A stretch of DNA of 64,000 nt from Rhizobium leguminosarum (lineage in GTDB: Bacteria > Pseudomonadota > Alphaproteobacteria > Rhizobiales > Rhizobiaceae): the NCBI RefSeq assembly GCF_017876795.1, contig NZ_JAGIOR010000004.1:62001-126000 (forward strand), read 5' to 3'. Shown piece by piece: positions 1-64,000 of this stretch. Position 1 is the first letter of the stretch, and the number at the start of each line of letters is the position of its first letter. Under the pieces are notes generated by a model. The model had not been told where the DNA came from. It saw only the letters and a program-made list of their open reading frames with translations, and made no database searches. The position numbers were made by a program, and so were the translations under genes.

Positions 1-3000
1 ATCACCAATAATGGCGCCGGTAACGCTTTCGATGTGGTGCAGACCGGCGCTGGTTCGACCGATATCAATGTCAGCGGCAATATTACAGCGGCGTCAGGCG
101 CAGGCATCGTCGTTCGCGACACGACCGCGGGCGGCAACATCAGCGTCACGACGGGCGCGGTGACGGCGCTGACCGCCGGCAAGGACGGCATCGACGTCCA
201 GGCGCAGTCGCTGACCGGCAATGTCACCGAGGTGGCGAACGGCGACATCAGGGCCGGCAATGCCGGCATCGTCGGTGCGATCATCCCTGCCGCGGCGAGC
301 GGCGACATCGACCTGACCGCCAACGGAGCGATCGATGCGCGCTTCGGCATCGACGCCGAGAACTTCGGTTCGGGTTCGACCACGGTCAAGACGGTCGGTC
401 CGGTCACGGCGACGACCGGCAACGGTCTGTTTGCGCAGACGAGCGGCGGCAATGTCACGGTGACGGCGGGCGACGTGAGCTCCACCGGCAACACGGCGAT
501 CGTCGCGCGTCAAATCAAGGCGGCCGGGGCCGGCGCGATCGCGGTGACGGCGGGCAACGTCTCGGGCACGACCGGCATCGAGGCGACCAACAGCGGCACG
601 GGCGCGACCAGCGTCACCGCCACCGGCACGGTCGTCGGCACGCTGGCCGAAGGCATCAAGGTAACCGGCAATGGCGCGGTCAACGTCACGGTCGCCGGAA
701 CGGTGACCGGCGCAACGCGTGGCCTGTCGCTGGTTGGCGGCACGGGCGGCTCGGGCAACATCTCGGTCACCGGCACTGGCGGGTTCGTTGGCCAAACCGG
801 CGATGCGGCGAACATCCTCAACAATGGCTCGGGCACCACCACGGTCGACATCTCCGGCGCCAGCAGATCGACTTCAGGCGCAGGCATCGTCGTTCGCGAC
901 ACGACCGCGGGCGGCAACATCAGCGTCACGACGGGCGCGGTGACGGCGCTGACCGCCGGCAAGGACGGCATCGACGTCCAGGCGCAGTCGCTGACCGGCA
1001 ATGTCACCGAGGTGGCGAACGGCGACATCAGGGCCGGCAATCCCGGCATCGTCGGTGCGATCATCCCTGCCGCGGCGAGCGGCGACATCGACCTGACCGC
1101 CAACGGAGCGATCGATGCGCGCTTCGGCATCGACGCCGAGAACTTCGGTTCGGGTTCGACCACGGTCAAGACGGTCGGTCCGGTCACGGCGACGACCGGC
1201 AACGGTCTGTTTGCGCAGACGAGCGGCGGCAATGTCACGGTGACGGCGGGCGACGTGAGCTCCACCGGCAACACGGCGATCGTCGCGCGTCAAATCAAGG
1301 CGGCCGGGGCCGGCGCGATCGCGGTGACGGCGGGCAACGTCTCGGGCACGACCGGCATCGAGGCGACCAACAGCGGCACGGTCGTCGGCACGATGGCCGA
1401 AGGCATCAAGGTAACCGGCAATGGCGCGGTCAACGTCACGGTTGCCGGCACGGTGACCGGCGCAACCAACGGCGTGACCCTGACCGGCGGCACGGGCTCC
1501 ATAGCCGTCTTGTCGTCCGGAACGATCCGCAGCATCTCCGGACTTTCTTCGGGTGAAGCGATCCACGCCGGCGGCGGGCCGGTCATGCTCACGAACGGAG
1601 GTTCCATCATCGGTGCGGCGAACTTCGGCGCTGCGGCAGACACGTTCGTCAACGCCGGCACGTGGAGCATGGCAGGTGGCACGAGCGATTTCGGTGGCGG
1701 CGGCGATACGTTGCGCAACGCGGCTTCGGGCGTGATCGATGCGGCGGGTGCGGGCGCTCCGGCAATGACGACCCTCAACAATCTGGCGCTTTTGGTGAAC
1801 CAGGGCCGGATGACGATGGTCAATGGCATCGCGGGCGATGCAGTCCAGACGAGCGGCAATGCCCGCTTCGAGAGCGGCTCGGTCTATGCAATCGACATCG
1901 ACAGCACGGGACAGTCGGACCGCTTCACCGCGCAAGGAAACGTGCAACTGGGGGGCACCGTTGCAGTCAGTGTGAGCGGTGGAACGGTTGTGCCTGGTTC
2001 GCACTATACCGTGGTGACGGCAAGTGGCGGAGTGAGTGGGCATTTCGATTCACTCCTCGGAGGAACAGCATTCCTCGTCCTGCACGACAACTATGACGCA
2101 AACAATGCATATCTCGATATCGAGAAGCGGGCATTTGCTCTGGCAGGCCTGACGCCGAACCAGACCGCGACGGCTGGCGCTCTCGACGGCTTGCCAATAT
2201 CGGGATCTCTGTACAATGCTATCCTCGACCTCCCGAATGACACGGTTGCGCAATATGCCTTCGACCAGCTTTCCGGTGAGATCCATGCTTCGGCAAATAC
2301 CGCATTGATCGAGGACAGCCGCTTCCTGCGCAGCGCCGTCAACGACCGCATCCGTGCCGCCTTCGATAGCGTGGGGGCAGCAAACGGCACGGTTGTCACC
2401 TATGACGATGGCAAACCGCGGGCGGCAGCGGCGACCACGGATGGTCTCGCCGTCTGGGGCCAGGGTTTCGGCTCCTGGGGCCATACCGACGGCGACGGCA
2501 ATGCCGCAGGTCTCGACCGCTCGACCGGCGGCTTCTTCATCGGCGCGGATGCTCCGGTGTTCGACACCTGGCGCTTCGGCGCGGTCGCCGGCTACTCCAG
2601 CACCGACCTCAACGTGGAGGATCGCCACTCGTCGGGTTCGAGCGACAACTACCATTTCGGTCTCTATGGCGGCACGCAGTGGGGCGCTCTCGCTTTCCGC
2701 ACCGGTGCCGCCTACACCTCGCATGACATCTCGACCTCGCGCGAGGTGATGTTCCCCGGCTTCAGCGACAGCCTGAAGGGCGATTACAACGCCGGCACGA
2801 CGCAGGTGTTCGGCGAGCTGGGTTACGGCATGCGCGCCGGCAACGTCGCCTTCGAGCCCTTCGCCAACCTCTCCTATATCAGCCTCAAGACCGACGGCTT
2901 CACCGAGAAGGGCGGCGCTGCGGCGCTGACCGGCGCCAGCGCGACGACCGATGCGACCTACGCAACACTCGGTCTGCGCACATCGACGGCCTTCACGATG

Positions 3001-3264
3001 GGTGGGGTCCATGCCACGGCGAGAAGCATGCTCGGCTGGCGCCATGCATTCGACGATGTGACCCCGCTCGCCTCGATGGCCTTTGCCGGGGGCTCGCCGT
3101 TCACCATCGCCGGTGTGCCGATCACGCGAGACGCTCCCGTGGTCGAGGCCGGTCTCGACTTCCAGCTCTCATCCAGCGCCGTGCTGGGCATCACCTACAG
3201 CGGCCAGTTCGGCTCCGGTATCGTCGATCAATCGGTCAAAGCCAATTTCAACATGAAGTTCTGA
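1..3264 (+). CDS. Autotransporter (type V secretion) protein, 5' end outside window
   Basis: The frame is open from base 1, so the signal peptide and first part of the passenger lie upstream of the window. The visible passenger is rich in Gly, Thr, Val, Asn and Ala (GNVTVTAGDVS-like strands), as expected of a secreted parallel beta-helix. About the last 270 residues (from GLAVWGQGFGSWG, near base 2440) form a beta-barrel translocator of the autotransporter type, with alternating amphipathic strands and a terminal Phe (FNMKF). The family exports its own passenger across the outer membrane, often for adhesion. The passenger holds a near-perfect tandem duplication of about 260 residues. A globin gene follows 12 bp after the stop. 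Function of the passenger is unknown; the autotransporter call is strong. Confidence 0.9.
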   Translation: MTNNGAGNAFDVVQTGAGSTDINVSGNITAASGAGIVVRDTTAGGNISVTTGAVTALTAGKDGIDVQAQSLTGNVTEVANGDIRAGNAGIVGAIIPAAASGDIDLTANGAIDARFGIDAENFGSGSTTVKTVGPVTATTGNGLFAQTSGGNVTVTAGDVSSTGNTAIVARQIKAAGAGAIAVTAGNVSGTTGIEATNSGTGATSVTATGTVVGTLAEGIKVTGNGAVNVTVAGTVTGATRGLSLVGGTGGSGNISVTGTGGFVGQTGDAANILNNGSGTTTVDISGASRSTSGAGIVVRDTTAGGNISVTTGAVTALTAGKDGIDVQAQSLTGNVTEVANGDIRAGNPGIVGAIIPAAASGDIDLTANGAIDARFGIDAENFGSGSTTVKTVGPVTATTGNGLFAQTSGGNVTVTAGDVSSTGNTAIVARQIKAAGAGAIAVTAGNVSGTTGIEATNSGTVVGTMAEGIKVTGNGAVNVTVAGTVTGATNGVTLTGGTGSIAVLSSGTIRSISGLSSGEAIHAGGGPVMLTNGGSIIGAANFGAAADTFVNAGTWSMAGGTSDFGGGGDTLRNAASGVIDAAGAGAPAMTTLNNLALLVNQGRMTMVNGIAGDAVQTSGNARFESGSVYAIDIDSTGQSDRFTAQGNVQLGGTVAVSVSGGTVVPGSHYTVVTASGGVSGHFDSLLGGTAFLVLHDNYDANNAYLDIEKRAFALAGLTPNQTATAGALDGLPISGSLYNAILDLPNDTVAQYAFDQLSGEIHASANTALIEDSRFLRSAVNDRIRAAFDSVGAANGTVVTYDDGKPRAAAATTDGLAVWGQGFGSWGHTDGDGNAAGLDRSTGGFFIGADAPVFDTWRFGAVAGYSSTDLNVEDRHSSGSSDNYHFGLYGGTQWGALAFRTGAAYTSHDISTSREVMFPGFSDSLKGDYNAGTTQVFGELGYGMRAGNVAFEPFANLSYISLKTDGFTEKGGAAALTGASATTDATYATLGLRTSTAFTMGGVHATARSMLGWRHAFDDVTPLASMAFAGGSPFTIAGVPITRDAPVVEAGLDFQLSSSAVLGITYSGQFGSGIVDQSVKANFNMKF
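94..1470 (+). repeat. Long tandem duplication inside the autotransporter passenger
   Basis: Bases 94-600 reappear at 874-1380 with an offset of 780 nt and almost no differences; one visible change gives Ala to Pro (aatgcc to aatccc at about 259 and 1039). The second copy lacks 30 nt (bases 601-630 of the first copy), after which the match resumes, 631-716 pairing with 1381-1466. The missing block is bounded by GGCACG repeats, so slippage or recombination between them explains it. Both changes keep the reading frame. Confidence 0.93.
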
Positions 3265-3276
3265 GGAAGACATACT

Positions 3277-3696
3277 ATGAACCAACATAACATTTCTCTC
3301 GTCCAGGAAAGCTTCCGGAAGCTGGTTCCGAGAGCGGGTCAGGTCGGCTTGATGTTTTACGGCCGCCTGTTTGAGATATTCCCCGAGGTGCGTCCGATGT
3401 TTGCGGCGGACATCGGTCCTCAATCCAGGAAGCTTGTTCAGATGCTCGCCCTTGTGGTGAACGGCCTGGACAAACTCGATACGATCCTGCCCGCGGTGAA
3501 GGAACTTGCGCGCCGGCACAAGGGCTATGGTGTGGTCGAAGCTCATTATAAGGCGGTGGGCCAGACGCTGATCTGGACTCTTCGACGCGGCCTCGGCGAT
3601 GACTTCACGCTAGAGGTCGAACGCGCCTGGAGCGAAGCCTTTGGAGTCCTCTCGGGCGTGATGATCGCCGCTGCAAACGAGCCACTATCCGCCTGA
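3277..3696 (+). CDS. Single-domain bacterial globin
   Basis: The 139-residue product has the length and pattern of a single-domain bacterial globin of the Vitreoscilla/flavohaemoglobin-head type. It shows FYGRLFEIFPEVRPMF in the B-CD region and ARRHKGYGV in the F helix, where the His should be the proximal haem ligand. Such proteins bind haem and oxygen or NO in the cytoplasm. No reductase domain follows, so a partner reductase would have to be encoded elsewhere. A GAGGA ribosome site precedes the ATG. It lies 12 bp behind the autotransporter stop and may be cotranscribed with it, which is an unusual pairing. The family call is firm; the physiological role (NO detoxification or oxygen supply) is inferred. 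Confidence 0.88.
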   Translation: MNQHNISLVQESFRKLVPRAGQVGLMFYGRLFEIFPEVRPMFAADIGPQSRKLVQMLALVVNGLDKLDTILPAVKELARRHKGYGVVEAHYKAVGQTLIWTLRRGLGDDFTLEVERAWSEAFGVLSGVMIAAANEPLSA

Positions 3697-3878
3697 TCCT
3701 TCTGAGCGGAAGTCCCGGCAAATGGTCCGCCGCGTGCCAGCGGCGGCCGGAGTTCATTGTCGACCGGCACACCAGGGACTGGCTCGATCTTATGACACCA
3801 CATCTCGCATCACGCCGGATCTGGCAAGGCCTGCTCGATCTATGCGCGGCGGCGCGCAACCAAACGAAAGACCCTTGC

Positions 3879-4541
3879 ATGAAGAGCACCAGAGCCCGCT
3901 TTCTTGGAACCTTCTCCATCGCAGCGCCCGCGATCGTGGCCGGCGTGACGTTGTATATCGCTCCCGATGTCGCGATCTCGACGCCGAGCCAGGCGGCGTC
4001 GATCACCGACCGCCACGACGATCCGGCGCCGCAGCATTTCGACGTCGCCCAGGCTCAGTCCGGCGGCCAGAACACCGGCGCCGCGACCGCGTCGAGCCTG
4101 CCGGGGGGCGCATCATCGCTCAACGAGACCTACAAGGACTGGCGCGTCGCCTGTTCCCAGCAGAGTGCGGCGAAGCGCTGCGTGCTGTCGCAGGTCCAGG
4201 CGCAGCAGGACGGTCAGCGGGTGCTTGCGATCGAGCTCAACCCCCAGAGTGGCAACACCGTCTCCGGCACGCTCGTCCTGCCCTTCGGTCTGGCGCTCGA
4301 ACCGGGGATCTCGTTCCAGATTGACGAAAAGCCGGCGATGCAGCCAGTTCGTTTCCGCACCTGCGTGCCGGGTGGTTGCCTTGTCGCCGTCGCCTTTGAT
4401 GCACCGACGCTCGTTGCCTTGCGCGCCGGTACGGTGCTCAAGCTCAAAGCGGTCGCCGACGGCGGCGCGGCCGTTCCGTTCTCGATCTCGCTGCAGGGGT
4501 TCGCCACAGCCCTCGACCGCGTGGGGACGCTGTCGCATTGA
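3879..4541 (+). CDS. IalB-family (invasion-associated locus B) exported protein
   Basis: The start is set at the ATG at 3879 because a GAAAG ribosome site lies just upstream and the protein then begins with a typical signal peptide (MKSTRARFLGTF, hydrophobic stretch, AQA-type region). A longer reading from 3792 would place the signal inside the protein. The mature part carries the IalB pattern: YKDWRVAC, a second Cys in KRCVLSQ, an LPFGLALEPGI block, and the pair in FRTCVPGGC. IalB proteins are periplasmic or surface proteins of alphaproteobacteria; the name comes from Bartonella erythrocyte entry, and the biochemical role is not settled. Length (220 aa) is usual for the family. No clear operon partner is seen. 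Confidence 0.85.
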   Translation: MKSTRARFLGTFSIAAPAIVAGVTLYIAPDVAISTPSQAASITDRHDDPAPQHFDVAQAQSGGQNTGAATASSLPGGASSLNETYKDWRVACSQQSAAKRCVLSQVQAQQDGQRVLAIELNPQSGNTVSGTLVLPFGLALEPGISFQIDEKPAMQPVRFRTCVPGGCLVAVAFDAPTLVALRAGTVLKLKAVADGGAAVPFSISLQGFATALDRVGTLSH

Positions 4542-4669
4542 GGGTCGCTGGGCTGGAGGCCTTCTTCTGCCGGCTGATCCGGTCCGAAACGAAACAGCAT
4601 GAGATTTCGCAACAAGCTATGCGAGCGCGGTCGCCAGCGGCTGCATAACGATCATCCGAAGGAGCGAAA

Positions 4670-5170
4670 ATGCATTCCGGTCTAAAAAAATGGCTGCTGG
4701 CCCCGCTGGGCTCTGTCCCAATGATTATGTCGTTGGTTGTAGCCGCTCCTGTCTCCGCGGAGGACGACCATTCGATCTACTACGGATCTCGAGCCGGAAT
4801 GCACCTGACGACAATCTCCAAATCCGGCATTGGCACCGCCAACGCGGTTATTATGGTTAAGCACACATCGAAGGACGCTAAGGCATTTTGCGTCGAATAC
4901 GACCAAGACAACTTCATGGCTTGCGTCAAGCAGATGATGGCAGAAGTGAAGGTGAGAGATCGTGTCACTGGGAATTGCACGAAGAAAACCTGGACGGATA
5001 TGTATGGCCTATCGTTCGCCTTCGAAGATCGCCCGAAGAGCTCTGATATAATGGCCGACTACGCTGTGCGCGATCTGAAGACAGGCGAAATCTTGGACGG
5101 ATCGTCGGCGTCCGGTTACGGCGAAGCCATCACGATCTTTCAGCAATTATGCCCCGGTATCGCAAAGTGA
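4670..5170 (+). CDS. Small exported protein of unknown function
   Basis: The 166-residue product starts after a good AAGGAG site and has a clear signal peptide (MHSGLKKWLLAPLG, hydrophobic run, VSAEDD cleavage region). Four Cys remain in the mature part (in AFCVEY, MACVKQ, GNCTKK and LCPGI), which could form two disulfides in the periplasm. No known domain is recognised. It is flanked by the IalB-like gene and a DUF3592 gene, both in the same orientation, but the spacing is wide and cotranscription is not evident. Coding reality is well supported by the start signals and codon pattern; the function is unknown. Confidence 0.75.
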   Translation: MHSGLKKWLLAPLGSVPMIMSLVVAAPVSAEDDHSIYYGSRAGMHLTTISKSGIGTANAVIMVKHTSKDAKAFCVEYDQDNFMACVKQMMAEVKVRDRVTGNCTKKTWTDMYGLSFAFEDRPKSSDIMADYAVRDLKTGEILDGSSASGYGEAITIFQQLCPGIAK

Positions 5171-5365
5171 AACGACGCCTTGTTTTGACCTCGGCGTTCG
5201 GCGCTATCGGACCGGACATGGTGTCGCGCAGTCCTTTCTCATGTATTGCCGATGCGTGTAATCCATCACTATTCGGGGGTCGGCGTGTTCGAGCCGGGAG
5301 TGAGAACTGGAGAGCATTTGTGCCGGGGACGATCTCTGATAGCGATACAGGCTGGGGAAACGCGC

Positions 5366-6352
5366 TTGGAACTTAAACTCATCTTGATCGGGTTGGCATG
5401 CGCGACGGCTAGTTTGTTCGCTCTCGTCACCTTCCTGAAATGGAAGGAGGTGCAGGCGGCCAGAAGTTGGCTTCCCGCACGGGGGACGATCATCTCGTCT
5501 CGCATCGAAGCACGCGAGGTGCGCATCTCAATCTCCGGCGCTAACACGACGAACACCACGGAAATCCGAAATTTCCCGGCGATTACTTTCAAATACACGG
5601 TCAATGGCAGCAGGTTCGAGGGTACGCGCTACACTTTTCGCAGCCAGATTGGCAATTTCCAGATTCCTGAAACCCTCGCGCGCTATCCCATGGGGGCCGA
5701 GGTCACCGTCTACTATGACCCTTCCGATCCCAGGAAGTCGGTCATCGAACGGACGATGCCTGACGACAGCATCAAGATCATGGCCTATATCTCGGCGGGG
5801 CTGGTGGTCGGATCGGTCACCTTGGTTTTCCTCGTCGGCGGCGTCGTGGATGCAATACGGCCGCATTTACCTGGTCCTCAGAACGCCGGCGCCGGCATGC
5901 TTCTGACAATCATGGCGTTGATCGTCCTACGCATGGGCTTCGCACAGAAAGCGACGGCGGAAGCCGCGGCCAAATGGCCTACCACGCAGGGAAGCATCAG
6001 TTCTTCAGGCATCGAGGCATTTCGCATCCGGAGCGCCTTCGCCGATATTTGGCTGTGGCGTTGGCGCATCGTCTTCAAATCTCGCATCCGCTACGCCTAT
6101 ACCGTCGCTGATCGGGATTATGCTTCCGGTCGCGTCGCCTTCGGCGCGACTTTCGCGGCTTCACTGCCGGCCTTGATCGACGGAGATTCCCGCCGCTATG
6201 CCGAGGGCAGCAAGGTAGACGTGCATTATGATCCCTCCAATCCGGCGATTGCCGTGCTCGAATGCAGGGTGCGGGGGCTCTGGACCTTGTGGGGGTTGGC
6301 AGGTGCGATGTTGATCGGCGCAGCGGTGCTGGTTGGGTTGCCTGCCCAATGA
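5366..6352 (+). CDS. DUF3592-type membrane protein with two extracytoplasmic repeats
   Basis: The protein has two similar halves, each with a membrane segment, a (A)RSWLPARGTIISS or AAKWPTTQGSISSSG motif, and a HYDPSNPAIAVLE or YYDPSDPRKSVIE motif, which is the DUF3592 signature. I chose the TTG at 5366 because GGGGAAA lies 6-7 nt upstream and the product then begins directly with a membrane segment; the frame is open further upstream to a TTG/ATG at 5246/5252, which would add about 40 unlikely residues. Four hydrophobic segments are visible (near residues 4-22, 140-160, 178-192 and 310-326). DUF3592 proteins have no established function. The start is uncertain. Confidence 0.75.
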   Translation: MELKLILIGLACATASLFALVTFLKWKEVQAARSWLPARGTIISSRIEAREVRISISGANTTNTTEIRNFPAITFKYTVNGSRFEGTRYTFRSQIGNFQIPETLARYPMGAEVTVYYDPSDPRKSVIERTMPDDSIKIMAYISAGLVVGSVTLVFLVGGVVDAIRPHLPGPQNAGAGMLLTIMALIVLRMGFAQKATAEAAAKWPTTQGSISSSGIEAFRIRSAFADIWLWRWRIVFKSRIRYAYTVADRDYASGRVAFGATFAASLPALIDGDSRRYAEGSKVDVHYDPSNPAIAVLECRVRGLWTLWGLAGAMLIGAAVLVGLPAQ

Positions 6353-6421
6353 GAGCGTCCATCCCCTATCAAGGTCGACGGCCAGTTCAAAACCGTAGAG
6401 GCGCGGCGCGTTCAGATCGTC

Positions 6422-6658
6422 GTGCTCGCATGGCTCTACATTGGGGTGGCAATGGCGGGGCTGATCGCCGGCGTTGTTTCTGCCTCCAGGTCTGGCTTTG
6501 CGAAGCACCCAAACCATCGAAATGAGACCGTCAAGGATACGACCGCTGCCAGCTTTTTCCAGAGCTTGATAGGGGGCGCACCCGATGGTCTATCTGCCTT
6601 ACCGAGCGGCGCCAGGCTTATCTCCGAACCGTCGTCGGAAGCAGCGGTTGAAATATGA
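6422..6658 (+). CDS. Possible small membrane protein
   Basis: A 78-codon frame starts at GTG 6422 with one hydrophobic segment (LAWLYIGVAMAGLIAGVV). The same frame is already open from the stop of the DUF3592 gene (TGA at 6350), and the upstream codons also look coding (KVDGQFKTVEARRVQIVV), so it may be a short cotranscribed gene with a start before 6422. Its last 60 bases overlap the 3' end of the convergent AraC gene. No family is recognised. The call is tentative. Confidence 0.3.
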   Translation: MLAWLYIGVAMAGLIAGVVSASRSGFAKHPNHRNETVKDTTAASFFQSLIGGAPDGLSALPSGARLISEPSSEAAVEI

Positions 6659-7555
6659 GATGTCGTTGAACCCGACTTCAAAGGCGATCTCGCTGATCCT
6701 CTTGGAAGCATGACGCGGATCATTCAGCATGGTTTTGGCGCGCAGCAAGCGCTGCTCGAGGACGCGTTCGGAAAATCCGGATCCGGTTGCGGCCAAGAGA
6801 TCCTGGATGTAGCGGGCGGAGAGATCGAGCTTGCGCCCGATGAAGTCGGCGGAAAGCTCGGGGTTGGAGAATTCGGTGCGTATGCGCGCCAGAACAGCCT
6901 CGAGGCGCGCTGCGCGCAAGCCGGTCAGGCCGGCGCGTTCCGCTTCGTCTCCCTTTGCGCCTGTCACCAGCCCGACGAGATCGATGATTGTCGCCGAAAC
7001 GTGGGCAGCCAGCGTCGGCGAAGCCGGCAGATCGCCTGTATCGAAAAGCATGAGATAGTTGCGCAGCAGGCGCAGCGCTTCGGTATCGTGCCTGATCACA
7101 AGGCCCTGCTTGTCGCCGATCCTGGCAAAGGATACGTCCAACAGCTTCTTCGGGATGCCAAGATGGATCCAACTATTCTGATCTTGCCCCAAAATCGTTT
7201 GCGGCTCGCCCGCATCGAGGAATGCTTCGTCCGGCTTCAATTCGATGTCGTTGTGACGGTAGGTGCCGCCGATCGCTGTGGGGCTCGTGTTGATGACGAG
7301 CGAATAGCAGTCGTGCCTGTCCGCAAGGATGCTTTGCCGGGATCGCGTCACGCGATTGATGGTCCCGGTCATTTTTGCATAGACCAACGCCCCGAGATGG
7401 GAAGCTTCGAATTTGGCATGGAATGGATTCTTGTCGGAAATTCCGAATTCAACAGAGGCGATATCGGCCGTATAAATATCGCGCCACAATGAAAACCGAG
7501 CGTCACTTCCTAAATTTGCGGGCAAATCTGCGGATGAGAAAATAGCATTTCGCAA
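6599..7555 (-). CDS. AraC-family transcriptional regulator
   Basis: The 318-residue product has an N-terminal AraC-binding-like domain (about residues 20-200) and a C-terminal AraC/XylS DNA-binding domain with two helix-turn-helix units: LSADFIGRKLDLSARYIQDLL and the hallmark ISEIAFEVGFNDISYFNRCFRRRFG. Such proteins bind a ligand with the N-terminal part and activate a nearby promoter. The predicted start is a TTG at 7555 without a strong ribosome site, so the true start is not certain. It points away from the NAIT-repeat gene and has no obvious operon partner. The target is unknown. Confidence 0.88.
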   Translation of the reverse strand: MRNAIFSSADLPANLGSDARFSLWRDIYTADIASVEFGISDKNPFHAKFEASHLGALVYAKMTGTINRVTRSRQSILADRHDCYSLVINTSPTAIGGTYRHNDIELKPDEAFLDAGEPQTILGQDQNSWIHLGIPKKLLDVSFARIGDKQGLVIRHDTEALRLLRNYLMLFDTGDLPASPTLAAHVSATIIDLVGLVTGAKGDEAERAGLTGLRAARLEAVLARIRTEFSNPELSADFIGRKLDLSARYIQDLLAATGSGFSERVLEQRLLRAKTMLNDPRHASKRISEIAFEVGFNDISYFNRCFRRRFGDKPGAAR

Positions 7556-7688
7556 TAGGTAAGACCTTTTTATTGTTCAAAGAAATATAAATGCGCTCGA
7601 ACCATGCCCCGCAAAGCTTTCGTTTCCAGCGGGCCTTGCAGGTGGGATAGAGGACAGAGCGGGCGAACAAGGTTCGCCCCTCCCGAGC

Positions 7689-8003
7689 TCATTTCGTGAT
7701 GGCCTTGCCGTTCGGCAATTCCACGCCAAGGACGTCATCGACACTGCCGGCGCCGGTCTCAACGGGTGCGGCACCCTCGGCCGAACGAACGTTTGCGTTG
7801 AGGGCGTTGGAGGTAATCGCGTTCGACGTGATGGCGTTCGCGGTAATGGCGTTAGTGGTAATGGCGTTCGATGTGATAGCGTTGGAGGTTATCGCATTGG
7901 TCGTGATGGCATTAGAGGTGATGGCATTGCTGACGGTTTCCGCAGATGCCGGCACTGCGGCGGCGGTGAGAAGTGCGGCGAGGACAAGCTTGCGAATTTT
8001 CAT
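7689..8003 (-). CDS. Exported short protein with tandem [S/T/A]NAIT repeats
   Basis: The product begins with a clean signal peptide (MKIRKLVLAALLTAAAVPAS, cleaved near ASA/ET). The ATG at 8003 is preferred over the one at 8009 because AAAGGA sits seven bases upstream of it. Directly after the cleavage site come eight [S/T/A]NAIT units and a degenerate ninth (SNALN), then a non-repetitive tail ending in LPNGKAITK. Five-residue periodicity recalls pentapeptide-repeat proteins, but the A(D/N)LXX consensus is not met, so a repeat fold is only a guess. The ADYC-domain gene lies 92 bp upstream in the same direction. Function is unknown; secretion is inferred. Confidence 0.7.
   Translation of the reverse strand: MKIRKLVLAALLTAAAVPASAETVSNAITSNAITTNAITSNAITSNAITTNAITANAITSNAITSNALNANVRSAEGAAPVETGAGSVDDVLGVELPNGKAITK
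7797..7931 (-). repeat. Nine 15-bp coding repeats ([S/T/A]NAIT)
   Basis: The repeat block encodes nine 5-residue units in phase. Codons vary between units (ATT, ATC and ATA for Ile; several Ser, Thr and Ala codons), so the amino-acid pattern is kept more strictly than the DNA. This argues for selection on the protein rather than a recent DNA slippage array. Confidence 0.9.
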
Positions 8004-8095
8004 GATCATTTCCTTTCGTTTGAGGGAACCGAGGACAATCCAGCGGCTTCGAAATTCCTGCTCTTCGAAATTTCAAGGCAGGAAAGGGTGTTGCG

Positions 8096-8974
8096 CTAGC
8101 GGGAGCGGTTGAAAAGCAATGCCTTGCCGAACAGTCCGGCTTTGGCGTTCTGTTCCGTGCAGGGCGTCACACCGAGGCGGTCGGCGAGGCGGGGGCAGGA
8201 GCGGGTCAGACCATCGAGCGTCATTTTCTCCGGGACCCGAGTGTGTGCGACGCAGACAGCGCCCGCGACAGTCCATGCCGCTTCAAAACTCAGCTCGTCG
8301 CTGCCGGAACTCTCGGCCTCGCGCTGGATGCCGCGATCGTCGTAAATGTCGATCTTCATGCCGGTCCGGGTCGTGGCGCGGTCGCCGCAATAGTCGGCGC
8401 GGACCATGTTGACGCAGGCACGGTGGTATTCGGCGAGGTCTGTACCGTCAGGCAGGGTTTTCCAGGGCTTGTAGCCGAAACGGACACACTTGCCCTGTGC
8501 TCCGGCCGAGCATGTAAGGGTGAAACCCGACTGCGAAATCATTTTTCCTTCGCTGTCCCACTGCCCCTTGAGCGGAAACATAAAGCGGTTTCCATCGGGA
8601 TCGGGATCGCAGAGTTCGACCGGTGTCGCGCCATCGACAACGGTGACCTTATGCAGCAACACCTCTCCGTCGGGATCACGGCTGTCGGTTACGATGTCGT
8701 CGATGCGGACACGATGGGCAACAGGGTCGCCGGACAGGAGCAGCGACAGGGTAACGCCGATCATTTCTTTGCCCTGAAGAACTCTGCCGCTCGAAAAGAT
8801 AAGCCGGAAGGCGGTTCCCACCACTTCGGTTTTCACGATGCGCTCCGGCGGCGACGCTGCTGCCGCAACCGGAAGCGAAGAGCTTGCGAAGGCCACGCAA
8901 CAGATGAGGGCCCAGGCAGCCAATATAACAGCAGCCACTTTGTTAAACTTATATAGTCCGATCATCTCGGCCAC
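8096..8974 (-). CDS. ADYC-domain exported protein
   Basis: The product has an N-terminal signal or anchor segment (residues about 12-38, VAAVILAAWALICCVAFASS) and a roughly 240-residue extracytoplasmic part containing the ADYC block, RACVNMVRADYCGD, with several other Cys (ELCDPD, LTCSAG, GKCVRFGYKPW, CVAHTR, TRSCPR, VTPCTEQ). ADYC is a named domain of unknown function in exported bacterial proteins, and the Cys pattern suggests a disulfide-stabilised fold. Start is GTG 8974 or ATG 8965. It is upstream of the NAIT-repeat gene in the same orientation (92-bp gap) and divergent from the LuxR-type regulator, so the three may form a regulated secretion locus. Function is not known. Confidence 0.8.
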   Translation of the reverse strand: MAEMIGLYKFNKVAAVILAAWALICCVAFASSSLPVAAAASPPERIVKTEVVGTAFRLIFSSGRVLQGKEMIGVTLSLLLSGDPVAHRVRIDDIVTDSRDPDGEVLLHKVTVVDGATPVELCDPDPDGNRFMFPLKGQWDSEGKMISQSGFTLTCSAGAQGKCVRFGYKPWKTLPDGTDLAEYHRACVNMVRADYCGDRATTRTGMKIDIYDDRGIQREAESSGSDELSFEAAWTVAGAVCVAHTRVPEKMTLDGLTRSCPRLADRLGVTPCTEQNAKAGLFGKALLFNRSR

Positions 8975-9294
8975 ACGATCAGAAGGAACATGGGCAATGG
9001 CTTTTGCGCGTGTCGCGATAAGTTTGCCCCGTCGTCAACGACGATAAGGCGTGGTTGCTGGCGGGTTCGGGTAACCATGGACGGGTCTCGAAAATCGATG
9101 GTGGAAAGCGCGCGTCGCGCCTTGGCAAGACGTCTAACGCACGCTCCAGACGTCGTCGTCACCCGCAAGTATGACGGACTGGTTGTATCTTCCTGTCCAC
9201 CTTGCGCCACGAAAGCTTTTCGATTGCATATTTCGCGGTATTCGCCAGTGTCTGGCCGGCAGAGGGAACGCGACGCGATTGCGTAGGGGACGGC

Positions 9295-10461
9295 ATGAGC
9301 AGACTGAGTGACGAAATATTGTCGTCGATCATCGGCGATATCTATGATTGCGCCTTGAGCCCGGAAGGCTGGACAGGCGTCATGAGCCGCATCACGAGTA
9401 CCATCGACGCCGCCTATACGACGATTGCCCTGACCAGCGTCAGGGATAGTCGAGGTCGATTTGCGGCGCAGTCTCCCTGGGATGCCGAGCAGTTGCGAGC
9501 GCTTCAGGACTATGAGATCGAGGCGATACCGGGCCTGATGGCTGCGGTCATCGGCGACATCGATCTGCCGCAGCGGACATTGTCTGTCGTCAGCGAAGGA
9601 GAACTGGAGCAATCCGCATTTTTTCAGGAATGGGCAAAACCTCAAGGCCTACGTGAGGCGTGCACGACAAAATTCGTCCACACTGCCGACCGGATCGGGC
9701 TGTTCAGTACCACGACCTGGGCGGATCGGCCGCCGATCAGTGACGAAGAGCAGCGCTTTCTGGCTTTGCTCTCGCCCCACCTGCGGCGAGCTTCGCTGAT
9801 CGGCGATCTCCTGGACCAGACGCGCGTCACCGCCGGCATATATCGCGGCGTGCTCGACAGCCTTGCGGTTCCCGTCATTCTAGCCGGGGCAGATGGTGCG
9901 GTACTTCACGCCAATGCCCATGCGGCAAAAATGCTTGACGAGAACAACCTTCTGCGTGCGCGAAATGGCGTCCTTCAGGCGCAGACACCCCTAGTGTCGC
10001 GCGCACTGCTCGAAGCAATAGCCGCCGCCGCCCACACAGACGCCCAACTGGGCTCGCGCGGTATTGGCCTGCCGATTTCCGCTCCTGGCCAGTCTCCGGC
10101 GGTCGCTTATGTCCTGCCGTTGAGCGAAGGCACGGCACGAGCGGTCTTCAGGCCGGCCTGCGCTGCCGTGTTCATCTCGACGAGCATCTCCGCGTCGCCG
10201 CCGCCAGAAGACGTGTTGATCACGCTCTACGATCTGACACCGGCCGAGGCGCGCGTCGTTCTGCAGATCGGCCGAGGATTGAGCTCGGCGCAATGTGCAG
10301 CCGCACTTGCCATCAGCGAGAATACCCTGAAAACCCACCTCGGCCGGATTTTTGCAAAGACCTTCACTGCCCGTCAGGCTGATCTCGTCGCACTCGTGTC
10401 GACGATCGCGTCACCAATCATGCAAGGGATGTCGCTTACGACGTCGGCCAGCACGTCGTAA
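9295..10461 (+). CDS. LuxR-type (HTH) transcriptional regulator
   Basis: The ATG at 9295 has an AGGGGA ribosome site and is preferred over the in-frame upstream start at 9202. The last 65 residues form a LuxR/FixJ-type helix-turn-helix (LTPAEARVVLQIGRG...LAISENTLKTHLGRIFAKT). The roughly 320 residues before it resemble the PAS-like sensor of this group, with FVHTADRIGLFS and VPVILAGADGAVLHANAHAAKML. No autoinducer-domain pattern or phosphoacceptor is visible, so the ligand is unknown. It is divergent from the ADYC and NAIT-repeat genes, with about 320 bp between, and could control them; that is inference from position only. Confidence 0.85.
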   Translation: MSRLSDEILSSIIGDIYDCALSPEGWTGVMSRITSTIDAAYTTIALTSVRDSRGRFAAQSPWDAEQLRALQDYEIEAIPGLMAAVIGDIDLPQRTLSVVSEGELEQSAFFQEWAKPQGLREACTTKFVHTADRIGLFSTTTWADRPPISDEEQRFLALLSPHLRRASLIGDLLDQTRVTAGIYRGVLDSLAVPVILAGADGAVLHANAHAAKMLDENNLLRARNGVLQAQTPLVSRALLEAIAAAAHTDAQLGSRGIGLPISAPGQSPAVAYVLPLSEGTARAVFRPACAAVFISTSISASPPPEDVLITLYDLTPAEARVVLQIGRGLSSAQCAAALAISENTLKTHLGRIFAKTFTARQADLVALVSTIASPIMQGMSLTTSASTS

Positions 10462-10812
10462 TGCAGACCACGCCTATGCGAACGGCTGCTTCGTTGCTTG
10501 GTCGCCTGCCGGTCTGGCTATCCGGTGCAACTCTTCGACCACGCGCTCTTTGCGACCGCTCGCGGCTCAATCGCTGCCAACGTGCAGTCGCGAAGGACCT
10601 ACAATGGGCGGCGACTGCCAGTTCGGAGTCCGCGACCACTCGTTTCCGATGACTGTGGCACCACTCATGCTCGCGGCGCCCACGATTGAAGGGGCCCATT
10701 CCCCCGGGAAGTTGAGGCTGGGCGCCATGCAGACGGCGACAATCTGAATTTTATTGGCAATGGTATCGCCAAAAACAAACCGCCGGCCGAATTGACAGGC
10801 GTCGCACCGTAT
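10462..10812 (+). other. Gene-free stretch
   Basis: I see no convincing coding frame, repeat or terminator here. Short frames on both strands have no recognisable motif or start signal. It separates two convergent genes (LuxR-type regulator and histidine kinase). Confidence 0.5.
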
Positions 10813-11829
10813 TTACACCTGAGAGTCGGAATAATCTTGAGCTTGCAGCTTCTGAAGCGACGCGTCGACCCTGAGTATGAGGCCTGTTGCGGCGTAATCG
10901 AGAGAGACATCGCCATACGCGGCGAGGCTGGAATTGACGAGCCGGGAGCCAAAGCCCTTCCTCTTTGGAGCCTCCACAGCCGGGCCGCCGCGCTCTTGCC
11001 ATGAAAGGTCCAAGCGCTCGTCGCCGGCGTTTTGGCGCACCGACCACTCGATTTCGACAGCGCCGCTATCCACCGATAAAGCCCCGTATTTGGTCGCGTT
11101 TGTGACAAGCTCGTGCAGCACGAGGGAGAACGAAAGAGCTGCCTGGGGATTAAGATTGAGTGGAGGGCCGCTCGCTTTGACGCGGTTTGAGTCAATTCCA
11201 AGATTGATCGCCGTCGCCTCGATGATCGCGTGCACGGTCGCGCACAGCCAGTTCTGCTGCAGCAAAATATCATGCGCGTTTGCATAAGCATTGATCCGCG
11301 CCGAGATCGACTGCTCCGCCTCCTCCATGCTGCCAGCGCTTCGGAATGTTTGGTTGATGATAGCCTGAACCACGGCCAGCGTATTCTTAATGCGATGAGA
11401 GAGTTCGTGCATCAGGACGCGCTGACGCTCCTCATTATCTCGCTGCTCGGTTCGATCCCTGAGGATCTTCACGAAGCCTTCAAGTTCGCCATCATCCGAC
11501 CTCAGCGCCATCATCTGGCCGGACGCCCAGAATAGCGAGCCGTCCTTTCGAACGTGCCAGCGCTCATCATCTCCATGGCCCACCGTCAAAGCGGCGGCCA
11601 TTTCCCGTTGAGGAACTCCCGTCTCCCGGTCTTCCGGTGTGAAAATTAGCGCCACGGGCTGGCCGATGATTTCAGCCTCCTCCCATCCAAGGATCCGGTG
11701 CGCACCCTCATTCCAGGTCGTCACGAGGCAATCGAGATCCACGACGATGATCGCATATTCGATGGCACTCTGGAGGATGGCTTCGAGGAAGCGCTCACGA
11801 GAGCGACTGGAATGGGAAAATCGGCTCAT
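10813..11829 (-). CDS. PAS-domain HWE-family sensor histidine kinase
   Basis: An N-terminal PAS domain (residues about 15-130, VVDLDCLVTTWNEGAHRILGW and a FVKILRDRTEQ end) is followed by a HWE kinase core. The H-box is MHELSHRIKNTLAVVQAI, the N-box HELVTNATKYGAL, and the family-typical acidic motif LSWQERGGP and G-box KGFGSRLV follow. HWE kinases are typical of rhizobia and often signal to response regulators of the general stress or light response. There is no transmembrane segment, so it is a cytoplasmic sensor. No response regulator lies beside it. A second HWE kinase with a LOV domain is divergent, with 206 bp between them, so shared regulation is plausible. Confidence 0.92.
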   Translation of the reverse strand: MSRFSHSSRSRERFLEAILQSAIEYAIIVVDLDCLVTTWNEGAHRILGWEEAEIIGQPVALIFTPEDRETGVPQREMAAALTVGHGDDERWHVRKDGSLFWASGQMMALRSDDGELEGFVKILRDRTEQRDNEERQRVLMHELSHRIKNTLAVVQAIINQTFRSAGSMEEAEQSISARINAYANAHDILLQQNWLCATVHAIIEATAINLGIDSNRVKASGPPLNLNPQAALSFSLVLHELVTNATKYGALSVDSGAVEIEWSVRQNAGDERLDLSWQERGGPAVEAPKRKGFGSRLVNSSLAAYGDVSLDYAATGLILRVDASLQKLQAQDYSDSQV

Positions 11830-12035
11830 GATCTTGTTCCGCGCCTGATCCTTTAGGTCGCAAGTGGATGACCGTAACTCAATCCTATACCGGACGCTGC
11901 CGCATTGCCATCGCAGCCGTGACGCTTTCGCGGGCTGCTCTTCGGAAATCCTGTCGTAGTCGACTTAGTTGAGCCTCATGGAAACAAAGGAACGCGATCG
12001 GCGTTATCAGCCGACGTCTGATTAAGCGTGGAAGC

Positions 12036-13073
12036 ATGACGAGCCATTTAACACGAAAACTACACGGAGACTTGCCTTCGGCATCGTCAAAGGCAGCGTT
12101 GGCCGATCGAAAAGAGCTAGCGGCGATCGCGTTTGAGCGTACAAGGATGCCGATGGTCGTCGCCGACGCACGTAAACCGGACCTTCCGATCGTGCTGGCA
12201 AACAAGTCATTCCTCGAGCTGACAGGGTATTCCGCCCAAGAGGTGGTAGGCCACAACTGTCGCTTCCTTCAGGGACCGGCGACATCTCCCATTGCGGTTG
12301 CCGAAATTCGTGCCGGCATCGCCGAAGAGCGTGAAGTCAGCGTCGAGATCCTGAACTATAAGAAAAGCGGGGAGCCGTTCTGGAACCGCCTGCACTTGAG
12401 CCCCATCCATAGGGATGACGGCAGGATCCTGTATTTCTTCGGATCGCAAATAGACATGACGGAATACCGGCGGGTCGAGGCGCTGGAGGCTTCCGAGCAT
12501 CGCCTGCTCATGGAGGTCGACCACCGGTCAAAGAATGTCCTCGCTGTTGTTGACAGCATCGTTCGCCTCAGCAACGCCGATGATCCGGCCCTTTACGCTG
12601 CTGCTATCCAACACCGCGTGCAGGCGCTCGCCCGTGCACATAATCTGCTGGCCGAACGAGGTTGGGCGAGCATTTCGGTTGAGGAGCTCGTCCGCCTGCA
12701 GGTGACGCCGTTCGCAACAACCCGCGTGGCTTTAAACGGACCTGATATCAGGCTGCCGGCGACGGTTGTCCAACCGGTCGCGCTCGTTCTCCACGAACTC
12801 GCCGTCAACGCGGCCCGTCACGGTGCGCTTGCCACGCCGCAAGGAAAGCTTTCCATCAGCTGGACGCCCGGACCGTCGGACGCGGGCTTCAGGCTTCGGT
12901 GGAGGGAGATGGGTGCTGGCACGGCGCCCAAGTCAGCCAAACGAGGCTTCGGGTCGGTGATCGTCGGCGCAATGGTCGAAAAACAGCTGAAAGGGCGTGT
13001 CGAGAAAACCTGGTCGGATGATGGGCTGCTTATCGAGATCGAGGTGCCTTCCACCGGCTCGACCACCCGATGA
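12036..13073 (+). CDS. LOV-domain blue-light sensor histidine kinase (HWE/HisKA_2 type)
   Basis: Residues about 30-140 form a LOV-type PAS domain with the canonical flavin-adduct motif GHNCRFLQG, whose Cys bonds to FMN under blue light, and the downstream Asn motifs (ILNYKKSGEPFWNRLHLSPI). A linker (SQIDMTEYRRVEALE) leads to the kinase part with H-box MEVDHRSKNVLAVVDSIV, N-box HELAVNAARHGAL, LRWREMG and G-box KRGFGSVIV. All residues expected for light sensing and autophosphorylation are visible. LOV-HWE kinases are known from Brucella and other alphaproteobacteria, where they affect virulence, attachment or stress response. It is cytoplasmic and has no adjacent response regulator, so the partner is unknown. 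Confidence 0.93.
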   Translation: MTSHLTRKLHGDLPSASSKAALADRKELAAIAFERTRMPMVVADARKPDLPIVLANKSFLELTGYSAQEVVGHNCRFLQGPATSPIAVAEIRAGIAEEREVSVEILNYKKSGEPFWNRLHLSPIHRDDGRILYFFGSQIDMTEYRRVEALEASEHRLLMEVDHRSKNVLAVVDSIVRLSNADDPALYAAAIQHRVQALARAHNLLAERGWASISVEELVRLQVTPFATTRVALNGPDIRLPATVVQPVALVLHELAVNAARHGALATPQGKLSISWTPGPSDAGFRLRWREMGAGTAPKSAKRGFGSVIVGAMVEKQLKGRVEKTWSDDGLLIEIEVPSTGSTTR

Positions 13074-13209
13074 CGGATCTGGAATAGCTGCCATAGGCCG
13101 TTATTGACGCGAAATGGAATGGCGTGAAACTGGTCTCAAAAAGCGCCACTCGATCGGTGACTATATTGACAGATCAAACAGCTCATGGACGGGAACATCG
13201 CGGACGCCG

Positions 13210-14117
13210 CTATCCGCCATTTCGCTCAAGCATTGCCAGATGTTCGGAGCACACCCTCTCGACAAGCTCGAGCAATGAAGCGGTTTGCGCTGCAAGCCAA
13301 CCAAGAGCCTCCTCGCTGATCTCGAAATACTTGGAATACCGCGCTTTCACATAGGCCTCGTTGAGCGTGTTGAACCACGCCCGCTCACGATGCTGATCGC
13401 GAGGAAAAGCCTCCGCGAGACGCCGATCCTGTTCCTCGGCAAGGGAGCGGAGGAACTTAATGTTGTGGGAAGGCGGGCCATAATTGGTGAGTGTCAGCAA
13501 GATGCAGGAATATGCCTGCTCAATCGACTGATGCATCTGAAAGGCGGCCTCCTTGCTACGTCCTCGGCTAAACGCATACCGTGAGGTATCGAGAAACCCG
13601 TCTGCGGTTGGATAACGCTCCTCAAAATGTTCCTTCGCCACCCGCAGTCGATCGGCTGGTGAGAGTGGCTTGGGTTCCGCAAGCGGCTCATCATCGAGTT
13701 CTAGAGAACGATGCCTTCCTTACGGATATCAGAGAAGAAGTATTGCCCTTCTTTCAGGTAGGTGTTCACCTCGCGCCTGGAATGGACGATAAAGCTCACT
13801 GGCGTTTCGATCGACTTGTCGTGGATCAGCCGGTCAGCCGCCTTGTGCCAGTACTCGGCAAACTCGCAGAGCTTGCGATTGTTGACGATAATCAGGAGAT
13901 CGAAATCCGACCGATAACCCTTCATGGTGAAGGGTTCATCCACCCAGCCGCCTTTGGCGTAGGAGCCGAACAGGATGATCTTCAGGATCCGGCCGCGCTT
14001 CTTGAAATCCGCGATTCCATCCTTCAGCACGTCCTCGAATTCCTCGTGCAGGATCTCCAGAACGCGGCCAATCTCGCGTTGCTTGCGAAGCGGTATGTGA
14101 TCGAGAGACGACTTCAT
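13210..14117 (-). pseudogene. Nucleotidyltransferase-HEPN protein split by a 1-nt frameshift
   Basis: The upstream part (14117 to 13701) begins MKSSLDHIPLRKQRE and carries a nucleotidyltransferase core with KIILFGSYAKGGWVD and YRSDFDLLIIVN (GS...DxD pattern). It stops at a TAG just after KEGIVL. The downstream part, in a frame shifted by one, continues ELDDEPLAEPKPLSPADRLR and then a HEPN domain (GFLDTSRYAFSRG, QSIEQAYSCILL, TNYGPPSHNI, ARYSKYFEIS). Restoring one base in ctctagaactc (about 13700) gives VLYELDDEPL, a continuous protein of about 302 aa. The start at 14117 fits the family; the frame is open up to 14255. MNT-HEPN pairs and fusions act as toxin-antitoxin modules through nucleotide transfer to the HEPN part. 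The frameshift suggests inactivation or an assembly indel. Confidence 0.82.
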
Positions 14118-14405
14118 GGCACCATCGATAGGCGAAAGATCCTGCACCGTCCACCCGCACTTTTGACGGCGTTCTACCTTATGCTCACGCGGAGACGTTG
14201 CACTCCAATTCGCGCATTGTACTGACATGTTTGATGGGTCGGGTAGACGCGCCACCCCAGCAGCTTGAGTCTCTCGAAATCCATCAGTCCGATAGCCAAT
14301 TATCGGAGGGACCCCAGCAAAGCTCGGTTCGCTGGCAATGTTCTCAAAGTTACAGGGGTTTTTAAAGAGTGGGCGCGCACGATGGTTGAAATCCCGAGTA
14401 GGAAG

Positions 14406-14431
14406 TAATACCTATTTCTAGAGTGGTATTA
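14406..14431. promoter_or_regulatory. Inverted repeat, likely TA operon operator
   Basis: TAATACC (14406-14412) and GGTATTA (14425-14431) are perfect inverted arms around a 12-nt spacer, ending 12 nt before the antitoxin start. Centres lie 19 nt apart, suited to a dimeric AbrB-fold repressor. Autoregulation by the antitoxin is inferred from family behaviour. Confidence 0.55.
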
Positions 14432-14443
14432 CAGGATGCTAAA

Positions 14444-14677
14444 ATGACAACTACAGTGACGGCTAAGGGGCAGGTCACCATCCCAAAAGCGGTGCGGGAC
14501 TTGCTAGGGATCGTTCCGGGAAGCGAGGTCGACTTCCAGCGGGCCGCGGATGGGAGTGTGGTGCTGATCAGGGCCGACAAGAAGCAGCCCGCCAGCCGCT
14601 TTCAGAAACTGCGGGGGCATGCGGGAAAGGGGCTCGATACCGATGCGATCATGGCGCTCACGCGCGGTGAATCGTGA
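14444..14677 (+). CDS. AbrB/MazE-fold (VapB-type) antitoxin
   Basis: The 77-residue product starts MTTTVTAKGQVTIPKAVRDL, the swapped-hairpin AbrB-fold DNA-binding motif found in VapB antitoxins; the C-terminal part (RFQKLRGHAGKGLDTDAIM) is the toxin-wrapping tail. The ATG at 14444 is chosen for its AGGA site eight bases upstream. The stop overlaps the GTG start of the PIN toxin, so the two are translationally coupled. It should neutralise the VapC partner and repress its own promoter through the inverted repeat just upstream. Confidence 0.88.
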   Translation: MTTTVTAKGQVTIPKAVRDLLGIVPGSEVDFQRAADGSVVLIRADKKQPASRFQKLRGHAGKGLDTDAIMALTRGES

Positions 14678-15078
14678 CGCTCATAGACACGAATGTCTTG
14701 CTCGACGTTGTGACCAATCACCCAGCCTGGGCAAACTGGTCGATCGATCAACTTGAAACGGCCAGTCTGGTGGGTCCACTGCTGATCAATGACGTCGTCT
14801 ATGCCGAACTTGCGGTCCGATATGAGCGTGTCGAGGAACTTGACGCCTTCATAGAGGAGGCGGGATTACTCATCACTCCATTTCCGCGAGCCGCGCTGTT
14901 CCTTGCGGGCAAAATATTCACTCGATATCGGCGGTCCGGTGGTTCCCGCACCGGCGTCTTGCCTGATTTTTTTATTGGTGCACAAGCCGCGGTCCAGCAA
15001 TTCCCGCTGCTTACGCGTGATGTTGGTCGCTACCGCACTTATTTCCCTACCGTCGCGGTGATTTCGCCAGTTCAGTGA
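14674..15078 (+). CDS. VapC-type PIN-domain toxin (ribonuclease)
   Basis: The 134-residue product has the PIN acidic set: D in MTLIDTNVLLD, E in NDVVYAELAVRYE, and D in GVLPDFFIGAQA, with a second acidic residue in LLTRDVGRY. These coordinate divalent metal for RNA cleavage. The GTG start overlaps the antitoxin stop by four bases. Length is normal and no damage is visible, so this pair looks functional. Target RNA is unknown. Confidence 0.9.
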   Translation: MTLIDTNVLLDVVTNHPAWANWSIDQLETASLVGPLLINDVVYAELAVRYERVEELDAFIEEAGLLITPFPRAALFLAGKIFTRYRRSGGSRTGVLPDFFIGAQAAVQQFPLLTRDVGRYRTYFPTVAVISPVQ

Positions 15079-15458
15079 ATAGTTGAGGCGGCCCTTAGGG
15101 CAACTGACTTTGCGGTCAACGCGACATCGAGACGCTGGATGAAGGCAGTTCTCGCCACGGCATCGAACGCCTCCAAGAGCGAGCCTTTTGCCTCGAGCTC
15201 AAAGCACTCAAACGAGGACGAGCAGCCGAAGAGGCTGGGAAAATGGCCATCTCGGACGATTGTGCGTCTTGCGTGTGCCTATCGCATTTTCCGTGCAGAA
15301 AAAGATTTACAATGAACGGCGCTAACTCTCTCAAATTGTTAATCCGTGTGTTCGCCTGAGGGGGCGTTCATCCCATCGACTGACTGGGCCAAGAACTTCG
15401 ATCTTACTTAACGCTTCGCATTGTAGAAATTCTCACATTGCCCCTGAGGAGACCGACA
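15079..15458 (+). other. Gene-free stretch
   Basis: No convincing coding frame or RNA gene is seen. A short stretch around 15115-15260 has coding-like composition on either strand but no recognisable motif; it may be an eroded gene. Confidence 0.4.
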
Positions 15459-15971
15459 ATGAAATTGCTCGACTGGCTGACAGGACATAAACCGGCGCCG
15501 AAGGGCGTGGTGCGCCAATCGACGGCAGCGCTTCGCAAAGATCTTCTTGCCATCAACAGAAAAACCGCGCCGTTCATCATTCGTGATGGCAAGCCGGAAG
15601 GCGTCGATCTCGTCGCCGAGTGGAAGATCGTCGATGCCCGCTGGTACGAACTATTTGCCAAAGCAGGGCTGCAAAGGGTGTTCAAGGTGCTGATGAAATT
15701 CGACGTTGCCAATTGCGAAGTCCGTGCCGTCGATCAGGAATGGTCTGTCGAATGGCGCGCCGGCGTGCCCACGCTTGCGTTGAGCGCTGATGCGTTTCGC
15801 GGTCGGAAGTGGGAAAAAAGCTTCGGCATGGCCTTCGCCTTCAAGGAGGATTTGTCCTACGGCAAGGTTTACGAATATCGCTTCAATACCGCCGAAATAA
15901 AGACGCCCCTCATTGACGCCGCTCACCAGGCCGGCTGGGGTTGGAGAGGTGTGGCGTTCGGGAAATTGTGA
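15459..15971 (+). CDS. Conserved protein of unknown function
   Basis: The 170-residue product starts at ATG 15459 (GAGGAG site nine bases upstream) with MKLLDWLTGHK. It has a compact soluble pattern with FIIRDGKPEGVDLVAEWKI, DARWYELFAKAGL, VRAVDQEWSVEWRAG and a C-terminal GWGWRGVAFGKL. No signal peptide or membrane segment is seen. I recall similar uncharacterised proteins from other Proteobacteria, but no function. It ends about 100 bp before the ISL3 element. Confidence 0.75.
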   Translation: MKLLDWLTGHKPAPKGVVRQSTAALRKDLLAINRKTAPFIIRDGKPEGVDLVAEWKIVDARWYELFAKAGLQRVFKVLMKFDVANCEVRAVDQEWSVEWRAGVPTLALSADAFRGRKWEKSFGMAFAFKEDLSYGKVYEYRFNTAEIKTPLIDAAHQAGWGWRGVAFGKL

Positions 15972-16072
15972 GCGCGCGCTTCCCTGTGATCAAGGGGCAA
16001 ACAACCCGGAAATGAGGGGAATCCGGTCACCCAGGGCGGGTCGACATCGACGATCTGCAACCCCGATGTCAA

Positions 16073-17775
16073 TCGGCGTCCAAATTTGGGTCAGACGCAC
16101 TTTCGATGACGTTTGATTATGATGGTCCGACTAGGCGGGCTTGAAGGAGATCGATTTTTGCCCGACCGTACATCTGGCGTTTTACCATTTTCAGTTTGTT
16201 GATCTGGCCTTCGACCTGGCCGCTTGACCATGGCTGTTTGATAGCATTTCGAACAGCATCGATGTCCTTGGAAACGCCGTTCCCAAAAGAGGCGATCAGG
16301 CTTGCTTTGGTATCGATGATCCAGGGGCTCAAGTCAGATATATTACTTTTGCGGATCATGGTCTGGAACCGGTCGACCAAAATTCTCGCCGTAGCTAAAA
16401 ATTCTCGCCGTAGCTAGTGCAGGGACGCTCTTCTCGATGTTTGCGACGATCACAGCATCGGTTTTCGTCAAGTGGTTCCGGCTGGTTGTCATCATGCGGG
16501 CAATTTTACGGGCCGAAGGGACGCGTTGAAGGTCGGTGAGGCAGAGGCGATCGGCACGCCGGCGACGGGTCGTCCATTCGGTCACCACCCTCAGCGATCC
16601 TCTGAAGCCTCTCGCTTGCAGACGTCGCCACAGTTCTGCGCCGTTGTGGCAGCCCTCAATCCACAGGGCGTCAAGGACCGGCAAATAGGCTTCAAGGGAG
16701 CTTTCCCGAACACGGAACACATCGTTCTGAATGCCACGGGCAATCTTGCGCACTGTTCCGCGGCTAATACCAGATCGTCGAACAATCTCCTTCAGTGAAT
16801 GGCCTTCGGCTTTCATTGCTGTGATGGCTTTATTGACTTCTTCGCGCCGGAGATAACCTTCATACTGTATGCGCTCTGCTCGTGTCAGAAGGTCGGGTTT
16901 GACCGTGGAAGCGCCCATCGAGTGACGGATGTCGCGCATTGATTTGGAGATGGCATCCAGAAACGCTCCGCTCGCATTTTCCATCAGATGCCAGCGATCG
17001 GCGACCTGCATTGCGTTCGGCAAAGCGCGTGCTGTCGCCTCGCCGTAACCACCGCCACGATCTCGCGACACGACCGTGATGCTTGGATGTTCCGCAAGCC
17101 ACGCCTCCACCGTTGCCATTTCGCGGTCGGGCAACAGCGCTACGATGCGCCGCCTCTCCAGATCACAAACGATGCTGCCGTAGCGGTAGTTGCGGCGCCA
17201 TGCCCAGTCATCAATGCCAACGACATTCAGCGGGTCCGTTGGAGCACGCGTGCGCCGACGGACGACACGGAGCAAGGTATCGTTGCTCACCGGTAGCATC
17301 AGTCGACGTGACAGCCGGGCTGCGGGTTTTCCACCAAGTGCAAGACCCAGGTGATAAACGAGCCCATCAAGACGGGCAGTGCGCCGGGATCGGTCGGCCA
17401 AAACCGCTTCGCCGAAGCGTTCCGCAAATATGCGTCGCGAACACTGGGGCACGTCGCAGACAAACCGCCGCGTGATGATCTGAAACTCCACCCCTCGACC
17501 CGAGCACGGATAATCGCAAACCCGGCGGGTGTATCGACTGTGAACGCGGCGCGAGGCTTGACCACATAGCGGGCAAAAACCTCGCACAGCAGTTCCACTG
17601 ATCTTGAGCACGAGCTTTTCGCTGCTCAAATCAGCACTATGAACGGCCATGCCGGGAGGGACGAGCGAGGAAATCCGAAAGTTCGCCTGCATCATGCTGA
17701 TTCCTTTCCGAAAACAGCACAAATCCATCATCGAACTTCATCGAGATTGAGTCTGACCCCAAATTTGCACGCCGA
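16073..17775 (-). mobile_element. ISL3-family insertion sequence (inactive)
   Basis: The ends form an imperfect inverted repeat: GGCGTCCAAATTTGGGTCAG at 16075 and, on the other strand, GGCGTGCAAATTTGGGGTCA ending at 17773, each preceded by TC. Between them lies one ISL3-type transposase gene that is frameshifted. No 8-bp target duplication could be found next to the ends, so the insertion is old or one flank was rearranged. It separates the conserved unknown gene from zwf. Confidence 0.8.
16117..17695 (-). pseudogene. ISL3-family transposase, frameshifted by a 19-bp tandem duplication
   Basis: The N-terminal part shows the ISL3 zinc-finger (LCGQASRRVHSRYTRRVCDYP, CDVPQCSRRIF), the helix-turn-helix, and a DDE domain with GIDDWAWRRNYRYGS, VVSRDRGGGYGEA and DRWHLMEN. 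The frame is lost near 16398 after VPALATARI. The C-terminal part, PWSSGQVEGQINKLKMVKRQMYGRA, lies in another frame up to 16117. The cause is visible: a 19-nt unit (aaaattctcgccgtagcta) occurs twice in tandem at about 16378-16416. Removing one copy restores ATARILVDRFQTM. Start MMQANFRIS at 17695. Confidence 0.88.
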
Positions 17776-17876
17776 AACACAGACAGCTCTGACAACGTCA
17801 TTTTTTATTGGGATCTTTCGCGAAATTGGTCGGAGCCATTCCAGTCGCCGGCATCGATCCAACTATTGACCGTCAA

Positions 17877-19343
17877 TCACCCTTTTGCCGAATCCCTCCA
17901 GGCGCGCTCGAACGGCAGGCGCCAGGCGTGCGGGGCAATGAGTTGGTGGATCGACTTCGGCCCCCAGCCGCCCTGGTCATAGAGGCGTACGGGCGGCGGG
18001 TTATCGAGGAGAGGTTGGGATACCTCCCAGAGCCGCTCAATACCCTCGGCCGTAGTGAACAGCGTGTGGTCACCGCGCATGGCGTCGAGGATCAGACGCT
18101 CATAGGCCTCCAGAACTTCGCCAATCCGGCCGGTTTCGCTCATGGCGAATTGCAGCGAGAGCTTGTCGAGCCGGAAGCCCGGGCCAGGGCGCTTGCCATA
18201 GAAGGAAAGCGAGACCTTGGAGGCATCAGCAAGGTCGAAGGTGAGGTGGTCAGGGCCCTGTGCCCCCACGCCAGATCCCGCAGGGAACATCGATTTCGGG
18301 GGCTCGCGGAATGCGATCGAAATAATGCGCTGCCCCTCGGCCATGCGCTTGCCTGTACGCAGGTAGAAGGGAACGCCGGCCCAGCGCCAGTTGTCGATGG
18401 CGCATTTTAGGGCGATGAAGGTGTCAGTGTCGCTTTCGGGATCGACGCCAGGCTCATTGCGGTAGCCAATGTATTGACCGCGCACCACGTCGCGCGGCTC
18501 AATCGGCAACATGGAGCGGAACACCTTGTTCTTCTCTTCCGAGATTGGCGCAGGCTCAAGGGCGGTGGGCGGCTCCATCGCCATGAAGCCGAGGATCTGG
18601 AAGAGGTGGGTCACCACCATGTCACGATAGGCGCCGGTGGTCTCGTAAAAGGCGGCGCGGGTCGAAAGGCCGAGCGTCTCCGGGACGTCGATCTGCACAT
18701 GGTCGATGAAGTTGCGGTTCCAGATTGGTTCGAACAGGCCATTGGCAAATCGGAAGGCCAGGATGTTTTGCGCCGGCTCCTTGCCGAGGAAATGGTCGAT
18801 GCGGAAGATCTGCTTCTCGTCGAACACCTCGTGCAGCTTCTTGTTCAGTGCAACGGCACTGGCAAGATCCGTGCCGAAGGGCTTTTCCATAATGATACGG
18901 GAGCGTTCAGTCAGCTCAGCTTGGGCGAGGAGTTGCACGGCCAGAAGGGCAGCACTTGGTGGCACGGATAAATAATGCACGCGCCGCGTCTCGGCGCCCA
19001 GTGCTTCCTCGGCCCTATCGACCGCTTCCTTGAGAGCATTGGCGCCGGCAGCGAGCGGGACGTAGTCGAGCGATGCGGCAAACGCTTCCCATTCGGACTG
19101 CGAGAACTTGCGAGTCAAGAACGTGTCCAGCGAGTCACGGGCAATGGTGCGGAAGGCATCGGCGTCGATGTCGTCGAGCGAGACGCCGATAATGCGGCAC
19201 CCTGGGATGAAGCCCGCATTGGTGAGGTGGAACAGTCCGGTCAGTAGCTTGCGCCGTGAGAGATCGCCCGTTGCGCCGACGAGCACAACGACCTGTGGAT
19301 AGCCGGGGCCAACCCGAGTTGAATTCTTGCGCAAAACACTCAT
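17877..19343 (-). CDS. zwf: Glucose-6-phosphate 1-dehydrogenase
   Basis: The enzyme oxidises glucose 6-phosphate to 6-phosphoglucono-lactone with NADP+ or NAD+, the first step of the pentose phosphate and Entner-Doudoroff routes. The nucleotide site is VVVLVGATGDLSRRKL, the catalytic/substrate signature RIDHFLGKEPAQNILAFRFA, and the phosphate-binding region YFLRTGKRM-like (PFYLRTGKRMAEG). I set the start at ATG 19343 (MSVLRKNSTRVGPG, 488 aa); an upstream extension to 19469 lacks family similarity. No pgl, edd or eda gene follows, so it is not in the usual zwf operon and may be a second, orphan copy. It sits directly after the ISL3 element. Confidence 0.93.
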   Translation of the reverse strand: MSVLRKNSTRVGPGYPQVVVLVGATGDLSRRKLLTGLFHLTNAGFIPGCRIIGVSLDDIDADAFRTIARDSLDTFLTRKFSQSEWEAFAASLDYVPLAAGANALKEAVDRAEEALGAETRRVHYLSVPPSAALLAVQLLAQAELTERSRIIMEKPFGTDLASAVALNKKLHEVFDEKQIFRIDHFLGKEPAQNILAFRFANGLFEPIWNRNFIDHVQIDVPETLGLSTRAAFYETTGAYRDMVVTHLFQILGFMAMEPPTALEPAPISEEKNKVFRSMLPIEPRDVVRGQYIGYRNEPGVDPESDTDTFIALKCAIDNWRWAGVPFYLRTGKRMAEGQRIISIAFREPPKSMFPAGSGVGAQGPDHLTFDLADASKVSLSFYGKRPGPGFRLDKLSLQFAMSETGRIGEVLEAYERLILDAMRGDHTLFTTAEGIERLWEVSQPLLDNPPPVRLYDQGGWGPKSIHQLIAPHAWRLPFERAWRDSAKG

Positions 19344-19882
19344 CCTCAAGTCTTCCGTTGTCCCTTGGGGATGGAGGTCGACCCCAGCTCCGCGCTGCCG
19401 CGAAGCGGCTATCTTCGTGCGTGATGCCATGACGTTGAAGCTCACCCCTCTAAGGTTAAATAGAGGCATGGATTGCGTAGCGGAGCAAGGGGGCGGCAGT
19501 AGCGTCCCGAAGTGCCGCGTCTTAGCTACTTAGGTCGCTCGTTTGTCGACTTTCTTGATAGCAAGGTCTTGAACACCTCATTCAGTAAGATGACCCAACT
19601 CGGAGGCGCAGGGCGGTCATTGACAGCAAATCCAAAGCTGCCACTTCGACCAAACCAGAAAACCGCTACGTCTATACATGTGAGGCTCGGCGAGCTTGTC
19701 GCGCCGGTCGATTGGAAGCACGGAAGCGTCGATGGTGTCGAGTTTTTCGGCGCGGTGCGCGACGCTCTGGGTGACAGCTGGCGATTCCGAGGACTTCTGC
19801 ATCATGTGGTATGTCCAATGCTGAGCGTCTGTTTGCAAAAGTTACGGAAAGCCCGTATATTCCGGAACAAAGGAGTTCTGCC

Positions 19883-20161
19883 ATGACATCGACTGTGACA
19901 GCAGCAGCGGTTTCCAAGAATTTTGGGGCCTATCAGGATGCCGCCGTGCGAGAGCCGGTGATTATCACCAAGAATGGCCGGCCACGCACGGTTCTGATCG
20001 CCTATGAAGACTATCTCCGGCTGGCGAAGCGGGATCGTCGCGTGGACTTGACGACGGCGCTCGGCGACGAGGAGCTTGCCGGCATCGAAGCTGCGCAGAT
20101 GGAGCCGGGTTTCGATCATCTCAATGCCGAACTGCTGAAGGGCAAGCATGCTGCCGACTGA
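19883..20161 (+). CDS. Phd/YefM-family antitoxin
   Basis: The 92-residue product (MTSTVTAAAVSKNFGAYQD) shows the prevent-host-death pattern: an N-terminal DNA-binding half with FGAYQDAAVREPVIITKNGRP and AYEDYLRL, and a charged C-terminal tail (GIEAAQMEPGFDHLNAEL) that would mask the toxin. An AAGGAG site precedes ATG 19883. It overlaps the next gene by 14 nt. The neighbour is not a Doc or PIN toxin but a PemK/MazF-like protein, a less common partner for Phd. Confidence 0.88.
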   Translation: MTSTVTAAAVSKNFGAYQDAAVREPVIITKNGRPRTVLIAYEDYLRLAKRDRRVDLTTALGDEELAGIEAAQMEPGFDHLNAELLKGKHAAD

Positions 20162-20579
20162 ACCGAAGGTCGGTTGGGTCTTTCGCTATTCCTATCTTTG
20201 GCATTGGCAGCATCTCGAAGGCCGGGAGGAGGGTGACAAGGATCGCCCGGCACTGGTGTTGGCGATCGTTGCGACCCTGGACGATGGCACGCCGGCGGTG
20301 CGGGTTCTGCCGATCACGCATTCGCCGCCGTCTGATCCAGAAGATGCGATCGAGGTCCCGCCAGCAACGAAACGGCGGCTGGGGCTGGACGACGAGCGAT
20401 CCTGGATTGTTTTGACGGAAAGCAACCGATTTGTCTGGCCGGGGCCGGATGTACGGCCCATCGACACCGAGACCGGCTACCTCGGCCCCCTGCCGCCGGC
20501 GCTGTTTGAGGAGATCAAACGCCGCTTTGTCGAGTTGGCACGAGCACAAAGCCATCGCGCGACGGCCCGCAGCGAGTAG
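20148..20579 (+). CDS. PemK/MazF-like toxin partner
   Basis: The 143-residue product resembles the plasmid-maintenance PemK/MazF-type beta-barrel: an N-terminal GWVFRYSYLWHW, KDRPALVLAIVATLDDG and RVLPITHSPPSD, then SWIVLTESNRFVWPGPDV. In MazF-fold ribonucleases the Arg and Thr/Ser in these segments take part in RNA cleavage; KDRPALVL and LPITHS occupy the matching places. The start overlaps the Phd-type gene, showing translational coupling. The family call is made from pattern only, and activity is inferred. Confidence 0.72.
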   Translation: MLPTEPKVGWVFRYSYLWHWQHLEGREEGDKDRPALVLAIVATLDDGTPAVRVLPITHSPPSDPEDAIEVPPATKRRLGLDDERSWIVLTESNRFVWPGPDVRPIDTETGYLGPLPPALFEEIKRRFVELARAQSHRATARSE

Positions 20580-21002
20580 CTGCCATGCTGCGGTCGCACC
20601 CCTTTGCTGTCTGATCTGAGTCTCTTCGAAACCGAACATAATTTCCCCTCCGCAGCCCTCCCAATGTCCAGTTTCACTGTGTCGCCTGTCCAAGATCGCT
20701 GGATTGCATGTTGTTGCTTTCCCACAACAACAGCTCTTGCTAACCGAGAAGACTCGACCTTCGTCGATGGAATTTTAACCTGATTTGATTGCTAAAGGCG
20801 AATTGTCCACCGATGTTCTTCAGACATGGGTTGGGATCCTGATTGCTTCGTGCAAATCCTCCCCATGAGCAACCGAACGTCACCAGTGGCAAATGCGCGT
20901 CAGCAGGCTTCTGTGGCGGAAATTCCGGAAAAACAGCGGTTTCGGAGATGGCTTCGGGGGTAGGGGGGGCCCGCTGAAACGCGCCTCGCTCACAGCGGAC
21001 CG
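20580..21002 (+). other. Gene-free stretch
   Basis: I see no gene or structured element that I can support in this region between the Phd/PemK-like pair and the next, oppositely oriented frame. Confidence 0.45.
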
Positions 21003-21885
21003 TCAGCGAGAAACCGGGGTCAGGGTCAGCACCTCGCTGTTGGTCTTGCACGAACCCGGTACGCCGTTGATGCAACCCTTCGTGGTTTGCTTGATCGTCA
21101 GCGTAGAGCCATCGCCTGCCGGACCGATTGTATAGGTGCCGCTGCCGGTGCCTGAAAAACTGCCCCCCGCAAGCATATATTTCACAGTCCCGCCGGAGCG
21201 CGACGTTGGCGTGTAGACGAAATCCGCAGTGCCACCGGGGAACTTGCCGACGACCTTGAACGCCTCGTTCAACTTCGCCACGGTTCCGCTCACCTTGATC
21301 CGGGCACCGCCGCCGGTGACCGCCCACGGGCCGGGACAAAGCTTGGCCAGCACATGTTCGGCAATCCGGGCACCCTCGTCCAGATACGCATCGTCGTCTG
21401 AAAAGCCGGTGAAGCTGTCGACAAGGTCACCGCCGGGGTTGGTTCTTGTCTCTATGGTCCAGTTGGCCTTTCCGGCGCCGAATGTGATGCGGCCGCCAAT
21501 CAAAAAGTCTGGTGCCTCGGTGGCCAGCGTCTTAATCGCCGTGGCCGGGTCGGCATATTTCGACTGCTGAAACTTCTGTTCCTTGATCACCTCGTCGATC
21601 CGCCGCCATTCGACGACCTTTCCCGCGCACCATGCAAACTCCCCGCCGTCGCCCAGCATGGTGACGACGTGGTGCAAGATAACCTCGCCAAGACCGTTGC
21701 CAGCAGACTCCCGACCGGGATAGTTGTCATCGGTGATTGTGTCGACCGCCAGCGGCCACATCGGCTTGCTGCGCTGGTGCGATCGCCGATGACAGCAAGA
21801 CAAGCAAAAGCGCACAAAGCACCGGCACGAAATGCGACGCTAATGACCGAACCTGCACCTTGATGCGCGCCCGCTCACGGATCAT
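21003..21885 (-). pseudogene. Exported protein of unknown function with a likely 1-nt frameshift
   Basis: A signal peptide is encoded from ATG 21885 (MIRERARIKVQVRSLASHFV, hydrophobic run LCALLLVLLSSAIAPAQ), but that frame ends about 20 codons later at 21727. A frame shifted by one continues at about 21765 with KPMWPLAVDTITDDNYPG and runs to 21003. Removing one base near gcgcagcaagccg joins ...APAQ to KPMWPL, giving an exported protein of about 293 aa. The mature part has GRITFGAGKANWTIETR and ends with a Gly/Thr-rich stretch (GGSFSGTGSGTYTIGPAGDG). No domain is recognised. A cytoplasmic protein starting at 21761 is the alternative reading. Confidence 0.55.
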
Positions 21886-22075
21886 GCAGTTACACTGCCT
21901 CTCTGACCATTGGTCTGTCCAACGAAATCTCGGGTGAGACCGAGTCCACTCGATCGGGCAAATGAGTCCGCTGAACGAGGGTGAGGAAGGGGCCGAAAGG
22001 CCCGGAAAACCGGGCGTTTCCGGCGATCCAGGACGACCGACATCGCTGATTTGCGCCGCCAAATCAATCTACCAT

Positions 22076-22094
22076 CGATAAGCGATACTTATCG
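22076..22094. repeat. Perfect short inverted repeat
   Basis: CGATAAG (22076-22082) and CTTATCG (22088-22094) are perfect arms around CGATA. It lies between the frameshifted exported protein and the integrase fragment. No gene starts beside it now, so it may be an orphan operator. Confidence 0.4.
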
Positions 22095-22221
22095 GAAGTG
22101 AGCCATCGGACGCGGCGAATGGCGCAGGCAATTGAGGGGAGGCCGAACCTGCCCGCGCCTCGGCGGCAAGCTCGGCCGAACCACTGAGCGGACCGGTACG
22201 TGGGCAATAGGCCGTTCCGGC

Positions 22222-22767
22222 CTACGCCGCTTCCCAGACCTGGTTCAGGATTTTTGCGGCGAGCGCCGCCTTGTCCTGGGGCAGGAACCGCCCATAGTGC
22301 TGCTGCACCACCTCGGGGGTATCCTGGATCGCATAACTCGCCTGCTCGTAGGATCCTGTCTGCTTGAGGATATGGGTCGCCAGAATATCACGGACATTGT
22401 GCGGACCGTGCGGCAGTAGGCCCTTGATGGCGCCGCGGCCGGTATAGGGGTTGTAGATGCCATAGCGTTGAATGACGGTCCGCCAGGCCTCATAGAAGGT
22501 CGTCGAGCCGTATGCTGCGTCGATGCTGGTCGTCTTGACCGTCTTCGCGAACAGCGTGCCGGGATCCTTCGCCCCGGCGAGCAACACACCGCGGTGCCGG
22601 TCGATGTACGCGTCCAGGTATTTGTAAAGGTCGAGCAGGTCGGGCAGGACCAACCTGAACGGTTTTTGGCCGAAGAAGGACGAGCCGGAATTCTTGAACG
22701 CGACGGACGGGATGAGCACTTCCCAGCCACGCTCGCGGTCGCTCCAGCGCAGCTCCCCACACGTCAT
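22222..22767 (-). pseudogene. Tyrosine recombinase (integrase), C-terminal fragment
   Basis: The 181-residue frame corresponds to the catalytic half of a tyrosine site-specific recombinase: GELRWSDRERGWEVLIPSVAFKN, then HGPHNVRDILATHIL (H-x-x-R box) and DTPEVVQQHYGRFLP (with the nucleophilic Tyr). The N-terminal SAM-like core-binding half is absent; upstream sequence switches to an oppositely oriented SDR fragment. So the gene is truncated at its 5' end and is not expected to work. It may be a relic of an integrated element; no attachment repeat was found. Confidence 0.75.
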
Positions 22768-22799
22768 GTCTTCCAGCCGCCGCTCCGACGTCGGAAAAT

Positions 22800-23012
22800 G
22801 GCCGCGCGGGCAGACGCGCAGTCCCGGCGTCTCTGCATGGTATCAGTGAACAAACGGCATTGCAGAAGCTGGTTCAGCAAATCCCAATCGGTCGGATGGC
22901 GGCGCCTGAAGAAATTGCCAACGTCGTAACTTTTCTCAGTTCTTCGAAAGCGAGCTACGTGACGGGCATCATCATCGGCATGGACGGAGCATCGCACCCG
23001 ATCGTAGTTTGA
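22800..23012 (+). pseudogene. Short-chain dehydrogenase (SDR) C-terminal remnant
   Basis: The + strand, frame ending at the TGA at 23010, encodes SLHGISEQTALQKLVQQI followed by PIGRMAAPEEIANVVTFLSS, SKASYVTGIIIGMDGA and SHPIVV. This is the classical C-terminal end of SDR oxidoreductases (P-x-GR-x-x-xPEEIA...FLxS...YxTG). The Rossmann and catalytic YxxxK parts are missing upstream, where the integrase fragment begins. It is a clear gene relic. Confidence 0.72.
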
Positions 23013-23338
23013 TAAGCCTTGTCGTGCGATATTCATTGGGACTACCCAAACTCTTCGGAGCGCTTTGGGCCGAGGAGAGCGGAATCGAGGGTGAAGCGGG
23101 CGCAGCGTGGGGTGCAGTTTTGGTCACGCTGTAGTCGATCATCTCCTAAGCTCAACGTTGCGATGGCCGCGTGATGGAAGAACAGGTCTATGAATTCGTC
23201 AACGTCAGACCAGGTCACCTCCGCGATAGGCCTTACGCTGGCACGCAACGTAGACACGATGGCGGTCGGCTCGATCAAGCCGTAACGCGACTTAAGGCGA
23301 TTCTGATTCCGAAGCGGGAGTGGTCCACCATTCCCCTT

Positions 23339-23494
23339 TTCGTTTGCGCGGACGATGCCGGTCTTATCCGCATCTACCAGCCATTCGATCACCCGCCTGC
23401 CCTTGACCACCAGATCCGGCGCAATGTCGGCAAGCGGTATCAAAACAAAAGCACGTTCCGTCATTCTAGGATGGGGGATTTCGACACGCCCGTC
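23339..23494 (-). pseudogene. folK: FolK (HPPK) C-terminal remnant
   Basis: Within a longer open frame (23042-23728) only about 52 residues are recognisable: PDGRVEIPHPRMTERAFVLI, PLADIAPDLVVKGRRVIEWL, VDADKTGIVRANE. This matches the end of hydroxymethyl-dihydropterin pyrophosphokinase of rhizobia, a folate enzyme. The ATP- and pterin-binding parts are absent, and the surrounding codons do not match the family, so this is a fragment embedded in unrelated sequence. Confidence 0.6.
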
Positions 23495-23771
23495 AGGACA
23501 TGCGCACGCCATGCGCCCATCCGCCATGGCCATCGGATTGAGAGTGTAGAAAGTTTCGACCTGCGATTCCGATACGCCGATGCTGGCGGCGATTATCGCA
23601 TGGTCATACAGGTCGAAAATCGCCTTTCCTTGCAGCGGCTCCCTCGACAGCACTATGGATGTGAACGGTGGGAGCAATTGCGGGCGTACGATCCTGGAAG
23701 ATAGCGAAACAACGAGCCGCTCGGTCATTGCCGGCCGCAGTCCGGGGAAATCAGTGAGCTCCCTAAGGTTG

Positions 23772-24953
23772 TCAGAAGCCCACTGAATAGCTGATGCCGA
23801 TAGCGGCCACCCAATCGGCGTCGGCGGTTGCGTTGTATGTGGCTCCGGAGGCTTCGCTCTGTGAGCCCTTCGTCAGGTAGGAAACAGCGCCACCTAAGCC
23901 GAATGTACCCAAATCAGTCTTGTATTCGCCGCCGAAGCCTACGGTCCAACTGTCTGTCGTGATATCGGCACCAGTGCCGACTCCTCGGTCCCAAGTCAGA
24001 TTGACGGTACCCGAGAGATTTTCGTTGAATTCGTGGCCCACGCCAATCTGGACCGTATAGCCGTCCTCATAGTTGAAGATCTTGTTACTCGAGGCAAGAT
24101 TCGAGACGTCATATCTGAAATCCGGCAGCACGCTCCAGTCCGTCCACATGACCGAGCCGTAGACGAGCCAGCCTGGTGCGACGCCGCTCTGGGCGGATAG
24201 TTTGATCGATTGCGGCAGTGTTCCGCCCCCGACCGTTGGCAGGCTGCTTGTTACTCCGGCGGCGATTGCAAGCGCCGAAGGAGTGAAGGTGCCCTCCGCG
24301 TCATGCTCCACCTCGGATCGATACATGAGCTGAAAGCGCATGGCATATTCGGGGATGTCATAGGCAACACCCATGCGGTAGCCGAACCCGCTGTCATCCT
24401 TCAGCCGAACTGATCCGAACCACGTGTCTTCGTTGTATTTGAAGGTCTCGAGGAACACACCGCCAATGAGATAAAAGCCACCGCGCCCTGCGTCGAACTG
24501 GATGTCGCAGGTGGCACCATATTCCTCGGCGGTAAACGACATCTTTGAGGTTGGATTGACAAGTGGCAAACCTTGGCTGATGGCCGTGATCGCCTCGGCG
24601 TTCTGTGCGTCGTCGCCGTAGGTCGCGGAAGCGCCGAAAGGCCGCGCATAGGTCAAGGCGCAGGCACCGTACGAACCGAGGGCAGCCTTGATACCGATGT
24701 TCGGCATCCAGTAGGCGTCCGAATACGCCTCGTCAGAGGATGGGCTTCCATTGAGCGTGGAATAGGTGCGCCCGGGCGAAACGTAAACAGCTCCCGTACG
24801 CAGACTATAATTTCCCTCGGAAAAGAGGATGTCGGTATCCGCTTCCCCCCGTGAGAAACCTCCGGCCAGTGCAGGGCCGGACGCTATCATCAAGACTGCA
24901 GTCAACGCGGCGAGCGCGAATTTCCCCGCTCGCCGATGAAAATGCTTTTTCAT
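23772..24953 (-). CDS. OmpP1/FadL-family outer membrane transport protein
   Basis: The 393-residue protein starts with a signal peptide (MKKHFHRRAGKFALAAL, cleaved near ALA/GG) and has the FadL-type pattern of many beta strands ending in a terminal Phe (ISYSVGF). Typical features are the N-terminal GGFSRGEADTDILFSEGNYS hatch-like segment and repeated GYTVQIGVGHEFNENLSGTV strands. FadL proteins let hydrophobic compounds such as fatty acids or aromatics cross the outer membrane. No fad or degradation gene is adjacent, so the substrate is unknown. The gene is intact although it lies between remnants. Confidence 0.88.
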   Translation of the reverse strand: MKKHFHRRAGKFALAALTAVLMIASGPALAGGFSRGEADTDILFSEGNYSLRTGAVYVSPGRTYSTLNGSPSSDEAYSDAYWMPNIGIKAALGSYGACALTYARPFGASATYGDDAQNAEAITAISQGLPLVNPTSKMSFTAEEYGATCDIQFDAGRGGFYLIGGVFLETFKYNEDTWFGSVRLKDDSGFGYRMGVAYDIPEYAMRFQLMYRSEVEHDAEGTFTPSALAIAAGVTSSLPTVGGGTLPQSIKLSAQSGVAPGWLVYGSVMWTDWSVLPDFRYDVSNLASSNKIFNYEDGYTVQIGVGHEFNENLSGTVNLTWDRGVGTGADITTDSWTVGFGGEYKTDLGTFGLGGAVSYLTKGSQSEASGATYNATADADWVAAIGISYSVGF

Positions 24954-26086
24954 GTTGTCCCCTAAGTGTTTTGATCATGCCGGGTCATTCTGGTCTTCGG
25001 GGTAGATCCCGTTCCCTGGGCCTACCGTCGGGTTCGCCTCGATAATTTTGGCCGCACTCCCCTCCGCTTGAGCCGGGCCAAGCCACAGGCTGTGACCCGT
25101 TGCCTCCGACAGACGACGATAGGTTAGGCCCGGGTATCGACAAGGGATGATCAGGTCACATTGGTTTCCTATCCGGCCAAACTTCATGGCCGGATAGGCC
25201 GATGCCGAGAAGCGTTCGCGAAATAGCGTGGAAGGGCCAACTTCGGCTCTGCTCTCGCTATCGAAAGATGATCCTCGCGGGGAAGCACAAGGCCATCGCA
25301 ATCACTGCGATCGCTAGAGAAATGGGGGCCTTCCTGTGGGCTATCGGTCAGGAAGTGCAACCGGCTCACCAAGCTTAGCCAACCACCCCCCATATCGCGC
25401 ATTACAAAGAGGAGACAAGATCGATCATCTGCTGATGCTCAATGTTGGAGGCAGGGCCCCGGTCGGGGAATCTTCGATGGAACTGAGTGGCCGACTACGT
25501 CGATGCCCGTGCTAAGATAGAAGCAGCCCCAGGCGTACACACGGAAATGCGGTATCCAACCCGCGTATAAGAGTTTGCAAACCGTCGTCTTGAGGTCCTG
25601 TCTCCTACATTGCGCATTAGCTACACTATGCAGGACCAGCCATTGTTGGCGGGATGAGCAGTCATGGCCACGCCGCTTGCAAATGAACATAAGAGAGTTC
25701 CAACGAGATGAAAATTGCTCCAAGATCAAGAGGGGTAGCGGTCTGTGCTTGAGTTTGATCTGCTGTCATCGGCATGATTGGCCTCCAGAGAGTTTTCTAG
25801 CGACCTCACTCTGCCACGGTGCAGGCCGCTACTCACCCCTGATGGGATCTCAAGGCGTTGCATTCCTTTCATTTGTAAAGAGCTGCGTTGTGATGGAAGT
25901 ATACACAGATTTGCTTTCGCTTCGCTCCTGATCAGATACCCCCTGCGTTGTGGATCAGCTAGATCAGTTCCGGTGACCGATCAGCGAGGGTTCAGCAGCG
26001 CCTGCGTGGCCGCTCATCTTCCTTTATGCCGCAATCTGGTATGCGACCTACTTTTGGTTTCTCGTTTCAATGAGCCGCCATGTAAA
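24954..26086. other. Long gene-free stretch
   Basis: About 1.1 kb without a gene I can support. Minus-strand frames around 24975-25400 have some coding-like composition but no recognised motif. The region ends in the 22-bp repeats before the AAA ATPase gene. It may contain eroded genes. Confidence 0.4.
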
Positions 26087-26144
26087 TTTCAAATGGTCAC
26101 GTCTTGACTTTCAATTGGTCATCGCCGTAGTTTCAAACAGTCAC
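26087..26144 (+). repeat. Three 22-bp-spaced direct repeats (TTTCAAwtGGTCA type)
   Basis: TTTCAAATGGTCAC begins at 26087, TTTCAATTGGTCA at 26109 and TTTCAAACAGTCAC at 26131, an exact 22-bp period. They end 16 nt before the GTG of the ATPase gene. Multiple repeats of this size are found at IS21-family ends, where IstA binds; a regulatory array is the alternative. Confidence 0.65.
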
Positions 26145-26160
26145 CGAAAGGAATGAGGCT

Positions 26161-27384
26161 GTGGCGCTTTATCCAAGGCTTGCGGAGCAACGCGTTGCCG
26201 ACGCCATGTCAGACACGCGAGTGGTACTGATTGTAGGTCCCCGACAATCAGGCAAAACGACGTTGGCCAAGAAGATGGCCGACGATGGGATGGGGTATTA
26301 CACGCTGGATAATGCGACGACCCTGGACGCAGCGCGACAGGATCCAGTGGGCTTTGTCAGACGTATGGATCGCGCCATTGTCGACGAAATTCAGCGCGCT
26401 CCCGAGCTGTTGTTGGCGATCAAGGAAAGCGTGGATACCGACCAGCGCCCAGGACGTTTCCTCCTGACCGGTTCAGCTAATCTCATGACGCTGCCACGCG
26501 TGGCGGACTCGCTCGCAGGGCGCATGGAGGTCGTCCGATTGCTGCCGCTCGCCCAAAGCGAGATCAGAACTGCCGGCGGAAGCTTTTTGGTCGACGCCTT
26601 CCGAAACGAAGCCAAAGTCGGAGAACCAATCGTCGGCGACGACTTGATGGCTACAGTTCTGGCAGGTGGATATCCCGAGGCATTGGGCCGCAAGACCTTG
26701 AGCCGCAGGCAGGATTGGTATGCTGATTATATTCAGGCGATCGTTCAACGCGATGTTCGCGATGTTGCGCAGATCGAGCAGATTGCTCAAATGCCGCGCC
26801 TGCTACGCATTCTGGCAGAGCATTCAGGGCAACTCGTGAACTATTCCGGAATTGGCGCCGCCATCGGGATGAACCACATTACAACGCAGAAATATATCGG
26901 CATATTCGAGAGCTTGTTCCTGGCCAGAACTGTGCAGCCCTGGTTTTCCAACAAACTGAAACGTCTTACCAAGACACCGAAAATACATTTCCTCGATTCT
27001 GGTCTTCTCGCATCCCTTCGTGACCTTTCTCTCGACCGGCTCAGGGACGACAGGAGGCCGTTCGGGGCGCTGCTGGAGACTTTCGTTTTCGGCGAGATCC
27101 TTAAACTCGCCAGCAGCGGACATACCCGATTTGAGTTTTCGCACTTTCGCGACAAGCAGCAGAACGAAGTCGATATCGTCATCGAAGACAGAAGGGGGAG
27201 GATCGTCGGTATCGAGATAAAAGCGGCAGCATCCGTCTCGAATTCCGATTTTTCGGGATTGCGTATTTTGGCCGAAGCCTCCGGAGAACGGTTTGTTTCG
27301 GGTATGGTCTTGTATGACCATCCCAAGGTGATCCCTTTCGGGGAACGTTTATCCGCTGTTCCAATATCGGCATTGTGGAGTTAG
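26161..27384 (+). CDS. AAA ATPase with DUF4143 domain
   Basis: The 407-residue product has the Walker A motif GPRQSGKTTLAKK near residue 27, Walker B in RAIVDEIQRAP, a sensor-like RFLLTGSANLM, and in the second half the DUF4143 region ending in a nuclease-like module (NEVDIVIEDRRGRIVGIEIKAA, a PD-(D/E)xK-type D...ExK pattern). Such proteins are common in mobile regions, but their role is unproven. Start is GTG 26161 with GAAAGGA upstream. The gene follows the 22-bp repeat block and stands alone. It looks complete for the family. Confidence 0.87.
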   Translation: MALYPRLAEQRVADAMSDTRVVLIVGPRQSGKTTLAKKMADDGMGYYTLDNATTLDAARQDPVGFVRRMDRAIVDEIQRAPELLLAIKESVDTDQRPGRFLLTGSANLMTLPRVADSLAGRMEVVRLLPLAQSEIRTAGGSFLVDAFRNEAKVGEPIVGDDLMATVLAGGYPEALGRKTLSRRQDWYADYIQAIVQRDVRDVAQIEQIAQMPRLLRILAEHSGQLVNYSGIGAAIGMNHITTQKYIGIFESLFLARTVQPWFSNKLKRLTKTPKIHFLDSGLLASLRDLSLDRLRDDRRPFGALLETFVFGEILKLASSGHTRFEFSHFRDKQQNEVDIVIEDRRGRIVGIEIKAAASVSNSDFSGLRILAEASGERFVSGMVLYDHPKVIPFGERLSAVPISALWS

Positions 27385-27746
27385 CACGCGGGACTTTCGC
27401 TTCAGTCTTCTTCACCCCAGCATTCTTGAAACTTCGACGGTTTCGATAAAAAATGGGACTCAGGTTCGATTCCCGTCAACTGCAAGGGCCTTGCGTCGAA
27501 TGAGGTCGCCTTGGATTCTGCTCCCAGGCGCGAAAACGCCTGTAATCGGCGACATACCGGCGCACTGCGGATCTAGCAAATCTCGAGGCTAACGCGCTGA
27601 GTGTCGCCAGGAATGCGGCGGCGCGCGGCGTTAACAGCGAACCTCGGTTGGCCACCAGACCTTAAAGCTATCTGACTAGCTCCACCCGTTACGCCCTCTC
27701 GTTTCGCCGCGATGACGAATACAAATGCCGGATTGCCGGTGGTCGG
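27385..27746. other. Gene-free stretch
   Basis: No coding frame or RNA that I can support. A GGTTCGATTCCCG motif near 27465 resembles a tRNA T-loop, but no tRNA folds around it. Confidence 0.4.
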
Positions 27747-27908
27747 CTAGTGCCTATTTTGCCCTTCGACATTTCGCGCCAGGAAAGAATGGATCTGCGC
27801 GATGACGGCCGCACCCTCACCGACGGCGGCGGAGACCCTCTTGATGGAGCCGGCGCGCACGTCTCCAATAGCAAAGATGCCAGCGCAGCTGGTTTCCAGC
27901 GGTGACGC
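27747..27908 (-). pseudogene. Thioredoxin-reductase-like C-terminal remnant
   Basis: In one minus frame 53 codons read ASPLETSCAGIFAIGDVRAG, SIKRVSAAVGEGAAVIAQIH, SFLARNVEGQNRH, the conserved end of FAD-dependent thioredoxin reductases (GxFAxGDVR...KR...AVGEG). Everything upstream is missing; the sequence before it belongs to a glycosyltransferase. The join lies near 27905. Confidence 0.78.
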
Positions 27909-28873
27909 GGGCCGGTGATGCGACTGAGATGGCCAACTATTCCGCGCAGACCCTTCTGGAGCACAAGCAGAACCACGAAACACGGGTCGCTTCGTAATAT
28001 CGGCCGAACCATCAAGAGTGAAAGATCGGTTCTTCGAGCTTGTCGGAATTGCCAAAATGCATATTTTTGCGTGGCGTCGATTGCACTTCCGATTGCGTAT
28101 CGGGGGAGCTGCGGATTTGCGGCCAGCGAACGCCTGACGACCTCCAGAGCACTTTTGCCCATTCGCAGGTGATCGGAAGACATGCTGCCGGGATGCTTAC
28201 GATATCCAACCAGCCGTTCGGGAACGACTTCGATGAGGTAGCGTGCGACTAGCCTGAGCTCGAAATCGAGGTCTTCGCAGCCTCCAATACCGGCTGCTGC
28301 AAATGAGCTATCGAACCCACCTATCGCAAGCGCGACGTTCCGCCGGACGAGAAGCGCGCTTCCATTCCCCACATACTTAACATTCAGATGCCGCGCATAG
28401 ATATATCCTCTTGCGACATCGGAACTACCAGGGCGAATGATCTCGTCGTTCTCGTTGATGATGTAATGCAGCGTGTAGACCGCAGCCCAGCGCGACGACA
28501 ACCGATTGAGAGCATTCACCTGCTTTTCGATTTTCGTTGGATGCCAGAGGTCGTCCGAATCAAGGAATGCCACGAATCGACCTGATGATGCCTCGATCCC
28601 AGTATTCCTTGCGGCGGCGACACCGCGGTTGGGTGTGGACAGGAGGCGGATCCGTGAGTCCGACATCGCTATCTGCTCGACGAGTTTTACCGTGTCGTCG
28701 GTGGAACCGTCGTTGACAACGATAATCTCCAGGACGGCGTAGGTCTGGCGCGTAGCGGACCGAAGCGTGCGCTCGATATAGGTGGAAGCATTGAAGGCCG
28801 GGATGACTACTGAGACCAGAGGCTGGTCAGAATAAAATGTGTCTCCTCGATCCTCACCTGTATACGAAAGCAT
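27905..28873 (-). CDS. Family 2 glycosyltransferase, C-terminus replaced
   Basis: The GT-A fold is clear: SVVIPAFNASTYIERTL, IIVVNDGSTDDT, NRGVAAARNTGI and the DxD-type FLDSDDLWHP, with GGCEDLDFELRL as the acceptor-side acidic motif. Such enzymes move a sugar from a nucleotide donor, usually to a surface polysaccharide. The frame reads on to 27689, but from about residue 323 the codons are the out-of-frame shadow of a thioredoxin reductase remnant, so the true C-terminus was lost in a deletion or insertion. Start ATG is at 28873. No other polysaccharide gene is nearby. Activity is possible because the catalytic domain is complete. Confidence 0.78.
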
Positions 28874-29289
28874 TGCAGATCTCTCGCCACGTCAACCATA
28901 AGCTTACTTTCGTAGGGATGAAGGACTGCATTTTCGATTTCTGCGGTTTTCGTACATCCAATTCGGAGCGCGAAGATGCCAGCCGTCGCCATTGTTAGAA
29001 GATCGCCTTCAACACGCCTTCACTCTAACTTTGTTCTGCGGGCGCAAAACGGACTTTGGTCTGACGTAGACCCTCTACTTTGGGAGAAGAAGGTAGATAT
29101 GTCAGCCGCACTTTGGTGAAAAGCTGCAAGCGTTCGGGCCTCTCAGTTAGGCATCCGAATCTCGGACCTTAGTCGGGGATGCTTGAGACACAGGTCCTAC
29201 ACGTGGAACCGCTTGCGGTGGGGAGTGTTTTCGATTGGCGACGCCAGAGAGCGCCGCGCCGATTTTGTAGCCGCCTTGGAGGACGAACC
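28874..29289. other. Gene-free stretch
   Basis: No gene, RNA or clear repeat is seen between the divergent glycosyltransferase and receiver-protein genes. It presumably holds both promoters. Confidence 0.4.
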
Positions 29290-29673
29290 ATGCGCCTGCT
29301 CATTGTCGAAGACGAACCGGGAATCGCTCTGGTGATTGAGGACGTCGCGATCGACGCCGGATTCGAAATCACGGGCATTGCGGGGAACATGTCAGAGGCT
29401 CTGGAGCTCGGCTCCGAAGCAGACGTCGCGATCATCGACGTCCGGCTTGGGGATGGAATCACCGGGCCGTCCATTGCCCGCGCCCTCTTTTCTGGATTCG
29501 GACTTGGGGTGGTGTATTTCACCTTGAAACCCGGTCTTAACGAGAACCCGGAGGGCCGAGCTGCCGTCACCAAACCGGCGAGCCCCGAAAGAATAGTGGA
29601 CGCGTTGTCCATGGCGGCGAAGAACGCTCGGCCAAGAACGGATCGCGTCGCGAGCGGGCCCACCTTCCACTGA
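29290..29673 (+). CDS. Single-domain response regulator (receiver only)
   Basis: The start is ATG 29290 with GGAGG nine bases upstream; upstream codons in the same frame are not receiver-like. The 127-residue product is one CheY-like domain: acidic pocket LLIVEDEPG, phosphoacceptor Asp in VAIIDVRLGDG, and Lys in AAVTKPASPERI. A second half typical of DNA-binding regulators is absent, so it would act by protein contact or as a phosphate sink. Receivers of this kind often pair with HWE kinases, of which two lie at 10.8-13.1 kb, but pairing is speculative. Confidence 0.85.
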   Translation: MRLLIVEDEPGIALVIEDVAIDAGFEITGIAGNMSEALELGSEADVAIIDVRLGDGITGPSIARALFSGFGLGVVYFTLKPGLNENPEGRAAVTKPASPERIVDALSMAAKNARPRTDRVASGPTFH

Positions 29674-29952
29674 AAGCTTGAGGTGCCGTTGATCCTCCGA
29701 CCGAACTCGTTGCCCGACACGAGTGAACGCGCCGACATCAAACTCGTCATTGGGCTGAATGGGAGATCGTGCCTGCCATTAATGCAGCTCGCCTGATAAA
29801 GTCCCGTTGCTCGCCCTCGATGGCGATCCCAGATTGGGGCGGCGAGGACAACGTGGGTGCGGACCAGCGGTTACGGTTCGATCATCTTAAACCGAATTCA
29901 AAAAGGCCCTGCGGCACCACTACTGACGCCCGGCGTGGGGCAAGGCATTCCG

Positions 29953-30234
29953 TCAGTGGACGACGGCAATCACGGGAAGTCTGGCTTCCTCCGCAGCGCG
30001 AAGGAGTGCGGTACGCGCTGCCTTTGCTGGGATATTACCTTGAATGGCATCGAGGCACGTTCTTACCGCCGCGATGTATTCCTTGCCATTGTCGGTCGGC
30101 CATGCGGCGACAAGAGTCTCGGCAACCTCACGGAGCGATCGGATCAGCCTATGCTTTTCTTGACCGCCCATGACAAGTATCAGAGGAGCGAAATCTTCGC
30201 TTCTATGCCAATCCACTATATCGACCGTTTGCAC
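29953..30234 (-). CDS. DUF982 protein
   Basis: The 93-residue product shows the DUF982 pattern: WHRSEDFAPLILVMGG, IRSLREVAETLVAAWPTDNG, KEYIAAVRTCLDAIQGNIPA and ARTALLRAAEEARLPV. This small soluble family is almost limited to rhizobia and often occurs in many copies per genome; its function is unknown. Start is GTG 30234. It has no clear partner. Confidence 0.85.
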   Translation of the reverse strand: MQTVDIVDWHRSEDFAPLILVMGGQEKHRLIRSLREVAETLVAAWPTDNGKEYIAAVRTCLDAIQGNIPAKAARTALLRAAEEARLPVIAVVH

Positions 30235-30289
30235 GAATAGCCGCCCTTTATTCCTGAGAAGCGACGCCGGACATGGATCGGCAACGCTT

Positions 30290-30341
30290 CACCAGGGAGG
30301 CTCTGACTGGATACAGCAACATCGCTAAAACCTCCCTGGTG
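30290..30341. repeat. 11-bp perfect inverted repeat
   Basis: CACCAGGGAGG (30290-30300) and CCTCCCTGGTG (30331-30341) are perfect arms around 30 nt. It follows no gene end closely and lacks a T-run, so it is more likely a structured or mobile remnant than a terminator. Confidence 0.45.
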
Positions 30342-30542
30342 TCCTTTCTACAAGGATGAGCAAAACTTAAGTCAGATAGCGCCGAGGGGAAGACGGACCT
30401 AAGTCGGACTGGCCGCCCCAGGACCCGTTTCTCATACAGCTTGAGGCAACATGAAGCTCGCTCATGTTCCATAAATCGCTGTTATCCCGCCGGCAGAGAC
30501 AATGGGGTCGACGGCCCTGCCCCTGTCCAGGCGGGGGGTGGC

Positions 30543-30572
30543 TTGACAAACTTTGCCAAAATCGATTACGAT
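30543..30572 (+). promoter_or_regulatory. Promoter of the parDE operon
   Basis: TTGACA at 30543-30548 is a perfect -35 box; TACGAT at 30567-30572 (spacer 18) is the best -10. The parD start lies 22 nt further, after GGAGG. This is the clearest sigma-70-like promoter of the window. Confidence 0.6.
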
Positions 30573-30593
30573 CCCTTCAAATGGAGGTTTCCG

Positions 30594-30836
30594 ATGGCGA
30601 CAATGAACGTATCTCTTCCAGACCCGATGAAGGATTGGGTAGAGGCGCAGGCTAAGACGGGGCGATATTCCAATGCTAGCGACTATGTGCGCGATCTGAT
30701 CCGACGCGACCAGACACGAAACGACAAGATTGCCGCGATGCAACGCTTTGTCGATGCTGGGCTCCAAAGTGGTGTTGGCAACCGATCAAAGGATGAACTC
30801 TTTGCTGAAGCAATGACTCGTGCCAGCAAGTCATGA
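30594..30836 (+). CDS. parD: ParD-family antitoxin
   Basis: The 80-residue product reads MATMNVSLPDPMKDWVEAQA followed by GRYSNASDYVRDLIRRDQTR, the ribbon-helix-helix DNA-binding part of ParD, and a C-terminal tail that would bind ParE. GGAGG lies six bases before ATG 30594, and its stop overlaps the toxin start (ATGA). In this family the antitoxin also represses the operon promoter. Confidence 0.92.
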   Translation: MATMNVSLPDPMKDWVEAQAKTGRYSNASDYVRDLIRRDQTRNDKIAAMQRFVDAGLQSGVGNRSKDELFAEAMTRASKS

Positions 30837-31125
30837 GTTTTAAGCTTTCTGTCGAAGCGGAAGACGACATTATTGCGATCGCAGAGCAGGGGGTCCGTTT
30901 GTTCGGGGCAGGCCAAGCAAAGCGCTACCACGATGAGCTGTTCGCATTACTTGATCTGATAGCTGCTATCCACGCATCGCACGCGAACGGAATGAGATCG
31001 ATCCACCCGTCAGAATTCATCCGTTCAAAGCGCATCTCATCGTTTATCGGGTTGAAGACGATGAGAAAATTCTCGTAGTACGAATTCGCCACGCGCACGA
31101 AGATTGGGCAAGCATTTCAATGTAG
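30833..31125 (+). pseudogene. parE: ParE-family toxin, frameshifted
   Basis: The gene starts MSFKLSVEAEDDIIAIAEQG, GAGQAKRYHDELFALLDLIA, the ParE N-terminal helices. After LIAA (about 30967) the frame is wrong. A frame shifted by one base reads YPRIARERNEIDPPVRIHPF, KAHLIVYRVEDDEKILVVRI, RHAHEDWASISM and a stop at 31125, which is the normal ParE end. Adding one base in gctgctatcc restores a 97-residue protein. As written, translation ends at 31078 with a nonsense tail, so the gyrase-poisoning toxin is probably dead, or the base is missing from the assembly. Confidence 0.87.
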
Positions 31126-31183
31126 CGCCACGGGTGGAGGTGTGGGATTTGGGGTGTCACAAGTTCCAATCGGTTCAAGGCGT

Positions 31184-32008
31184 TCATTCTCGTTGTGATG
31201 TGTGGCCCTCAATAGCGTGGACGTACCTCAGGACCGACCGCTCGACGACGCGCGAGCCGTCCTGTTTGATCGTCCTGCCCGAAAATCCACCATAGATCGC
31301 CTCGAACCGGAAGGGGCGCACCGCTTCTCCTATCCAGTTTACCGCGCGTGAACTCAACGGCAGGAGGTTCGGAAAGCTGCGCATGAAACTGACATACCTG
31401 CGGTCGAGGGTTACCTGCATTGTATCGCCCACGAACAATGCGCCCTCACCATTTTCTAGCCAAGGGCAATGCAGCACTGAACTGCCAGCAAAATGGCCCC
31501 CGCAGCGCACTAGGATCGCCTGGTTCAATTCAAAAACCTCACCCGCCCATGGGCTGATCGCCGGGCCTGATCTTTGCACCCATTCCCCGTCATCGGCGTG
31601 AATATAAACGGGTACGTCGCCGAAGGCTGAGCTCCAATCCATCATAGACGAGTAGAAATGTGGGTGTGAAATGGCGATCGCAGCAAGGCCGCCCATCGCG
31701 GCAATTCGATTAATGCTGGTTTGGTCCAGGAGGCTGACGCTGTCCCACAGAATGTTGCCGTCGGGTCCTTCAATCAGGAAAGCTCGCTGACCAATCGCAA
31801 ACTCTGGTGAGATTTGCAGGGAGTGTATGCCCTTTGCTTCCTTGGTCCAGATCAATTCGCGAGTCGCGCGGAGCTCCGCCATGTCGGTCCAACCCTGACC
31901 TGACGGCGGCACGAATTGACGATCGTCTTCGCAGATTAAACAGCAGGAGGGCGGTTCCGAGCCCTCGTTGAACTGTGTGCCGCAGGCGGTGCAGATATAG
32001 AAGGTCAT
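31184..32008 (-). CDS. MBL-fold protein with N-terminal zinc-ribbon
   Basis: The start at ATG 32008 puts a rubredoxin-like CxxC...CxxC knuckle first (YICTACGTQF, SCCLICEDD). A metallo-beta-lactamase-fold domain follows: GIHSLQISPEFAIGQRAFLI, AIAISHPHFYSSMMDWSSAF in place of HxHxDH, RCGGHFAGSSVLHCP, and GALFVGDTMQV. The first motif reads HPHFYS, without the usual Asp, so the metal site is altered. Family members act as hydrolases or redox proteins; the substrate is not known. It follows the parDE remnant on the opposite strand. Confidence 0.8.
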   Translation of the reverse strand: MTFYICTACGTQFNEGSEPPSCCLICEDDRQFVPPSGQGWTDMAELRATRELIWTKEAKGIHSLQISPEFAIGQRAFLIEGPDGNILWDSVSLLDQTSINRIAAMGGLAAIAISHPHFYSSMMDWSSAFGDVPVYIHADDGEWVQRSGPAISPWAGEVFELNQAILVRCGGHFAGSSVLHCPWLENGEGALFVGDTMQVTLDRRYVSFMRSFPNLLPLSSRAVNWIGEAVRPFRFEAIYGGFSGRTIKQDGSRVVERSVLRYVHAIEGHTSQRE

Positions 32009-32037
32009 TTCAGCTTCTTGCAAAATCCGTTTCGTGC

Positions 32038-32250
32038 TTAAACAAGCGCGTCCAGCACGTTGATAATAAATCGATCTGCAGATGATTCGCCCGTAGCATA
32101 CTGTTTGAGCCACCGTTCAGCGAACAATGCCGTGCCTGCTTTGGCGAGTTGGAGAGATGGGTCTTTTCGGCACATGATGCAGGAGCACGATGGCGAACGA
32201 GCCATAGAGCAACAGCATGACCTTGGGAGCAAGGGTGTCGGCATTCGCGA
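32038..32250 (-). pseudogene. Possible TetR-type regulator C-terminal remnant
   Basis: Two minus frames offset by one contain EAIANADTLAPKVMLLLYGS and then KDPSLQLAKAGTALFAERWL, KQYATGESSADRFIINVLDA. Together they resemble the ligand-binding end of a TetR-family repressor. The DNA-binding half is missing. The assignment rests on weak pattern similarity. Confidence 0.35.
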
Positions 32251-32304
32251 TTGCCTCTCCCTCGAAAGTCGCGTGCGATCCCCTCAAACAAATCAGGAGA
32301 AAAC

Positions 32305-32472
32305 ATGGAAACTGTGGAAATCAGCAACCGTAGCGACTTCGCTCTATGGAAACGCCTTCTGGATTTGCTCGCTCGCCCGAGCGAGCTCCAGGTGATGGCC
32401 GCGACTCTTGCGAGCGGTGGATTTGGACATGAACCAGGCCTTGGCTACAGGGGCGGCAGGCAGCGTCGGTAG
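32305..32472 (+). CDS. Possible small protein or gene start
   Basis: A 55-codon frame starts METVEISNRSDFALWKRLLD after an AGGAG site nine bases upstream. The first 45 residues look like real protein; the tail (GYRGGRQRR) does not. It may be a gene truncated by the rearrangement that brought in the MFS gene end. No family is recognised. Confidence 0.35.
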   Translation: METVEISNRSDFALWKRLLDLLARPSELQVMAATLASGGFGHEPGLGYRGGRQRR

Positions 32473-32690
32473 ACGCTACACGGCCTGCAAACTCTGGTCC
32501 TTCGGCAGCGAGATCGTCATCGCCGCTGCGACGGCGGCCGTAACTGCAACGGCGAGATAGATGCCGATGAAACTCTCCGTCGATGTCTTGATCACGCCGC
32601 CAAAGAAGTTCCCTGTAGTGCCGCCGATGCCTTGGAACACGGTGCAGATGCCTAAGACAGTCACCGCGACGCGGGGCGTGGCGCGATGTG

Positions 32691-33603
32691 AGAGTCTGAC
32701 TCGAAAAGGTTTCAACGATATCCGTATCTTGCCAGCCGCCTGGTGAGCATTCGGATGTGAGCGATGGTTATCCAGGCTTCTGCTGAAGCGATGGATGTCT
32801 CGAAGTCCTTGGCCAATCTTCTGCATCGTCCCAGCCAGGCGAACGTCCTCTCGACGACCCAGCGGCGCGGCAGGATTTCGAAACCCTTGGCCTTGTCGGT
32901 ACGCTTGATAATTTCGAGTGTCCATTTTCCTATTTTCTGCAGCCGCTTTTTCAGCTTGTCGCCCGCATAGCCGCCATCGGCGAAGACATGAAGGAGCCAC
33001 GGCCATCGGTTGCGGATAGATTTCAGGAGATCGGGAGCGCCGTCGCGGTCCTGGATATCAGCGCTGTGCACCATGAGGCCGACCATCAGCCCGAGCGTAT
33101 CAACAATGATGTGGCGCTTGCGGCCCTTGATCTTCTTACCCGCATCAAAGCCCCGAATACCGCCGCTTTCAGTAGTTTTGACGCTTTGGCTGTCGATGGC
33201 GCCAGCCGTCGGTGAAGCTTCCTTCCCGTCCAGCTCCCGTGCCTCCATGACGAGGTGGTGGTTGATCCGTGGCCAAAGACCCATTGCCCGCCATTCATAG
33301 AAATACCGCTGCACCGTTGAACAGGGCGGAAAGTCCTTCGGCAGCATCCGCCACTGGCAGCCTGTCGAAGCGATATAGAGAAGGGCGTTTAAAACCTCGC
33401 GCAGATCGGTCTTGCGTGGCCGGCCCAGGCGCCGTGGCGCGGGCATGAACGGCGCAATAAATTCCCATTCGCGATCGGTAACATCGCTTGCATATCGGCT
33501 CGTCCGACGGACATATTGCTGTCGGGTGGTTTCAGTCCAGGCCATTGTGCACTCCATCGAATCTTCGCAAATCCGAGGGAATCACAACTGGCTGAAATCA
33601 CTC
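32691..33603 (-). mobile_element. IS5-family insertion sequence
   Basis: A roughly 0.9-kb element interrupts the MFS gene. Its edges are set where MFS coding stops and resumes; the termini (GAGTGATTTCAG on the minus strand at 33603 and GAGAGTCTGAC at 32691) are only weakly inverted. No target duplication could be fixed, so the ends are good to a few bases. It carries one intact transposase gene. Confidence 0.75.
32712..33545 (-). CDS. IS5-family transposase
   Basis: The 277-residue product (start MAWTETTRQQYVRR) has a DDE fold: first Asp in AIDSQSVKTTESGG, second in FADGGYAGDKL, and the Glu in RRWVVERTFAWLGRCRRL with the IS5-type R...E/K pattern. The N-terminal SDVTDREWEFIAPFMP motif is typical. 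It is uninterrupted and single-frame, so the element may still move. Confidence 0.92.
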   Translation of the reverse strand: MAWTETTRQQYVRRTSRYASDVTDREWEFIAPFMPAPRRLGRPRKTDLREVLNALLYIASTGCQWRMLPKDFPPCSTVQRYFYEWRAMGLWPRINHHLVMEARELDGKEASPTAGAIDSQSVKTTESGGIRGFDAGKKIKGRKRHIIVDTLGLMVGLMVHSADIQDRDGAPDLLKSIRNRWPWLLHVFADGGYAGDKLKKRLQKIGKWTLEIIKRTDKAKGFEILPRRWVVERTFAWLGRCRRLAKDFETSIASAEAWITIAHIRMLTRRLARYGYR

Positions 33604-34895
33604 ATATCTTTTTGGGGCAGCCTCTGAGACGTAGGCCGGCAGCAGGCCATAGATCGGATAAAAGCCCAGCGAAAAGAAGATGCCTGACAGGATCGAGAGT
33701 TCCATCGAGGGATTGAGGACTACGAGGGCGCCGGCGGCGAGGAAGCTTGAGTAACAGGTAAGCATGGCATAGCGCGATCCGAGACGCGACGATATTGTGC
33801 CAATGGCGAAGCCTGCGCTGATCCCCACCACCCCGATCGTTGCCCAGAGCCATGAGGCAAAGCCGACGGAATAGCCGAGTTCCTCGCGCAGGAACGGCGA
33901 GAGATAGGTGAGATAGGGATATGGCATCAGGCCGTTGATGAAGCCGAGCGCGAAGATCAGCTTCACCCATGGCATGATGGAGCGCAGGCTTGCTGAACCG
34001 CCGGCAGTTGGCGCGAGCGTTTCGTCACTTGTCCCGCTGTCGAAGAGGCCGGCCCGCCCGAAGAGAATGTGGGTGACAACGGCCAGTGCGATCGTGGCCG
34101 CGCCTGTGAGGGACCAGACCATCTGCCAGTGACCGTTTCCGGCGTATGCCGCCACGAGTGCGCTGTTGATGAGGACGCCAAAGGCCGGGGCGCTGGAGAT
34201 CAGGCTCATGGCAAAGCCGCGCTGTTCTGCTCTTACCACCCGCGAGGCGAGATTAATCATCGGCACGAAAGTCGATGCGCCCGTCGCGCCGGCGACCATC
34301 AGCAGGCCGGCAACCACATAGAGATTGTCGATGATGGGGATGCCCGACAGGCAGAGCCCGCAGAGCGACACGGACGCCACCACCGTCCGTGCGGCACCGA
34401 CGCGATGGACGAGCCAGGTAGCGAGCATGGCGAATGCCACCGTGGAAAACTGGACTAGGCCGGTGACCGTGCCGACGAACGCATAGTCGAAGGCAAGATC
34501 TTTCCGCATGTCGGGGATGATCTGAGGAAAAAGGCTGAGGCCGAAGCCGTAACACGTGCCGACGCAGGCGATCATGACGGCTACGAGAACGTTACCCGGG
34601 ATACGCACGCTAGTCATGATGATCGGCCTCTGTTGGTAACCGTGTTCACGCTCCCGCTCGACGCGATGATCATCTAGCATGGGCAGCCGGCGGACTGTCG
34701 GGTCTGCGACGCCGGCTGCCGATATTGCCGCGCTTCGGGTGCCCCGGCATCGAGCGCGTCAATAGTCTTGCGCGCACCTTGCGCATAGTCGTGCCCGCGT
34801 CTGGCGCAAGGCGGCTATCAAGCCTGGCTTGCAAATCGCAAGGGTGATGTTCGACCGCCATAAAGGTGGTCGAAATATGCGACGGCAGGCCCTCC

Positions 34896-35065
34896 TTATC
34901 TGGCCGCGACGAGAACTCCCGCCCCAACCATCAAAGCACCGGCACTCCTGTTCAAGACCCTCACTCGCGACGCATTGCCGAGTGCTCCTTTAGTTTTGTA
35001 GCCGGCGAAAACATGCCCACCGATCACTATCACCTCGACAGCAATAAGGATTCGCCAATGTAAAG
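34896..35065 (-). pseudogene. LysE/RhtB-type exporter C-terminal remnant
   Basis: The minus strand reads LHWRILIAVEVIVIGGHVFA, GYKTKGALGNASRVRVLNRS, AGALMVGAGVLVAAR and a stop at 34896, the standard end of LysE-family amino-acid exporters (LNR...G..MVGAGV). No upstream part is present; the frame breaks near 35065. Confidence 0.6.
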
Positions 35066-35070
35066 GAGGA

Positions 35071-35217
35071 GTTGTCCTACGCCAAACCCAGGGCCGTCGT
35101 TTTCAGATCAAGGCTTCCTTTCTCCAAGACGATCGCGCGTTCAGGACGGTGACAATCCAGAAGTTCACGTCAAAGGGCAATGCAAAGGAATACTTTAGCT
35201 TTGGCCCAGCGAAGTGA
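35071..35217 (+). pseudogene. Unidentified coding remnant
   Basis: The plus frame ending at the TGA at 35215 reads GRRFQIKASFLQDDRAFRTV then TIQKFTSKGNAKEYFSFGPAK, which looks like the C-terminus of a real protein. There is no plausible start, and I do not recognise the family. Confidence 0.3.
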
Positions 35218-35348
35218 ACGCTCTCCTGAAATTCATGGCGGACATCAAACGTATGCACGTTAAGGGAGCACCGAGCACGCCGCTACGGCGTGCTCGCCTA
35301 TGCTTTTCGCGGAACCGATCGAGCCGCCGAAACAGCCAGCTCGATCGG

Positions 35349-36533
35349 TCACCCGTTGACGCTCCGAACGCTCGCAACGCTGCCGTCGCAGGCCGCCCGG
35401 CGCCTCGCAAGCACCTTGACCGAAAAGAGCGCGTAGATGATCAACGGAAGGCAGACGAGATAGGATGTCCTGATGCCCGCATGTTCGGCAATGAAACCAA
35501 GCAGCGGCGGCGCCAGGAAGAAGACGACGAAGGTCATCTGGCCAAGGGCGGCGACGTTGAGATGCGCCGCGCGATCTGTGCGCTGGGCCGCCGCCGAGAC
35601 GGCGAGAGGATAGACCGCGCTGCAGCCGGCGCCCATCAAGGCAAAGCCCGCCAGCGCCACATAGGCATGCGGAGCGCCCCAGACGGCGCAAATGCCGATC
35701 GCCGAAAGAACAAGCAGCATCGTGGCGACGGCCCGCGCGCCAAACCGATCGACAAGTGGATCGACGAACAGGCGCGCTAGCGCCATGCAAAAGGTAAAGA
35801 GCGTCAATCCCAGTCCGCCAACGAAGGGCTCGACCGAAAACACGTCGCTCATATAGATCGCCGACCAGTCGATCCCGGCACCTTCGACGAGAAAGGCCGC
35901 GATGCCGATCACGCAGAGCGGCATGAGGCCCCAGGTGGGAAGCGCCACCGGCGGCGCCTTGCCTTCATTCAACGGGGTCCGCGCGGGCGCATTGCGCATG
36001 CCGGAAATCGCCCAGACGCCGAGCACAAGCACCGCGGCAAAGGTCACGGCGAGATGGAGTTGCATCGAAATACCGGCTTGGCGGACGACTGAGGAGACAA
36101 GCGCCGTGACGAAGAAGCCGAGGCTCCAGAAACCATGCGCCCTGTTCATCACGCCGCGTCCTAGCTGTGCTTCGATGCGATCAATCTCGACATTGAGATT
36201 GATCTCCAGCGCCCCGGCGAGCATCCCCTCGACGAAAAGCACACAGAACACGACCGGCGCCGCACCGATCCACGGCACCAGCGATAGCAACGCAGACGTG
36301 CCGAGAACAGTAATGAATGCCGTTGTCCGCGCGCCGAGCCGGGCGATCAGGGGCGAAGACAAAGTCAACGAAATCAAGGCGCCGATCGCAGCCCCTATTA
36401 ATGTCAACCCAAGCTCCGACTTGTCGACGCCAAGCGCAACCTGCAAATCCGGCATCCTCGACAGCAGCGCCCCCAGCGACACGGCGAAGAGAAAGAAGCA
36501 GACATAGATCCGCTGCTGCGGCGCGATTTTCAT
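35349..36533 (-). CDS. MFS transporter
   Basis: A 394-residue permease with about twelve membrane helices in two halves, a conserved loop SSPLIARLGARTT between helices 2 and 3, and VDPLVDRFGARAVATML in the matching place of the second half. The pattern resembles the fucose-permease-like (YbjJ) branch of MFS. Start ATG 36533 has GGAG nine bases upstream. It is intact, unlike the neighbouring MFS gene. Substrate unknown; no metabolic gene is adjacent. Confidence 0.87.
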   Translation of the reverse strand: MKIAPQQRIYVCFFLFAVSLGALLSRMPDLQVALGVDKSELGLTLIGAAIGALISLTLSSPLIARLGARTTAFITVLGTSALLSLVPWIGAAPVVFCVLFVEGMLAGALEINLNVEIDRIEAQLGRGVMNRAHGFWSLGFFVTALVSSVVRQAGISMQLHLAVTFAAVLVLGVWAISGMRNAPARTPLNEGKAPPVALPTWGLMPLCVIGIAAFLVEGAGIDWSAIYMSDVFSVEPFVGGLGLTLFTFCMALARLFVDPLVDRFGARAVATMLLVLSAIGICAVWGAPHAYVALAGFALMGAGCSAVYPLAVSAAAQRTDRAAHLNVAALGQMTFVVFFLAPPLLGFIAEHAGIRTSYLVCLPLIIYALFSVKVLARRRAACDGSVASVRSVNG

Positions 36534-36764
36534 GATGCAACTCCGGGAATTGACGCTCGAAGCCGAACGACGCGCTCTTGGATTTGTGATGTCTAACTCA
36601 CAGGGCCGGAGATCAAAACTTTTTTCTGAGCAGATGCGACGATCCTCCGATGCAGGCGCGCAAAGTGATCGTATTTCACAAACGAGATGAAAGGTGATAG
36701 AATTTCGCGACAGGTGATGGATCTACGCAGTTTTGGCTTGCCCCGGTGATCTGTTTTCGCGAGG

Positions 36765-38315
36765 ATGATGATGGGTGAATGGCCTGCGCAGGGCGTGACG
36801 GATTTTCACGGACGCCCATTGCCGGAACGTGGCGAGCCGGTCGGGTATGCGGCGCTGATAGCACGCTATGACCTGTCTTTGCCTGCGCCTGCACGCATGG
36901 CGGCAATCGCCCATCGCCATCACCCAAACTCGACCGAAGCGTGGTTGATGCTGACACCCCGGTATCGTCCGGAGCCGTTGCTTGGCGCTCACCTGGCTTT
37001 TGCTTTCCGGTACCAAGGCGTCGATCTCCAGGTGCTGGCCGCCTTGTTTAAGGCGGTCGCGCCCGATGAGATCGAAGCGATCGTCCGGGCGACGCCAACG
37101 GGAGCTTTTGCGCGACGCCTCTGGTTCTTGTACGAGTGGTTGACTGGTCGCCAGCTCGATCTACCCGATCCGGGAAAGGTGCGCCTGGTTCCGGTTCTCG
37201 ACCCGGAACAGCAATATGCGCTGGCCCAGGCAGATCCGTCGCCACGGCACAAGGTCTTGAACAACCTGCCGGGCATGCCGTCCTTTTGCCCGCTGGTTCG
37301 CCGTACGCCGGACCTCGTTGCCTTTTCGGGAAGAGCGTTTGGGGAGCGGGCGCGCGAAGCCATCGGCCGCGTTCGGCCCGACCTGGTGGCGAGAGCGGCG
37401 GCGTTTATCCTGCTCAATGATTCCAAGTCCTCCTTCGCAATCGAGGGCGAGCGACCAACGGGCCAGCGGGCGGCGCGATGGGGGCAGGCGATCGCCCAGG
37501 CCGGGATTCGCCCGCTCAGCCTGGAAGAACTTGATCGGCTACAGCGCATCGTCATCGGCGATGCTCGCTTCGTGCGACTTGGGCTTCGGGATGAGGGTGG
37601 TTTTGTCGGTGTGCATGACCGCGATACCAACATGCCAATCCCAGATCATATCAGCGCCCGGCACGAGGACCTCGACAGCCTCGTGGGGGGGCTGATCGCA
37701 TTCGCCGACCGCGCCGTGCGCGGCGGGATGGACCCGGTGGTGGCCGCAGCGTGCCTTGCGTTCGGGTTTGTCTACATCCATCCATATGTCGATGGTAACG
37801 GGCGCCTGCATCGGTGGCTGATCCACCATGCACTTGCCGCCGCCGCCTACAGTCCGCCCGGACTAGTGTTTCCTGTCAGTGCTGCGATCCTGCGCAACAT
37901 CGACCGCTACAGGGCCGTCCTGGAATCCTGGTCGGCGCCGCTTCTGCCTTTCATCGAATGGCGTCCAACAGCATCCGGCAATGTGGAGGTGCTAAACGAC
38001 ACTGCTGGCTTCTACCGCTATTTCGACGCGACCGCCCACGCCACTTTTCTTTATGCCTGTGTTGAACAGACCGTAGAGCACGACTTGCCCGAGGAGGTTC
38101 GGTTTCTCCAATCGTTCGATCGTTTCTCCGAAGGCGTCCAGCAGATCCTCGATATGCCGATGGCGCAGGTCGAACTGCTGCACAAGTTCCTCGAGCAGAA
38201 CGACGGCCGGTTATCACAGCGCGCTCGCACGAAGGAATTTGCAGCATTGGACGAAGGCGAGGTTGAAAGAATCGAAGCGGTGTATGCCGATGCTTTCGAG
38301 CGGAACCGAGCCTAG
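36765..38315 (+). CDS. Fic-domain AMP transferase (class II)
   Basis: The Fic core motif HPYVDGNGRLHRW (HPFx[D/E]GNGRxxR) is complete, with the flap region upstream. The inhibitory helix motif SSFAIEGE ([S/T]xxxE[G/N]) lies N-terminal to the core, which makes it a class II, self-inhibited Fic protein. Fic enzymes transfer AMP or other phosphate-containing groups to proteins. The 516-residue length is larger than the minimal Fic fold, with about 190 residues of unknown role in front (SLPAPARMAAIAHRH, WLFLYEWLTGRQ-like). ATG starts at 36765, 36768 and 36771 are possible; GAGG favours 36771. It stands alone. Confidence 0.92.
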   Translation: MMMGEWPAQGVTDFHGRPLPERGEPVGYAALIARYDLSLPAPARMAAIAHRHHPNSTEAWLMLTPRYRPEPLLGAHLAFAFRYQGVDLQVLAALFKAVAPDEIEAIVRATPTGAFARRLWFLYEWLTGRQLDLPDPGKVRLVPVLDPEQQYALAQADPSPRHKVLNNLPGMPSFCPLVRRTPDLVAFSGRAFGERAREAIGRVRPDLVARAAAFILLNDSKSSFAIEGERPTGQRAARWGQAIAQAGIRPLSLEELDRLQRIVIGDARFVRLGLRDEGGFVGVHDRDTNMPIPDHISARHEDLDSLVGGLIAFADRAVRGGMDPVVAAACLAFGFVYIHPYVDGNGRLHRWLIHHALAAAAYSPPGLVFPVSAAILRNIDRYRAVLESWSAPLLPFIEWRPTASGNVEVLNDTAGFYRYFDATAHATFLYACVEQTVEHDLPEEVRFLQSFDRFSEGVQQILDMPMAQVELLHKFLEQNDGRLSQRARTKEFAALDEGEVERIEAVYADAFERNRA

Positions 38316-38758
38316 TCCGAGCTGGAATTTGCGCCGGGAGAGCGCATCCCGGTCCCCCAAGCCCTCATCAATGCCCTTGTTTAATAGGTTCTACCTGGGA
38401 AAGGCTGTAATCGCGCAGAACTTAGAGCGCTGCCAATCCCGCGGCTGTGGAAGCGAACGGATGAGGCCCCCTGAAAGGGCGGTCTTTTGACGCTATGTCG
38501 ATTTGGCGTCTATGGCTTGCGTCAAGCTCATCCCACCCCCTCATGGCTCTCCTGGGAGTCCGGATTCCCGCGAAAAGGCGCCTCCGGTGGTTCGGGCACG
38601 GGTTCTGTTCGTACCGGATCTTCATATCGATACGCTGAAGATCAAGAGCCGGAATTTTCATTAGATTGGCTGCTCGCTGATTGTTGCAATTGCGGGGCTG
38701 TTGGTTCGATTCCGATCAAGGCGATAGAGCAAGCATCCTATCTTGCGACCCATCCTCT
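38316..38758. other. Gene-free stretch before a palindrome
   Basis: No gene is supported. A GGTTCGATTCCGATC motif near 38703 resembles a tRNA T-arm, but the rest of a tRNA is not found. Confidence 0.35.
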
Positions 38759-38795
38759 CGATGTTATACTGTTTTTGAAAAACAGTATAACATCG
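38759..38795. repeat. 37-bp perfect palindrome
   Basis: Two 18-nt arms (CGATGTTATACTGTTTTT and its exact complement) surround a single G at 38777. The AT-rich core has a run of five T then five A. It lies directly before a LysR remnant. Such a palindrome is too long for chance; it may be an operator, a terminator-like hairpin or a fusion point of inverted copies. Confidence 0.9.
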
Positions 38796-38805
38796 GAGTC
38801 GAGCT

Positions 38806-39001
38806 TATGAAGTCCGGGCTTGGCATCGGTTTCGTGCCGGAATGGATGCAGGATCTGCCGAACCGCGGGTTCGAGCTGAAGAAGGTGAGGGGTGTCGGTT
38901 TCAAGATCGGGCTCGGTGTCGCCTGGAACAGGGAAGACCCAACCGCCTCGCGTGTCGACATCATCGATATTGCACGCTCGCTCGTGCGGCCGGGCAGGTA
39001 A
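38806..39001 (+). pseudogene. LysR-family regulator C-terminal remnant
   Basis: The frame reads MKSGLGIGFVPEWMQDLPNR, FELKKVRGVGFKIGLGVAWN, REDPTASRVDIIDIARSLV, RPGR, the end of a LysR effector-binding domain. The helix-turn-helix and first two thirds are missing; the 37-bp palindrome marks the break. Confidence 0.75.
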
Positions 39002-39038
39002 TGGAGGCTGAGCCGCTGCTCGCCAGCGCTGTTTTTGT

Positions 39039-39647
39039 TCAGCAAAAGCCGTTCAATTTGAGGATCTTATAGGCATCGATCGCAGCCCGAAGCTCGTCCT
39101 CCGAATTCCGATCTCCGCTGTTGGCGTCAGGATGGTGCATCTTTAGCTTCTGCTTGTAGCGGCTTCTGATTTGCTCGGGGCTTGCCTCCGGCAGAAGGCC
39201 GAGTGTTTCGAACGCTTTGGCTTCCAGCACTTTCAGCTTGCGCCGTTGAAGATCCGCTTTTGCCCCCTGACGTTCTGCAGCGTTTCTGCGGGCATTCATC
39301 GCTTTTGCAGAACCAGATCGGACCGTGAAGGGGAGCGCTGCCTCCGCAGGCTGACGGATCCTGTTTCCCCAGGTCGGACGGGCGCCGCTTGCCGCTTCTC
39401 TCTGATAGCGAGCGACGACAGGATCGGACAGATTGCTCGCAAAATTGTAGCCTCTGCCATAGTCCTTCATATGCTCGGCACAGAAGAGCAGATACAATCC
39501 CTCTCCATCCCGTCCGACGGGAGCGCGGTGAATGCCGCCCTTTTGGCACCCGTCCCATTGGCATTTCGGACCATCCGGCTCCCGGTTCGAATTTGTCTTT
39601 TTGCGGAGGGGTCGCAAGCCAACGAATATCTTGGAATCTGAATTCAT
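39039..39647 (-). CDS. J-domain (DnaJ-like) protein
   Basis: The 202-residue product carries a J domain at its C-terminus: FETLGLLPEASPEQIRSRYK, then KMHHPDANSGDR with the HPD motif that stimulates DnaK ATPase, and ELRAAIDAYKILKL. The first 80 residues have a CQWDGC...CAEHMKDYGRGYN pattern, a small Cys/His zinc-like motif also seen in alphaproteobacterial J proteins of this type. A chaperone-linked role is inferred from the J domain; the client is not known. Confidence 0.88.
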   Translation of the reverse strand: MNSDSKIFVGLRPLRKKTNSNREPDGPKCQWDGCQKGGIHRAPVGRDGEGLYLLFCAEHMKDYGRGYNFASNLSDPVVARYQREAASGARPTWGNRIRQPAEAALPFTVRSGSAKAMNARRNAAERQGAKADLQRRKLKVLEAKAFETLGLLPEASPEQIRSRYKQKLKMHHPDANSGDRNSEDELRAAIDAYKILKLNGFC

Positions 39648-40033
39648 CGCGCCTTATATGACTGCTTCCGTGACGCTAACAAGGCAAGGCAAGGCAAGGC
39701 GAGTGCAGGACGGGCCGTCTGCTGCCTGCCGAGAGCCAGCTGGCTTTTCTTTCGGGACGGGTCCCGGCCACAATCGGTGAGCATGACGACCAAAGCGTGC
39801 TGGAGCTTGCACCGGGCGACCTCGTGGCAACCTCAATGGAGCGAGTGAATGTCTCGGGGGAGATCTAACTGCGACGTGGTGCCTGACTCGGCGCATCGGC
39901 CAGCGCTCCCGTCATTCGATAAGGCAGTTCGTCTGTGTCACCAATCGGCACCAATCCGCATTCAATGAGCAACCTGGCGCGCCGATTGCGCCATAGCCCA
40001 GCTTCTCAAGCCGATGAAGTAGCAGAATACGGA
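39648..40033. other. Gene-poor stretch with AAGGC microsatellite
   Basis: Four tandem AAGGC units lie near 39683-39702. From about 39710 to 39867 a plus frame reads GRLLPAESQLAFLSGRVPAT, IGEHDDQSVLELAPGDLVAT, SMERVNVSGEI and a stop, which looks like an eroded gene end, but I do not recognise it. The IS66 target site ends this stretch. Confidence 0.35.
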
Positions 40034-40130
40034 GTATGCGGCGTCTACGCCCCATTGATTTTCAGTTTCACCTACTCGGTAGTGCTGGCTGAGGGCCGGA
40101 TGTGAGCTCACTGGATAGTATCTGGCGAGC

Positions 40131-41786
40131 TCATTGTGCGGCCTTGATGCGAGCGGCATAGGCCCACGGCATCAGATCGTCGATGTCTTTGGCAAGGTGG
40201 CCATTGGCGAGACGTGTAAAGAGATCACACATATAGGCGTAGGGCTCCACGCCGTTCATTTTGCATGTGCCAATCAGGCTGGCGAACCGGGCCCAGTTAC
40301 GTCCGCCTTCATCATGGCCTGCAAAGAGCGCATTGCGGCGGTTCATGGCCGGGCGACGGATGGCATTTTCCACCAGGTTGGAATCGATATCGACGCATCC
40401 GTCATCAAGGAACAGCCGAAAGCCATCTTGCCGTTTCAGCATATACGCCAGGGCGACGCCGAGATCGGATTTGCGTGATACACGCGCAGCCTGAGCCGCG
40501 ATCCAGGTGAAGAACTCGTCCACCAGCGGCAGAGACAGGGCCTGTCGAACTGCCCGGCGATGTTCGGGATCTGAACCTCGGATACTGTCTTCGATCTTGT
40601 AGAGGGCGGCGATACGAACCAGTGCCTCATCAACGATGGGCGATCCGCTCTTTGGCGTGGCCTTGATCAGCTTTCTGCGCCCGTGCGCCCAACAGAAAGC
40701 CAGCTTCAGCGGAGCGCCGCCGATACGATCCGACGCAGCGAGATGAGAGTAACCGCCGTAGGCATCCACCTGGATTGTGCCGTTGAACCCGTCGAGGATT
40801 TCAGCGGCATATTCTCCTTTACGCCCGGGCCGATAATGGAACACCACACCTGACGCAGCAGAGCCATTCCAGCCGCGGTCGTCGCGCAGTACGGCCCAGA
40901 GATAGCCGGTCTTCGTCTTGCCTCGCCCCGGATCCAGTACCGGAGCTGTTGTCTCGTCGACATAGAGCCTTGTGCTGCCCAAAAGCAGCCGCTTGGCCAT
41001 GTGGTCGACCACCGGTGCGATCGCAGCACCCGTGCGCCCCATCCAATCGGCAAGGACCGTGCGGTCGATCGGCACACCGTGTCGCGCCATGACCTCGGCC
41101 TGACGGTTCAGCGGCATGTGTTCCGAATGCTTGGAGACGGCAATCTCCGCCAGAAGGGCTTCGGTCGGCCAGCTCCCTTCCAGCAGATGTGCCGGCGCTC
41201 TGGCCTGGACGACGCCCGTTCGACCCTTGGGGCATACGTATTTCGGGCGGATCGTGACGATCACCTCGTAGCGTGCCGGAATACGGTCGAGTCGTTCCGT
41301 CCGATCCTCGCCGATCCGCACCATGTTGCCGCAACCGCAGGGACAAACGATGCTCTCGGGCTCGATCACATTCTCGACCCGCGGCAGATGTTCGGGCAGT
41401 GCACGAGCCTTGCGCTCCTTGCGAGAAGGGGTTTTCGCGGGGTCATTCGAGGCGCTGGCTTCGATCTTTTTCTCGACGGCGGCGATCCGCGCCTGTGTTT
41501 CGGCAATCGCCGTTTCAAGATCTTCCAGCGCCAGTTCCATCTGCGCCGGATCGAGCTTTTCCGACTTCGGACCGAACTTCGTGCGCCGATAGTCGTGAAC
41601 CTGCCCCTCAAGCTTCTCGATCAGTTCCTTCAGCTCGGCGATGAACGCGTCCTTTTCGGCAACGACCGCCTGCTCATGCTGACGTGCAGCGCGCTCGACC
41701 GACAACTCGAACTGCATCGCCGCAAAGGCTTTGACAACCTCTGGCGGAAGGTCCGGAAACAGGCTGAGATCAAGGCGCGACGACAT
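40131..41786 (-). CDS. tnpC: IS66 transposase TnpC
   Basis: The 551-residue product has an N-terminal coiled coil (KDAFIAELKELIEKLEGQ), the TnpC zinc-binding segment CPCGCGNMVRIGEDRTERL, and the DDE catalytic part with YVDETTAPVLDPGRGKTKTG, VDAYGGYSHL and the C-terminal NLVENAIRRPAMNRRNALFA that carries the Glu. Full length and in frame. It follows tnpB by about 60 bp. Confidence 0.95.
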   Translation of the reverse strand: MSSRLDLSLFPDLPPEVVKAFAAMQFELSVERAARQHEQAVVAEKDAFIAELKELIEKLEGQVHDYRRTKFGPKSEKLDPAQMELALEDLETAIAETQARIAAVEKKIEASASNDPAKTPSRKERKARALPEHLPRVENVIEPESIVCPCGCGNMVRIGEDRTERLDRIPARYEVIVTIRPKYVCPKGRTGVVQARAPAHLLEGSWPTEALLAEIAVSKHSEHMPLNRQAEVMARHGVPIDRTVLADWMGRTGAAIAPVVDHMAKRLLLGSTRLYVDETTAPVLDPGRGKTKTGYLWAVLRDDRGWNGSAASGVVFHYRPGRKGEYAAEILDGFNGTIQVDAYGGYSHLAASDRIGGAPLKLAFCWAHGRRKLIKATPKSGSPIVDEALVRIAALYKIEDSIRGSDPEHRRAVRQALSLPLVDEFFTWIAAQAARVSRKSDLGVALAYMLKRQDGFRLFLDDGCVDIDSNLVENAIRRPAMNRRNALFAGHDEGGRNWARFASLIGTCKMNGVEPYAYMCDLFTRLANGHLAKDIDDLMPWAYAARIKAAQ

Positions 41787-41848
41787 GCGCCCTTATAGCA
41801 AGGCAGCACAAAAAAGCCAAATAAAACAATGTAAGTAAGGTCAGATAT

Positions 41849-42202
41849 TCATCCTGCCGCCGACGGCGCGGCCACCCGTCGTGCCATCACTCGTCGCCAA
41901 TCAAGACCTTCGAACAAAGCCTCATATTGACCCCTGGAAAGACGCATCGTCCCATCCTGAACCTTGGGCCAGGCAAAGCTTCCATGTTCAAGAATTTTAT
42001 AAATCAGGACCATTCCGCTGCCATCCCACACCAGGATTTTCAGGCGGTCCCCGCGCTTGGACCGGAAGATCACCGTCACCCCGGAATGCGGGTCCAGCTT
42101 CAATTCGGTCTGCACCATCAGAGCCAAGGCCTGATGCCCACAGCGGAAGTCAACCGGCCGCGTCGCGATCAGGATCGGCAATCGTTGGCCGGCGACGATC
42201 AT
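41849..42202 (-). CDS. tnpB: IS66 accessory protein TnpB
   Basis: The 117-residue product shows the IS66 Orf2 pattern: ILIATRPVDFRCGHQALALM, GVTVIFRSKRGDRLKILVWD, GSGMVLIYKILEHGSFAWPK. TnpB is required for IS66 transposition but its reaction is unknown. It overlaps tnpA by four bases (ATGA). Confidence 0.95.
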   Translation of the reverse strand: MIVAGQRLPILIATRPVDFRCGHQALALMVQTELKLDPHSGVTVIFRSKRGDRLKILVWDGSGMVLIYKILEHGSFAWPKVQDGTMRLSRGQYEALFEGLDWRRVMARRVAAPSAAG

Positions 42203-42651
42203 GACGCTCCTCGGATAGCGCGAACCAGAGCAGCGACCCGTTCAACAGGCACATCGTTCGGAACCCGCATCACAACGTCTGATCCAATCTGCAACGTCAA
42301 AACCTGCACCTGCGGCCCGTCGGGGACCACTCTCGGCAGCGAAAAACGATTGACAGGCTCAGGCGGCTCCGCAGCGATTGCCAGAGGCACGAATGCCGGC
42401 TCGATGCCATCGTGCTGCGACGGCGTCGTTGTCGCCGCAAACGGCAGCACCAGAATGCCCTCGCGCACTTGACGTCGCCAATCGGAAAGCTGGTTTGCTA
42501 TAACACCGTGACGGCGCGCGACATCCACTACGCGCACACCAGGCTCAAGGCTTTCCGCTACAATGCGAGCCTTCACATCATCCGGCCAACGCGGGTTGCC
42601 GCGGCGCGGCTCAACAACCTCATAGCGACCAACAAATCCATCATCTGCCAT
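42199..42651 (-). CDS. tnpA: IS66 accessory protein TnpA
   Basis: The product (start MADDGFVGRYEVVEPRRGNP) has a helix-turn-helix, KARIVAESLEPGVRVVDVAR and RHGVIANQLSDWRRQ, typical of IS66 Orf1. The C-terminal half (LTLQIGSDVVMRVPNDVPVE) is family-like. A start at 42696 is possible but adds 15 weak residues. Confidence 0.93.
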   Translation of the reverse strand: MADDGFVGRYEVVEPRRGNPRWPDDVKARIVAESLEPGVRVVDVARRHGVIANQLSDWRRQVREGILVLPFAATTTPSQHDGIEPAFVPLAIAAEPPEPVNRFSLPRVVPDGPQVQVLTLQIGSDVVMRVPNDVPVERVAALVRAIRGAS

Positions 42652-42891
42652 GCAAATCTCCAGATAAAACTGGAAACCTTCTCGCATACGCAGCAAGCCT
42701 CAAAATATAGCCAATCCAATGGGGCGGAGACGGCGCTTACAATACGGATGCGGACTAACTCGCAAAGACCATCAATGCAGTCTCCGATTGATAAGTTGGC
42801 TTAAACGATCAGTTTTGGAGACCGATGGTTCGGTGAGTTCAGCTATAAAGCTATGCGAGAACACTTGGGACAGTGATAGCTCCCACCGGCG

Positions 42892-44130
42892 TCAGTAAAC
42901 CAATCGGGCCCGTATCGTTCCTGGAATCTGGCGAAGCGCATTAAGTATATCATCGGCCGTCTCGCCGACGCCCTCGACTTCAATGACCACGTAACCCATT
43001 TCGCCGTGTGTCTGCAGGAACTCTCCGACGATATTAAGTCCACGCGACGAAAAAATCGTGTTCAGACTGTTTAGGATGCCAGGACGATTCTCATGAACAT
43101 GGATGAAACGAGTGCCGTTTGGACGTGGCGGCAGTTGAACCTGAGGAAAATTGACCGCGCCTAGCGTTGAGCCGACGTCAGAATACTCCACAAGCTTCCT
43201 GGAGACTTCCCCGCCGATGCGCTCCTGGGCTTCTTCGGTCGAGCCGCCAATATGCGGGGTCAGAATGACATTGTCCAAACCCTGGAGCGGCGTTTCGAAA
43301 CGCTCGTTGTTTGATGCCGGCTCCTTCGGGAACACGTCCACGGCTGCGCCTGCGAGGTGTCCTTCCTTCAAAACCTTCGCCAGCGCTTCGAGATCCACCA
43401 CGGTCCCGCGGGAGTTATTGATGAAAAGCGCTCCCCTTTTCATTTTGCGCAGCTCGGCCTCGGCTATCATGTTTTGCGTCGAACTGGTTTCGGGAACATG
43501 CATAGTCACGAAATCCGAGATTTCGAGAAGCTCGCCGAGCGTGGCCATCGATTCTGAATTGCCGTGGCGAAGCTTGTCTGAAGGATCAAAATAGCGCACG
43601 TTCATGCCCATGCTTTCCGCAAGAACGCTAAGCTGCGAACCGATGTTGCCGTAGCCCACGATGCCAAGCGTTTTTCCGCGCATCTCACGACTACCTACGG
43701 CGGATTTGTCCCATCCGCCTTCATGAGCAGAAGCCGAACGTGGGAAAATCCGCCTGGTCAGCATGATGATCTCACCGATTACAAGCTCTGCGACTGAGCG
43801 CGTATTCGAATAGGGCGCGTTGAACACGGGAATCCCGCGTCGGCGGGCAGCATCCAGGTCGACCTGATTTGTTCCTACAGAAAAGCAGCCGACCGCCATG
43901 AGCTTCTTGGCGGAGCTGAAAATTTCCTCTGTGAGCTGCGTGCGTGAACGAATTCCGATGATATGCGCTTCGGCTATATGACTTTTGAGATCCTTGTTAT
44001 CCAGGGCCTTCGGCAAGTGAGTGAGATTGACGTAGCCGGAAGACGCAAAGTAGTCCACCGCGCTCTGACTGATCCCTTCCAGTAGAAGGACAGAGATCCG
44101 ATCACGAGGAAGAGAAAGTTGTCCGGTCAT
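42892..44130 (-). CDS. serA: D-3-phosphoglycerate dehydrogenase-type enzyme with ACT domain
   Basis: The 412-residue product belongs to the D-2-hydroxyacid dehydrogenases. The NAD site is LGIVGYGNIGSQLSVLAES; catalytic Arg, Glu and His lie in INNSRGTVVD, AVDVFPKEPAS and LTPHIGGSTEEAQ. A C-terminal ACT domain (FIHVHENRPGILNSLNTIFS) would bind serine, as in the E. coli type SerA. It oxidises 3-phosphoglycerate to 3-phosphohydroxypyruvate, the first step of serine synthesis. No other serine gene is adjacent, so it may be an extra copy. The gene lies right of the IS66 element and is undamaged. Confidence 0.92.
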   Translation of the reverse strand: MTGQLSLPRDRISVLLLEGISQSAVDYFASSGYVNLTHLPKALDNKDLKSHIAEAHIIGIRSRTQLTEEIFSSAKKLMAVGCFSVGTNQVDLDAARRRGIPVFNAPYSNTRSVAELVIGEIIMLTRRIFPRSASAHEGGWDKSAVGSREMRGKTLGIVGYGNIGSQLSVLAESMGMNVRYFDPSDKLRHGNSESMATLGELLEISDFVTMHVPETSSTQNMIAEAELRKMKRGALFINNSRGTVVDLEALAKVLKEGHLAGAAVDVFPKEPASNNERFETPLQGLDNVILTPHIGGSTEEAQERIGGEVSRKLVEYSDVGSTLGAVNFPQVQLPPRPNGTRFIHVHENRPGILNSLNTIFSSRGLNIVGEFLQTHGEMGYVVIEVEGVGETADDILNALRQIPGTIRARLVY

Positions 44131-44839
44131 TGAATTGCCTTCGATTCTCGAATTCTATTGCCGAGGTCGCTTGTCCCACACCAAGCTCACCGCCACTGCA
44201 ACATGCCTTAGCGACCATCCAATGGACCGCGCAAGAACAAACTTAGTTCCGTCGACAGACATGAGGTTCTGTTGCCGCGATTCAGCTGTATTCGCGCGAC
44301 CATCCGGGGCCGGATGGTGAAGCAAAAGAGACCGCTATAGCGCGACGATCAGGATGAGACGTTCGAAGGGTGTGATGTATCGCGACCCACCACGATAAAA
44401 CACGAACATCCTTTCTCGCATTAGCAGCCGCGAATACCTGGCTTCCCTACTTCGTCAACAGGGCTGGTCCATCGAACGCTTCTCGACGGCTGAATCGACG
44501 TCCGGTCATCAGAGGAATTTCGCGTGACGTGGCAGCGTGCGCGCTCCGTCGAAACATCTACGAAGCGTCAGATCGATCTGCTTCAGACGGCTTGGGAGCA
44601 TATCATCGTGAAGCTTTCGATAGCCATAAACCCGGCCGCTCTCTTCCGAGCTTGGTGCGCGGGAAGTGACGGGGGCTTCGGCGCTTGAGCCTACTGTAAG
44701 GGCTTGATTCCTCAGCCGAAGCGTCGCATCTAACATGTCTTTAATCGATCGGCAAAAATACCGGCAATATGCTTGCACTGATTACAGCCTATACGTATGA
44801 TAAAACTAAAGAAATTAACGGCACAGAAACCGGCAAAAT
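44131..44839. other. Gene-poor stretch with IS3 remnant
   Basis: Apart from a short IS3-family transposase trace (see 44596-44646) no gene is seen. The start region of the second Fic gene is AT-rich and likely holds its promoter. Confidence 0.45.
44596..44646 (-). pseudogene. IS3-family transposase (OrfB) trace
   Basis: Minus-frame codons read EESGRVYGYRKLHDDML, the recognisable start motif of IS3-family OrfB transposases (SGRVYGYRKLxDDL). The sequence on both sides does not continue the family. It is a very short relic. Confidence 0.45.
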
Positions 44840-46012
44840 ATGGTCACTTTGGCGAGTATGGAACCTCTGCTTCCCGATAGCAACAGGGAATTGGAAGACT
44901 TGGCGATTGAACTAACCTCTACCGCCAGCCGTTTTGCCGCACGACTGCACCCCATTATGCGTGGGTCGGTGGGCGATCTGGTGCGCTCTATGAACTGCTA
45001 TTACTCAAATCTTATCGAAGGACATAATACGCTTCCTATTGATATCGATCGCGCAATGGCTGGCGATTATGCGCGTGAACCGGAAAAGCGAAATCTTCAA
45101 CTCGAGGCTCGTGCTCATATTGAGGTGCAGCAGCTAATTGATAGAAACGAGATGCCGTTTCCTGTGTTGTCGCTCGACGGCATTTGCTGGATGCATGGGG
45201 AATTCTGCCGGCGGCTTCCGGATGAGCTGTTGATTGTCGGCCATCCTGATACGGGCGAAGAGATCAGGATGGTTCCCGGGCAGTTGCGAACCCGGCACGT
45301 AAAAGTCGGTGAGCACGTGGCCCCGGAGCCGGAAATGATCGAACCACTCATTGCAAGGTTCGTTGATGGCTATTCATTTAAGATGCTCTCCAAGCTGCAG
45401 AGAATCATCGGAGTTGGCGCATCTCACCACCGTCTCGCATGGATCCACCCGTTCTTCGACGGAAACGGACGTGTTTCACGGCTATTTTCGCATGCTCTCT
45501 TGCGAGACCTGGGAATTGGCTCGGAACTGTGGTCGGTATCCCGCGGTCTTGCGAGAAATGTTTCGGATTACAAGCGCCTGCTCGCCCAAGCCGATCAGCC
45601 GAGGCGTGGTGATCTCGATGGACGTGGCAATCTCACGCAAGCCGGCTTGACGGAATTTACCGCCTTCTTCTTGTCGTGTTGCCTGGACCAGGTTACCTTC
45701 ATGGAGGAACTCCTTAAGCCGGAGGAGCTGCTAAACCGCGTAGAGGTCTGGTGTAATGAGGAGGTCCAAATGCAACGACTTCCAAAGGGCAGTTGGCCTC
45801 TATTGCGCGAAGCCATCCTGACAGGCGAATTTGCACGCTCGCAGGTGCAGGCGCTGACAGGGTACCAAGAGCGCCAGGCGCGGACGGTCCTATCCAGCCT
45901 GCTAGACATTAGTGTGCTCACATCGCCAAGCCCGAAGGGCAAAGTCCGTCTCGGCTTTCCGGTCGATATAATAGAGCGGTGGCTTCCGCGGCTTTACCCA
46001 GCCGTCCGTTAG
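44840..46012 (+). CDS. Fic/DOC family protein (class II) with winged-helix-like tail
   Basis: The Fic core HPFFDGNGRVSRLF is complete, and the inhibitory motif YYSNLIEGHN ([S/T]xxxE[G/N]) precedes it near residue 58, so it is a class II Fic protein. After the core come a helical region and a C-terminal winged-helix-like part (RSQVQALTGYQERQARTVLS) often seen in this Fic subgroup. Expected activity is AMP transfer to a protein target; the target is not known. Start ATG 44840 or 44858. It stands just left of the nested IS66 element and is undamaged. It is not a close copy of the Fic protein at 36.8 kb. Confidence 0.92.
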   Translation: MVTLASMEPLLPDSNRELEDLAIELTSTASRFAARLHPIMRGSVGDLVRSMNCYYSNLIEGHNTLPIDIDRAMAGDYAREPEKRNLQLEARAHIEVQQLIDRNEMPFPVLSLDGICWMHGEFCRRLPDELLIVGHPDTGEEIRMVPGQLRTRHVKVGEHVAPEPEMIEPLIARFVDGYSFKMLSKLQRIIGVGASHHRLAWIHPFFDGNGRVSRLFSHALLRDLGIGSELWSVSRGLARNVSDYKRLLAQADQPRRGDLDGRGNLTQAGLTEFTAFFLSCCLDQVTFMEELLKPEELLNRVEVWCNEEVQMQRLPKGSWPLLREAILTGEFARSQVQALTGYQERQARTVLSSLLDISVLTSPSPKGKVRLGFPVDIIERWLPRLYPAVR

Positions 46013-46114
46013 ATTAGCAGGCGATGTCGAAGCCATTTGAATAGCGACTTTTGCGACAGAACGGTAAGCGCGAATTTCTGCGCACCTTCTGAAGCGCGGT
46101 GCTCTCAGGCATGA

Positions 46115-46138
46115 AGTGTCCACCAAAATAGGTGGACA
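46115..46138. repeat. Inverted repeat in the IS66 leader
   Basis: GTGTCCACC (46115-46123) and GGTGGACAC (46130-46138) are perfect arms around AAAATA, ending seven bases before the tnpA start. Its position suits an operator or a hairpin that limits tnpA translation. Confidence 0.6.
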
Positions 46139-46145
46139 CCAAATC

Positions 46146-46571
46146 ATGGATGAAGATGCTCCTAAACTGCAGGTGCGGCTTGTTGGTCGCGACGGCCGCC
46201 GTCGATATGACCCTGCCTCTCGAGACCAGCTTGTCGCAGCGTGTTTAGAGCCCGGCGTTTCGGTCTCTCGGCTGGCGCTGGAACACGGCGTGAATGCTAA
46301 TCTTGTTCGGAAGTGGATGAAGAAGGCCAGAGAGGAGCGTCCTTTGCCTGTGGTCTCGCCGTTCGTTCCGGTTCAGATTGCTCCGGATATGCACTCGGCT
46401 GCTGCCGGCAATTTACTGATGAAGACCGAGCCATTGGGCAAGCGCTCTCATGCATCCAACAAGGTGAGCGCGTTGCTGCCGAACGGGGTTAGCCTGACGG
46501 TCGAGTGCGACGATTTGGATGGGCTGACAGCGATCATAGGAGCGTTGGGTCATGTTCAGACTGGGCGCTGA
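46146..46571 (+). CDS. tnpA: IS66 accessory protein TnpA
   Basis: The product starts MDEDAPKLQVRLVGRDGRRR and has the helix-turn-helix LVAACLEPGVSVSRLALEHG, VNANLVRKWMKKARE. The end (ALLPNGVSLTVECDDLDGLT) is IS66-like. It overlaps tnpB by 20 nt. It differs clearly from the TnpA at 42.2 kb, so the two IS66 elements are not copies of each other. Confidence 0.92.
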   Translation: MDEDAPKLQVRLVGRDGRRRYDPASRDQLVAACLEPGVSVSRLALEHGVNANLVRKWMKKAREERPLPVVSPFVPVQIAPDMHSAAAGNLLMKTEPLGKRSHASNKVSALLPNGVSLTVECDDLDGLTAIIGALGHVQTGR

Positions 46572-46905
46572 TCTCAAGGTCTACCTGCATCGCGAACCGA
46601 TCGACTTTCGTGCGGGCATCAACAGCCTTGCGGTCCTGGTCCAGGAGACGATGGCGCTGGATCCCTTTGCGCCTGCGGTCTTTGCCTTTTGCAATCGCCG
46701 TCGCGACCGGATGAAGCTCCTGTTCTTTGATCGGTCCGGTTTTGTGATGGTCCTGAAGAAATTGACGGAAGACAGGTTCAGATGGCCACGCCGAGAGACT
46801 GCGGTGGTGACGCTTTCGACCGAGCAGCTTCACTGGATACTTGACGGCATCGATATCGACGCGATGATCCGCCATCCGGTGCGGCAATATGAGATCGCCG
46901 GTTAA
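46552..46905 (+). CDS. tnpB: IS66 accessory protein TnpB
   Basis: The 117-residue product follows the Orf2 pattern: KVYLHREPIDFRAGINSLAV, PAVFAFCNRRRDRMKLLFFD, RSGFVMVLKKLTEDRFRWPR. Intact and overlapping tnpA, as usual in IS66. Confidence 0.94.
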   Translation: MFRLGADLKVYLHREPIDFRAGINSLAVLVQETMALDPFAPAVFAFCNRRRDRMKLLFFDRSGFVMVLKKLTEDRFRWPRRETAVVTLSTEQLHWILDGIDIDAMIRHPVRQYEIAG

Positions 46906-48365
46906 AGGTGGCGAATTGAGCTGTTGACGCAAAGGGGCGGTTCAGATTCAAGAATCGGATGGTACGAACCGGTGATCCTGATGTTGCAGCGCTGATGGCG
47001 CAGTTGGCGGCAAATGCTGCCGAAATCGCCGCGCTTAAAGCCGAGAAGGAAGCGCTCTCGCGCCGGGTCGTCAAGCTGGAAGAAGAGCTGGCACTGGCTA
47101 GGCTCCATCGCTTTGCCCCACGCAGCGAAAAGCATATTGATCGCCTCTTCAACGAAGCCGAAGAGGCTGCAGACGAAGATGACAGTGGCGACGGTGATGA
47201 CGTCGTCGATCTCCCGGACACAGGCCTGCCGCCGGTCGAGAGCAGCGCGGGAAAGAAGCGGGGCCGCAGGCCTCTGCCGAAAGACTTGCCGCGTGAGCGT
47301 GTCGAATATGACCTTCCCAACGATCAGAAGGCCTGCCCCTGCTGCGATAGTCAAATGCATCGCATGGGCGAGGCCGTTACCGAGCAGCTCCATATCGAGG
47401 TCAAGGCAAAGGTCCTGCAGAATGTGCGGTTCAAGTATGCTTGCCGCCATTGTGACCGCACCGGGATCAACACGCCCGTCGTGATCGCCCCGATGCCGAC
47501 GCAGCCCCTGCCGGGGAGCATCGCGACGGCCTCGACACTGGCCTTCGCGCTCGTCCACAAGTACGTCGATGGCACACCGCTCTACCGCGTGGCGCAGACA
47601 TTCGAGCGGGCCGGCGTTCCGATCAGCCGTGGCGCCCTTGCTCACTGGGTCATCGGTTCGAGCGAAAAGCATCTGCATCGCATCTATGATGCACTGAAGC
47701 TGCGGCTCCGATCGCAGCCTCTCATTCATGGTGATGAGACAACCGTTCAAGTCCTCAAGGAAAAGGACAAGGAGGCCACCAGCACATCGTATATGTGGGC
47801 GTATCGCAGCGGCGAGGACAGCGACCAGCCGGTCGTGCTTCTCGATTATCAGCCGGGCCGCGGCCAGATCCACCCGCAGACCTTCCTCGGTGACTACCGC
47901 GGCATATTGGTGAGCGATGGCTACACCGCGTGGCGCACATTACATAGCGCAACCCATGTTGGATGCATGGCTCATTCTCGGCGGCGCTTCGTCGAAGCCC
48001 TCAAGACCAGAAAGAAAGGTGGCGGCCCGCCGGAGCAAGCTCTCAGGTTCTTCGAGCAGCTCTACCGGATCGAAAGGAAGGCGCGAGACGAAAAGCCCGA
48101 CGTCGGTGAAACGCAGGCCGACTGCATTCACCGCTTCCGGCAACAGCACAGCTTGCCTGTCCTGAACGCCCTGAAGACGTGGCTCGACGATATCGCGCCG
48201 AAGGTCGTGCCGGACACCAAGCTCGGCGATGCTGTGTCCTACACCCTGAACCAATGGGACTACCTGACACGCTACACCAGCGACGGCAGGATGCCGATCG
48301 ATAACAACATTCTGGAACGCGACATCAGAGTTTTTGCCGGACCTGAGTCATTGTGCACTCCTTCT

Positions 48366-50435
48366 CTAAGTGTCTGTAAACATTGGAAGCGTCTCCGTGT
48401 CAGTTGTGCGACACGGGCGGCCCTTTCGGGCTATAGCCGCTTGGACCGTCGCCGAAGCCAGGTCGCTGGCGCGGATTTGATACGGCGCGCCGGGAACCAC
48501 CTGCTCGGCAGACAGCACGTTCGTCTTGATCAGGTGGCGTATCCGATGATTGGTCACGCCCAAAACCGTCGCAGCCTCTGTCATGGTCAGCCATTCGCCG
48601 TCCTTGTCCGCTGATTTGTACGCGTGGATTGCGCGAACGCGCCTCACAGAAGCGACACGGTGCGCAGTCCAGGTTTTTCCTTGCCCCGTGGGCATGCCCA
48701 TTCGATTAAGCGATGCGGCGATATGTTCATCGGACCAGCGTCCAGCCATGCTGCGCATCACCGCCAAAGCATCCTCGGTGGTGGCACAGCCGTGTTCGCC
48801 GCTCTGAGGCTTGCGAACTTTCAACTCCGAGTGCTTGCCGCCTTTCCAATGAATCGTCAGCACCACATCTCGAACCGCATCGTCGACATCGACAACAATG
48901 TCGGCGATCAACGTACGCAAGAGCTGCTGGCGCACACGCATGCTCACATCGGGCGAATCCCAGGCAGCCTGTAGATTGTCTGCAAGGTTGGCAAAGGTGC
49001 CCGGATCAACCTCGATGGTTGAAGGACTTTCGGCAGGCTTGCGCACTTCCAGATCACGCACGCGGCGTAGCGCAGCTTCCCAATTCTTCTCAAGCTGCGC
49101 GGCTATGAGACGGTTGTCGGGATCGCATGCTGCGTAGCGGCGCTCGGCAAGGCTGGCCTCGTAGCGAGCCTGTTGTAGCTCCAAGTCGTGAATGTGGCGC
49201 TGGTCTTCTTGGCGCTCTCGGTGCATCCGCTCTGCTTCAAAGGTCGCTTCGATCGCTAACGGTTCTACCGCGCGCAACAACTCGCGCGCAACCGCCGCAT
49301 CGACCTTCAGGCCGCCGAACGTCATGCAACGGGGCAAGCCCATCATCAGATTCTGTTTGTCGCAGCGATAGACAGGACTTTGTGGATTGCCAGTATAGGC
49401 AACACTCAGCCGCCGCCCACACCGTCCGCAGGTTAGGAGACCCGATAATAGCGCTTTGCCGCCGCGGCCCGATTTGGTCCCGCCCGAGCGGCCATAATTA
49501 TTGAGCGCCAATTGCTGTTGGTTGCGCTCGTACTCGTCCCAACTGATGTAACCTTCGTGATGGTCCCGGATCATCACCTCCCAGGTGCCGACGGGCTTGC
49601 CATGCCCATAGCTGCGACGCGCTCGTCCATCAACGATGGCAGTTCGCTTCTCGCTCTTCCCATAGACGTAGACGCCGGCGTAGAAGGGGTTTTTGAGGAT
49701 GCCGATAACATTGCGATAACGGACTGGCGTCCAGACGAAGCTGGTCATGCGACCTTCATCCGACGGTCGCGGGAAGTGGATCTGATCTTTCGTCATCGAT
49801 AGCAGCACCTGACGCGCACTTCCAAGCTCGTGGAAACGGGCGAATATGGATCGGATCACGTCTTGCAGACGCAGATCGGGGTCCAGTCCAAGCCCCGCCT
49901 CGCGATGCCAAATGTAGCCGAACGGAACGGAAAGTCGCAATTCGCCGCGCCGCGCTTTCGATCTGGCGGCGTCGAGCATGCGGGCTCTCAGCACGCCCAG
50001 TTCGAACTCGCTGATACTGCCCTTCATCCCCAGCAGCAGACGATCATTGGGCCGACAGGGATTGTAGATACCGTCGTGATCTATGACGCGGGCTTCAACA
50101 AGGCCGCATAGTTCGAGCAGATGGTGCCAGTCGCGGCCGTTACGTGCGAGGCGTGAGGCGTCGAAGCAAAAAACGGCACCAACTTTGCCGGCGCACAGCA
50201 GGGCGACGAGACGATCGAAGCCGGGTCGCGCGACCGTTCCGCTGGCGGAGCGCCCCAGGTCGTCATCAATGACCTCAATGTCGATAAAGCCGCGTTGTCG
50301 CGCGACGTCAACAAGATCGTACTGTCGTCGCTGGCCTTCCAGATTGGTCATCACCTGCGACTGCGTGGATTGCCGTACGTAAACGATGGCCTTGCGTGCG
50401 AGTAACGCTGCCGGCATTAAATCAGTGCTGGTCAT
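48366..50435 (-). CDS. Large serine recombinase
   Basis: The 689-residue product has the resolvase catalytic domain (residues about 15-150) with the nucleophile Ser in IVYVRQSTQSQV and the arginine motifs DDLGRSASG and ASRLARNGRDW. A recombinase domain follows, then a zinc ribbon (LLTCGRCGRRLSVAY...YRCDKQ), a coiled-coil (HRERQEDQRHIHDLELQQAR) and a C-terminal helix-turn-helix of the excisionase type (WLTMTEAATVLGVTNHRIRH). It cuts and rejoins DNA at short core sites and should mobilise this element. The start overlaps the small gene upstream by 14 nt. Confidence 0.93.
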   Translation of the reverse strand: MTSTDLMPAALLARKAIVYVRQSTQSQVMTNLEGQRRQYDLVDVARQRGFIDIEVIDDDLGRSASGTVARPGFDRLVALLCAGKVGAVFCFDASRLARNGRDWHHLLELCGLVEARVIDHDGIYNPCRPNDRLLLGMKGSISEFELGVLRARMLDAARSKARRGELRLSVPFGYIWHREAGLGLDPDLRLQDVIRSIFARFHELGSARQVLLSMTKDQIHFPRPSDEGRMTSFVWTPVRYRNVIGILKNPFYAGVYVYGKSEKRTAIVDGRARRSYGHGKPVGTWEVMIRDHHEGYISWDEYERNQQQLALNNYGRSGGTKSGRGGKALLSGLLTCGRCGRRLSVAYTGNPQSPVYRCDKQNLMMGLPRCMTFGGLKVDAAVARELLRAVEPLAIEATFEAERMHRERQEDQRHIHDLELQQARYEASLAERRYAACDPDNRLIAAQLEKNWEAALRRVRDLEVRKPAESPSTIEVDPGTFANLADNLQAAWDSPDVSMRVRQQLLRTLIADIVVDVDDAVRDVVLTIHWKGGKHSELKVRKPQSGEHGCATTEDALAVMRSMAGRWSDEHIAASLNRMGMPTGQGKTWTAHRVASVRRVRAIHAYKSADKDGEWLTMTEAATVLGVTNHRIRHLIKTNVLSAEQVVPGAPYQIRASDLASATVQAAIARKGRPCRTTDTETLPMFTDT

Positions 50436-50601
50436 CGTTGAGCTCCTCGACGACCAGTCCGGCCGCCTGCATCAGCAGGCAGGCCAGTGTCGATATCGCC
50501 GTCTTGCGATCCTTGTCGCTCAGTCCGTCGAGCGTCCGGGTTTTGAATATCAGGTTGAGTTGCCGGCCTGACGCCGGCACCAGCGTATTGCGGGATCTCA
50601 T
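50422..50601 (-). CDS. Small recombinase-associated protein
   Basis: The 59-residue product (MRSRNTLVPASGRQLNLIFK, TRTLDGLSDKDRKTAISTLA, CLLMQAAGLVVEELNDDQH) is mostly helical and ends inside the recombinase start, so it is translationally coupled to it. A longer start at 50631 is possible. A role as a helper or directionality factor is a guess from its position; I recognise no family. Confidence 0.6.
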   Translation of the reverse strand: MRSRNTLVPASGRQLNLIFKTRTLDGLSDKDRKTAISTLACLLMQAAGLVVEELNDDQH

Positions 50602-50917
50602 CGTCTTCCTCCTGAGTGATTCTACGTCCACCTCGGAAGAGTGATGCCTTGTCGCCGCCGGTGACCAGCCTGTTCAGTTCGATCAGCGCCGCAAGATCGA
50701 CGCGTGGCGTTCCCATGGTCATGCCGCCGCACACCACAGGATCAGTCATCCATCCCGAAATCGAGACCACGACACCTGTCGGTCCCATGACCTTTAGAAA
50801 CCGGCCTGTCGCTCGTTGTTCGACACGGCGAATGGAGACCCTCTGGCCGAAATACGGATGCCAGCGGTAATGGACCTCGACTTCATCGCCGACATGGGCA
50901 GAATGAACGGGGCATTG
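50432..50917 (-). CDS. DUF5372-like element-associated protein, start unclear
   Basis: The minus frame from the very edge of the element reads QCPVHSAHVGDEVEVHYRWH, PYFGQRVSIRRVEQRATGRF, LKVMGPTGVVVSISGWMTDP, VVCGGMTMGTPRVDLAALIE. This resembles the DUF5372-type proteins that accompany transposons and recombinases. No start codon lies before ATG 50788 inside the element, so the N-terminus is either cut off or was supplied by flanking DNA. The last 40 codons overlap the small gene in another frame and are probably not meaningful. Confidence 0.5.
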   Translation of the reverse strand, partial: QCPVHSAHVGDEVEVHYRWHPYFGQRVSIRRVEQRATGRFLKVMGPTGVVVSISGWMTDPVVCGGMTMGTPRVDLAALIELNRLVTGGDKASLFRGGRRITQEEDDEIPQYAGAGVRPATQPDIQNPDARRTERQGSQDGDIDTGLPADAGGRTGRRGAQR

Positions 50918-51646
50918 CGACCGGAAGAAAATCGTGGCTGTTCAGCGACACCACTGACGGAGCCAAGGCCAGCGCCGTGATCTACAGTCTGATGCTCACT
51001 TGCCGCGCCTGCGGGATCGACCCACTCACCTGGCTGCGCCATGTGCTAACTGAGCTGCCGAAGCGCGACGAAGCGGCCGACATCGTCGACCTGCTACCGT
51101 TCAACTTCTCCAAAACCGCGGCGCACTAACAGAGCCGGATATCGCCACTAATGCGAGGGCGGTTCAGCGGTGCCGCAGCCGTCAATGCGCATGGAAAATC
51201 GCGCTTAGTGCGGCTGCAAAGCCGGTGAAAGATAGTTGATGAAAGTTCAATACGGAGAAGAAGTGGCGAATCACTCTGACCCCGAGTCATGCGGGGCACA
51301 TCGCGAGGTGTGCGTCGAAGCGTTGACAGGGGAAACCGGCAGGCCGGCCATAGAGCCGCGAAATGATTCATTCGGGATGCCGACGCTGTTAAGCGAAGCG
51401 GAAGGCAACACGGTGCATGGCGTCAATCGCAAGCCATGCCCCGATCCCGCGCGGTCGGAGACCCTGTGCATGCCGGGAAGTCTTTCATACGGAAGCAGCG
51501 AGATCTCATCAGTGTCCAGTGCAAATGGACTGGACGGGACTGGGAAGGTCGTTGACCACAATCCAGTCATCCACGCTGATGAGAAGTCGGATACGCCCAT
51601 AGTACCGCAGAAGTTGCCGAACAAGGGAGATGATCCTGCGGAGGCA

Positions 51647-52951
51647 ATGGAGGGAAGGGGTGTAATCGGAGGGAACGTCTTTGAAACTCCAGCGTGCCGG
51701 ACACAGAGCCGGATCAAACACGCTTCGATGGGTATCGAGGGCGTACGGGAAGCCGCCAGACGGGACCCGAAGTTGCGTTTCACGGCGCTGATGCACCACA
51801 TCACTCCGACGCTATTGGTGGAGAGCTTCCATGCGCTCCGCAAGCAGGCGGCGAGCGGCGTGGATGGCGTGACGTGGTACGACTATGAGATGATACTCGA
51901 AGGGCGCGTGCACGAACTACACCGGGAGATTCAATCTGGTGCATATCGTGCACAACCGTCCCGACGGGTCTACATTCCGAAGAATGACGGAAGACTCCGT
52001 CCCCTCGGCATTGCAGCGTTGGAAGAAAAGGTCGTGCAAATGGCCGTATCCACGGTCCTGAACGCGATCTATGAGCAAGACTTCCTGGGCTTCTCATACG
52101 GGTTCCGACAAGGAAGGGGGCAGCATGACGCGCTGGACGCCTTGTGGGTTGGGATCGACAAGCGGAAGATCAACTGGATACTGGACGCGGATATTCGCTC
52201 GTTTTACGATGAAATCGATCACGAGTGGATGGTTCGTTTCCTGTCGCATCGAGTGGGTGACCGCCGGCTGATACGTCTGATCCACAAATGGCTGAAAGCG
52301 GGCACGATTGAGGATGGCCGCCGCGTCGCATCAACGCGAGGAACCCCTCAAGGCTCTGTAATTAGCCCCGTGCTATCGAATATCTACCTGCATTACGCAT
52401 TGGATTTATGGGTCCAGCAATGGCGTACTCGAAATGCTAAAGGCGACGTGATCATTGTACGTTATGCCGATGACAGCGTGATTGGGTTCCAGTACGAAGG
52501 AGAGGCGCAGCGCTTCCTGCAAGCATTGCGGGAGCGTCTCGCACAATTTGGCTTGCAACTACACCCGGATAAGACGCGGCTAATACGCTTTGGGCGGTAT
52601 GCTGCGCGACAATGCCGGGAGCGTGGTATCCGCAAGCCAGAAACCTTCGACTTTCTGGGGTTCACGCATTGCTGCGGCAGGCGTCGCAATGATGGAGGCT
52701 TCAAGATCGTCCGTTTGACGATCAAGAAGCGCATGCGCACGACGCTGACGACCATTCGGGAAACGCTCATGCGGCGACGCCATGAACCAGTGGCAGTGGT
52801 AGGTCGATGGCTACGGCAAGTGTTACAGGGGTATTTGAACTACCATGCGGTGCCAGACAATCTACGACGATTGGGAGGGTTCCGCTGGGAAGTTGGTCGC
52901 GCTTGGCGACACGCTTTAATGCGTCGAAGCCAGCGAAACCGCATGTCTTGA
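51647..52951 (+). CDS. ltrA: Group II intron reverse transcriptase/maturase, C-terminus frameshifted
   Basis: The frame is open from 51236, but the part before 51647 lies in the ribozyme; MEGRGVIGGNVFETPACRTQ fits the usual start of this family. RT blocks are clear: RVYIPKNDGRLRPLGIAALE, AIYEQDFLGFSYGFRQGRGQ, WILDADIRSFYDEIDHEWM, TPQGSVISPVLSNIYL and the catalytic VRYADD. Domain X follows (GRWLRQVLQGYLNYHAVPDN). The frame ends at 52951 after RSQRNRMS; a shifted frame continues DRFQRLLRKYLPPCRLLHPH, PDARFTVT, the normal tail. A loss of about 2 nt at tcttgatcg explains this. Reverse transcriptase may still fold; DNA-binding and target entry may be impaired. Confidence 0.88.
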   Translation: MEGRGVIGGNVFETPACRTQSRIKHASMGIEGVREAARRDPKLRFTALMHHITPTLLVESFHALRKQAASGVDGVTWYDYEMILEGRVHELHREIQSGAYRAQPSRRVYIPKNDGRLRPLGIAALEEKVVQMAVSTVLNAIYEQDFLGFSYGFRQGRGQHDALDALWVGIDKRKINWILDADIRSFYDEIDHEWMVRFLSHRVGDRRLIRLIHKWLKAGTIEDGRRVASTRGTPQGSVISPVLSNIYLHYALDLWVQQWRTRNAKGDVIIVRYADDSVIGFQYEGEAQRFLQALRERLAQFGLQLHPDKTRLIRFGRYAARQCRERGIRKPETFDFLGFTHCCGRRRNDGGFKIVRLTIKKRMRTTLTTIRETLMRRRHEPVAVVGRWLRQVLQGYLNYHAVPDNLRRLGGFRWEVGRAWRHALMRRSQRNRMS

Positions 52952-53044
52952 TCGTTTCCAAAGACTGCTTCGCAAATACCTGCCACCATGTCGGCTGTTG
53001 CATCCGCATCCAGATGCTCGGTTCACCGTCACAACATCCGATAG

Positions 53045-53078
53045 GAGCCGTATGCGGTAGTTCCGCACGTACGGATCT
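53045..53078 (+). ncRNA. Group II intron domain V
   Basis: The 34-nt hairpin GAGCCGTATGCGG-tagtt-CCGCACGTACGGATC has the catalytic AGC-like triad region at its base and the two-base bulge typical of domain V. It marks the ribozyme core and fixes the intron orientation as plus. Confidence 0.85.
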
Positions 53079-53443
53079 GGCCGGGGGGCGATGGGCAACC
53101 ATCGTCCCTACCGGGACCACAGAACGCGGCTTCATGATTGCACAAGAGCCTGCCGTTGGAAGCGTAAGGAGCGGGGCAGTCGGTCCCGCTTCCCCTTCGG
53201 GTAACTCAGTTGAAGCTCCTGCGGCTGCCCTGGGTCCGCTCCTTGCGCGTCGAGAATTCCTGAAATCCCGGCCCTTGGCCGGCGCTATTCTGGTTTCTCC
53301 AATATTCTTCATGTTTGCAGGATCACGCCTGCCTGCTGTCAGTCGCGCAGCTTGCGACCGCTACCCGCGAGCTGCTGCATCTTGCAATTCCGATCTATGC
53401 GGACTAAATGTGGTTACGTAACTACGAATGCGGGAGGCTTGCG

Positions 53444-53698
53444 ATGACCGTCACCACGCTTTCAGGCCGGGAGCTCAATCAGGACCTTGGCCGCGCAAAG
53501 CGGGCCACCAAGGATGGGCCTGTCATCATCACTGACAGGGGACGGCCTGCGCATGTCCTTTTGTCGTTCGAGGAGTACAAGCGGCTTACCGGCAAAATGC
53601 GGACGCTTGGTGAGATGCGCGCCGCACCGGGGGCGGAAGATGTTGACTTGCCCCTCCTGCAGCGCACGGAACATGCCCGGCCGGTCGATCTGTCTTGA
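53444..53698 (+). CDS. Phd/YefM-family antitoxin
   Basis: The 84-residue product (MTVTTLSGRELNQDLGRAKR, DGPVIITDRGRPAHVLLSFE, EYKRLTGK) has the standard prevent-host-death fold pattern; the tail PLLQRTEHARPVDLS would bind the toxin. GGGAGG precedes ATG 53444. Its TGA overlaps the ATG of the PIN toxin by one base. It lies about 325 bp beyond the nested IS66 end. Confidence 0.9.
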   Translation: MTVTTLSGRELNQDLGRAKRATKDGPVIITDRGRPAHVLLSFEEYKRLTGKMRTLGEMRAAPGAEDVDLPLLQRTEHARPVDLS

Positions 53699-54123
53699 TG
53701 CTATTGCTCGATACCAATGTCGTCTCCGAACTGCGCAAGGCTACGAGCGGCAAGGCTGATCCCAATGTTGTGGTCTGGAACGAAACCGTCGATCCGGCCG
53801 AAACCTTCATTTCATCGGTCGTCCTGCATGAACTGGAGATTGGCGTTCGGCTGGTGGAGCATAATGATGCAGCCGCCGGAAAGGTGCTGCGCAACTGGCT
53901 GGAAAATACCGTTCTCACTGCGTTTTCCGGCCGAATCCTGCCTCTGGACCAGGTGGCGGCAGTTCAGACGGCCCAATGGCATGTGCCTAATCCCAAGCCG
54001 ATCAATGACGCCTATATTGCGGCGACGGCATTCACTCGCCGTATGACGCTGGTCACGCGCAATATCAAAGATTTCGAGGGCATCGGAGTCGCACTCGTGA
54101 ATCCGTGGAATCTCCCGACATAG
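53698..54123 (+). CDS. VapC/FitB-type PIN-domain toxin
   Basis: The PIN metal-binding residues are visible in MLLLDTNVVSELRK, SSVVLHELEIGV and KPINDAYIAATA with LVTRNIKDFEG. The 141-residue size and order suit FitB/VapC ribonucleases. The start is set at ATG 53698, directly on the antitoxin stop (TGATG). No damage is seen, so this pair should be functional. Confidence 0.92.
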   Translation: MLLLDTNVVSELRKATSGKADPNVVVWNETVDPAETFISSVVLHELEIGVRLVEHNDAAAGKVLRNWLENTVLTAFSGRILPLDQVAAVQTAQWHVPNPKPINDAYIAATAFTRRMTLVTRNIKDFEGIGVALVNPWNLPT

Positions 54124-54568
54124 CACTCTTGAGAATCCACAGCGATCGTTCGTGTGACGCAATTAATCGTAGAACCGCCTGATCAGGGATTTGTCGAACA
54201 TCATTCTTACTGTGGGGCCGTCCGCTCGGTGAGCAGACCGCGCTCTATGCCGATGTCGGCCTTCTGCCACCTCCGCCGGTCCCGGTCACAATCGCTTGTC
54301 CAGCAGTTGCTGATGCACCCGGCTATGAGGTCCTATCCGGGCCACTTCCATTTGTTCGGTCAGGCCAGTGAAGCCGGTCCATCTTTTTCCGCGCCAGTCC
54401 GCAGAGCGGACCTGTGAAGATGCCTCGCCTTCCGCCCCACTCCACTATATCGATCGCGGAGCCTCCATGCTGCTGTGATATTCATGTCCTTCTGGGTCGT
54501 CTGGCAGACCTCCAAGACTGCCGTCGGCGTCATGCTATTTCCTCTTCCAGTATTTTGAATGCGGGTTT
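54124..54568. other. Gene-poor stretch
   Basis: A plus frame at about 54208-54375 reads LLWGRPLGEQTALYADVGLL, PPPPVPVTIACPAVADAPGY, EVLSGPLPFVRSGQ and a stop; it looks like a relic of an unidentified protein. Nothing else is seen. Confidence 0.35.
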
Positions 54569-54610
54569 CGCAAAGTACAGGACAAGGATTTCAGTAAGTT
54601 GCGGACAAAA
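54569..54610 (+). repeat. IS21-type terminal direct repeats
   Basis: TTTCGCAAAGTACAGGACAA and, 23 bp on, TTTCAGTAAGTTGCGGACAA form two direct repeats (AAGT-x-x-xGGACAA core) some 80 bp before the istA remnant. IS21-family ends carry such multiple repeats as transposase-binding sites. Confidence 0.6.
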
Positions 54611-54692
54611 TCTGCGGCGGATTTAGATCGATTTTCGGATTTTCGTGAGCGCCGATCTGGCAATTTGCCCTCGTGTATTGAGCGAGGACCTG

Positions 54693-54950
54693 ATGCCCAG
54701 ACGGAAGCAAGCGAGACATACTGACGTGAAGGACATCCGGTCGATATTGCAGCTGACGGTCGAGCAAGAACTGCCGATAGGGGCAGTCGCCGAACGTTTG
54801 AAGACGAGCAAGACGTCGGTCTCGACGTACTTGTTGCGGACTCGAGAAGCTGGGCTTGCTGTGTGGCCGCTGCCACCTGGCCTGGATGAAGACGAAGTTC
54901 TAGAGCAGCGGCTGTTCCGCCGGATGGGGCGGCCCCCGCGACACCGATGA
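54693..54950 (+). pseudogene. istA: IS21-family IstA transposase, N-terminal remnant
   Basis: The 85-codon frame (MPRRKQARHTDVKDIRSILQ, ELPIGAVAERLKTSKTSVST, LLRTREAGLAVWPLPPGLDE, EVLEQRLFRRMGRPPRHR) is the N-terminal helix-turn-helix region of IstA. The catalytic core and istB are absent; sequence after 54950 belongs to the transglutaminase-like gene on the other strand. Only the left end of the element remains. Confidence 0.8.
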
Positions 54951-54976
54951 GTAGAGCAGGCGAACGTCATCTGCCG

Positions 54977-55831
54977 CTATTCTCGTATCTCGACCACCTT
55001 GACCGACACGTCCAAATCCACGAAATCGTCCGGCATTCCCGTATATCCGCCGGTAACAGGCATGATCTGTCCATTGTTGCGGGCAAACGCTACGGGAATA
55101 AGACATGCTTCTCCCACTCGTCGATGGGTGGGATCAAACGCAATCCAACCGGCTCCCGGAAGGTAGACTTCCGCCCAGGCATGTGTCGATCCGCCGTCGT
55201 CGACAGATGCCCGCGGGTCGTAGATGTAACCGGAGACAGCACGCGCACCAAACCCCAAGCAACGAACAGCTTCAATGAAAAGCGCTGCGATGTCCCTGCA
55301 TGAGCCACTGGCCTGCTCCAGTGTTTGTTGCGGCGCCTGTGTGCCTTCCTCGTCGCGGATGCGATATCTGACATTTGTCAGAATGCCGGCATTGATGTCT
55401 TTCAGGAGCGAAAGCGTGTCGGTCGGGCGGCCGCCGACGAACGCTCGGGCCCAATCCGCCACACGGTTACCAGGAGAGGTCGCAGCAGCAAACGCCCCGA
55501 GGTCGATTTTGTCCTCGGTCGAGTAGGTGAAGGGATAGGCATGCGCGGAAATGTCAATATTGAAGACCGGCCACGGGTCGGCGGTCTGCTCGACAACGGC
55601 AGCACTGCAGATCGTCAGTTCGGAGGTCCGTTCAGAAAACGTTACCGTCGCGATCGTGTTGCCGAAAACGTCCTTCGCCCAGTCGATCGACCCGTTCGCC
55701 GAACAGTCAATGTTGAAAGACAAGGTCCGAAGCTGTTGGTCGGTCCGGGGCGACAGGATCAGGCGGTGCGCAAGCAGCCCGACGGGCCGCAAGTAACGAT
55801 AGGTCGTTCGATGCTTGATCTGAAGTTTCAT
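54977..55831 (-). CDS. Transglutaminase-like cysteine protease/transferase
   Basis: The 284-residue product has the N-terminal beta part common to these proteins (KLQIKHRTTYRYLRPVGLLA) and the transglutaminase core: nucleophile Cys in ASGSCRDIAALF, His in STHAWAEVYLPGAGW and Asp in IAFDPTHRR. Such bacterial proteins act as amidases, proteases or cross-linkers; the target is not known. No signal peptide is seen. The three catalytic residues are present, so it is likely active. Start ATG 55831. Confidence 0.9.
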   Translation of the reverse strand: MKLQIKHRTTYRYLRPVGLLAHRLILSPRTDQQLRTLSFNIDCSANGSIDWAKDVFGNTIATVTFSERTSELTICSAAVVEQTADPWPVFNIDISAHAYPFTYSTEDKIDLGAFAAATSPGNRVADWARAFVGGRPTDTLSLLKDINAGILTNVRYRIRDEEGTQAPQQTLEQASGSCRDIAALFIEAVRCLGFGARAVSGYIYDPRASVDDGGSTHAWAEVYLPGAGWIAFDPTHRRVGEACLIPVAFARNNGQIMPVTGGYTGMPDDFVDLDVSVKVVEIRE

Positions 55832-55895
55832 TATGATTTCCCGGCCGTCGGATTTTCAGTCTATCTCAGACGGCGCTCAGCAAAGTGTTCCTGCC

Positions 55896-56312
55896 CTAGG
55901 GACTCCATTGTGGCGACGAGACGTCTTCTCGATGTTCGGATTCAATGAGGACCTTGAAGCATGTCATTAGAGGCTTGGTAGCGTACGGTTTCCTGACAAA
56001 TCTAAAGCGTTGCGGTAGCAATGACTGCCGCAGATTTACGACCCCGGACGTCATAACAATTGGTAGCTTTGGCCATCTTGCATGAACGCGCACCGCGAGT
56101 TGGACACCATCTATTGCGCCTTTCATATTAACGGAGGTGAACACGAGACTGATGTCGTCTCGCTTTTCCAGGATCTCCAATGCATCTGCGCCACTGGACG
56201 CCTCGACTGTCCCGTAGCCAGATCCTTTGCACGCAACGACCGCTTCCGCGCGGAGGATCCGGTTCTCTTCTACAATCAGGATCACGTGCTTTTGATCAGG
56301 GCCGTCTAACAA
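55896..56312 (-). CDS. Degenerate receiver-domain protein lacking the phosphoacceptor Asp
   Basis: The 138-residue product follows the receiver fold: ILIVEENRILRAEAVVACKG, DISLVFTSVNMKGAIDGVQL, PIVMTSGVVNL and the Lys in RFVRKPYATKPL. The acidic pair reads EE in VEEN, and the phosphoacceptor position holds Ser (LVFTSVNM, where LVFTDVNMPG is usual). It therefore cannot be phosphorylated in the normal way and may be a pseudo-receiver or a decaying gene. No kinase is adjacent. Confidence 0.8.
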   Translation of the reverse strand: MLDGPDQKHVILIVEENRILRAEAVVACKGSGYGTVEASSGADALEILEKRDDISLVFTSVNMKGAIDGVQLAVRVHARWPKLPIVMTSGVVNLRQSLLPQRFRFVRKPYATKPLMTCFKVLIESEHREDVSSPQWSP

Positions 56313-57004
56313 CTTGATTACCCAGCAAAGAGTTTAGCGACGAGAACCATCAAATCATCAATGTTGCGGCGCAGCAACAAGATATTGGCATCGCTGTGCG
56401 TAGACGACTAAATCGTCTCGTTCCACGCATCGGGCCGGGCTTCGATTTCGGCTGGATGTATGACTGATCTCAGAACGAGAACGCCAAACAAATTCGTTTT
56501 GCTCGCAAGCCAAGCGCTCTTTCCGGATTTCGATCCGGCTTCTTTCAATTCACCAACGATAAGCTCAATCTGCATCGAGCGGCAGCAAGGTGGTCTCCCT
56601 GCCCGCGCGACTTCCAGACAGAATTGCCGAGCGAGATAAAGGATCCCTTGAGACCTATTTTCCCTTTATCAGAAGAACTCTGGATGTAGAATTCAGCGCT
56701 GTTATGCCACCCGGATCGTCCCAACGCCATGGCGGCAATGTAGATTTGGATGGCATTTCGTGCCAACGAGCAGTCGACATCGGCTTGAGGACGGCCGGAT
56801 TACGCTGACGGAGAACTGCTGCCGGTCATCAGACTTTCCCCGCGCGTTCTCGTCTCATCGGCGCACTAAGAATATGTGAGGTCGGCGGCGGGCGAGTTTT
56901 CGCGAATTCCCAAGCCAACGGCCGTGTGATGAAACCTCTGCTCTATCTTTCCAAGTCAGAGGAAAGGTCACACTTGATGCCCTCCGCTAGTGCCCAGCGC
57001 CTGG
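56313..57004. other. Gene-poor stretch
   Basis: Apart from a possible 55-codon minus-strand frame (56408-56575) and the GlxA-like trace after it, nothing is supported here. Confidence 0.35.
56408..56575 (-). CDS. Possible small protein
   Basis: A 55-codon frame reads MQIELIVGELKEAGSKSGKS, AWLASKTNLFGVLVLRSVIH, PAEIEARPDAWNETI. Composition is protein-like, but no ribosome site is near and no family is recognised. Confidence 0.3.
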   Translation of the reverse strand: MQIELIVGELKEAGSKSGKSAWLASKTNLFGVLVLRSVIHPAEIEARPDAWNETI

Positions 57005-57140
57005 GTGCTGCGCGCAGAGATGCGGCAATAGCCCCCGATCACGGCGATGTAATCGAAGTCAGAAGGATTGATATACGGCGCGTCGGTCTCAACGCGGATG
57101 CCGCAGCTTGCGACAGCAGCATGGCCGGGTGTTCCGTCGT
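57005..57140 (-). pseudogene. Partial copy of a GlxA-type regulator gene
   Basis: The minus strand encodes GTPGHAAVASCGIRVETDAP and YINPSDFDYIAVIGG, nearly the same as GAPGQAAVASCGIRVQADAP and YINPTDFDYIAVIGG of the intact GlxA-type gene at 58.4-59.5 kb. After that the frame diverges. Only about 135 nt remain, so it is a relic of a related gene or a diverged partial duplication. Confidence 0.7.
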
Positions 57141-57189
57141 AGCCGCGCCGCATACGCTGCCTCCCGACGCGTCGGTCGCAACCATGCGG

Positions 57190-57629
57190 TCATTGCGCGC
57201 TCTTGGGAAAAGCCGGCAGCTTGTTTATGTCCGATGCGTCGTGCTGGACGACTAGGATGGCATTGAGCGACTTCGCTATCCCCGTCAGTCTTTCCATCGA
57301 TGCCAGCGAGTCTGCCCGGTCGAAATTGAAGGTCGGCACGCCGCGATTGGCGAACTGTTCCTCGAAATGCACAACATCGCCAGACAACAGCACCGGCCCC
57401 GTCTTTGCTAACCGCACGAGAAGACTGGTCTCACCGGGCGTGTGGCCAGGCGTGGAAAGGATCACCACCGTTCCATCGCCGAAGACATCGCGATCGCCGG
57501 AGATCGGGTCGACTTTGGATGTTCCGGCGAGCCAAGGTCTGATAAAGTTGGGATCGACGGCGAAGGGCAGTGGATCGGCCTTGAACTGGACCAAATCCGC
57601 AGCTCCGATCATCAGCGTTGGGCCGCGGA
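57190..57629 (-). pseudogene. MBL-fold (AHL-lactonase-like) protein, N-terminus missing
   Basis: From about 57629 the frame reads RGPTLMIGAADLVQFKADPL, PFAVDPNFIRPWLAGTSKVD, then STPGHTPGETSLLVRLA, VLLSGDVVHFEEQFANRGVP and a normal end at 57190. These match the second two thirds of lactonase-like metallo-beta-lactamase proteins. The HxHxDH metal motif should lie before residue 1 of this stretch but is lost at the junction, so it is not an active enzyme. Confidence 0.75.
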
Positions 57630-58263
57630 AGGTGGCGATGCGGACATCGCCCAGGACTATGCCATCAGTCGGGAGGTTGAAGACAGTCTGCCTCCGATCG
57701 TTGAGCTGCTGCAGGGCGTCGACGCCAGCTTCCGGCCAGTTCCACATCGATCGGGATCCGCGGGCTCGTCGGCGTTTCAGAATGCCGACGGCTACAGGGT
57801 CGAATTCCTGACGTCGAACCGTGGTTCGGATGACTACATCGACCAGCCGGCGAAGATGCCCGCCCTTGGTGGCGCCAGCGCGGATCCACTACGCTTTCTC
57901 GACTTCCTCATAAGGGAACCCGTCAGGACAATGCTGCTTCACCGAAGCGGTGTCCCAGTCGTCGTCCCTGATCCATCCCGGTATGCGGTCCACAAGCTCA
58001 TAGTCGCCAGCCGCCGACACACTGACGGGCAGGGGCCGGCGAAGCGAGAGAAGGACGTTCGTCAAGCTGCGCTGCTCTTTGAAGCCCTGCAGCAGACAAG
58101 GCGATCTGCCGACTTGGCGCTCGTCTACAACGAAGCATGGGAGCGCGGGCCTGCGTGGCAAGAAGGTATTCGAACCGGGGCGGGAATGCTGCCGGCACAA
58201 GATGCCGAGCGGTTCAACGCGGTCCTGATCGAGGGCGCAAAAAAAAAACCGCGAAGAAATTGA
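57625..58263 (+). pseudogene. GSU2403-type nucleotidyltransferase-fold protein, N-terminus missing
   Basis: From GGDADIAQDYAISREVEDSL the frame continues FRPVPHRSGSAGSSAFQNAD, GYRVEFLTSNRGSDDYIDQP, PSRYAVHKLIVASRRHTDGQ and ends at 58263. This is the C-terminal two thirds of a nucleotidyltransferase-fold family (GSU2403-type, COG5397). The D-x-D motif GDADIAQ is still there, but the first part is replaced by the reverse strand of the MBL gene. The frame is open back to 57442 only as antisense of that gene. Confidence 0.7.
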
Positions 58264-58441
58264 ACTTCCGTTTGGAGAATAGGCTGGCTTCCGCTTCGAA
58301 AGACAAGCAGTTGATTTAATTCGAAGTGGCGGAGACAAATATGGTGCCGAGAGTTCGAGTCCGCTCAAGGCGAAGAAGGGAACCGAGATGGCGGTGCCGG
58401 CAGCTCCGATATGATCAAGAACTTTCGAATCTCCCCACGTC

Positions 58442-59494
58442 CTACCGAAAGAGTTTAGGTGGTTTGCCGTATTTCTGTCGGTAGGCAGTCGAAAAATGCG
58501 CGGCGTCCGAAAACCCGGTCTCGTAGGCGATCTCCGTCATTGACAGCGTGTCATTCTCCACCAGAAAGCGGGCGTAGCGCAGGCGGGTTTCGACGATGAA
58601 GCGCTTTGGCGTCATGCCGATCGTCTCGCGAAACAGGCGCCCGAACTGGCGGGGTGACAAGCCAGCGATTTCGGCCGCTTGCTCGGGAGAAACGCCCTGA
58701 CCCTTGCAGCTTTCGATCAGCACGATGGCGCGCTGAATCCGGGAGTCCTCGACGCGGCGGAAGGTCGAGACGCGTTCATGATCGAAAGCGCTGAGGCCCT
58801 TGTGCTCGGTCAGCGACAGCTGATGCACGGCCTTGGCGGCGCGGTCTGGACCGCAATGGGTGCGGATGAGTTCGGTCATGAGCGACAGGATCGAGACACC
58901 GCCCGGCACCGTAATGCGATCGTTCTCGATCAGGAAGTCATCTCGGACGGAGAAGGCAAGACGCGGGAAGGCGAGCCGGAAATCCTCGGCATGGAAGGGG
59001 TGGATGCTGGCCTTGCGGCCGGCGAGCAAACCTTCCTGCGCCAGCACGAAGGCGCCGGTGCAGATGCCGATGATCGGCACGCCTGCTGAGGCCGCGACCC
59101 GCAGATAGTCGCGGTGCTTGCTGGGTTCGGCGCGAAGATGCGGCAACAGGCCGCCGATCACGGCGATATAGTCGAAATCGGTAGGGTTGATGTAGGGCGC
59201 ATCGGCCTGGACGCGGATGCCGCAGCTCGCGACGGCCGCCTGCCCAGGCGCACCCATGATCGACCAGCGGCAATGGAGCGGACGCGAATTGTCGGCGAAA
59301 TCGGCGGCGTGCCGGAGCGGTTCGATTATGCCGGTCAGCGACATCATCGGGAAGGTTGGCCAGAGCAGTATGCCGACCGAGAGATCGGGCTTGCGGTCGC
59401 GCGCCGCGAGCAGCCGCTCCGCCCAGATGTTGTCGAGCCAGCGTACATAGTCGGTCTCAGTCGCGGGGCTTTCAGAGGTGTTTGTCGTGTCCAT
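58442..59494 (-). CDS. GlxA-family (DJ-1-like plus AraC) transcriptional regulator
   Basis: The 350-residue product has an N-terminal DJ-1/PfpI-like domain (residues about 38-200, VGILLWPTFPMMSLTGIIEP, DYIAVIGGLLPHL, IIGICTGAFVLAQEGLLAGR with the nucleophile-elbow Cys) and a C-terminal AraC helix-turn-helix pair (AAEIAGLSPRQFGRLFRETI, MTEIAYETGFSDAAHFSTAY). GlxA-type regulators often activate amino-acid or quaternary-amine catabolism genes. It is divergent from the ABC transporter operon with 160 bp between, where an inverted repeat lies, so it probably controls that operon. Confidence 0.92.
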   Translation of the reverse strand: MDTTNTSESPATETDYVRWLDNIWAERLLAARDRKPDLSVGILLWPTFPMMSLTGIIEPLRHAADFADNSRPLHCRWSIMGAPGQAAVASCGIRVQADAPYINPTDFDYIAVIGGLLPHLRAEPSKHRDYLRVAASAGVPIIGICTGAFVLAQEGLLAGRKASIHPFHAEDFRLAFPRLAFSVRDDFLIENDRITVPGGVSILSLMTELIRTHCGPDRAAKAVHQLSLTEHKGLSAFDHERVSTFRRVEDSRIQRAIVLIESCKGQGVSPEQAAEIAGLSPRQFGRLFRETIGMTPKRFIVETRLRYARFLVENDTLSMTEIAYETGFSDAAHFSTAYRQKYGKPPKLFR

Positions 59495-59519
59495 AGCCGG
59501 AGACGATAGAACCGGCGTG

Positions 59520-59544
59520 TCGGATTTTCAAAGAAAATGTCCGA
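59520..59544. promoter_or_regulatory. Inverted repeat between GlxA-type regulator and ABC operon
   Basis: TCGGA-TTTTC-AAA-GAAAA-TG-TCCGA: the outer and inner arms pair, with two extra bases on one side. It lies 25 bp upstream of the regulator start and 111 bp before the binding-protein start. A regulator or autoregulatory site is likely but unproven. Confidence 0.5.
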
Positions 59545-59654
59545 TTTATAAAATTTTGGGTCCGGCTTTGGTGGCAAGCTCTCTCTCGTCGAACAGACGT
59601 CCGGGGAAAGAACCAACCGGACAGGGGAACCAAGTCAAATCAAGGATCAGAACA

Positions 59655-60533
59655 ATGGCACTTTCTCTTTCGAGAAGGATGATGATGTGTGCGCTTGTGG
59701 CTAGCAGCCTTACGGCGGTTTCGTCGTTCGCCGGCGCTTTCGAGCTCGCCGAAGAAGGCAAGCTTACGGTCGCATTCACCGGCGACATGCCGGGCTCCGG
59801 CTGGCAGGATGGGAAGTTGATCGGCTATGACGGCGAGATCATGCAGCGTATCGCCGACAAGCTCGGCCTCAAGGTGCAGCCGGCGCTGATGGAGTGGTCG
59901 GGCACGATCGCCTCGGTGCAGTCGGGCCGCGTCGATGTGATGCTCGGGACCATGGGCTGGACCGAGAAGCGCACCAAGATCATGACGCTGTCCGAGCCGA
60001 TCCATTATTTCCGCAACGGCATCATGCAGTCGAGCAAGACGAGCTGGGACAAGCTCTCCGATCTCGAAGGCAAGAAGGTCGGCACCATCACCGGCTTCTC
60101 CTTCGTGCCGGAACTGAAGAAGATCAAGGGCCTCGAGCTCTCGCTCTATGACACGTCGGATGCCGCCGTGCGCGACCTCATCGCCGGACGCATCGATGCC
60201 GTGATAGGCGATCCGCCGGTGGTGTCCTACGCCATCAAGCAGAATCCCGACTGGAACATGCATTTTCTCGCCTTCACCGACACCAATGCGGATTTTCCGC
60301 TGCTGACCGGCCTCGGCCAGGTTGTCTATGGTCTCAACCAGAAGAATGACGATCTGCGCCAGAAGATGGACGCCATCATCACCGAGATGTGGAAGACCTG
60401 CGAGATGAAGGCGATCGGCGACCGCTACGGCCTGTCCGCCGATGTCTGGTTCAAGCCGGTCGGCGAGAACTTCCGCGCCGGCATCGACCGTCCCGCCGAC
60501 TACAAGCTACCCTCCTGCGCGGCCGGCGGCTGA
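59655..60533 (+). CDS. ABC transporter substrate-binding protein (polar amino acid family)
   Basis: Start ATG 59655 gives a signal peptide (MALSLSRRMMMCALVASSL, cleaved near AGA/FE). The mature protein follows the family 3 solute-binding pattern: GKLTVAFTGDMPGSGWQDGK, IGYDGEIMQRIADKLGLKVQ, RVDVMLGTMGWTEKRTKIM, LEGKKVGTITGFS, AGRIDAVIGDPPVVSYAI. It would capture an amino acid or similar compound in the periplasm. The usual Arg/Asp ligand contacts (TEKR, DPP) are present. First gene of an operon with ATPase, two permeases and catabolic genes; divergent from the GlxA-type regulator. Confidence 0.9.
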   Translation: MALSLSRRMMMCALVASSLTAVSSFAGAFELAEEGKLTVAFTGDMPGSGWQDGKLIGYDGEIMQRIADKLGLKVQPALMEWSGTIASVQSGRVDVMLGTMGWTEKRTKIMTLSEPIHYFRNGIMQSSKTSWDKLSDLEGKKVGTITGFSFVPELKKIKGLELSLYDTSDAAVRDLIAGRIDAVIGDPPVVSYAIKQNPDWNMHFLAFTDTNADFPLLTGLGQVVYGLNQKNDDLRQKMDAIITEMWKTCEMKAIGDRYGLSADVWFKPVGENFRAGIDRPADYKLPSCAAGG

Positions 60534-60607
60534 TTGGCCAAGACCTGAGGCGAGAGCGGGCAACAGCCGCTCTCGGCCCTTTCCCTCCATCGAAAACAGA
60601 GAATAGT

Positions 60608-61360
60608 ATGACCGCGCTTCTGAGTGTCGCAGGCCTGCGGAAAAGCTATGGCCCCATTGAGGTGCTGAAAGGCATCGATTTCGATGTCGCACCGGGCGAG
60701 AAGATCGCCCTGATTGGCCCTTCGGGTTCCGGCAAGTCGACCTGTCTGCGCTGCATGAATTTCCTGGAAAAGCCGGGCGCCGGCGAGATCGTTCTCGATG
60801 GCGAACGCATCGGGGTCCGCGACGGCCGGATCATGAGCGACCGTCAGCTCGCGCCGCAGCGGGCCGAGATGGGGATGGTGTTCCAGCTCTTCAATCTTTG
60901 GCCGCATCTGTCGGTAATGGAGAATGTGGCGATCGCCGCCCGCAAGGTGCGCGGTCTGTCGGCCCGCGAGGCGCGCGACCTGGCGCTTGAGATGCTGGCC
61001 AAGGTGCATATGACCCATCGGGCGGATGCTTCGCCGCTGGAACTGTCGGGCGGCCAGCAGCAGCGCGTGGCGATCGCGCGTGCGCTCGCCCAGAAGCCGA
61101 AGCTGATGCTGTTCGACGAGCCGACCTCGGCGCTCGATCCGGAGCTGGTTCACGAAGTGCTGAAGGTAATGGAAGAACTCGCCGCCGAGGGCCGCACCAT
61201 GCTCATCGTCACCCATGAGGTCGCGTTTGCGCGGGACATCGCCGATCGGGTCCTTTTCCTCGATGGCGGTACGATCGTGGAAGCGGGGCCGGCGCGCGAG
61301 GTGATCACCGCGCCGCGCGAGCCCCGCACCCAGGCCTTCCTCAAGAAGATCCGGCATTAG
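60608..61360 (+). CDS. Amino-acid ABC transporter ATP-binding protein
   Basis: The 250-residue ATPase has Walker A GPSGSGKSTCLRC, Q-loop GMVFQLFNLWPHL, signature LSGGQQQRVAIARAL, Walker B LMLFDEPTSALDPEL and H-loop IVTHEVAFA. This is the GlnQ/HisP type. Start ATG 60608 lies 74 bp after the binding-protein stop; an upstream extension in the same frame is antisense or spurious. It powers the two permeases that follow, the first starting eight bases after its stop. Confidence 0.95.
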   Translation: MTALLSVAGLRKSYGPIEVLKGIDFDVAPGEKIALIGPSGSGKSTCLRCMNFLEKPGAGEIVLDGERIGVRDGRIMSDRQLAPQRAEMGMVFQLFNLWPHLSVMENVAIAARKVRGLSAREARDLALEMLAKVHMTHRADASPLELSGGQQQRVAIARALAQKPKLMLFDEPTSALDPELVHEVLKVMEELAAEGRTMLIVTHEVAFARDIADRVLFLDGGTIVEAGPAREVITAPREPRTQAFLKKIRH

Positions 61361-61368
61361 GTGAGGTG

Positions 61369-62028
61369 ATGAGCGACTTTGCCTTGTTCTTCTCCATAAC
61401 GCATGGGCTGCTTGCGGGTCTTGGCGTCACGGTGCTGGTCACCGCAGCGTCGCTCGCGCTAGCGGCCGTGCTCGGCTTTACGCTCGCGTTGGTCAGGCAG
61501 TTCGCCGGCGTAAGATTGCTGGATCTGGCGATCGATGCCTATTGCGAGCTGCTGTGCAATGTGCCGGCGCTGACGCATCTCTTCATTCTCTATTTCGGGC
61601 TCGCGAGCATCGGCATAAGGCTGACATCGATTGCTGCAGCCGTTCTCGGGCTTGGACTGATCGGCGCGGCCATCACCTGCGCCATCCTGCGCGCCGGTTT
61701 CGCGGCCCTGCCGCGCGGTCAGGCCGAGGCGGCGCTCGCCGCGGGACTGACGCCACTTCAGACGATCTTCGAAATCCTGACGCCGCAGGCGATGCGGATC
61801 GCCCTGCCGGGGCTGGGAAACTATGCGGTGCAGCTGCTCAAGGACACATCTGTCGTGTCCGCCATCGCGGCACCCGAGATCATGTTCTTTGCCCGCTCGA
61901 TGGTCACCTCGTCGTTTCAGACGACGCTGATCTACGCCACGGCGGCGGCACTTTATCTCGCGCTCAGCCTGCCGCTGATGCAGGTGACGCGGGTTCTGGA
62001 AAGACGTTACGGGAGATTGAAGGGATGA
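61369..62028 (+). CDS. Amino-acid ABC transporter permease (HisM/GlnP type) 1
   Basis: The 219-residue protein has about five membrane helices and the EAA loop RGQAEAALAAGLTPLQTIFE that docks on the ATPase. YCELLCNVPALTHLFILYFG is the typical R/N-x-P block of His/Glu/Gln/Arg permeases, although the usual first Arg is replaced. GTG 61366 is the alternative start. Its stop overlaps the start of the second permease (ATGA). Confidence 0.92.
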   Translation: MSDFALFFSITHGLLAGLGVTVLVTAASLALAAVLGFTLALVRQFAGVRLLDLAIDAYCELLCNVPALTHLFILYFGLASIGIRLTSIAAAVLGLGLIGAAITCAILRAGFAALPRGQAEAALAAGLTPLQTIFEILTPQAMRIALPGLGNYAVQLLKDTSVVSAIAAPEIMFFARSMVTSSFQTTLIYATAAALYLALSLPLMQVTRVLERRYGRLKG

Positions 62029-62684
62029 CCGGCTTCTTCGAGCCCTATGGCGACTACGGCGCCGAATGGATGCCGCTGTTGCTCAAGGCGATGCTCAACA
62101 CTGCGATGCTCTCTGTGTCGGCTTTTGCTCTGGCGCTCGTGCTCGGTCTGCTGCTTTCGCTCTGCCAGCGCTCGGCATTCCCAGTGCTTCGGCAGTTCGC
62201 TGCCGTCTACGTAACCGTGGTTCGCGGCGTTCCGCTGCTGGCGGTGCTATTCCTGCTCTATTTCGGGCTGCCCGGCATCGGTATCGTCTTCAGCCCCTTT
62301 GGTGCGGCAATGGTCGGCATGGCACTTTGCTTCGCGGCGCAGATCGCCGAACTGTTCCGGGCCGGGCTGAAGGCAATACCGACGGGGCAGGCGGAGGCGG
62401 CGCTGGCCGTCGGGTTCACACCAGCCCAGAGTTTCCGGCTGATCATCTTGCCGCAAGTCGCACGTATCGTGCTGTCACCGATGATCGTCACCTTCGTCTC
62501 GCTGATGAAGGACTCGTCGCTCGCTTCGCTGATCACAGTTGACGAGCTCGCTTTGACCGGGCGCGCCATGGCGACCGAATATTTCCTGCCGCTGCAGATC
62601 TATGTCGCGGTCGGCGTCTGCTATTTCGCCATCGCCTGGCCCTTCTCGGCGCTATCGCGCCGGTTTGCCGTACCCGCCCGTTAA
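62025..62684 (+). CDS. Amino-acid ABC transporter permease (HisM/GlnP type) 2
   Basis: The 219-residue protein starts MTGFFEPYGDYGAEWMPLLL, has VRGVPLLAVLFLLYFGLPGI and the EAA loop TGQAEAALAVGFTPAQSFRL, and ends at 62684. With the first permease it forms the membrane heterodimer. The ATGA overlap shows translational coupling. The next gene begins 22 bp after its stop. Confidence 0.93.
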   Translation: MTGFFEPYGDYGAEWMPLLLKAMLNTAMLSVSAFALALVLGLLLSLCQRSAFPVLRQFAAVYVTVVRGVPLLAVLFLLYFGLPGIGIVFSPFGAAMVGMALCFAAQIAELFRAGLKAIPTGQAEAALAVGFTPAQSFRLIILPQVARIVLSPMIVTFVSLMKDSSLASLITVDELALTGRAMATEYFLPLQIYVAVGVCYFAIAWPFSALSRRFAVPAR

Positions 62685-62706
62685 CAACCAGTTCAAGGCC
62701 CAGATC

Positions 62707-63936
62707 ATGACCACCGTAAAGACGGCTGCCGTAGGCACCGCGCCCGGCCAAGCCATGCCACCATGCGATATCAGGCGTCCCGTGATCCTGATGACGCCCG
62801 ACCTCAACGAGATGCCGGCCGCGCCGACGGAAAGCGAATATGTGGTGCGGGCAAACTATGCCCAGGCGATTGCAGAAGCGGGGGGCATTCCGATGATCCT
62901 GCCCTATCATGCCGAGAACATCGATTGGGCATTGTCGAGCGCCGACGGAATCGTCGTTACCGGTGCCCGACCCGGCGCGGATGTTCCCGATGCGCGCCGG
63001 CAGTTTGAGCTGCAGCTGGTTCTCGGGGCCCTCAAGATGGGTAAGCCGCTGCTGGGTATTTGCCATGGAATGCAGCTCATCGGCGAATGCCTGGGTGGCG
63101 AGCTCGCGACGGATTTGCCGACGTCGAATATATCTCATCTGCCGCAGGGTGTACCCGATATCGTCGCACATGAGATCACCATCGCCGATGGCAGTAGGCT
63201 GGCAGATTGGTCAGGCGGCGCGGTGCAGCATGTGAACAGCCTGCACCGTCATGTCTTAATGGGCGAGGGACGGTTTCGCGTCACGGCCCGTGCGACCGAT
63301 GGCATCATCGAGGCCTTCGAGGGCGAGACCGATGCTTTCTGCCTCGGCGTTCAATGGCATCCGGAATACTGCCTGACTGCGCTGGATGCCCGGATACTGA
63401 AGGCCTTTGTTGAGCAGAGCGCGGGGATCGCCGCGAGCTACACCCAGAGTGGCGCCTTCGGCCGCCGCGATATGGTGCGCGAACGGCTTTCTACCCTCGG
63501 TCTCAGCCTGCCGGAGCCGTTGGACCCGCCGGGTGCTTTCGCCGGCGCTGTCAGGAACGGCAATGTCGTCACGGTCTCGGGCCAGGTGCCGCTCGTGGAG
63601 GGACGCGTGCTGAAGACTGGGATCCTCGGCGCCGGTGTCTCGATAGACGAGGGGCGAGATTGCGCGGCACAGTGCCTGCTTAATGCGCTGGCCCAGCTCG
63701 AGCGTGTTGCGGGCGGGTTCGAGCGGGTGTGCGGCTTCATCCGCCTCGCGGGCTATGTCGCCGCGGGCTCGGATTTCACGCGTCACGGTGCCGTTATTGA
63801 CGGAGCCTCCGAGCTATTGCGCGACCTTTTCCCGGATCGCTGGGCACATGCACGCGTAGCGCTCGGCGTTGCGTCGCTGCCGCGCGGCGTGCCGGTCGAG
63901 ATCGAGCTGAGCGCGTTTGTGGCGGATGAGATCTGA
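62707..63936 (+). CDS. Class I glutamine amidotransferase-like (PuuD type) hydrolase fused to RidA domain
   Basis: Residues about 22-240 form a peptidase C26 / gamma-glutamyl-GABA hydrolase-type domain: PVILMTPDLNE, ANYAQAIAEAGGIPMILPY, nucleophile Cys in LLGICHGMQLIGE, and His-Glu in LGVQWHPEYCLT. From about residue 260 a RidA/YjgF domain follows (LPEPLDPPGAFAGAVRNGNV, VSGQVPLVEGRVLKTGILG, ERVCGFIRLAGYVAAGSDFT, ARVALGVASLPRGVPVEIEL, with the conserved Arg). PuuD-like enzymes cleave gamma-glutamyl amides; RidA removes reactive enamine/imine products. The fusion in one protein is uncommon and points to a pathway that yields an imine. It is cotranscribed with the ABC genes; the next gene starts one base after the stop. 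Confidence 0.88.
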   Translation: MTTVKTAAVGTAPGQAMPPCDIRRPVILMTPDLNEMPAAPTESEYVVRANYAQAIAEAGGIPMILPYHAENIDWALSSADGIVVTGARPGADVPDARRQFELQLVLGALKMGKPLLGICHGMQLIGECLGGELATDLPTSNISHLPQGVPDIVAHEITIADGSRLADWSGGAVQHVNSLHRHVLMGEGRFRVTARATDGIIEAFEGETDAFCLGVQWHPEYCLTALDARILKAFVEQSAGIAASYTQSGAFGRRDMVRERLSTLGLSLPEPLDPPGAFAGAVRNGNVVTVSGQVPLVEGRVLKTGILGAGVSIDEGRDCAAQCLLNALAQLERVAGGFERVCGFIRLAGYVAAGSDFTRHGAVIDGASELLRDLFPDRWAHARVALGVASLPRGVPVEIELSAFVADEI

Positions 63937-63937
63937 C

Positions 63938-64000
63938 ATGGCGCGCGTTGCGGTGATCGGTGCTGGCGTGGTGGGTGTGGCCACGGCCTATCTTCTGGCC
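63938..64000 (+). CDS. FAD-dependent oxidoreductase (DadA-like), 3' end outside window
   Basis: Only the first 21 codons are present: MARVAVIGAGVVGVATAYLL, the GxGxxG dinucleotide-binding start of D-amino-acid dehydrogenase-type flavoproteins. It starts one base after the amidotransferase-RidA stop, so it belongs to the same operon. A D-amino-acid or amine oxidase would make the imine that RidA handles. Confidence 0.75.
   Translation, partial: MARVAVIGAGVVGVATAYLLA

Follow-up and report, generated by a model that had tools for sequence, protein, structure and literature searches.

An IS66 element with two insertions

The window, i.e. the whole analysed stretch of 64,000 nucleotides of Rhizobium leguminosarum DNA, contains at positions 46064-53118 an insertion sequence of the IS66 family interrupted in two places (Table 1). 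The genes tnpA, tnpB and tnpC with their IS66 domains are all present (Pfam/NCBIfam), tnpC in two pieces, the second of which was recognized by tblastn. The element begins with GTAAGCG and ends with CGCTTA|C, its last base being separated from the remainder (51207 / 53118), and it is flanked by the direct repeat ACAGAACG (46056-46063 and 53119-53126). A preliminary description had recognized both ends correctly but placed the first base at 46063 and read a 7-bp duplication; the element starts one base later, and the duplication has the 8 bp that are normal for the IS66 family. Terminal inverted repeats with an 8-bp duplication were likewise found at loci L156 and L107. The existence of an uninterrupted relative, on which the nested reading depended, was confirmed in Rhizobium sp. 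T1473: its IS66 is 2558 bp long, shows 87.6% identity across the first 1900 bp, has the same ends as the window copy and is flanked by the 8-bp duplication AGAGAATC. The three genes, the GTAAGCG...CGCTTAC ends and the 8-bp duplication are shared with the ISRm2-like IS66 family, from whose ordinary members the window copy differs by its two interruptions.

Table 1. Features of the interrupted IS66 element (positions in the window).
Feature	Position	Strand	Basis or domains
Target-site duplication, left copy ACAGAACG	46056..46063	.	sequence
IS66 left portion (IRL, tnpA, tnpB, tnpC 5' part)	46064..48337	+	ends agree with uninterrupted relative L156
tnpA	46116..46571	+	HTH_Tnp_1; NCBIfam IS66_ISRel24_TnpA
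tnpB	46552..46905	+	TnpB_IS66
tnpC, first 460 codons, broken off after ...ERDIRVFA	46959..48337	+	DDE_Tnp_IS66
Crossover core, left copy, GC, 2 bp	48336..48337	.	junction comparison
Serine-recombinase element interior, 2579 bp	48338..50916	-	
orf1 5' piece: ATG + 11 nt to core, directly after the recombinase stop	48338..48351	-	
Shine-Dalgarno-like AAGGAG for the orf1 ATG	48358..48363	-	sequence
Large serine recombinase, 689 aa	48366..50435	-	Resolvase, Recombinase, Zn_ribbon_recom
orf2, 69 aa, overlapping the recombinase start	50422..50631	-	
orf1 body, without its own start codon beside the junction; conserved part ~50640-50917	50432..50917	-	
Crossover core, right copy, GC, 2 bp	50917..50918	.	
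IS66 right portion: tnpC 3' part (to 51129) and IRR minus its final base	50919..51207	+	
Group II intron, GTGCG...GGGAC, inserted after GCGCTTA of IRR	51208..53117	+	
Intron-encoded reverse transcriptase/maturase frame	51236..52951	+	RVT_1; group_II_RT_mat
EBS1 candidate TAAGCG, complement of exon bases -6 to -1 (CGCTTA)	51390..51395	+	
IRR final base (C) of IS66, cut off from the remainder by the intron	53118..53118	+	
Target-site duplication, right copy ACAGAACG	53119..53126	.	sequence

As already described, tnpC is split by a recombinase element. The length of this element, earlier given as 2580 bp, is 2581 bp when the 2-bp core is counted once together with the 2579-bp interior, as determined from a natural filled/empty pair. 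Its main product combines a resolvase catalytic domain with Recombinase and zinc-ribbon domains (Pfam), the architecture of a large serine recombinase. Ser23, Arg95 and Arg98 are retained in all 75 aligned full-length copies and relatives, and Arg21 in 74 of them; residues ~610-660 give weak HTH_17/excisionase-like matches. The recombinase itself probably carries out both integration and excision. Neither orf1 nor orf2 has a Pfam match. The domain DUF5372 (PF17342) was considered for orf1 and rejected, because only the orf1 of a distant relative, L202, matches it (E 1.5e-9).

Four solved sequences were matched by phmmer, including YokA of SP-beta (9dxh, E 2.2e-5). With this type of large serine recombinase (SprA/YokA), the window recombinase shares the three-domain architecture and a 2-bp crossover core. 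However, the window element is only ~2.6 kb long with no phage genes seen, its target is a codon of an IS transposase, its attachment site lies within its own orf1, and its recombinase has an extra C-terminal region, where the weak HTH_17 match is located. A phage origin of the element was rejected, since among 50,697 phage records none matched the recombinase with 80% protein cover (133 weak partial matches) and no relatives were found in viral contigs (IMG/VR). The best NCBIfam match of the recombinase is XisF of the fdxN element (NF041201), at 97.6 bits, below the equivalog cut-off of 375 bits. Both elements interrupt a protein-coding gene, and the fdxN element, like other intragenic elements, leaves its host gene by excision. 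In contrast to the fdxN element, the host gene in the window is the transposase of another mobile element, and evidence of developmental excision was not found for the window element.

The second insert is a group II intron (Rfam RF02005, model 1-225 of 225, 188.7 bits, E 2.4e-55), which splits the right inverted repeat one base short of its end, in agreement with the preliminary description. It starts with GTGCG and ends with AC. The encoded protein is a reverse transcriptase/maturase (TIGR04416, 344 bits), with no endonuclease domain among its domain matches. With 571 codons, the window frame is shorter than those of R. leguminosarum and of the genome's other full copy, which have 608, and the C-terminus of the window copy is frame-shifted. 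One perfect 6-nt complement of the exon, the EBS1 candidate, is present at intron nt 183, where ~0.13 would be expected by chance in 520 nt; no EBS2-IBS2 pairing was found with exact 6-mers. At all 23 rhizobial intron junctions that were read, the intron comes directly after GCGCTTA in a terminal repeat of IS66 type; the intron homes to the terminal inverted repeat of IS66, at either end. RmInt2 likewise targets an insertion sequence, ISRm17, at its two terminal repeats. ISRm17 is reported to be an ISNCY/ISDol1 element and not IS66, and four RmInt2 copies are reported on pSymA of strain GR4 (PMC10194956). This plasmid, pRmeGR4c, was in the collection compared but is outside the 32 records that contain the present intron at a cover of at least 80%. 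By this matching of records, the present intron differs from RmInt2; its identification as RmInt2, for which near-identity to the GR4 copies would be expected, was rejected.

The preliminary description proposed a nesting of three layers, in which IS66 arrived first and then served as a landing site for two unrelated types of mobile element. The order of arrival is supported, since other IS66 copies contain one insert or neither: the copy at L107 carries the intron without the recombinase element, and that at L156 carries neither. The nesting is of two levels only, because both inserts sit side by side within one IS66. The idea of a landing site is incomplete as well, as the landings reflect site-specific habits of whole families and are not accidental. 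Within the stretches fetched for 73 GTDB loci of the recombinase element, many of them shorter than a whole IS66, this intron was found in none. It is plausible that both inserts have frozen the window IS66 in place, given the disrupted reading frame of tnpC and the displacement of the right end by 1.9 kb.

Target site and movement of the recombinase element

The position of the recombinase element was compared among loci in which the recombinase was at least 58% identical to that of the window. IS66 tnpC occurs at the exact junction in 67 of 73 such GTDB loci, in 44 antisense on both sides, in 2 sense on both sides and in 21 on one side. The same tnpC site is occupied in 16/20 loci of a second genome sample, which overlaps the first in part, and in three of the four full element copies of this genome; the fourth, L212, lies outside IS66. 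None of 34 relatives below 58% recombinase identity is found at that codon. The core dinucleotide is equal at both ends in 55 of the 68 loci with readable ends (45 GC, 5 GG, 3 GT, 1 TG and 1 AC), and such precise insertion at a short common core is characteristic of large serine recombinases. The remaining 13 loci with unlike cores (L044-L047, L050, L062, L072, L074, L081, L084, L088, L106 and L187) are mostly explicable if an overlap with a one-base mismatch had segregated, decay or rearrangement being the alternatives. The orientation of the element is strongly biased to antisense despite the palindromic nature of the usual GC core. The 2581-bp element most probably inserts by recombination with a 2-bp overlap into one conserved tnpC codon of IS66, directly after a motif that presumably contains the catalytic glutamate.

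A constant position and usual orientation could also be observed if the recombinase had arisen once within an IS66 and had been carried since then as a passenger, with no repeated site-specific insertion, and a weak correlation between recombinase and host identity (r = 0.38) is in line with such an origin. However, the host elements are 25-100% alike, and an identity threshold of 80% divides those of 37 loci into 24 clusters. Of the 90 recombinase pairs that are at least 94% identical, 57 sit in IS66s less than 50% identical, as far as pairwise identities can tell. Moreover, both orientations are found, and the four copies of this genome, 96.8-100% identical, are each at a different site. Two Sinorhizobium plasmids (L216 and L217) are 99.96% and 99.98% identical across two ~5.39-kb blocks, and these blocks are separated by a single 2581-bp insertion, namely this element, by which the two plasmids differ. 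The host clusters and the filled/empty plasmid pair contradict a one-time capture, which is highly improbable. Opportunistic nesting, in which an abundant and dispensable IS66 receives unrelated elements without specific targeting, would agree with the frequency of IS66 on rhizobial plasmids, where the left part of the window copy matches 168 records, and with the off-target copy L212. Such random landing is scarcely credible in view of the constancy of position: with few exceptions the loci of the element share one codon and a 2-bp core, and every rhizobial junction of the intron that was read is at an identical base of the terminal repeat. The IS66 copy has most probably been colonized by two specialized parasites, the recombinase element and the group II intron, and this confidence extends to the whole explanation, including the split gene described below.

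A gene probably split by the attachment site

The attachment site appears to fall within orf1, the first gene of the element itself. Integration would part the ribosome site, the ATG and the first four codons of orf1 from its body, and circular excision would rejoin them in frame. The ATG is located 14 nt from the core in 65/65 loci. In 59 of these, the joined ends give an open reading frame of at least 90 codons; with the frame shifted, this happens in only 4 and 1 loci. These 59 cases are not 59 independent confirmations, because the loci are related and the ATG-core distance is fixed by the rule used to locate the core, a rule that agrees with the IS66 reading frames. Among distant relatives, an in-frame join is likewise obtained for the IS21- and IS110-targeting L189 (14 nt) and L170 (14 or 15 nt). 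Only these two were counted, as L171, L173 and L188 are ambiguous by the rule, and none of the joins tried for L172 restored the target motif. In 43 dereplicated loci, a Shine-Dalgarno-like motif stands ahead of the orf1 ATG in 35. In the integrated state, 25 of the 43 have no in-frame start before a stop, and a start preceded by such a motif occurs in none. An in-frame ATG, GTG or TTG is present in the flank of the other 18/43; therefore, some translation of orf1 from the integrated form is conceivable. The body is predicted to form a small beta-rich fold with a helix. Over codons 15-90 the third positions are the most variable, and no such excess is clear in codons 1-14; a role as recombinase-binding arms may also account for the conservation of the 5' piece and of the beginning of the body.

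Among 208 listed database proteins with HSAH or HCAH, seven (P0026, P0075, P0102, P0156, P0184, P0193 and P0221) have exactly the predicted N-terminus of nine residues. Four of the seven match a predicted first five residues, P0184 and P0193 being identical across all nine, and none of the remaining 201 has a predicted first five. In a search of plasmids with orf1, most of the 40 matches listed start at residue 6 and a few at residue 1. The sequences themselves show the target sites and how often these recur, the filled/empty pair, the joining in frame and the natural proteins with a joined N-terminus; that an excised circle of the element exists is inferred. An assembled circle junction was found in 0/297 family genomes, 0/217 loci and no viral contigs, with a pattern that was rhizobium-like and strict. 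Since the start and the body of orf1 would be parted on integration, the full orf1 protein is expected only from the circle, and orf1 may encode a circle-specific accessory protein, perhaps one favouring re-integration.

The same arrangement could arise without any designed split, if the Shine-Dalgarno-ATG segment and the beginning of the body were simply recombinase-binding arms and translation proceeded from internal or flanking starts. The conservation of the arms as DNA over codons 6-14, the in-frame starts in some flanks and the many database entries that begin within the flank agree with this explanation. It is nevertheless unlikely, as the Shine-Dalgarno-like motif precedes the ATG in most loci and no flank start, the frame is preserved across the join even in the two relatives that target IS21 and IS110, and the N-terminal length expected after joining occurs in seven natural proteins. 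These seven proteins might themselves derive from tandem copies or assembly artefacts instead of excised circles. This applies above all to P0102, whose contig of 41,978 bases more likely holds a tandem array than a free circle. For the set as a whole such an origin is rather doubtful: P0193 and P0221 are on contigs of 2,626 and 2,731 bases, about one element length, and the joined gene would be present in tandem copies as well. The reading of orf1 as a gene interrupted on integration has known parallels in integration-dependent immunity phages and SSV-type integrases: there too, one of the element's genes contains the attachment site, so that integration splits a gene that is whole in the circular form. 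Unlike in those systems, the split gene of the window encodes a small protein, neither repressor nor integrase, and is cut at the fifth codon, with the Shine-Dalgarno sequence and ATG at the far end.

The wider family and its significance

Several distant relatives are inserted in genes of IS21, IS110 or IS3 or in IS66 tnpB; the relatives submitted to Pfam were chosen by eye, mostly for transposase-like flanks, and do not measure the share of the family with such targets. Of the sister recombinases of this genome (45-47% identity), all three copies examined are located at junctions with IS66 tnpB, with tnpB on one side only in L208 and L210 and N-terminal halves of tnpB on both sides in L209; an unsplit tnpB is located near L201 and L207. 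The recombinase element thus seems to belong to a widespread group specialized in the transposase genes of other transposons, with several clades, each of which would be directed at a conserved motif in the transposase or helper gene of an IS. No description of this recombinase family was found in the literature searched. We lean slightly towards a broader view, taken as one joint proposal, in which minimal serine-recombinase elements form a wide superfamily, not described before, that lives by invading transposase genes. In this proposal the codons recognized by a given clade would be those of a single conserved motif in a single IS family (IS66 tnpC/tnpB, IS21 istB, IS3, IS110), and all members would share a gene cut by the attachment site, whose protein, made only from the circle, would act as a sensor of the integrated or excised state.

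For annotation, a broken IS66 transposase gene near a 'recombinase family protein' in rhizobia can represent two halves and an insert, and the orf1 start codons of integrated copies are likely mis-called. If the interpretation is right, the elements provide a set of serine recombinases that naturally target a range of protein-coding motifs, which would help in comparisons of target recognition. They would also illustrate cleanly how a gene, by being whole or broken, can reveal whether its element is integrated. Summarizing, insertion sequences would then have specialized parasites that switch transposase genes off, and perhaps on again by precise excision, which amounts to a testable control of the IS load in genomes. 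Should the superfamily view hold true, insertion sequences would be switched off naturally and reversibly by these elements.

An IS66 carrying two insertions

The IS66 in the window is interrupted twice, and its outer limits are delimited by an 8-bp target duplication, ACAGAACG, which the preliminary description had read as 7 bp. IS66 domains are present in tnpA, tnpB and the first tnpC part, and the second tnpC part was assigned by comparison. The tnpC frame breaks after codon 460 (...ERDIRVFA) and continues with TGRKSWLF... 2581 bp further on, while a group II intron of 1910 bp (RF02005) cuts the right inverted repeat one base short of its end. Without both inserts the IS66 is 2564 bp long, and the uninterrupted relative on which the preliminary description had made its reading depend was found in Rhizobium sp. 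T1473 (2558 bp, identical ends, its own 8-bp duplication). The window is part of a 424.7-kb contig in a genome of 7.58 Mb.

Positions of features in the window and, where a contig is named, elsewhere in the same genome (slash, point of interruption)
Feature	Position	Strand	Remark
Second, uninterrupted IS66	40155-41792	minus	open tnpC frame of 553 codons, ~31% identity to the interrupted one
Fic/DOC-family gene	44840-46012		adjoins IS66 on left
IS66 left end, GTAAGCG	46064
Serine-recombinase element	48338-50916	minus	plus 2-bp core
orf1 ATG	48351
Recombinase stop	48366
IS66 right end, CGCTTA/C	51207 and 53118
Small two-gene cluster	53408-54123		adjoins IS66 on right; antitoxin and PIN-type toxin likeness, by reading alone
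Intron at IS66 left end (L021/L022)	C1, 1752457-1756993		split by ~2.6-kb insertion
Full element copy outside IS66 (L212)	C1, ~4.44 Mb		GC cores at both ends; FMN-dependent dehydrogenase-like and MFS-like neighbouring ORFs, named by reading

Target site and crossover of the recombinase element

A recombinase scan of GTDB contigs gave 109 relatives, reduced to 79 distinct loci. Profiles for each tnpC part were searched against the flanks of these loci, of four copies from the window's own genome, of two plasmids and of 48 loci that came from two additional genome samples (overlapping in species with the GTDB set). At a recombinase identity of at least 58%, tnpC lies at the junction in 67 of 73 GTDB loci; when the six uncalled loci were read, L035, L081, L096 and L104 proved to keep remnants of this tnpC peptide, short or decayed, and L076 and L080 showed none. 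The tnpC site is also used in 16 of 20 loci of the further samples (3 misses, 1 uninformative) and by three of the four full copies in the own genome (L211 on one side only), which are 96.8-100% identical and accompanied by fragments. At less than 58% identity there are 34 relatives, and the tnpC codon of the window clade is used by none of them. Antisense insertions outnumber sense ones (63 vs 4 in GTDB, 12 vs 4 in the further samples, 3 vs 0 in the own genome).

An identical dinucleotide, the crossover core, stands at both element ends in 55 of the 68 loci with both junctions readable (45 GC, 5 GG, 3 GT, 1 TG and 1 AC). The cores are unequal in the other 13, by one base in 12 of them (L044-L047, L050, L062, L072, L081, L084, L088, L106 and L187; one side of L072 is rearranged, a caveat for its mismatch) and by two in L074. 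Replication of a 2-nt overlap that holds a mismatch would be expected to leave such one-base differences. Precise insertion is favoured by a natural filled/empty pair, plasmid L216 of Sinorhizobium sp. CCBAU 05631 and plasmid L217 of S. fredii CCBAU 83666. Two blocks (5393 and 5387 bp) match at 99.96% and 99.98% identity, and the plasmids are separated there by a single 2581-bp insertion. L216 has a frame-shift in its own tnpC, and so the target gene need not be functional.

The host IS66s of 37 loci form 24 clusters at 80% identity, and for the 90 recombinase pairs at least 94% identical the median host IS66 identity is only 0.41 (range 0.29-1.00). Such diverse hosts of near-identical recombinases suggest that the element entered different IS66s many times. 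The source-record labels of the relatives cover Alpha-, Beta- and Gammaproteobacteria, besides a few metagenome bins named otherwise (GTDB scan).

orf1, a probable split gene at the attachment site

On the coding strand of the element the recombinase stop is followed by AAGGAG and the ATG of a small gene, orf1, 11 nt before the core; the opposite end, beside the other core, begins mid-frame in orf1 and has no start codon nearby. Joining the ends yields one ORF. In 65 loci analysed in this way (three Brucella-like loci excluded), the ATG-to-core distance is 14 nt in all 65 and the joined ORF has at least 90 codons in 59, compared with 4 or 1 for joins that are one or two bases out of register; it is shorter in L053, L056, L072, L078, L081 and L087. 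Among 43 dereplicated loci, 35 have an SD-like motif ahead of the ATG. When integrated, 25 of the 43 lack an in-frame start ahead of a stop, and a start with an SD-like motif occurs in none. Differences at codon positions 1/2/3 are 0.21/0.17/0.54 for codons 15-50 and 0.28/0.16/0.50 for codons 51-90, a position-3 excess as is usual for coding sequence, and codons 1-14 are uninformative. The best of five structure models (mean pLDDT 75, pTM 0.57; the others 57-63) has four strands plus helices, and we take orf1 for a small SH3-like fold, judged from the order of elements only.

Three protein searches returned at least 300 distinct orf1 relatives, one of the searches being covered for 120 of its 185 hits. 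Among the matches listed, 208 of 300 have an HSAH/HCAH motif, which is preceded by 9 residues in all predicted joined proteins and in 7 of these 208 database proteins. All nine N-terminal residues equal predicted ones in P0184 and P0193, the first five in P0102 and P0221 and the first three in P0026 and P0075, while P0156 shares no predicted start; the predicted first five residues occur in none of the other 201 HSAH/HCAH proteins among the matches listed. We read the seven as sequenced DNA with a joined orf1, which may be a circle or a tandem and is not yet proof of the circle. That orf1 would be split by integration and joined in the excised circle is, at the level of sequence, well supported.

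The intron and the wider recombinase family

Intron matches were found in 69 plasmid records, 32 of them with at least 80% cover; 16 Rhizobium/Sinorhizobium loci from the 32, two lower-cover Pseudomonas loci and three from an earlier search were fetched. Every one of the 23 rhizobial junctions read, among them those of the own-genome copies, has the intron directly 3' of GCGCTTA of an IS66-type repeat (L153 is the L106 locus again, from a sister strain). This repeat belongs to the tnpC end in nine, to the tnpA end in 13 (12 via adjacent tnpA or tnpB, L021 via a match to the left end) and is assigned to neither end in one (L142). Of 21 cases in which the next base can be read, 19 have C; the two with T are the same locus. 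Introns occupy both ends of one IS66 in S. fredii CCBAU 83666, and in the filled/empty pair both IS66 ends carry them in L216 as well as in L217, the plasmid of that strain. Of the two Pseudomonas relatives, L154 (72%) likewise occupies the tnpA end of an IS66, and upstream of L155 no IS66 gene could be seen. The own genome has two full intron copies and one interrupted copy, and the maturase frame of the window intron is shortened (571 codons vs 608 in the full copy L020), so that its mobility may depend on L020. Four 86-bp pieces of the intron 3' end (L023-L026; contigs C6, C4, C1 and C1; 93% identity) share flanks and therefore probably lie inside another repeat.

A published precedent for an intron using both IS terminal repeats is RmInt2, which targets both inverted repeats of ISRm17 and is said to have four copies on a plasmid of strain GR4 (PMC5894124). 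Identity with RmInt2 was rejected because the GR4 plasmid, although in the collection searched, is not among the 32 records with at least 80% cover.

Several recombinase relatives at 33-50% identity likewise lie inside IS genes. Flank frames of 37 low-identity loci were printed and 14, mostly transposase-like, were chosen by eye for Pfam; 12 of these hand-picked loci matched IstB (L093, L182, L189, L200), IS110 transposase (L170, L174, L191), IS3-type integrase core (L171, L172, L173, L180) or tyrosine integrase (L175), while L196 had helix-turn-helix domains only and L203 no match in its flanks. A TnpB or shifted TnpC profile stands at the junction in L177, L178, L188, L208, L209 and L210 (37 loci scanned). 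The target is clearly split, with both halves in place, at Walker A in L189 (IstB profile 3-101 and 98-220) and at PGVG/PITA in the IS110 gene of L170, and by reading at DYN/DHRPH in L171. In L189 and L170 the join restoring the target motif also sets orf1 in frame, the ATG standing 14 nt and 14 or 15 nt from the core, respectively. L188, a 43%-identical relative, breaks an IS66 tnpC ~11 codons downstream of the window clade's site. Near-identical copies of a sister element (recombinase identity 45-47%) sit at IS66 tnpB junctions in the own genome (L208 on C5, L209 on C6, L210 on C1), L209 with tnpB N-terminal halves on both sides.

Searches limited to open-licence papers turned up no listing of recombinase elements specific for IS66 or for transposase genes of other kinds, which is weak evidence of absence. 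A superfamily specialised on transposase genes is likely, judged from the partial, hand-picked sample of low-identity loci. Site-specific parasitism of IS66 by both the recombinase element and the intron is firmly supported.
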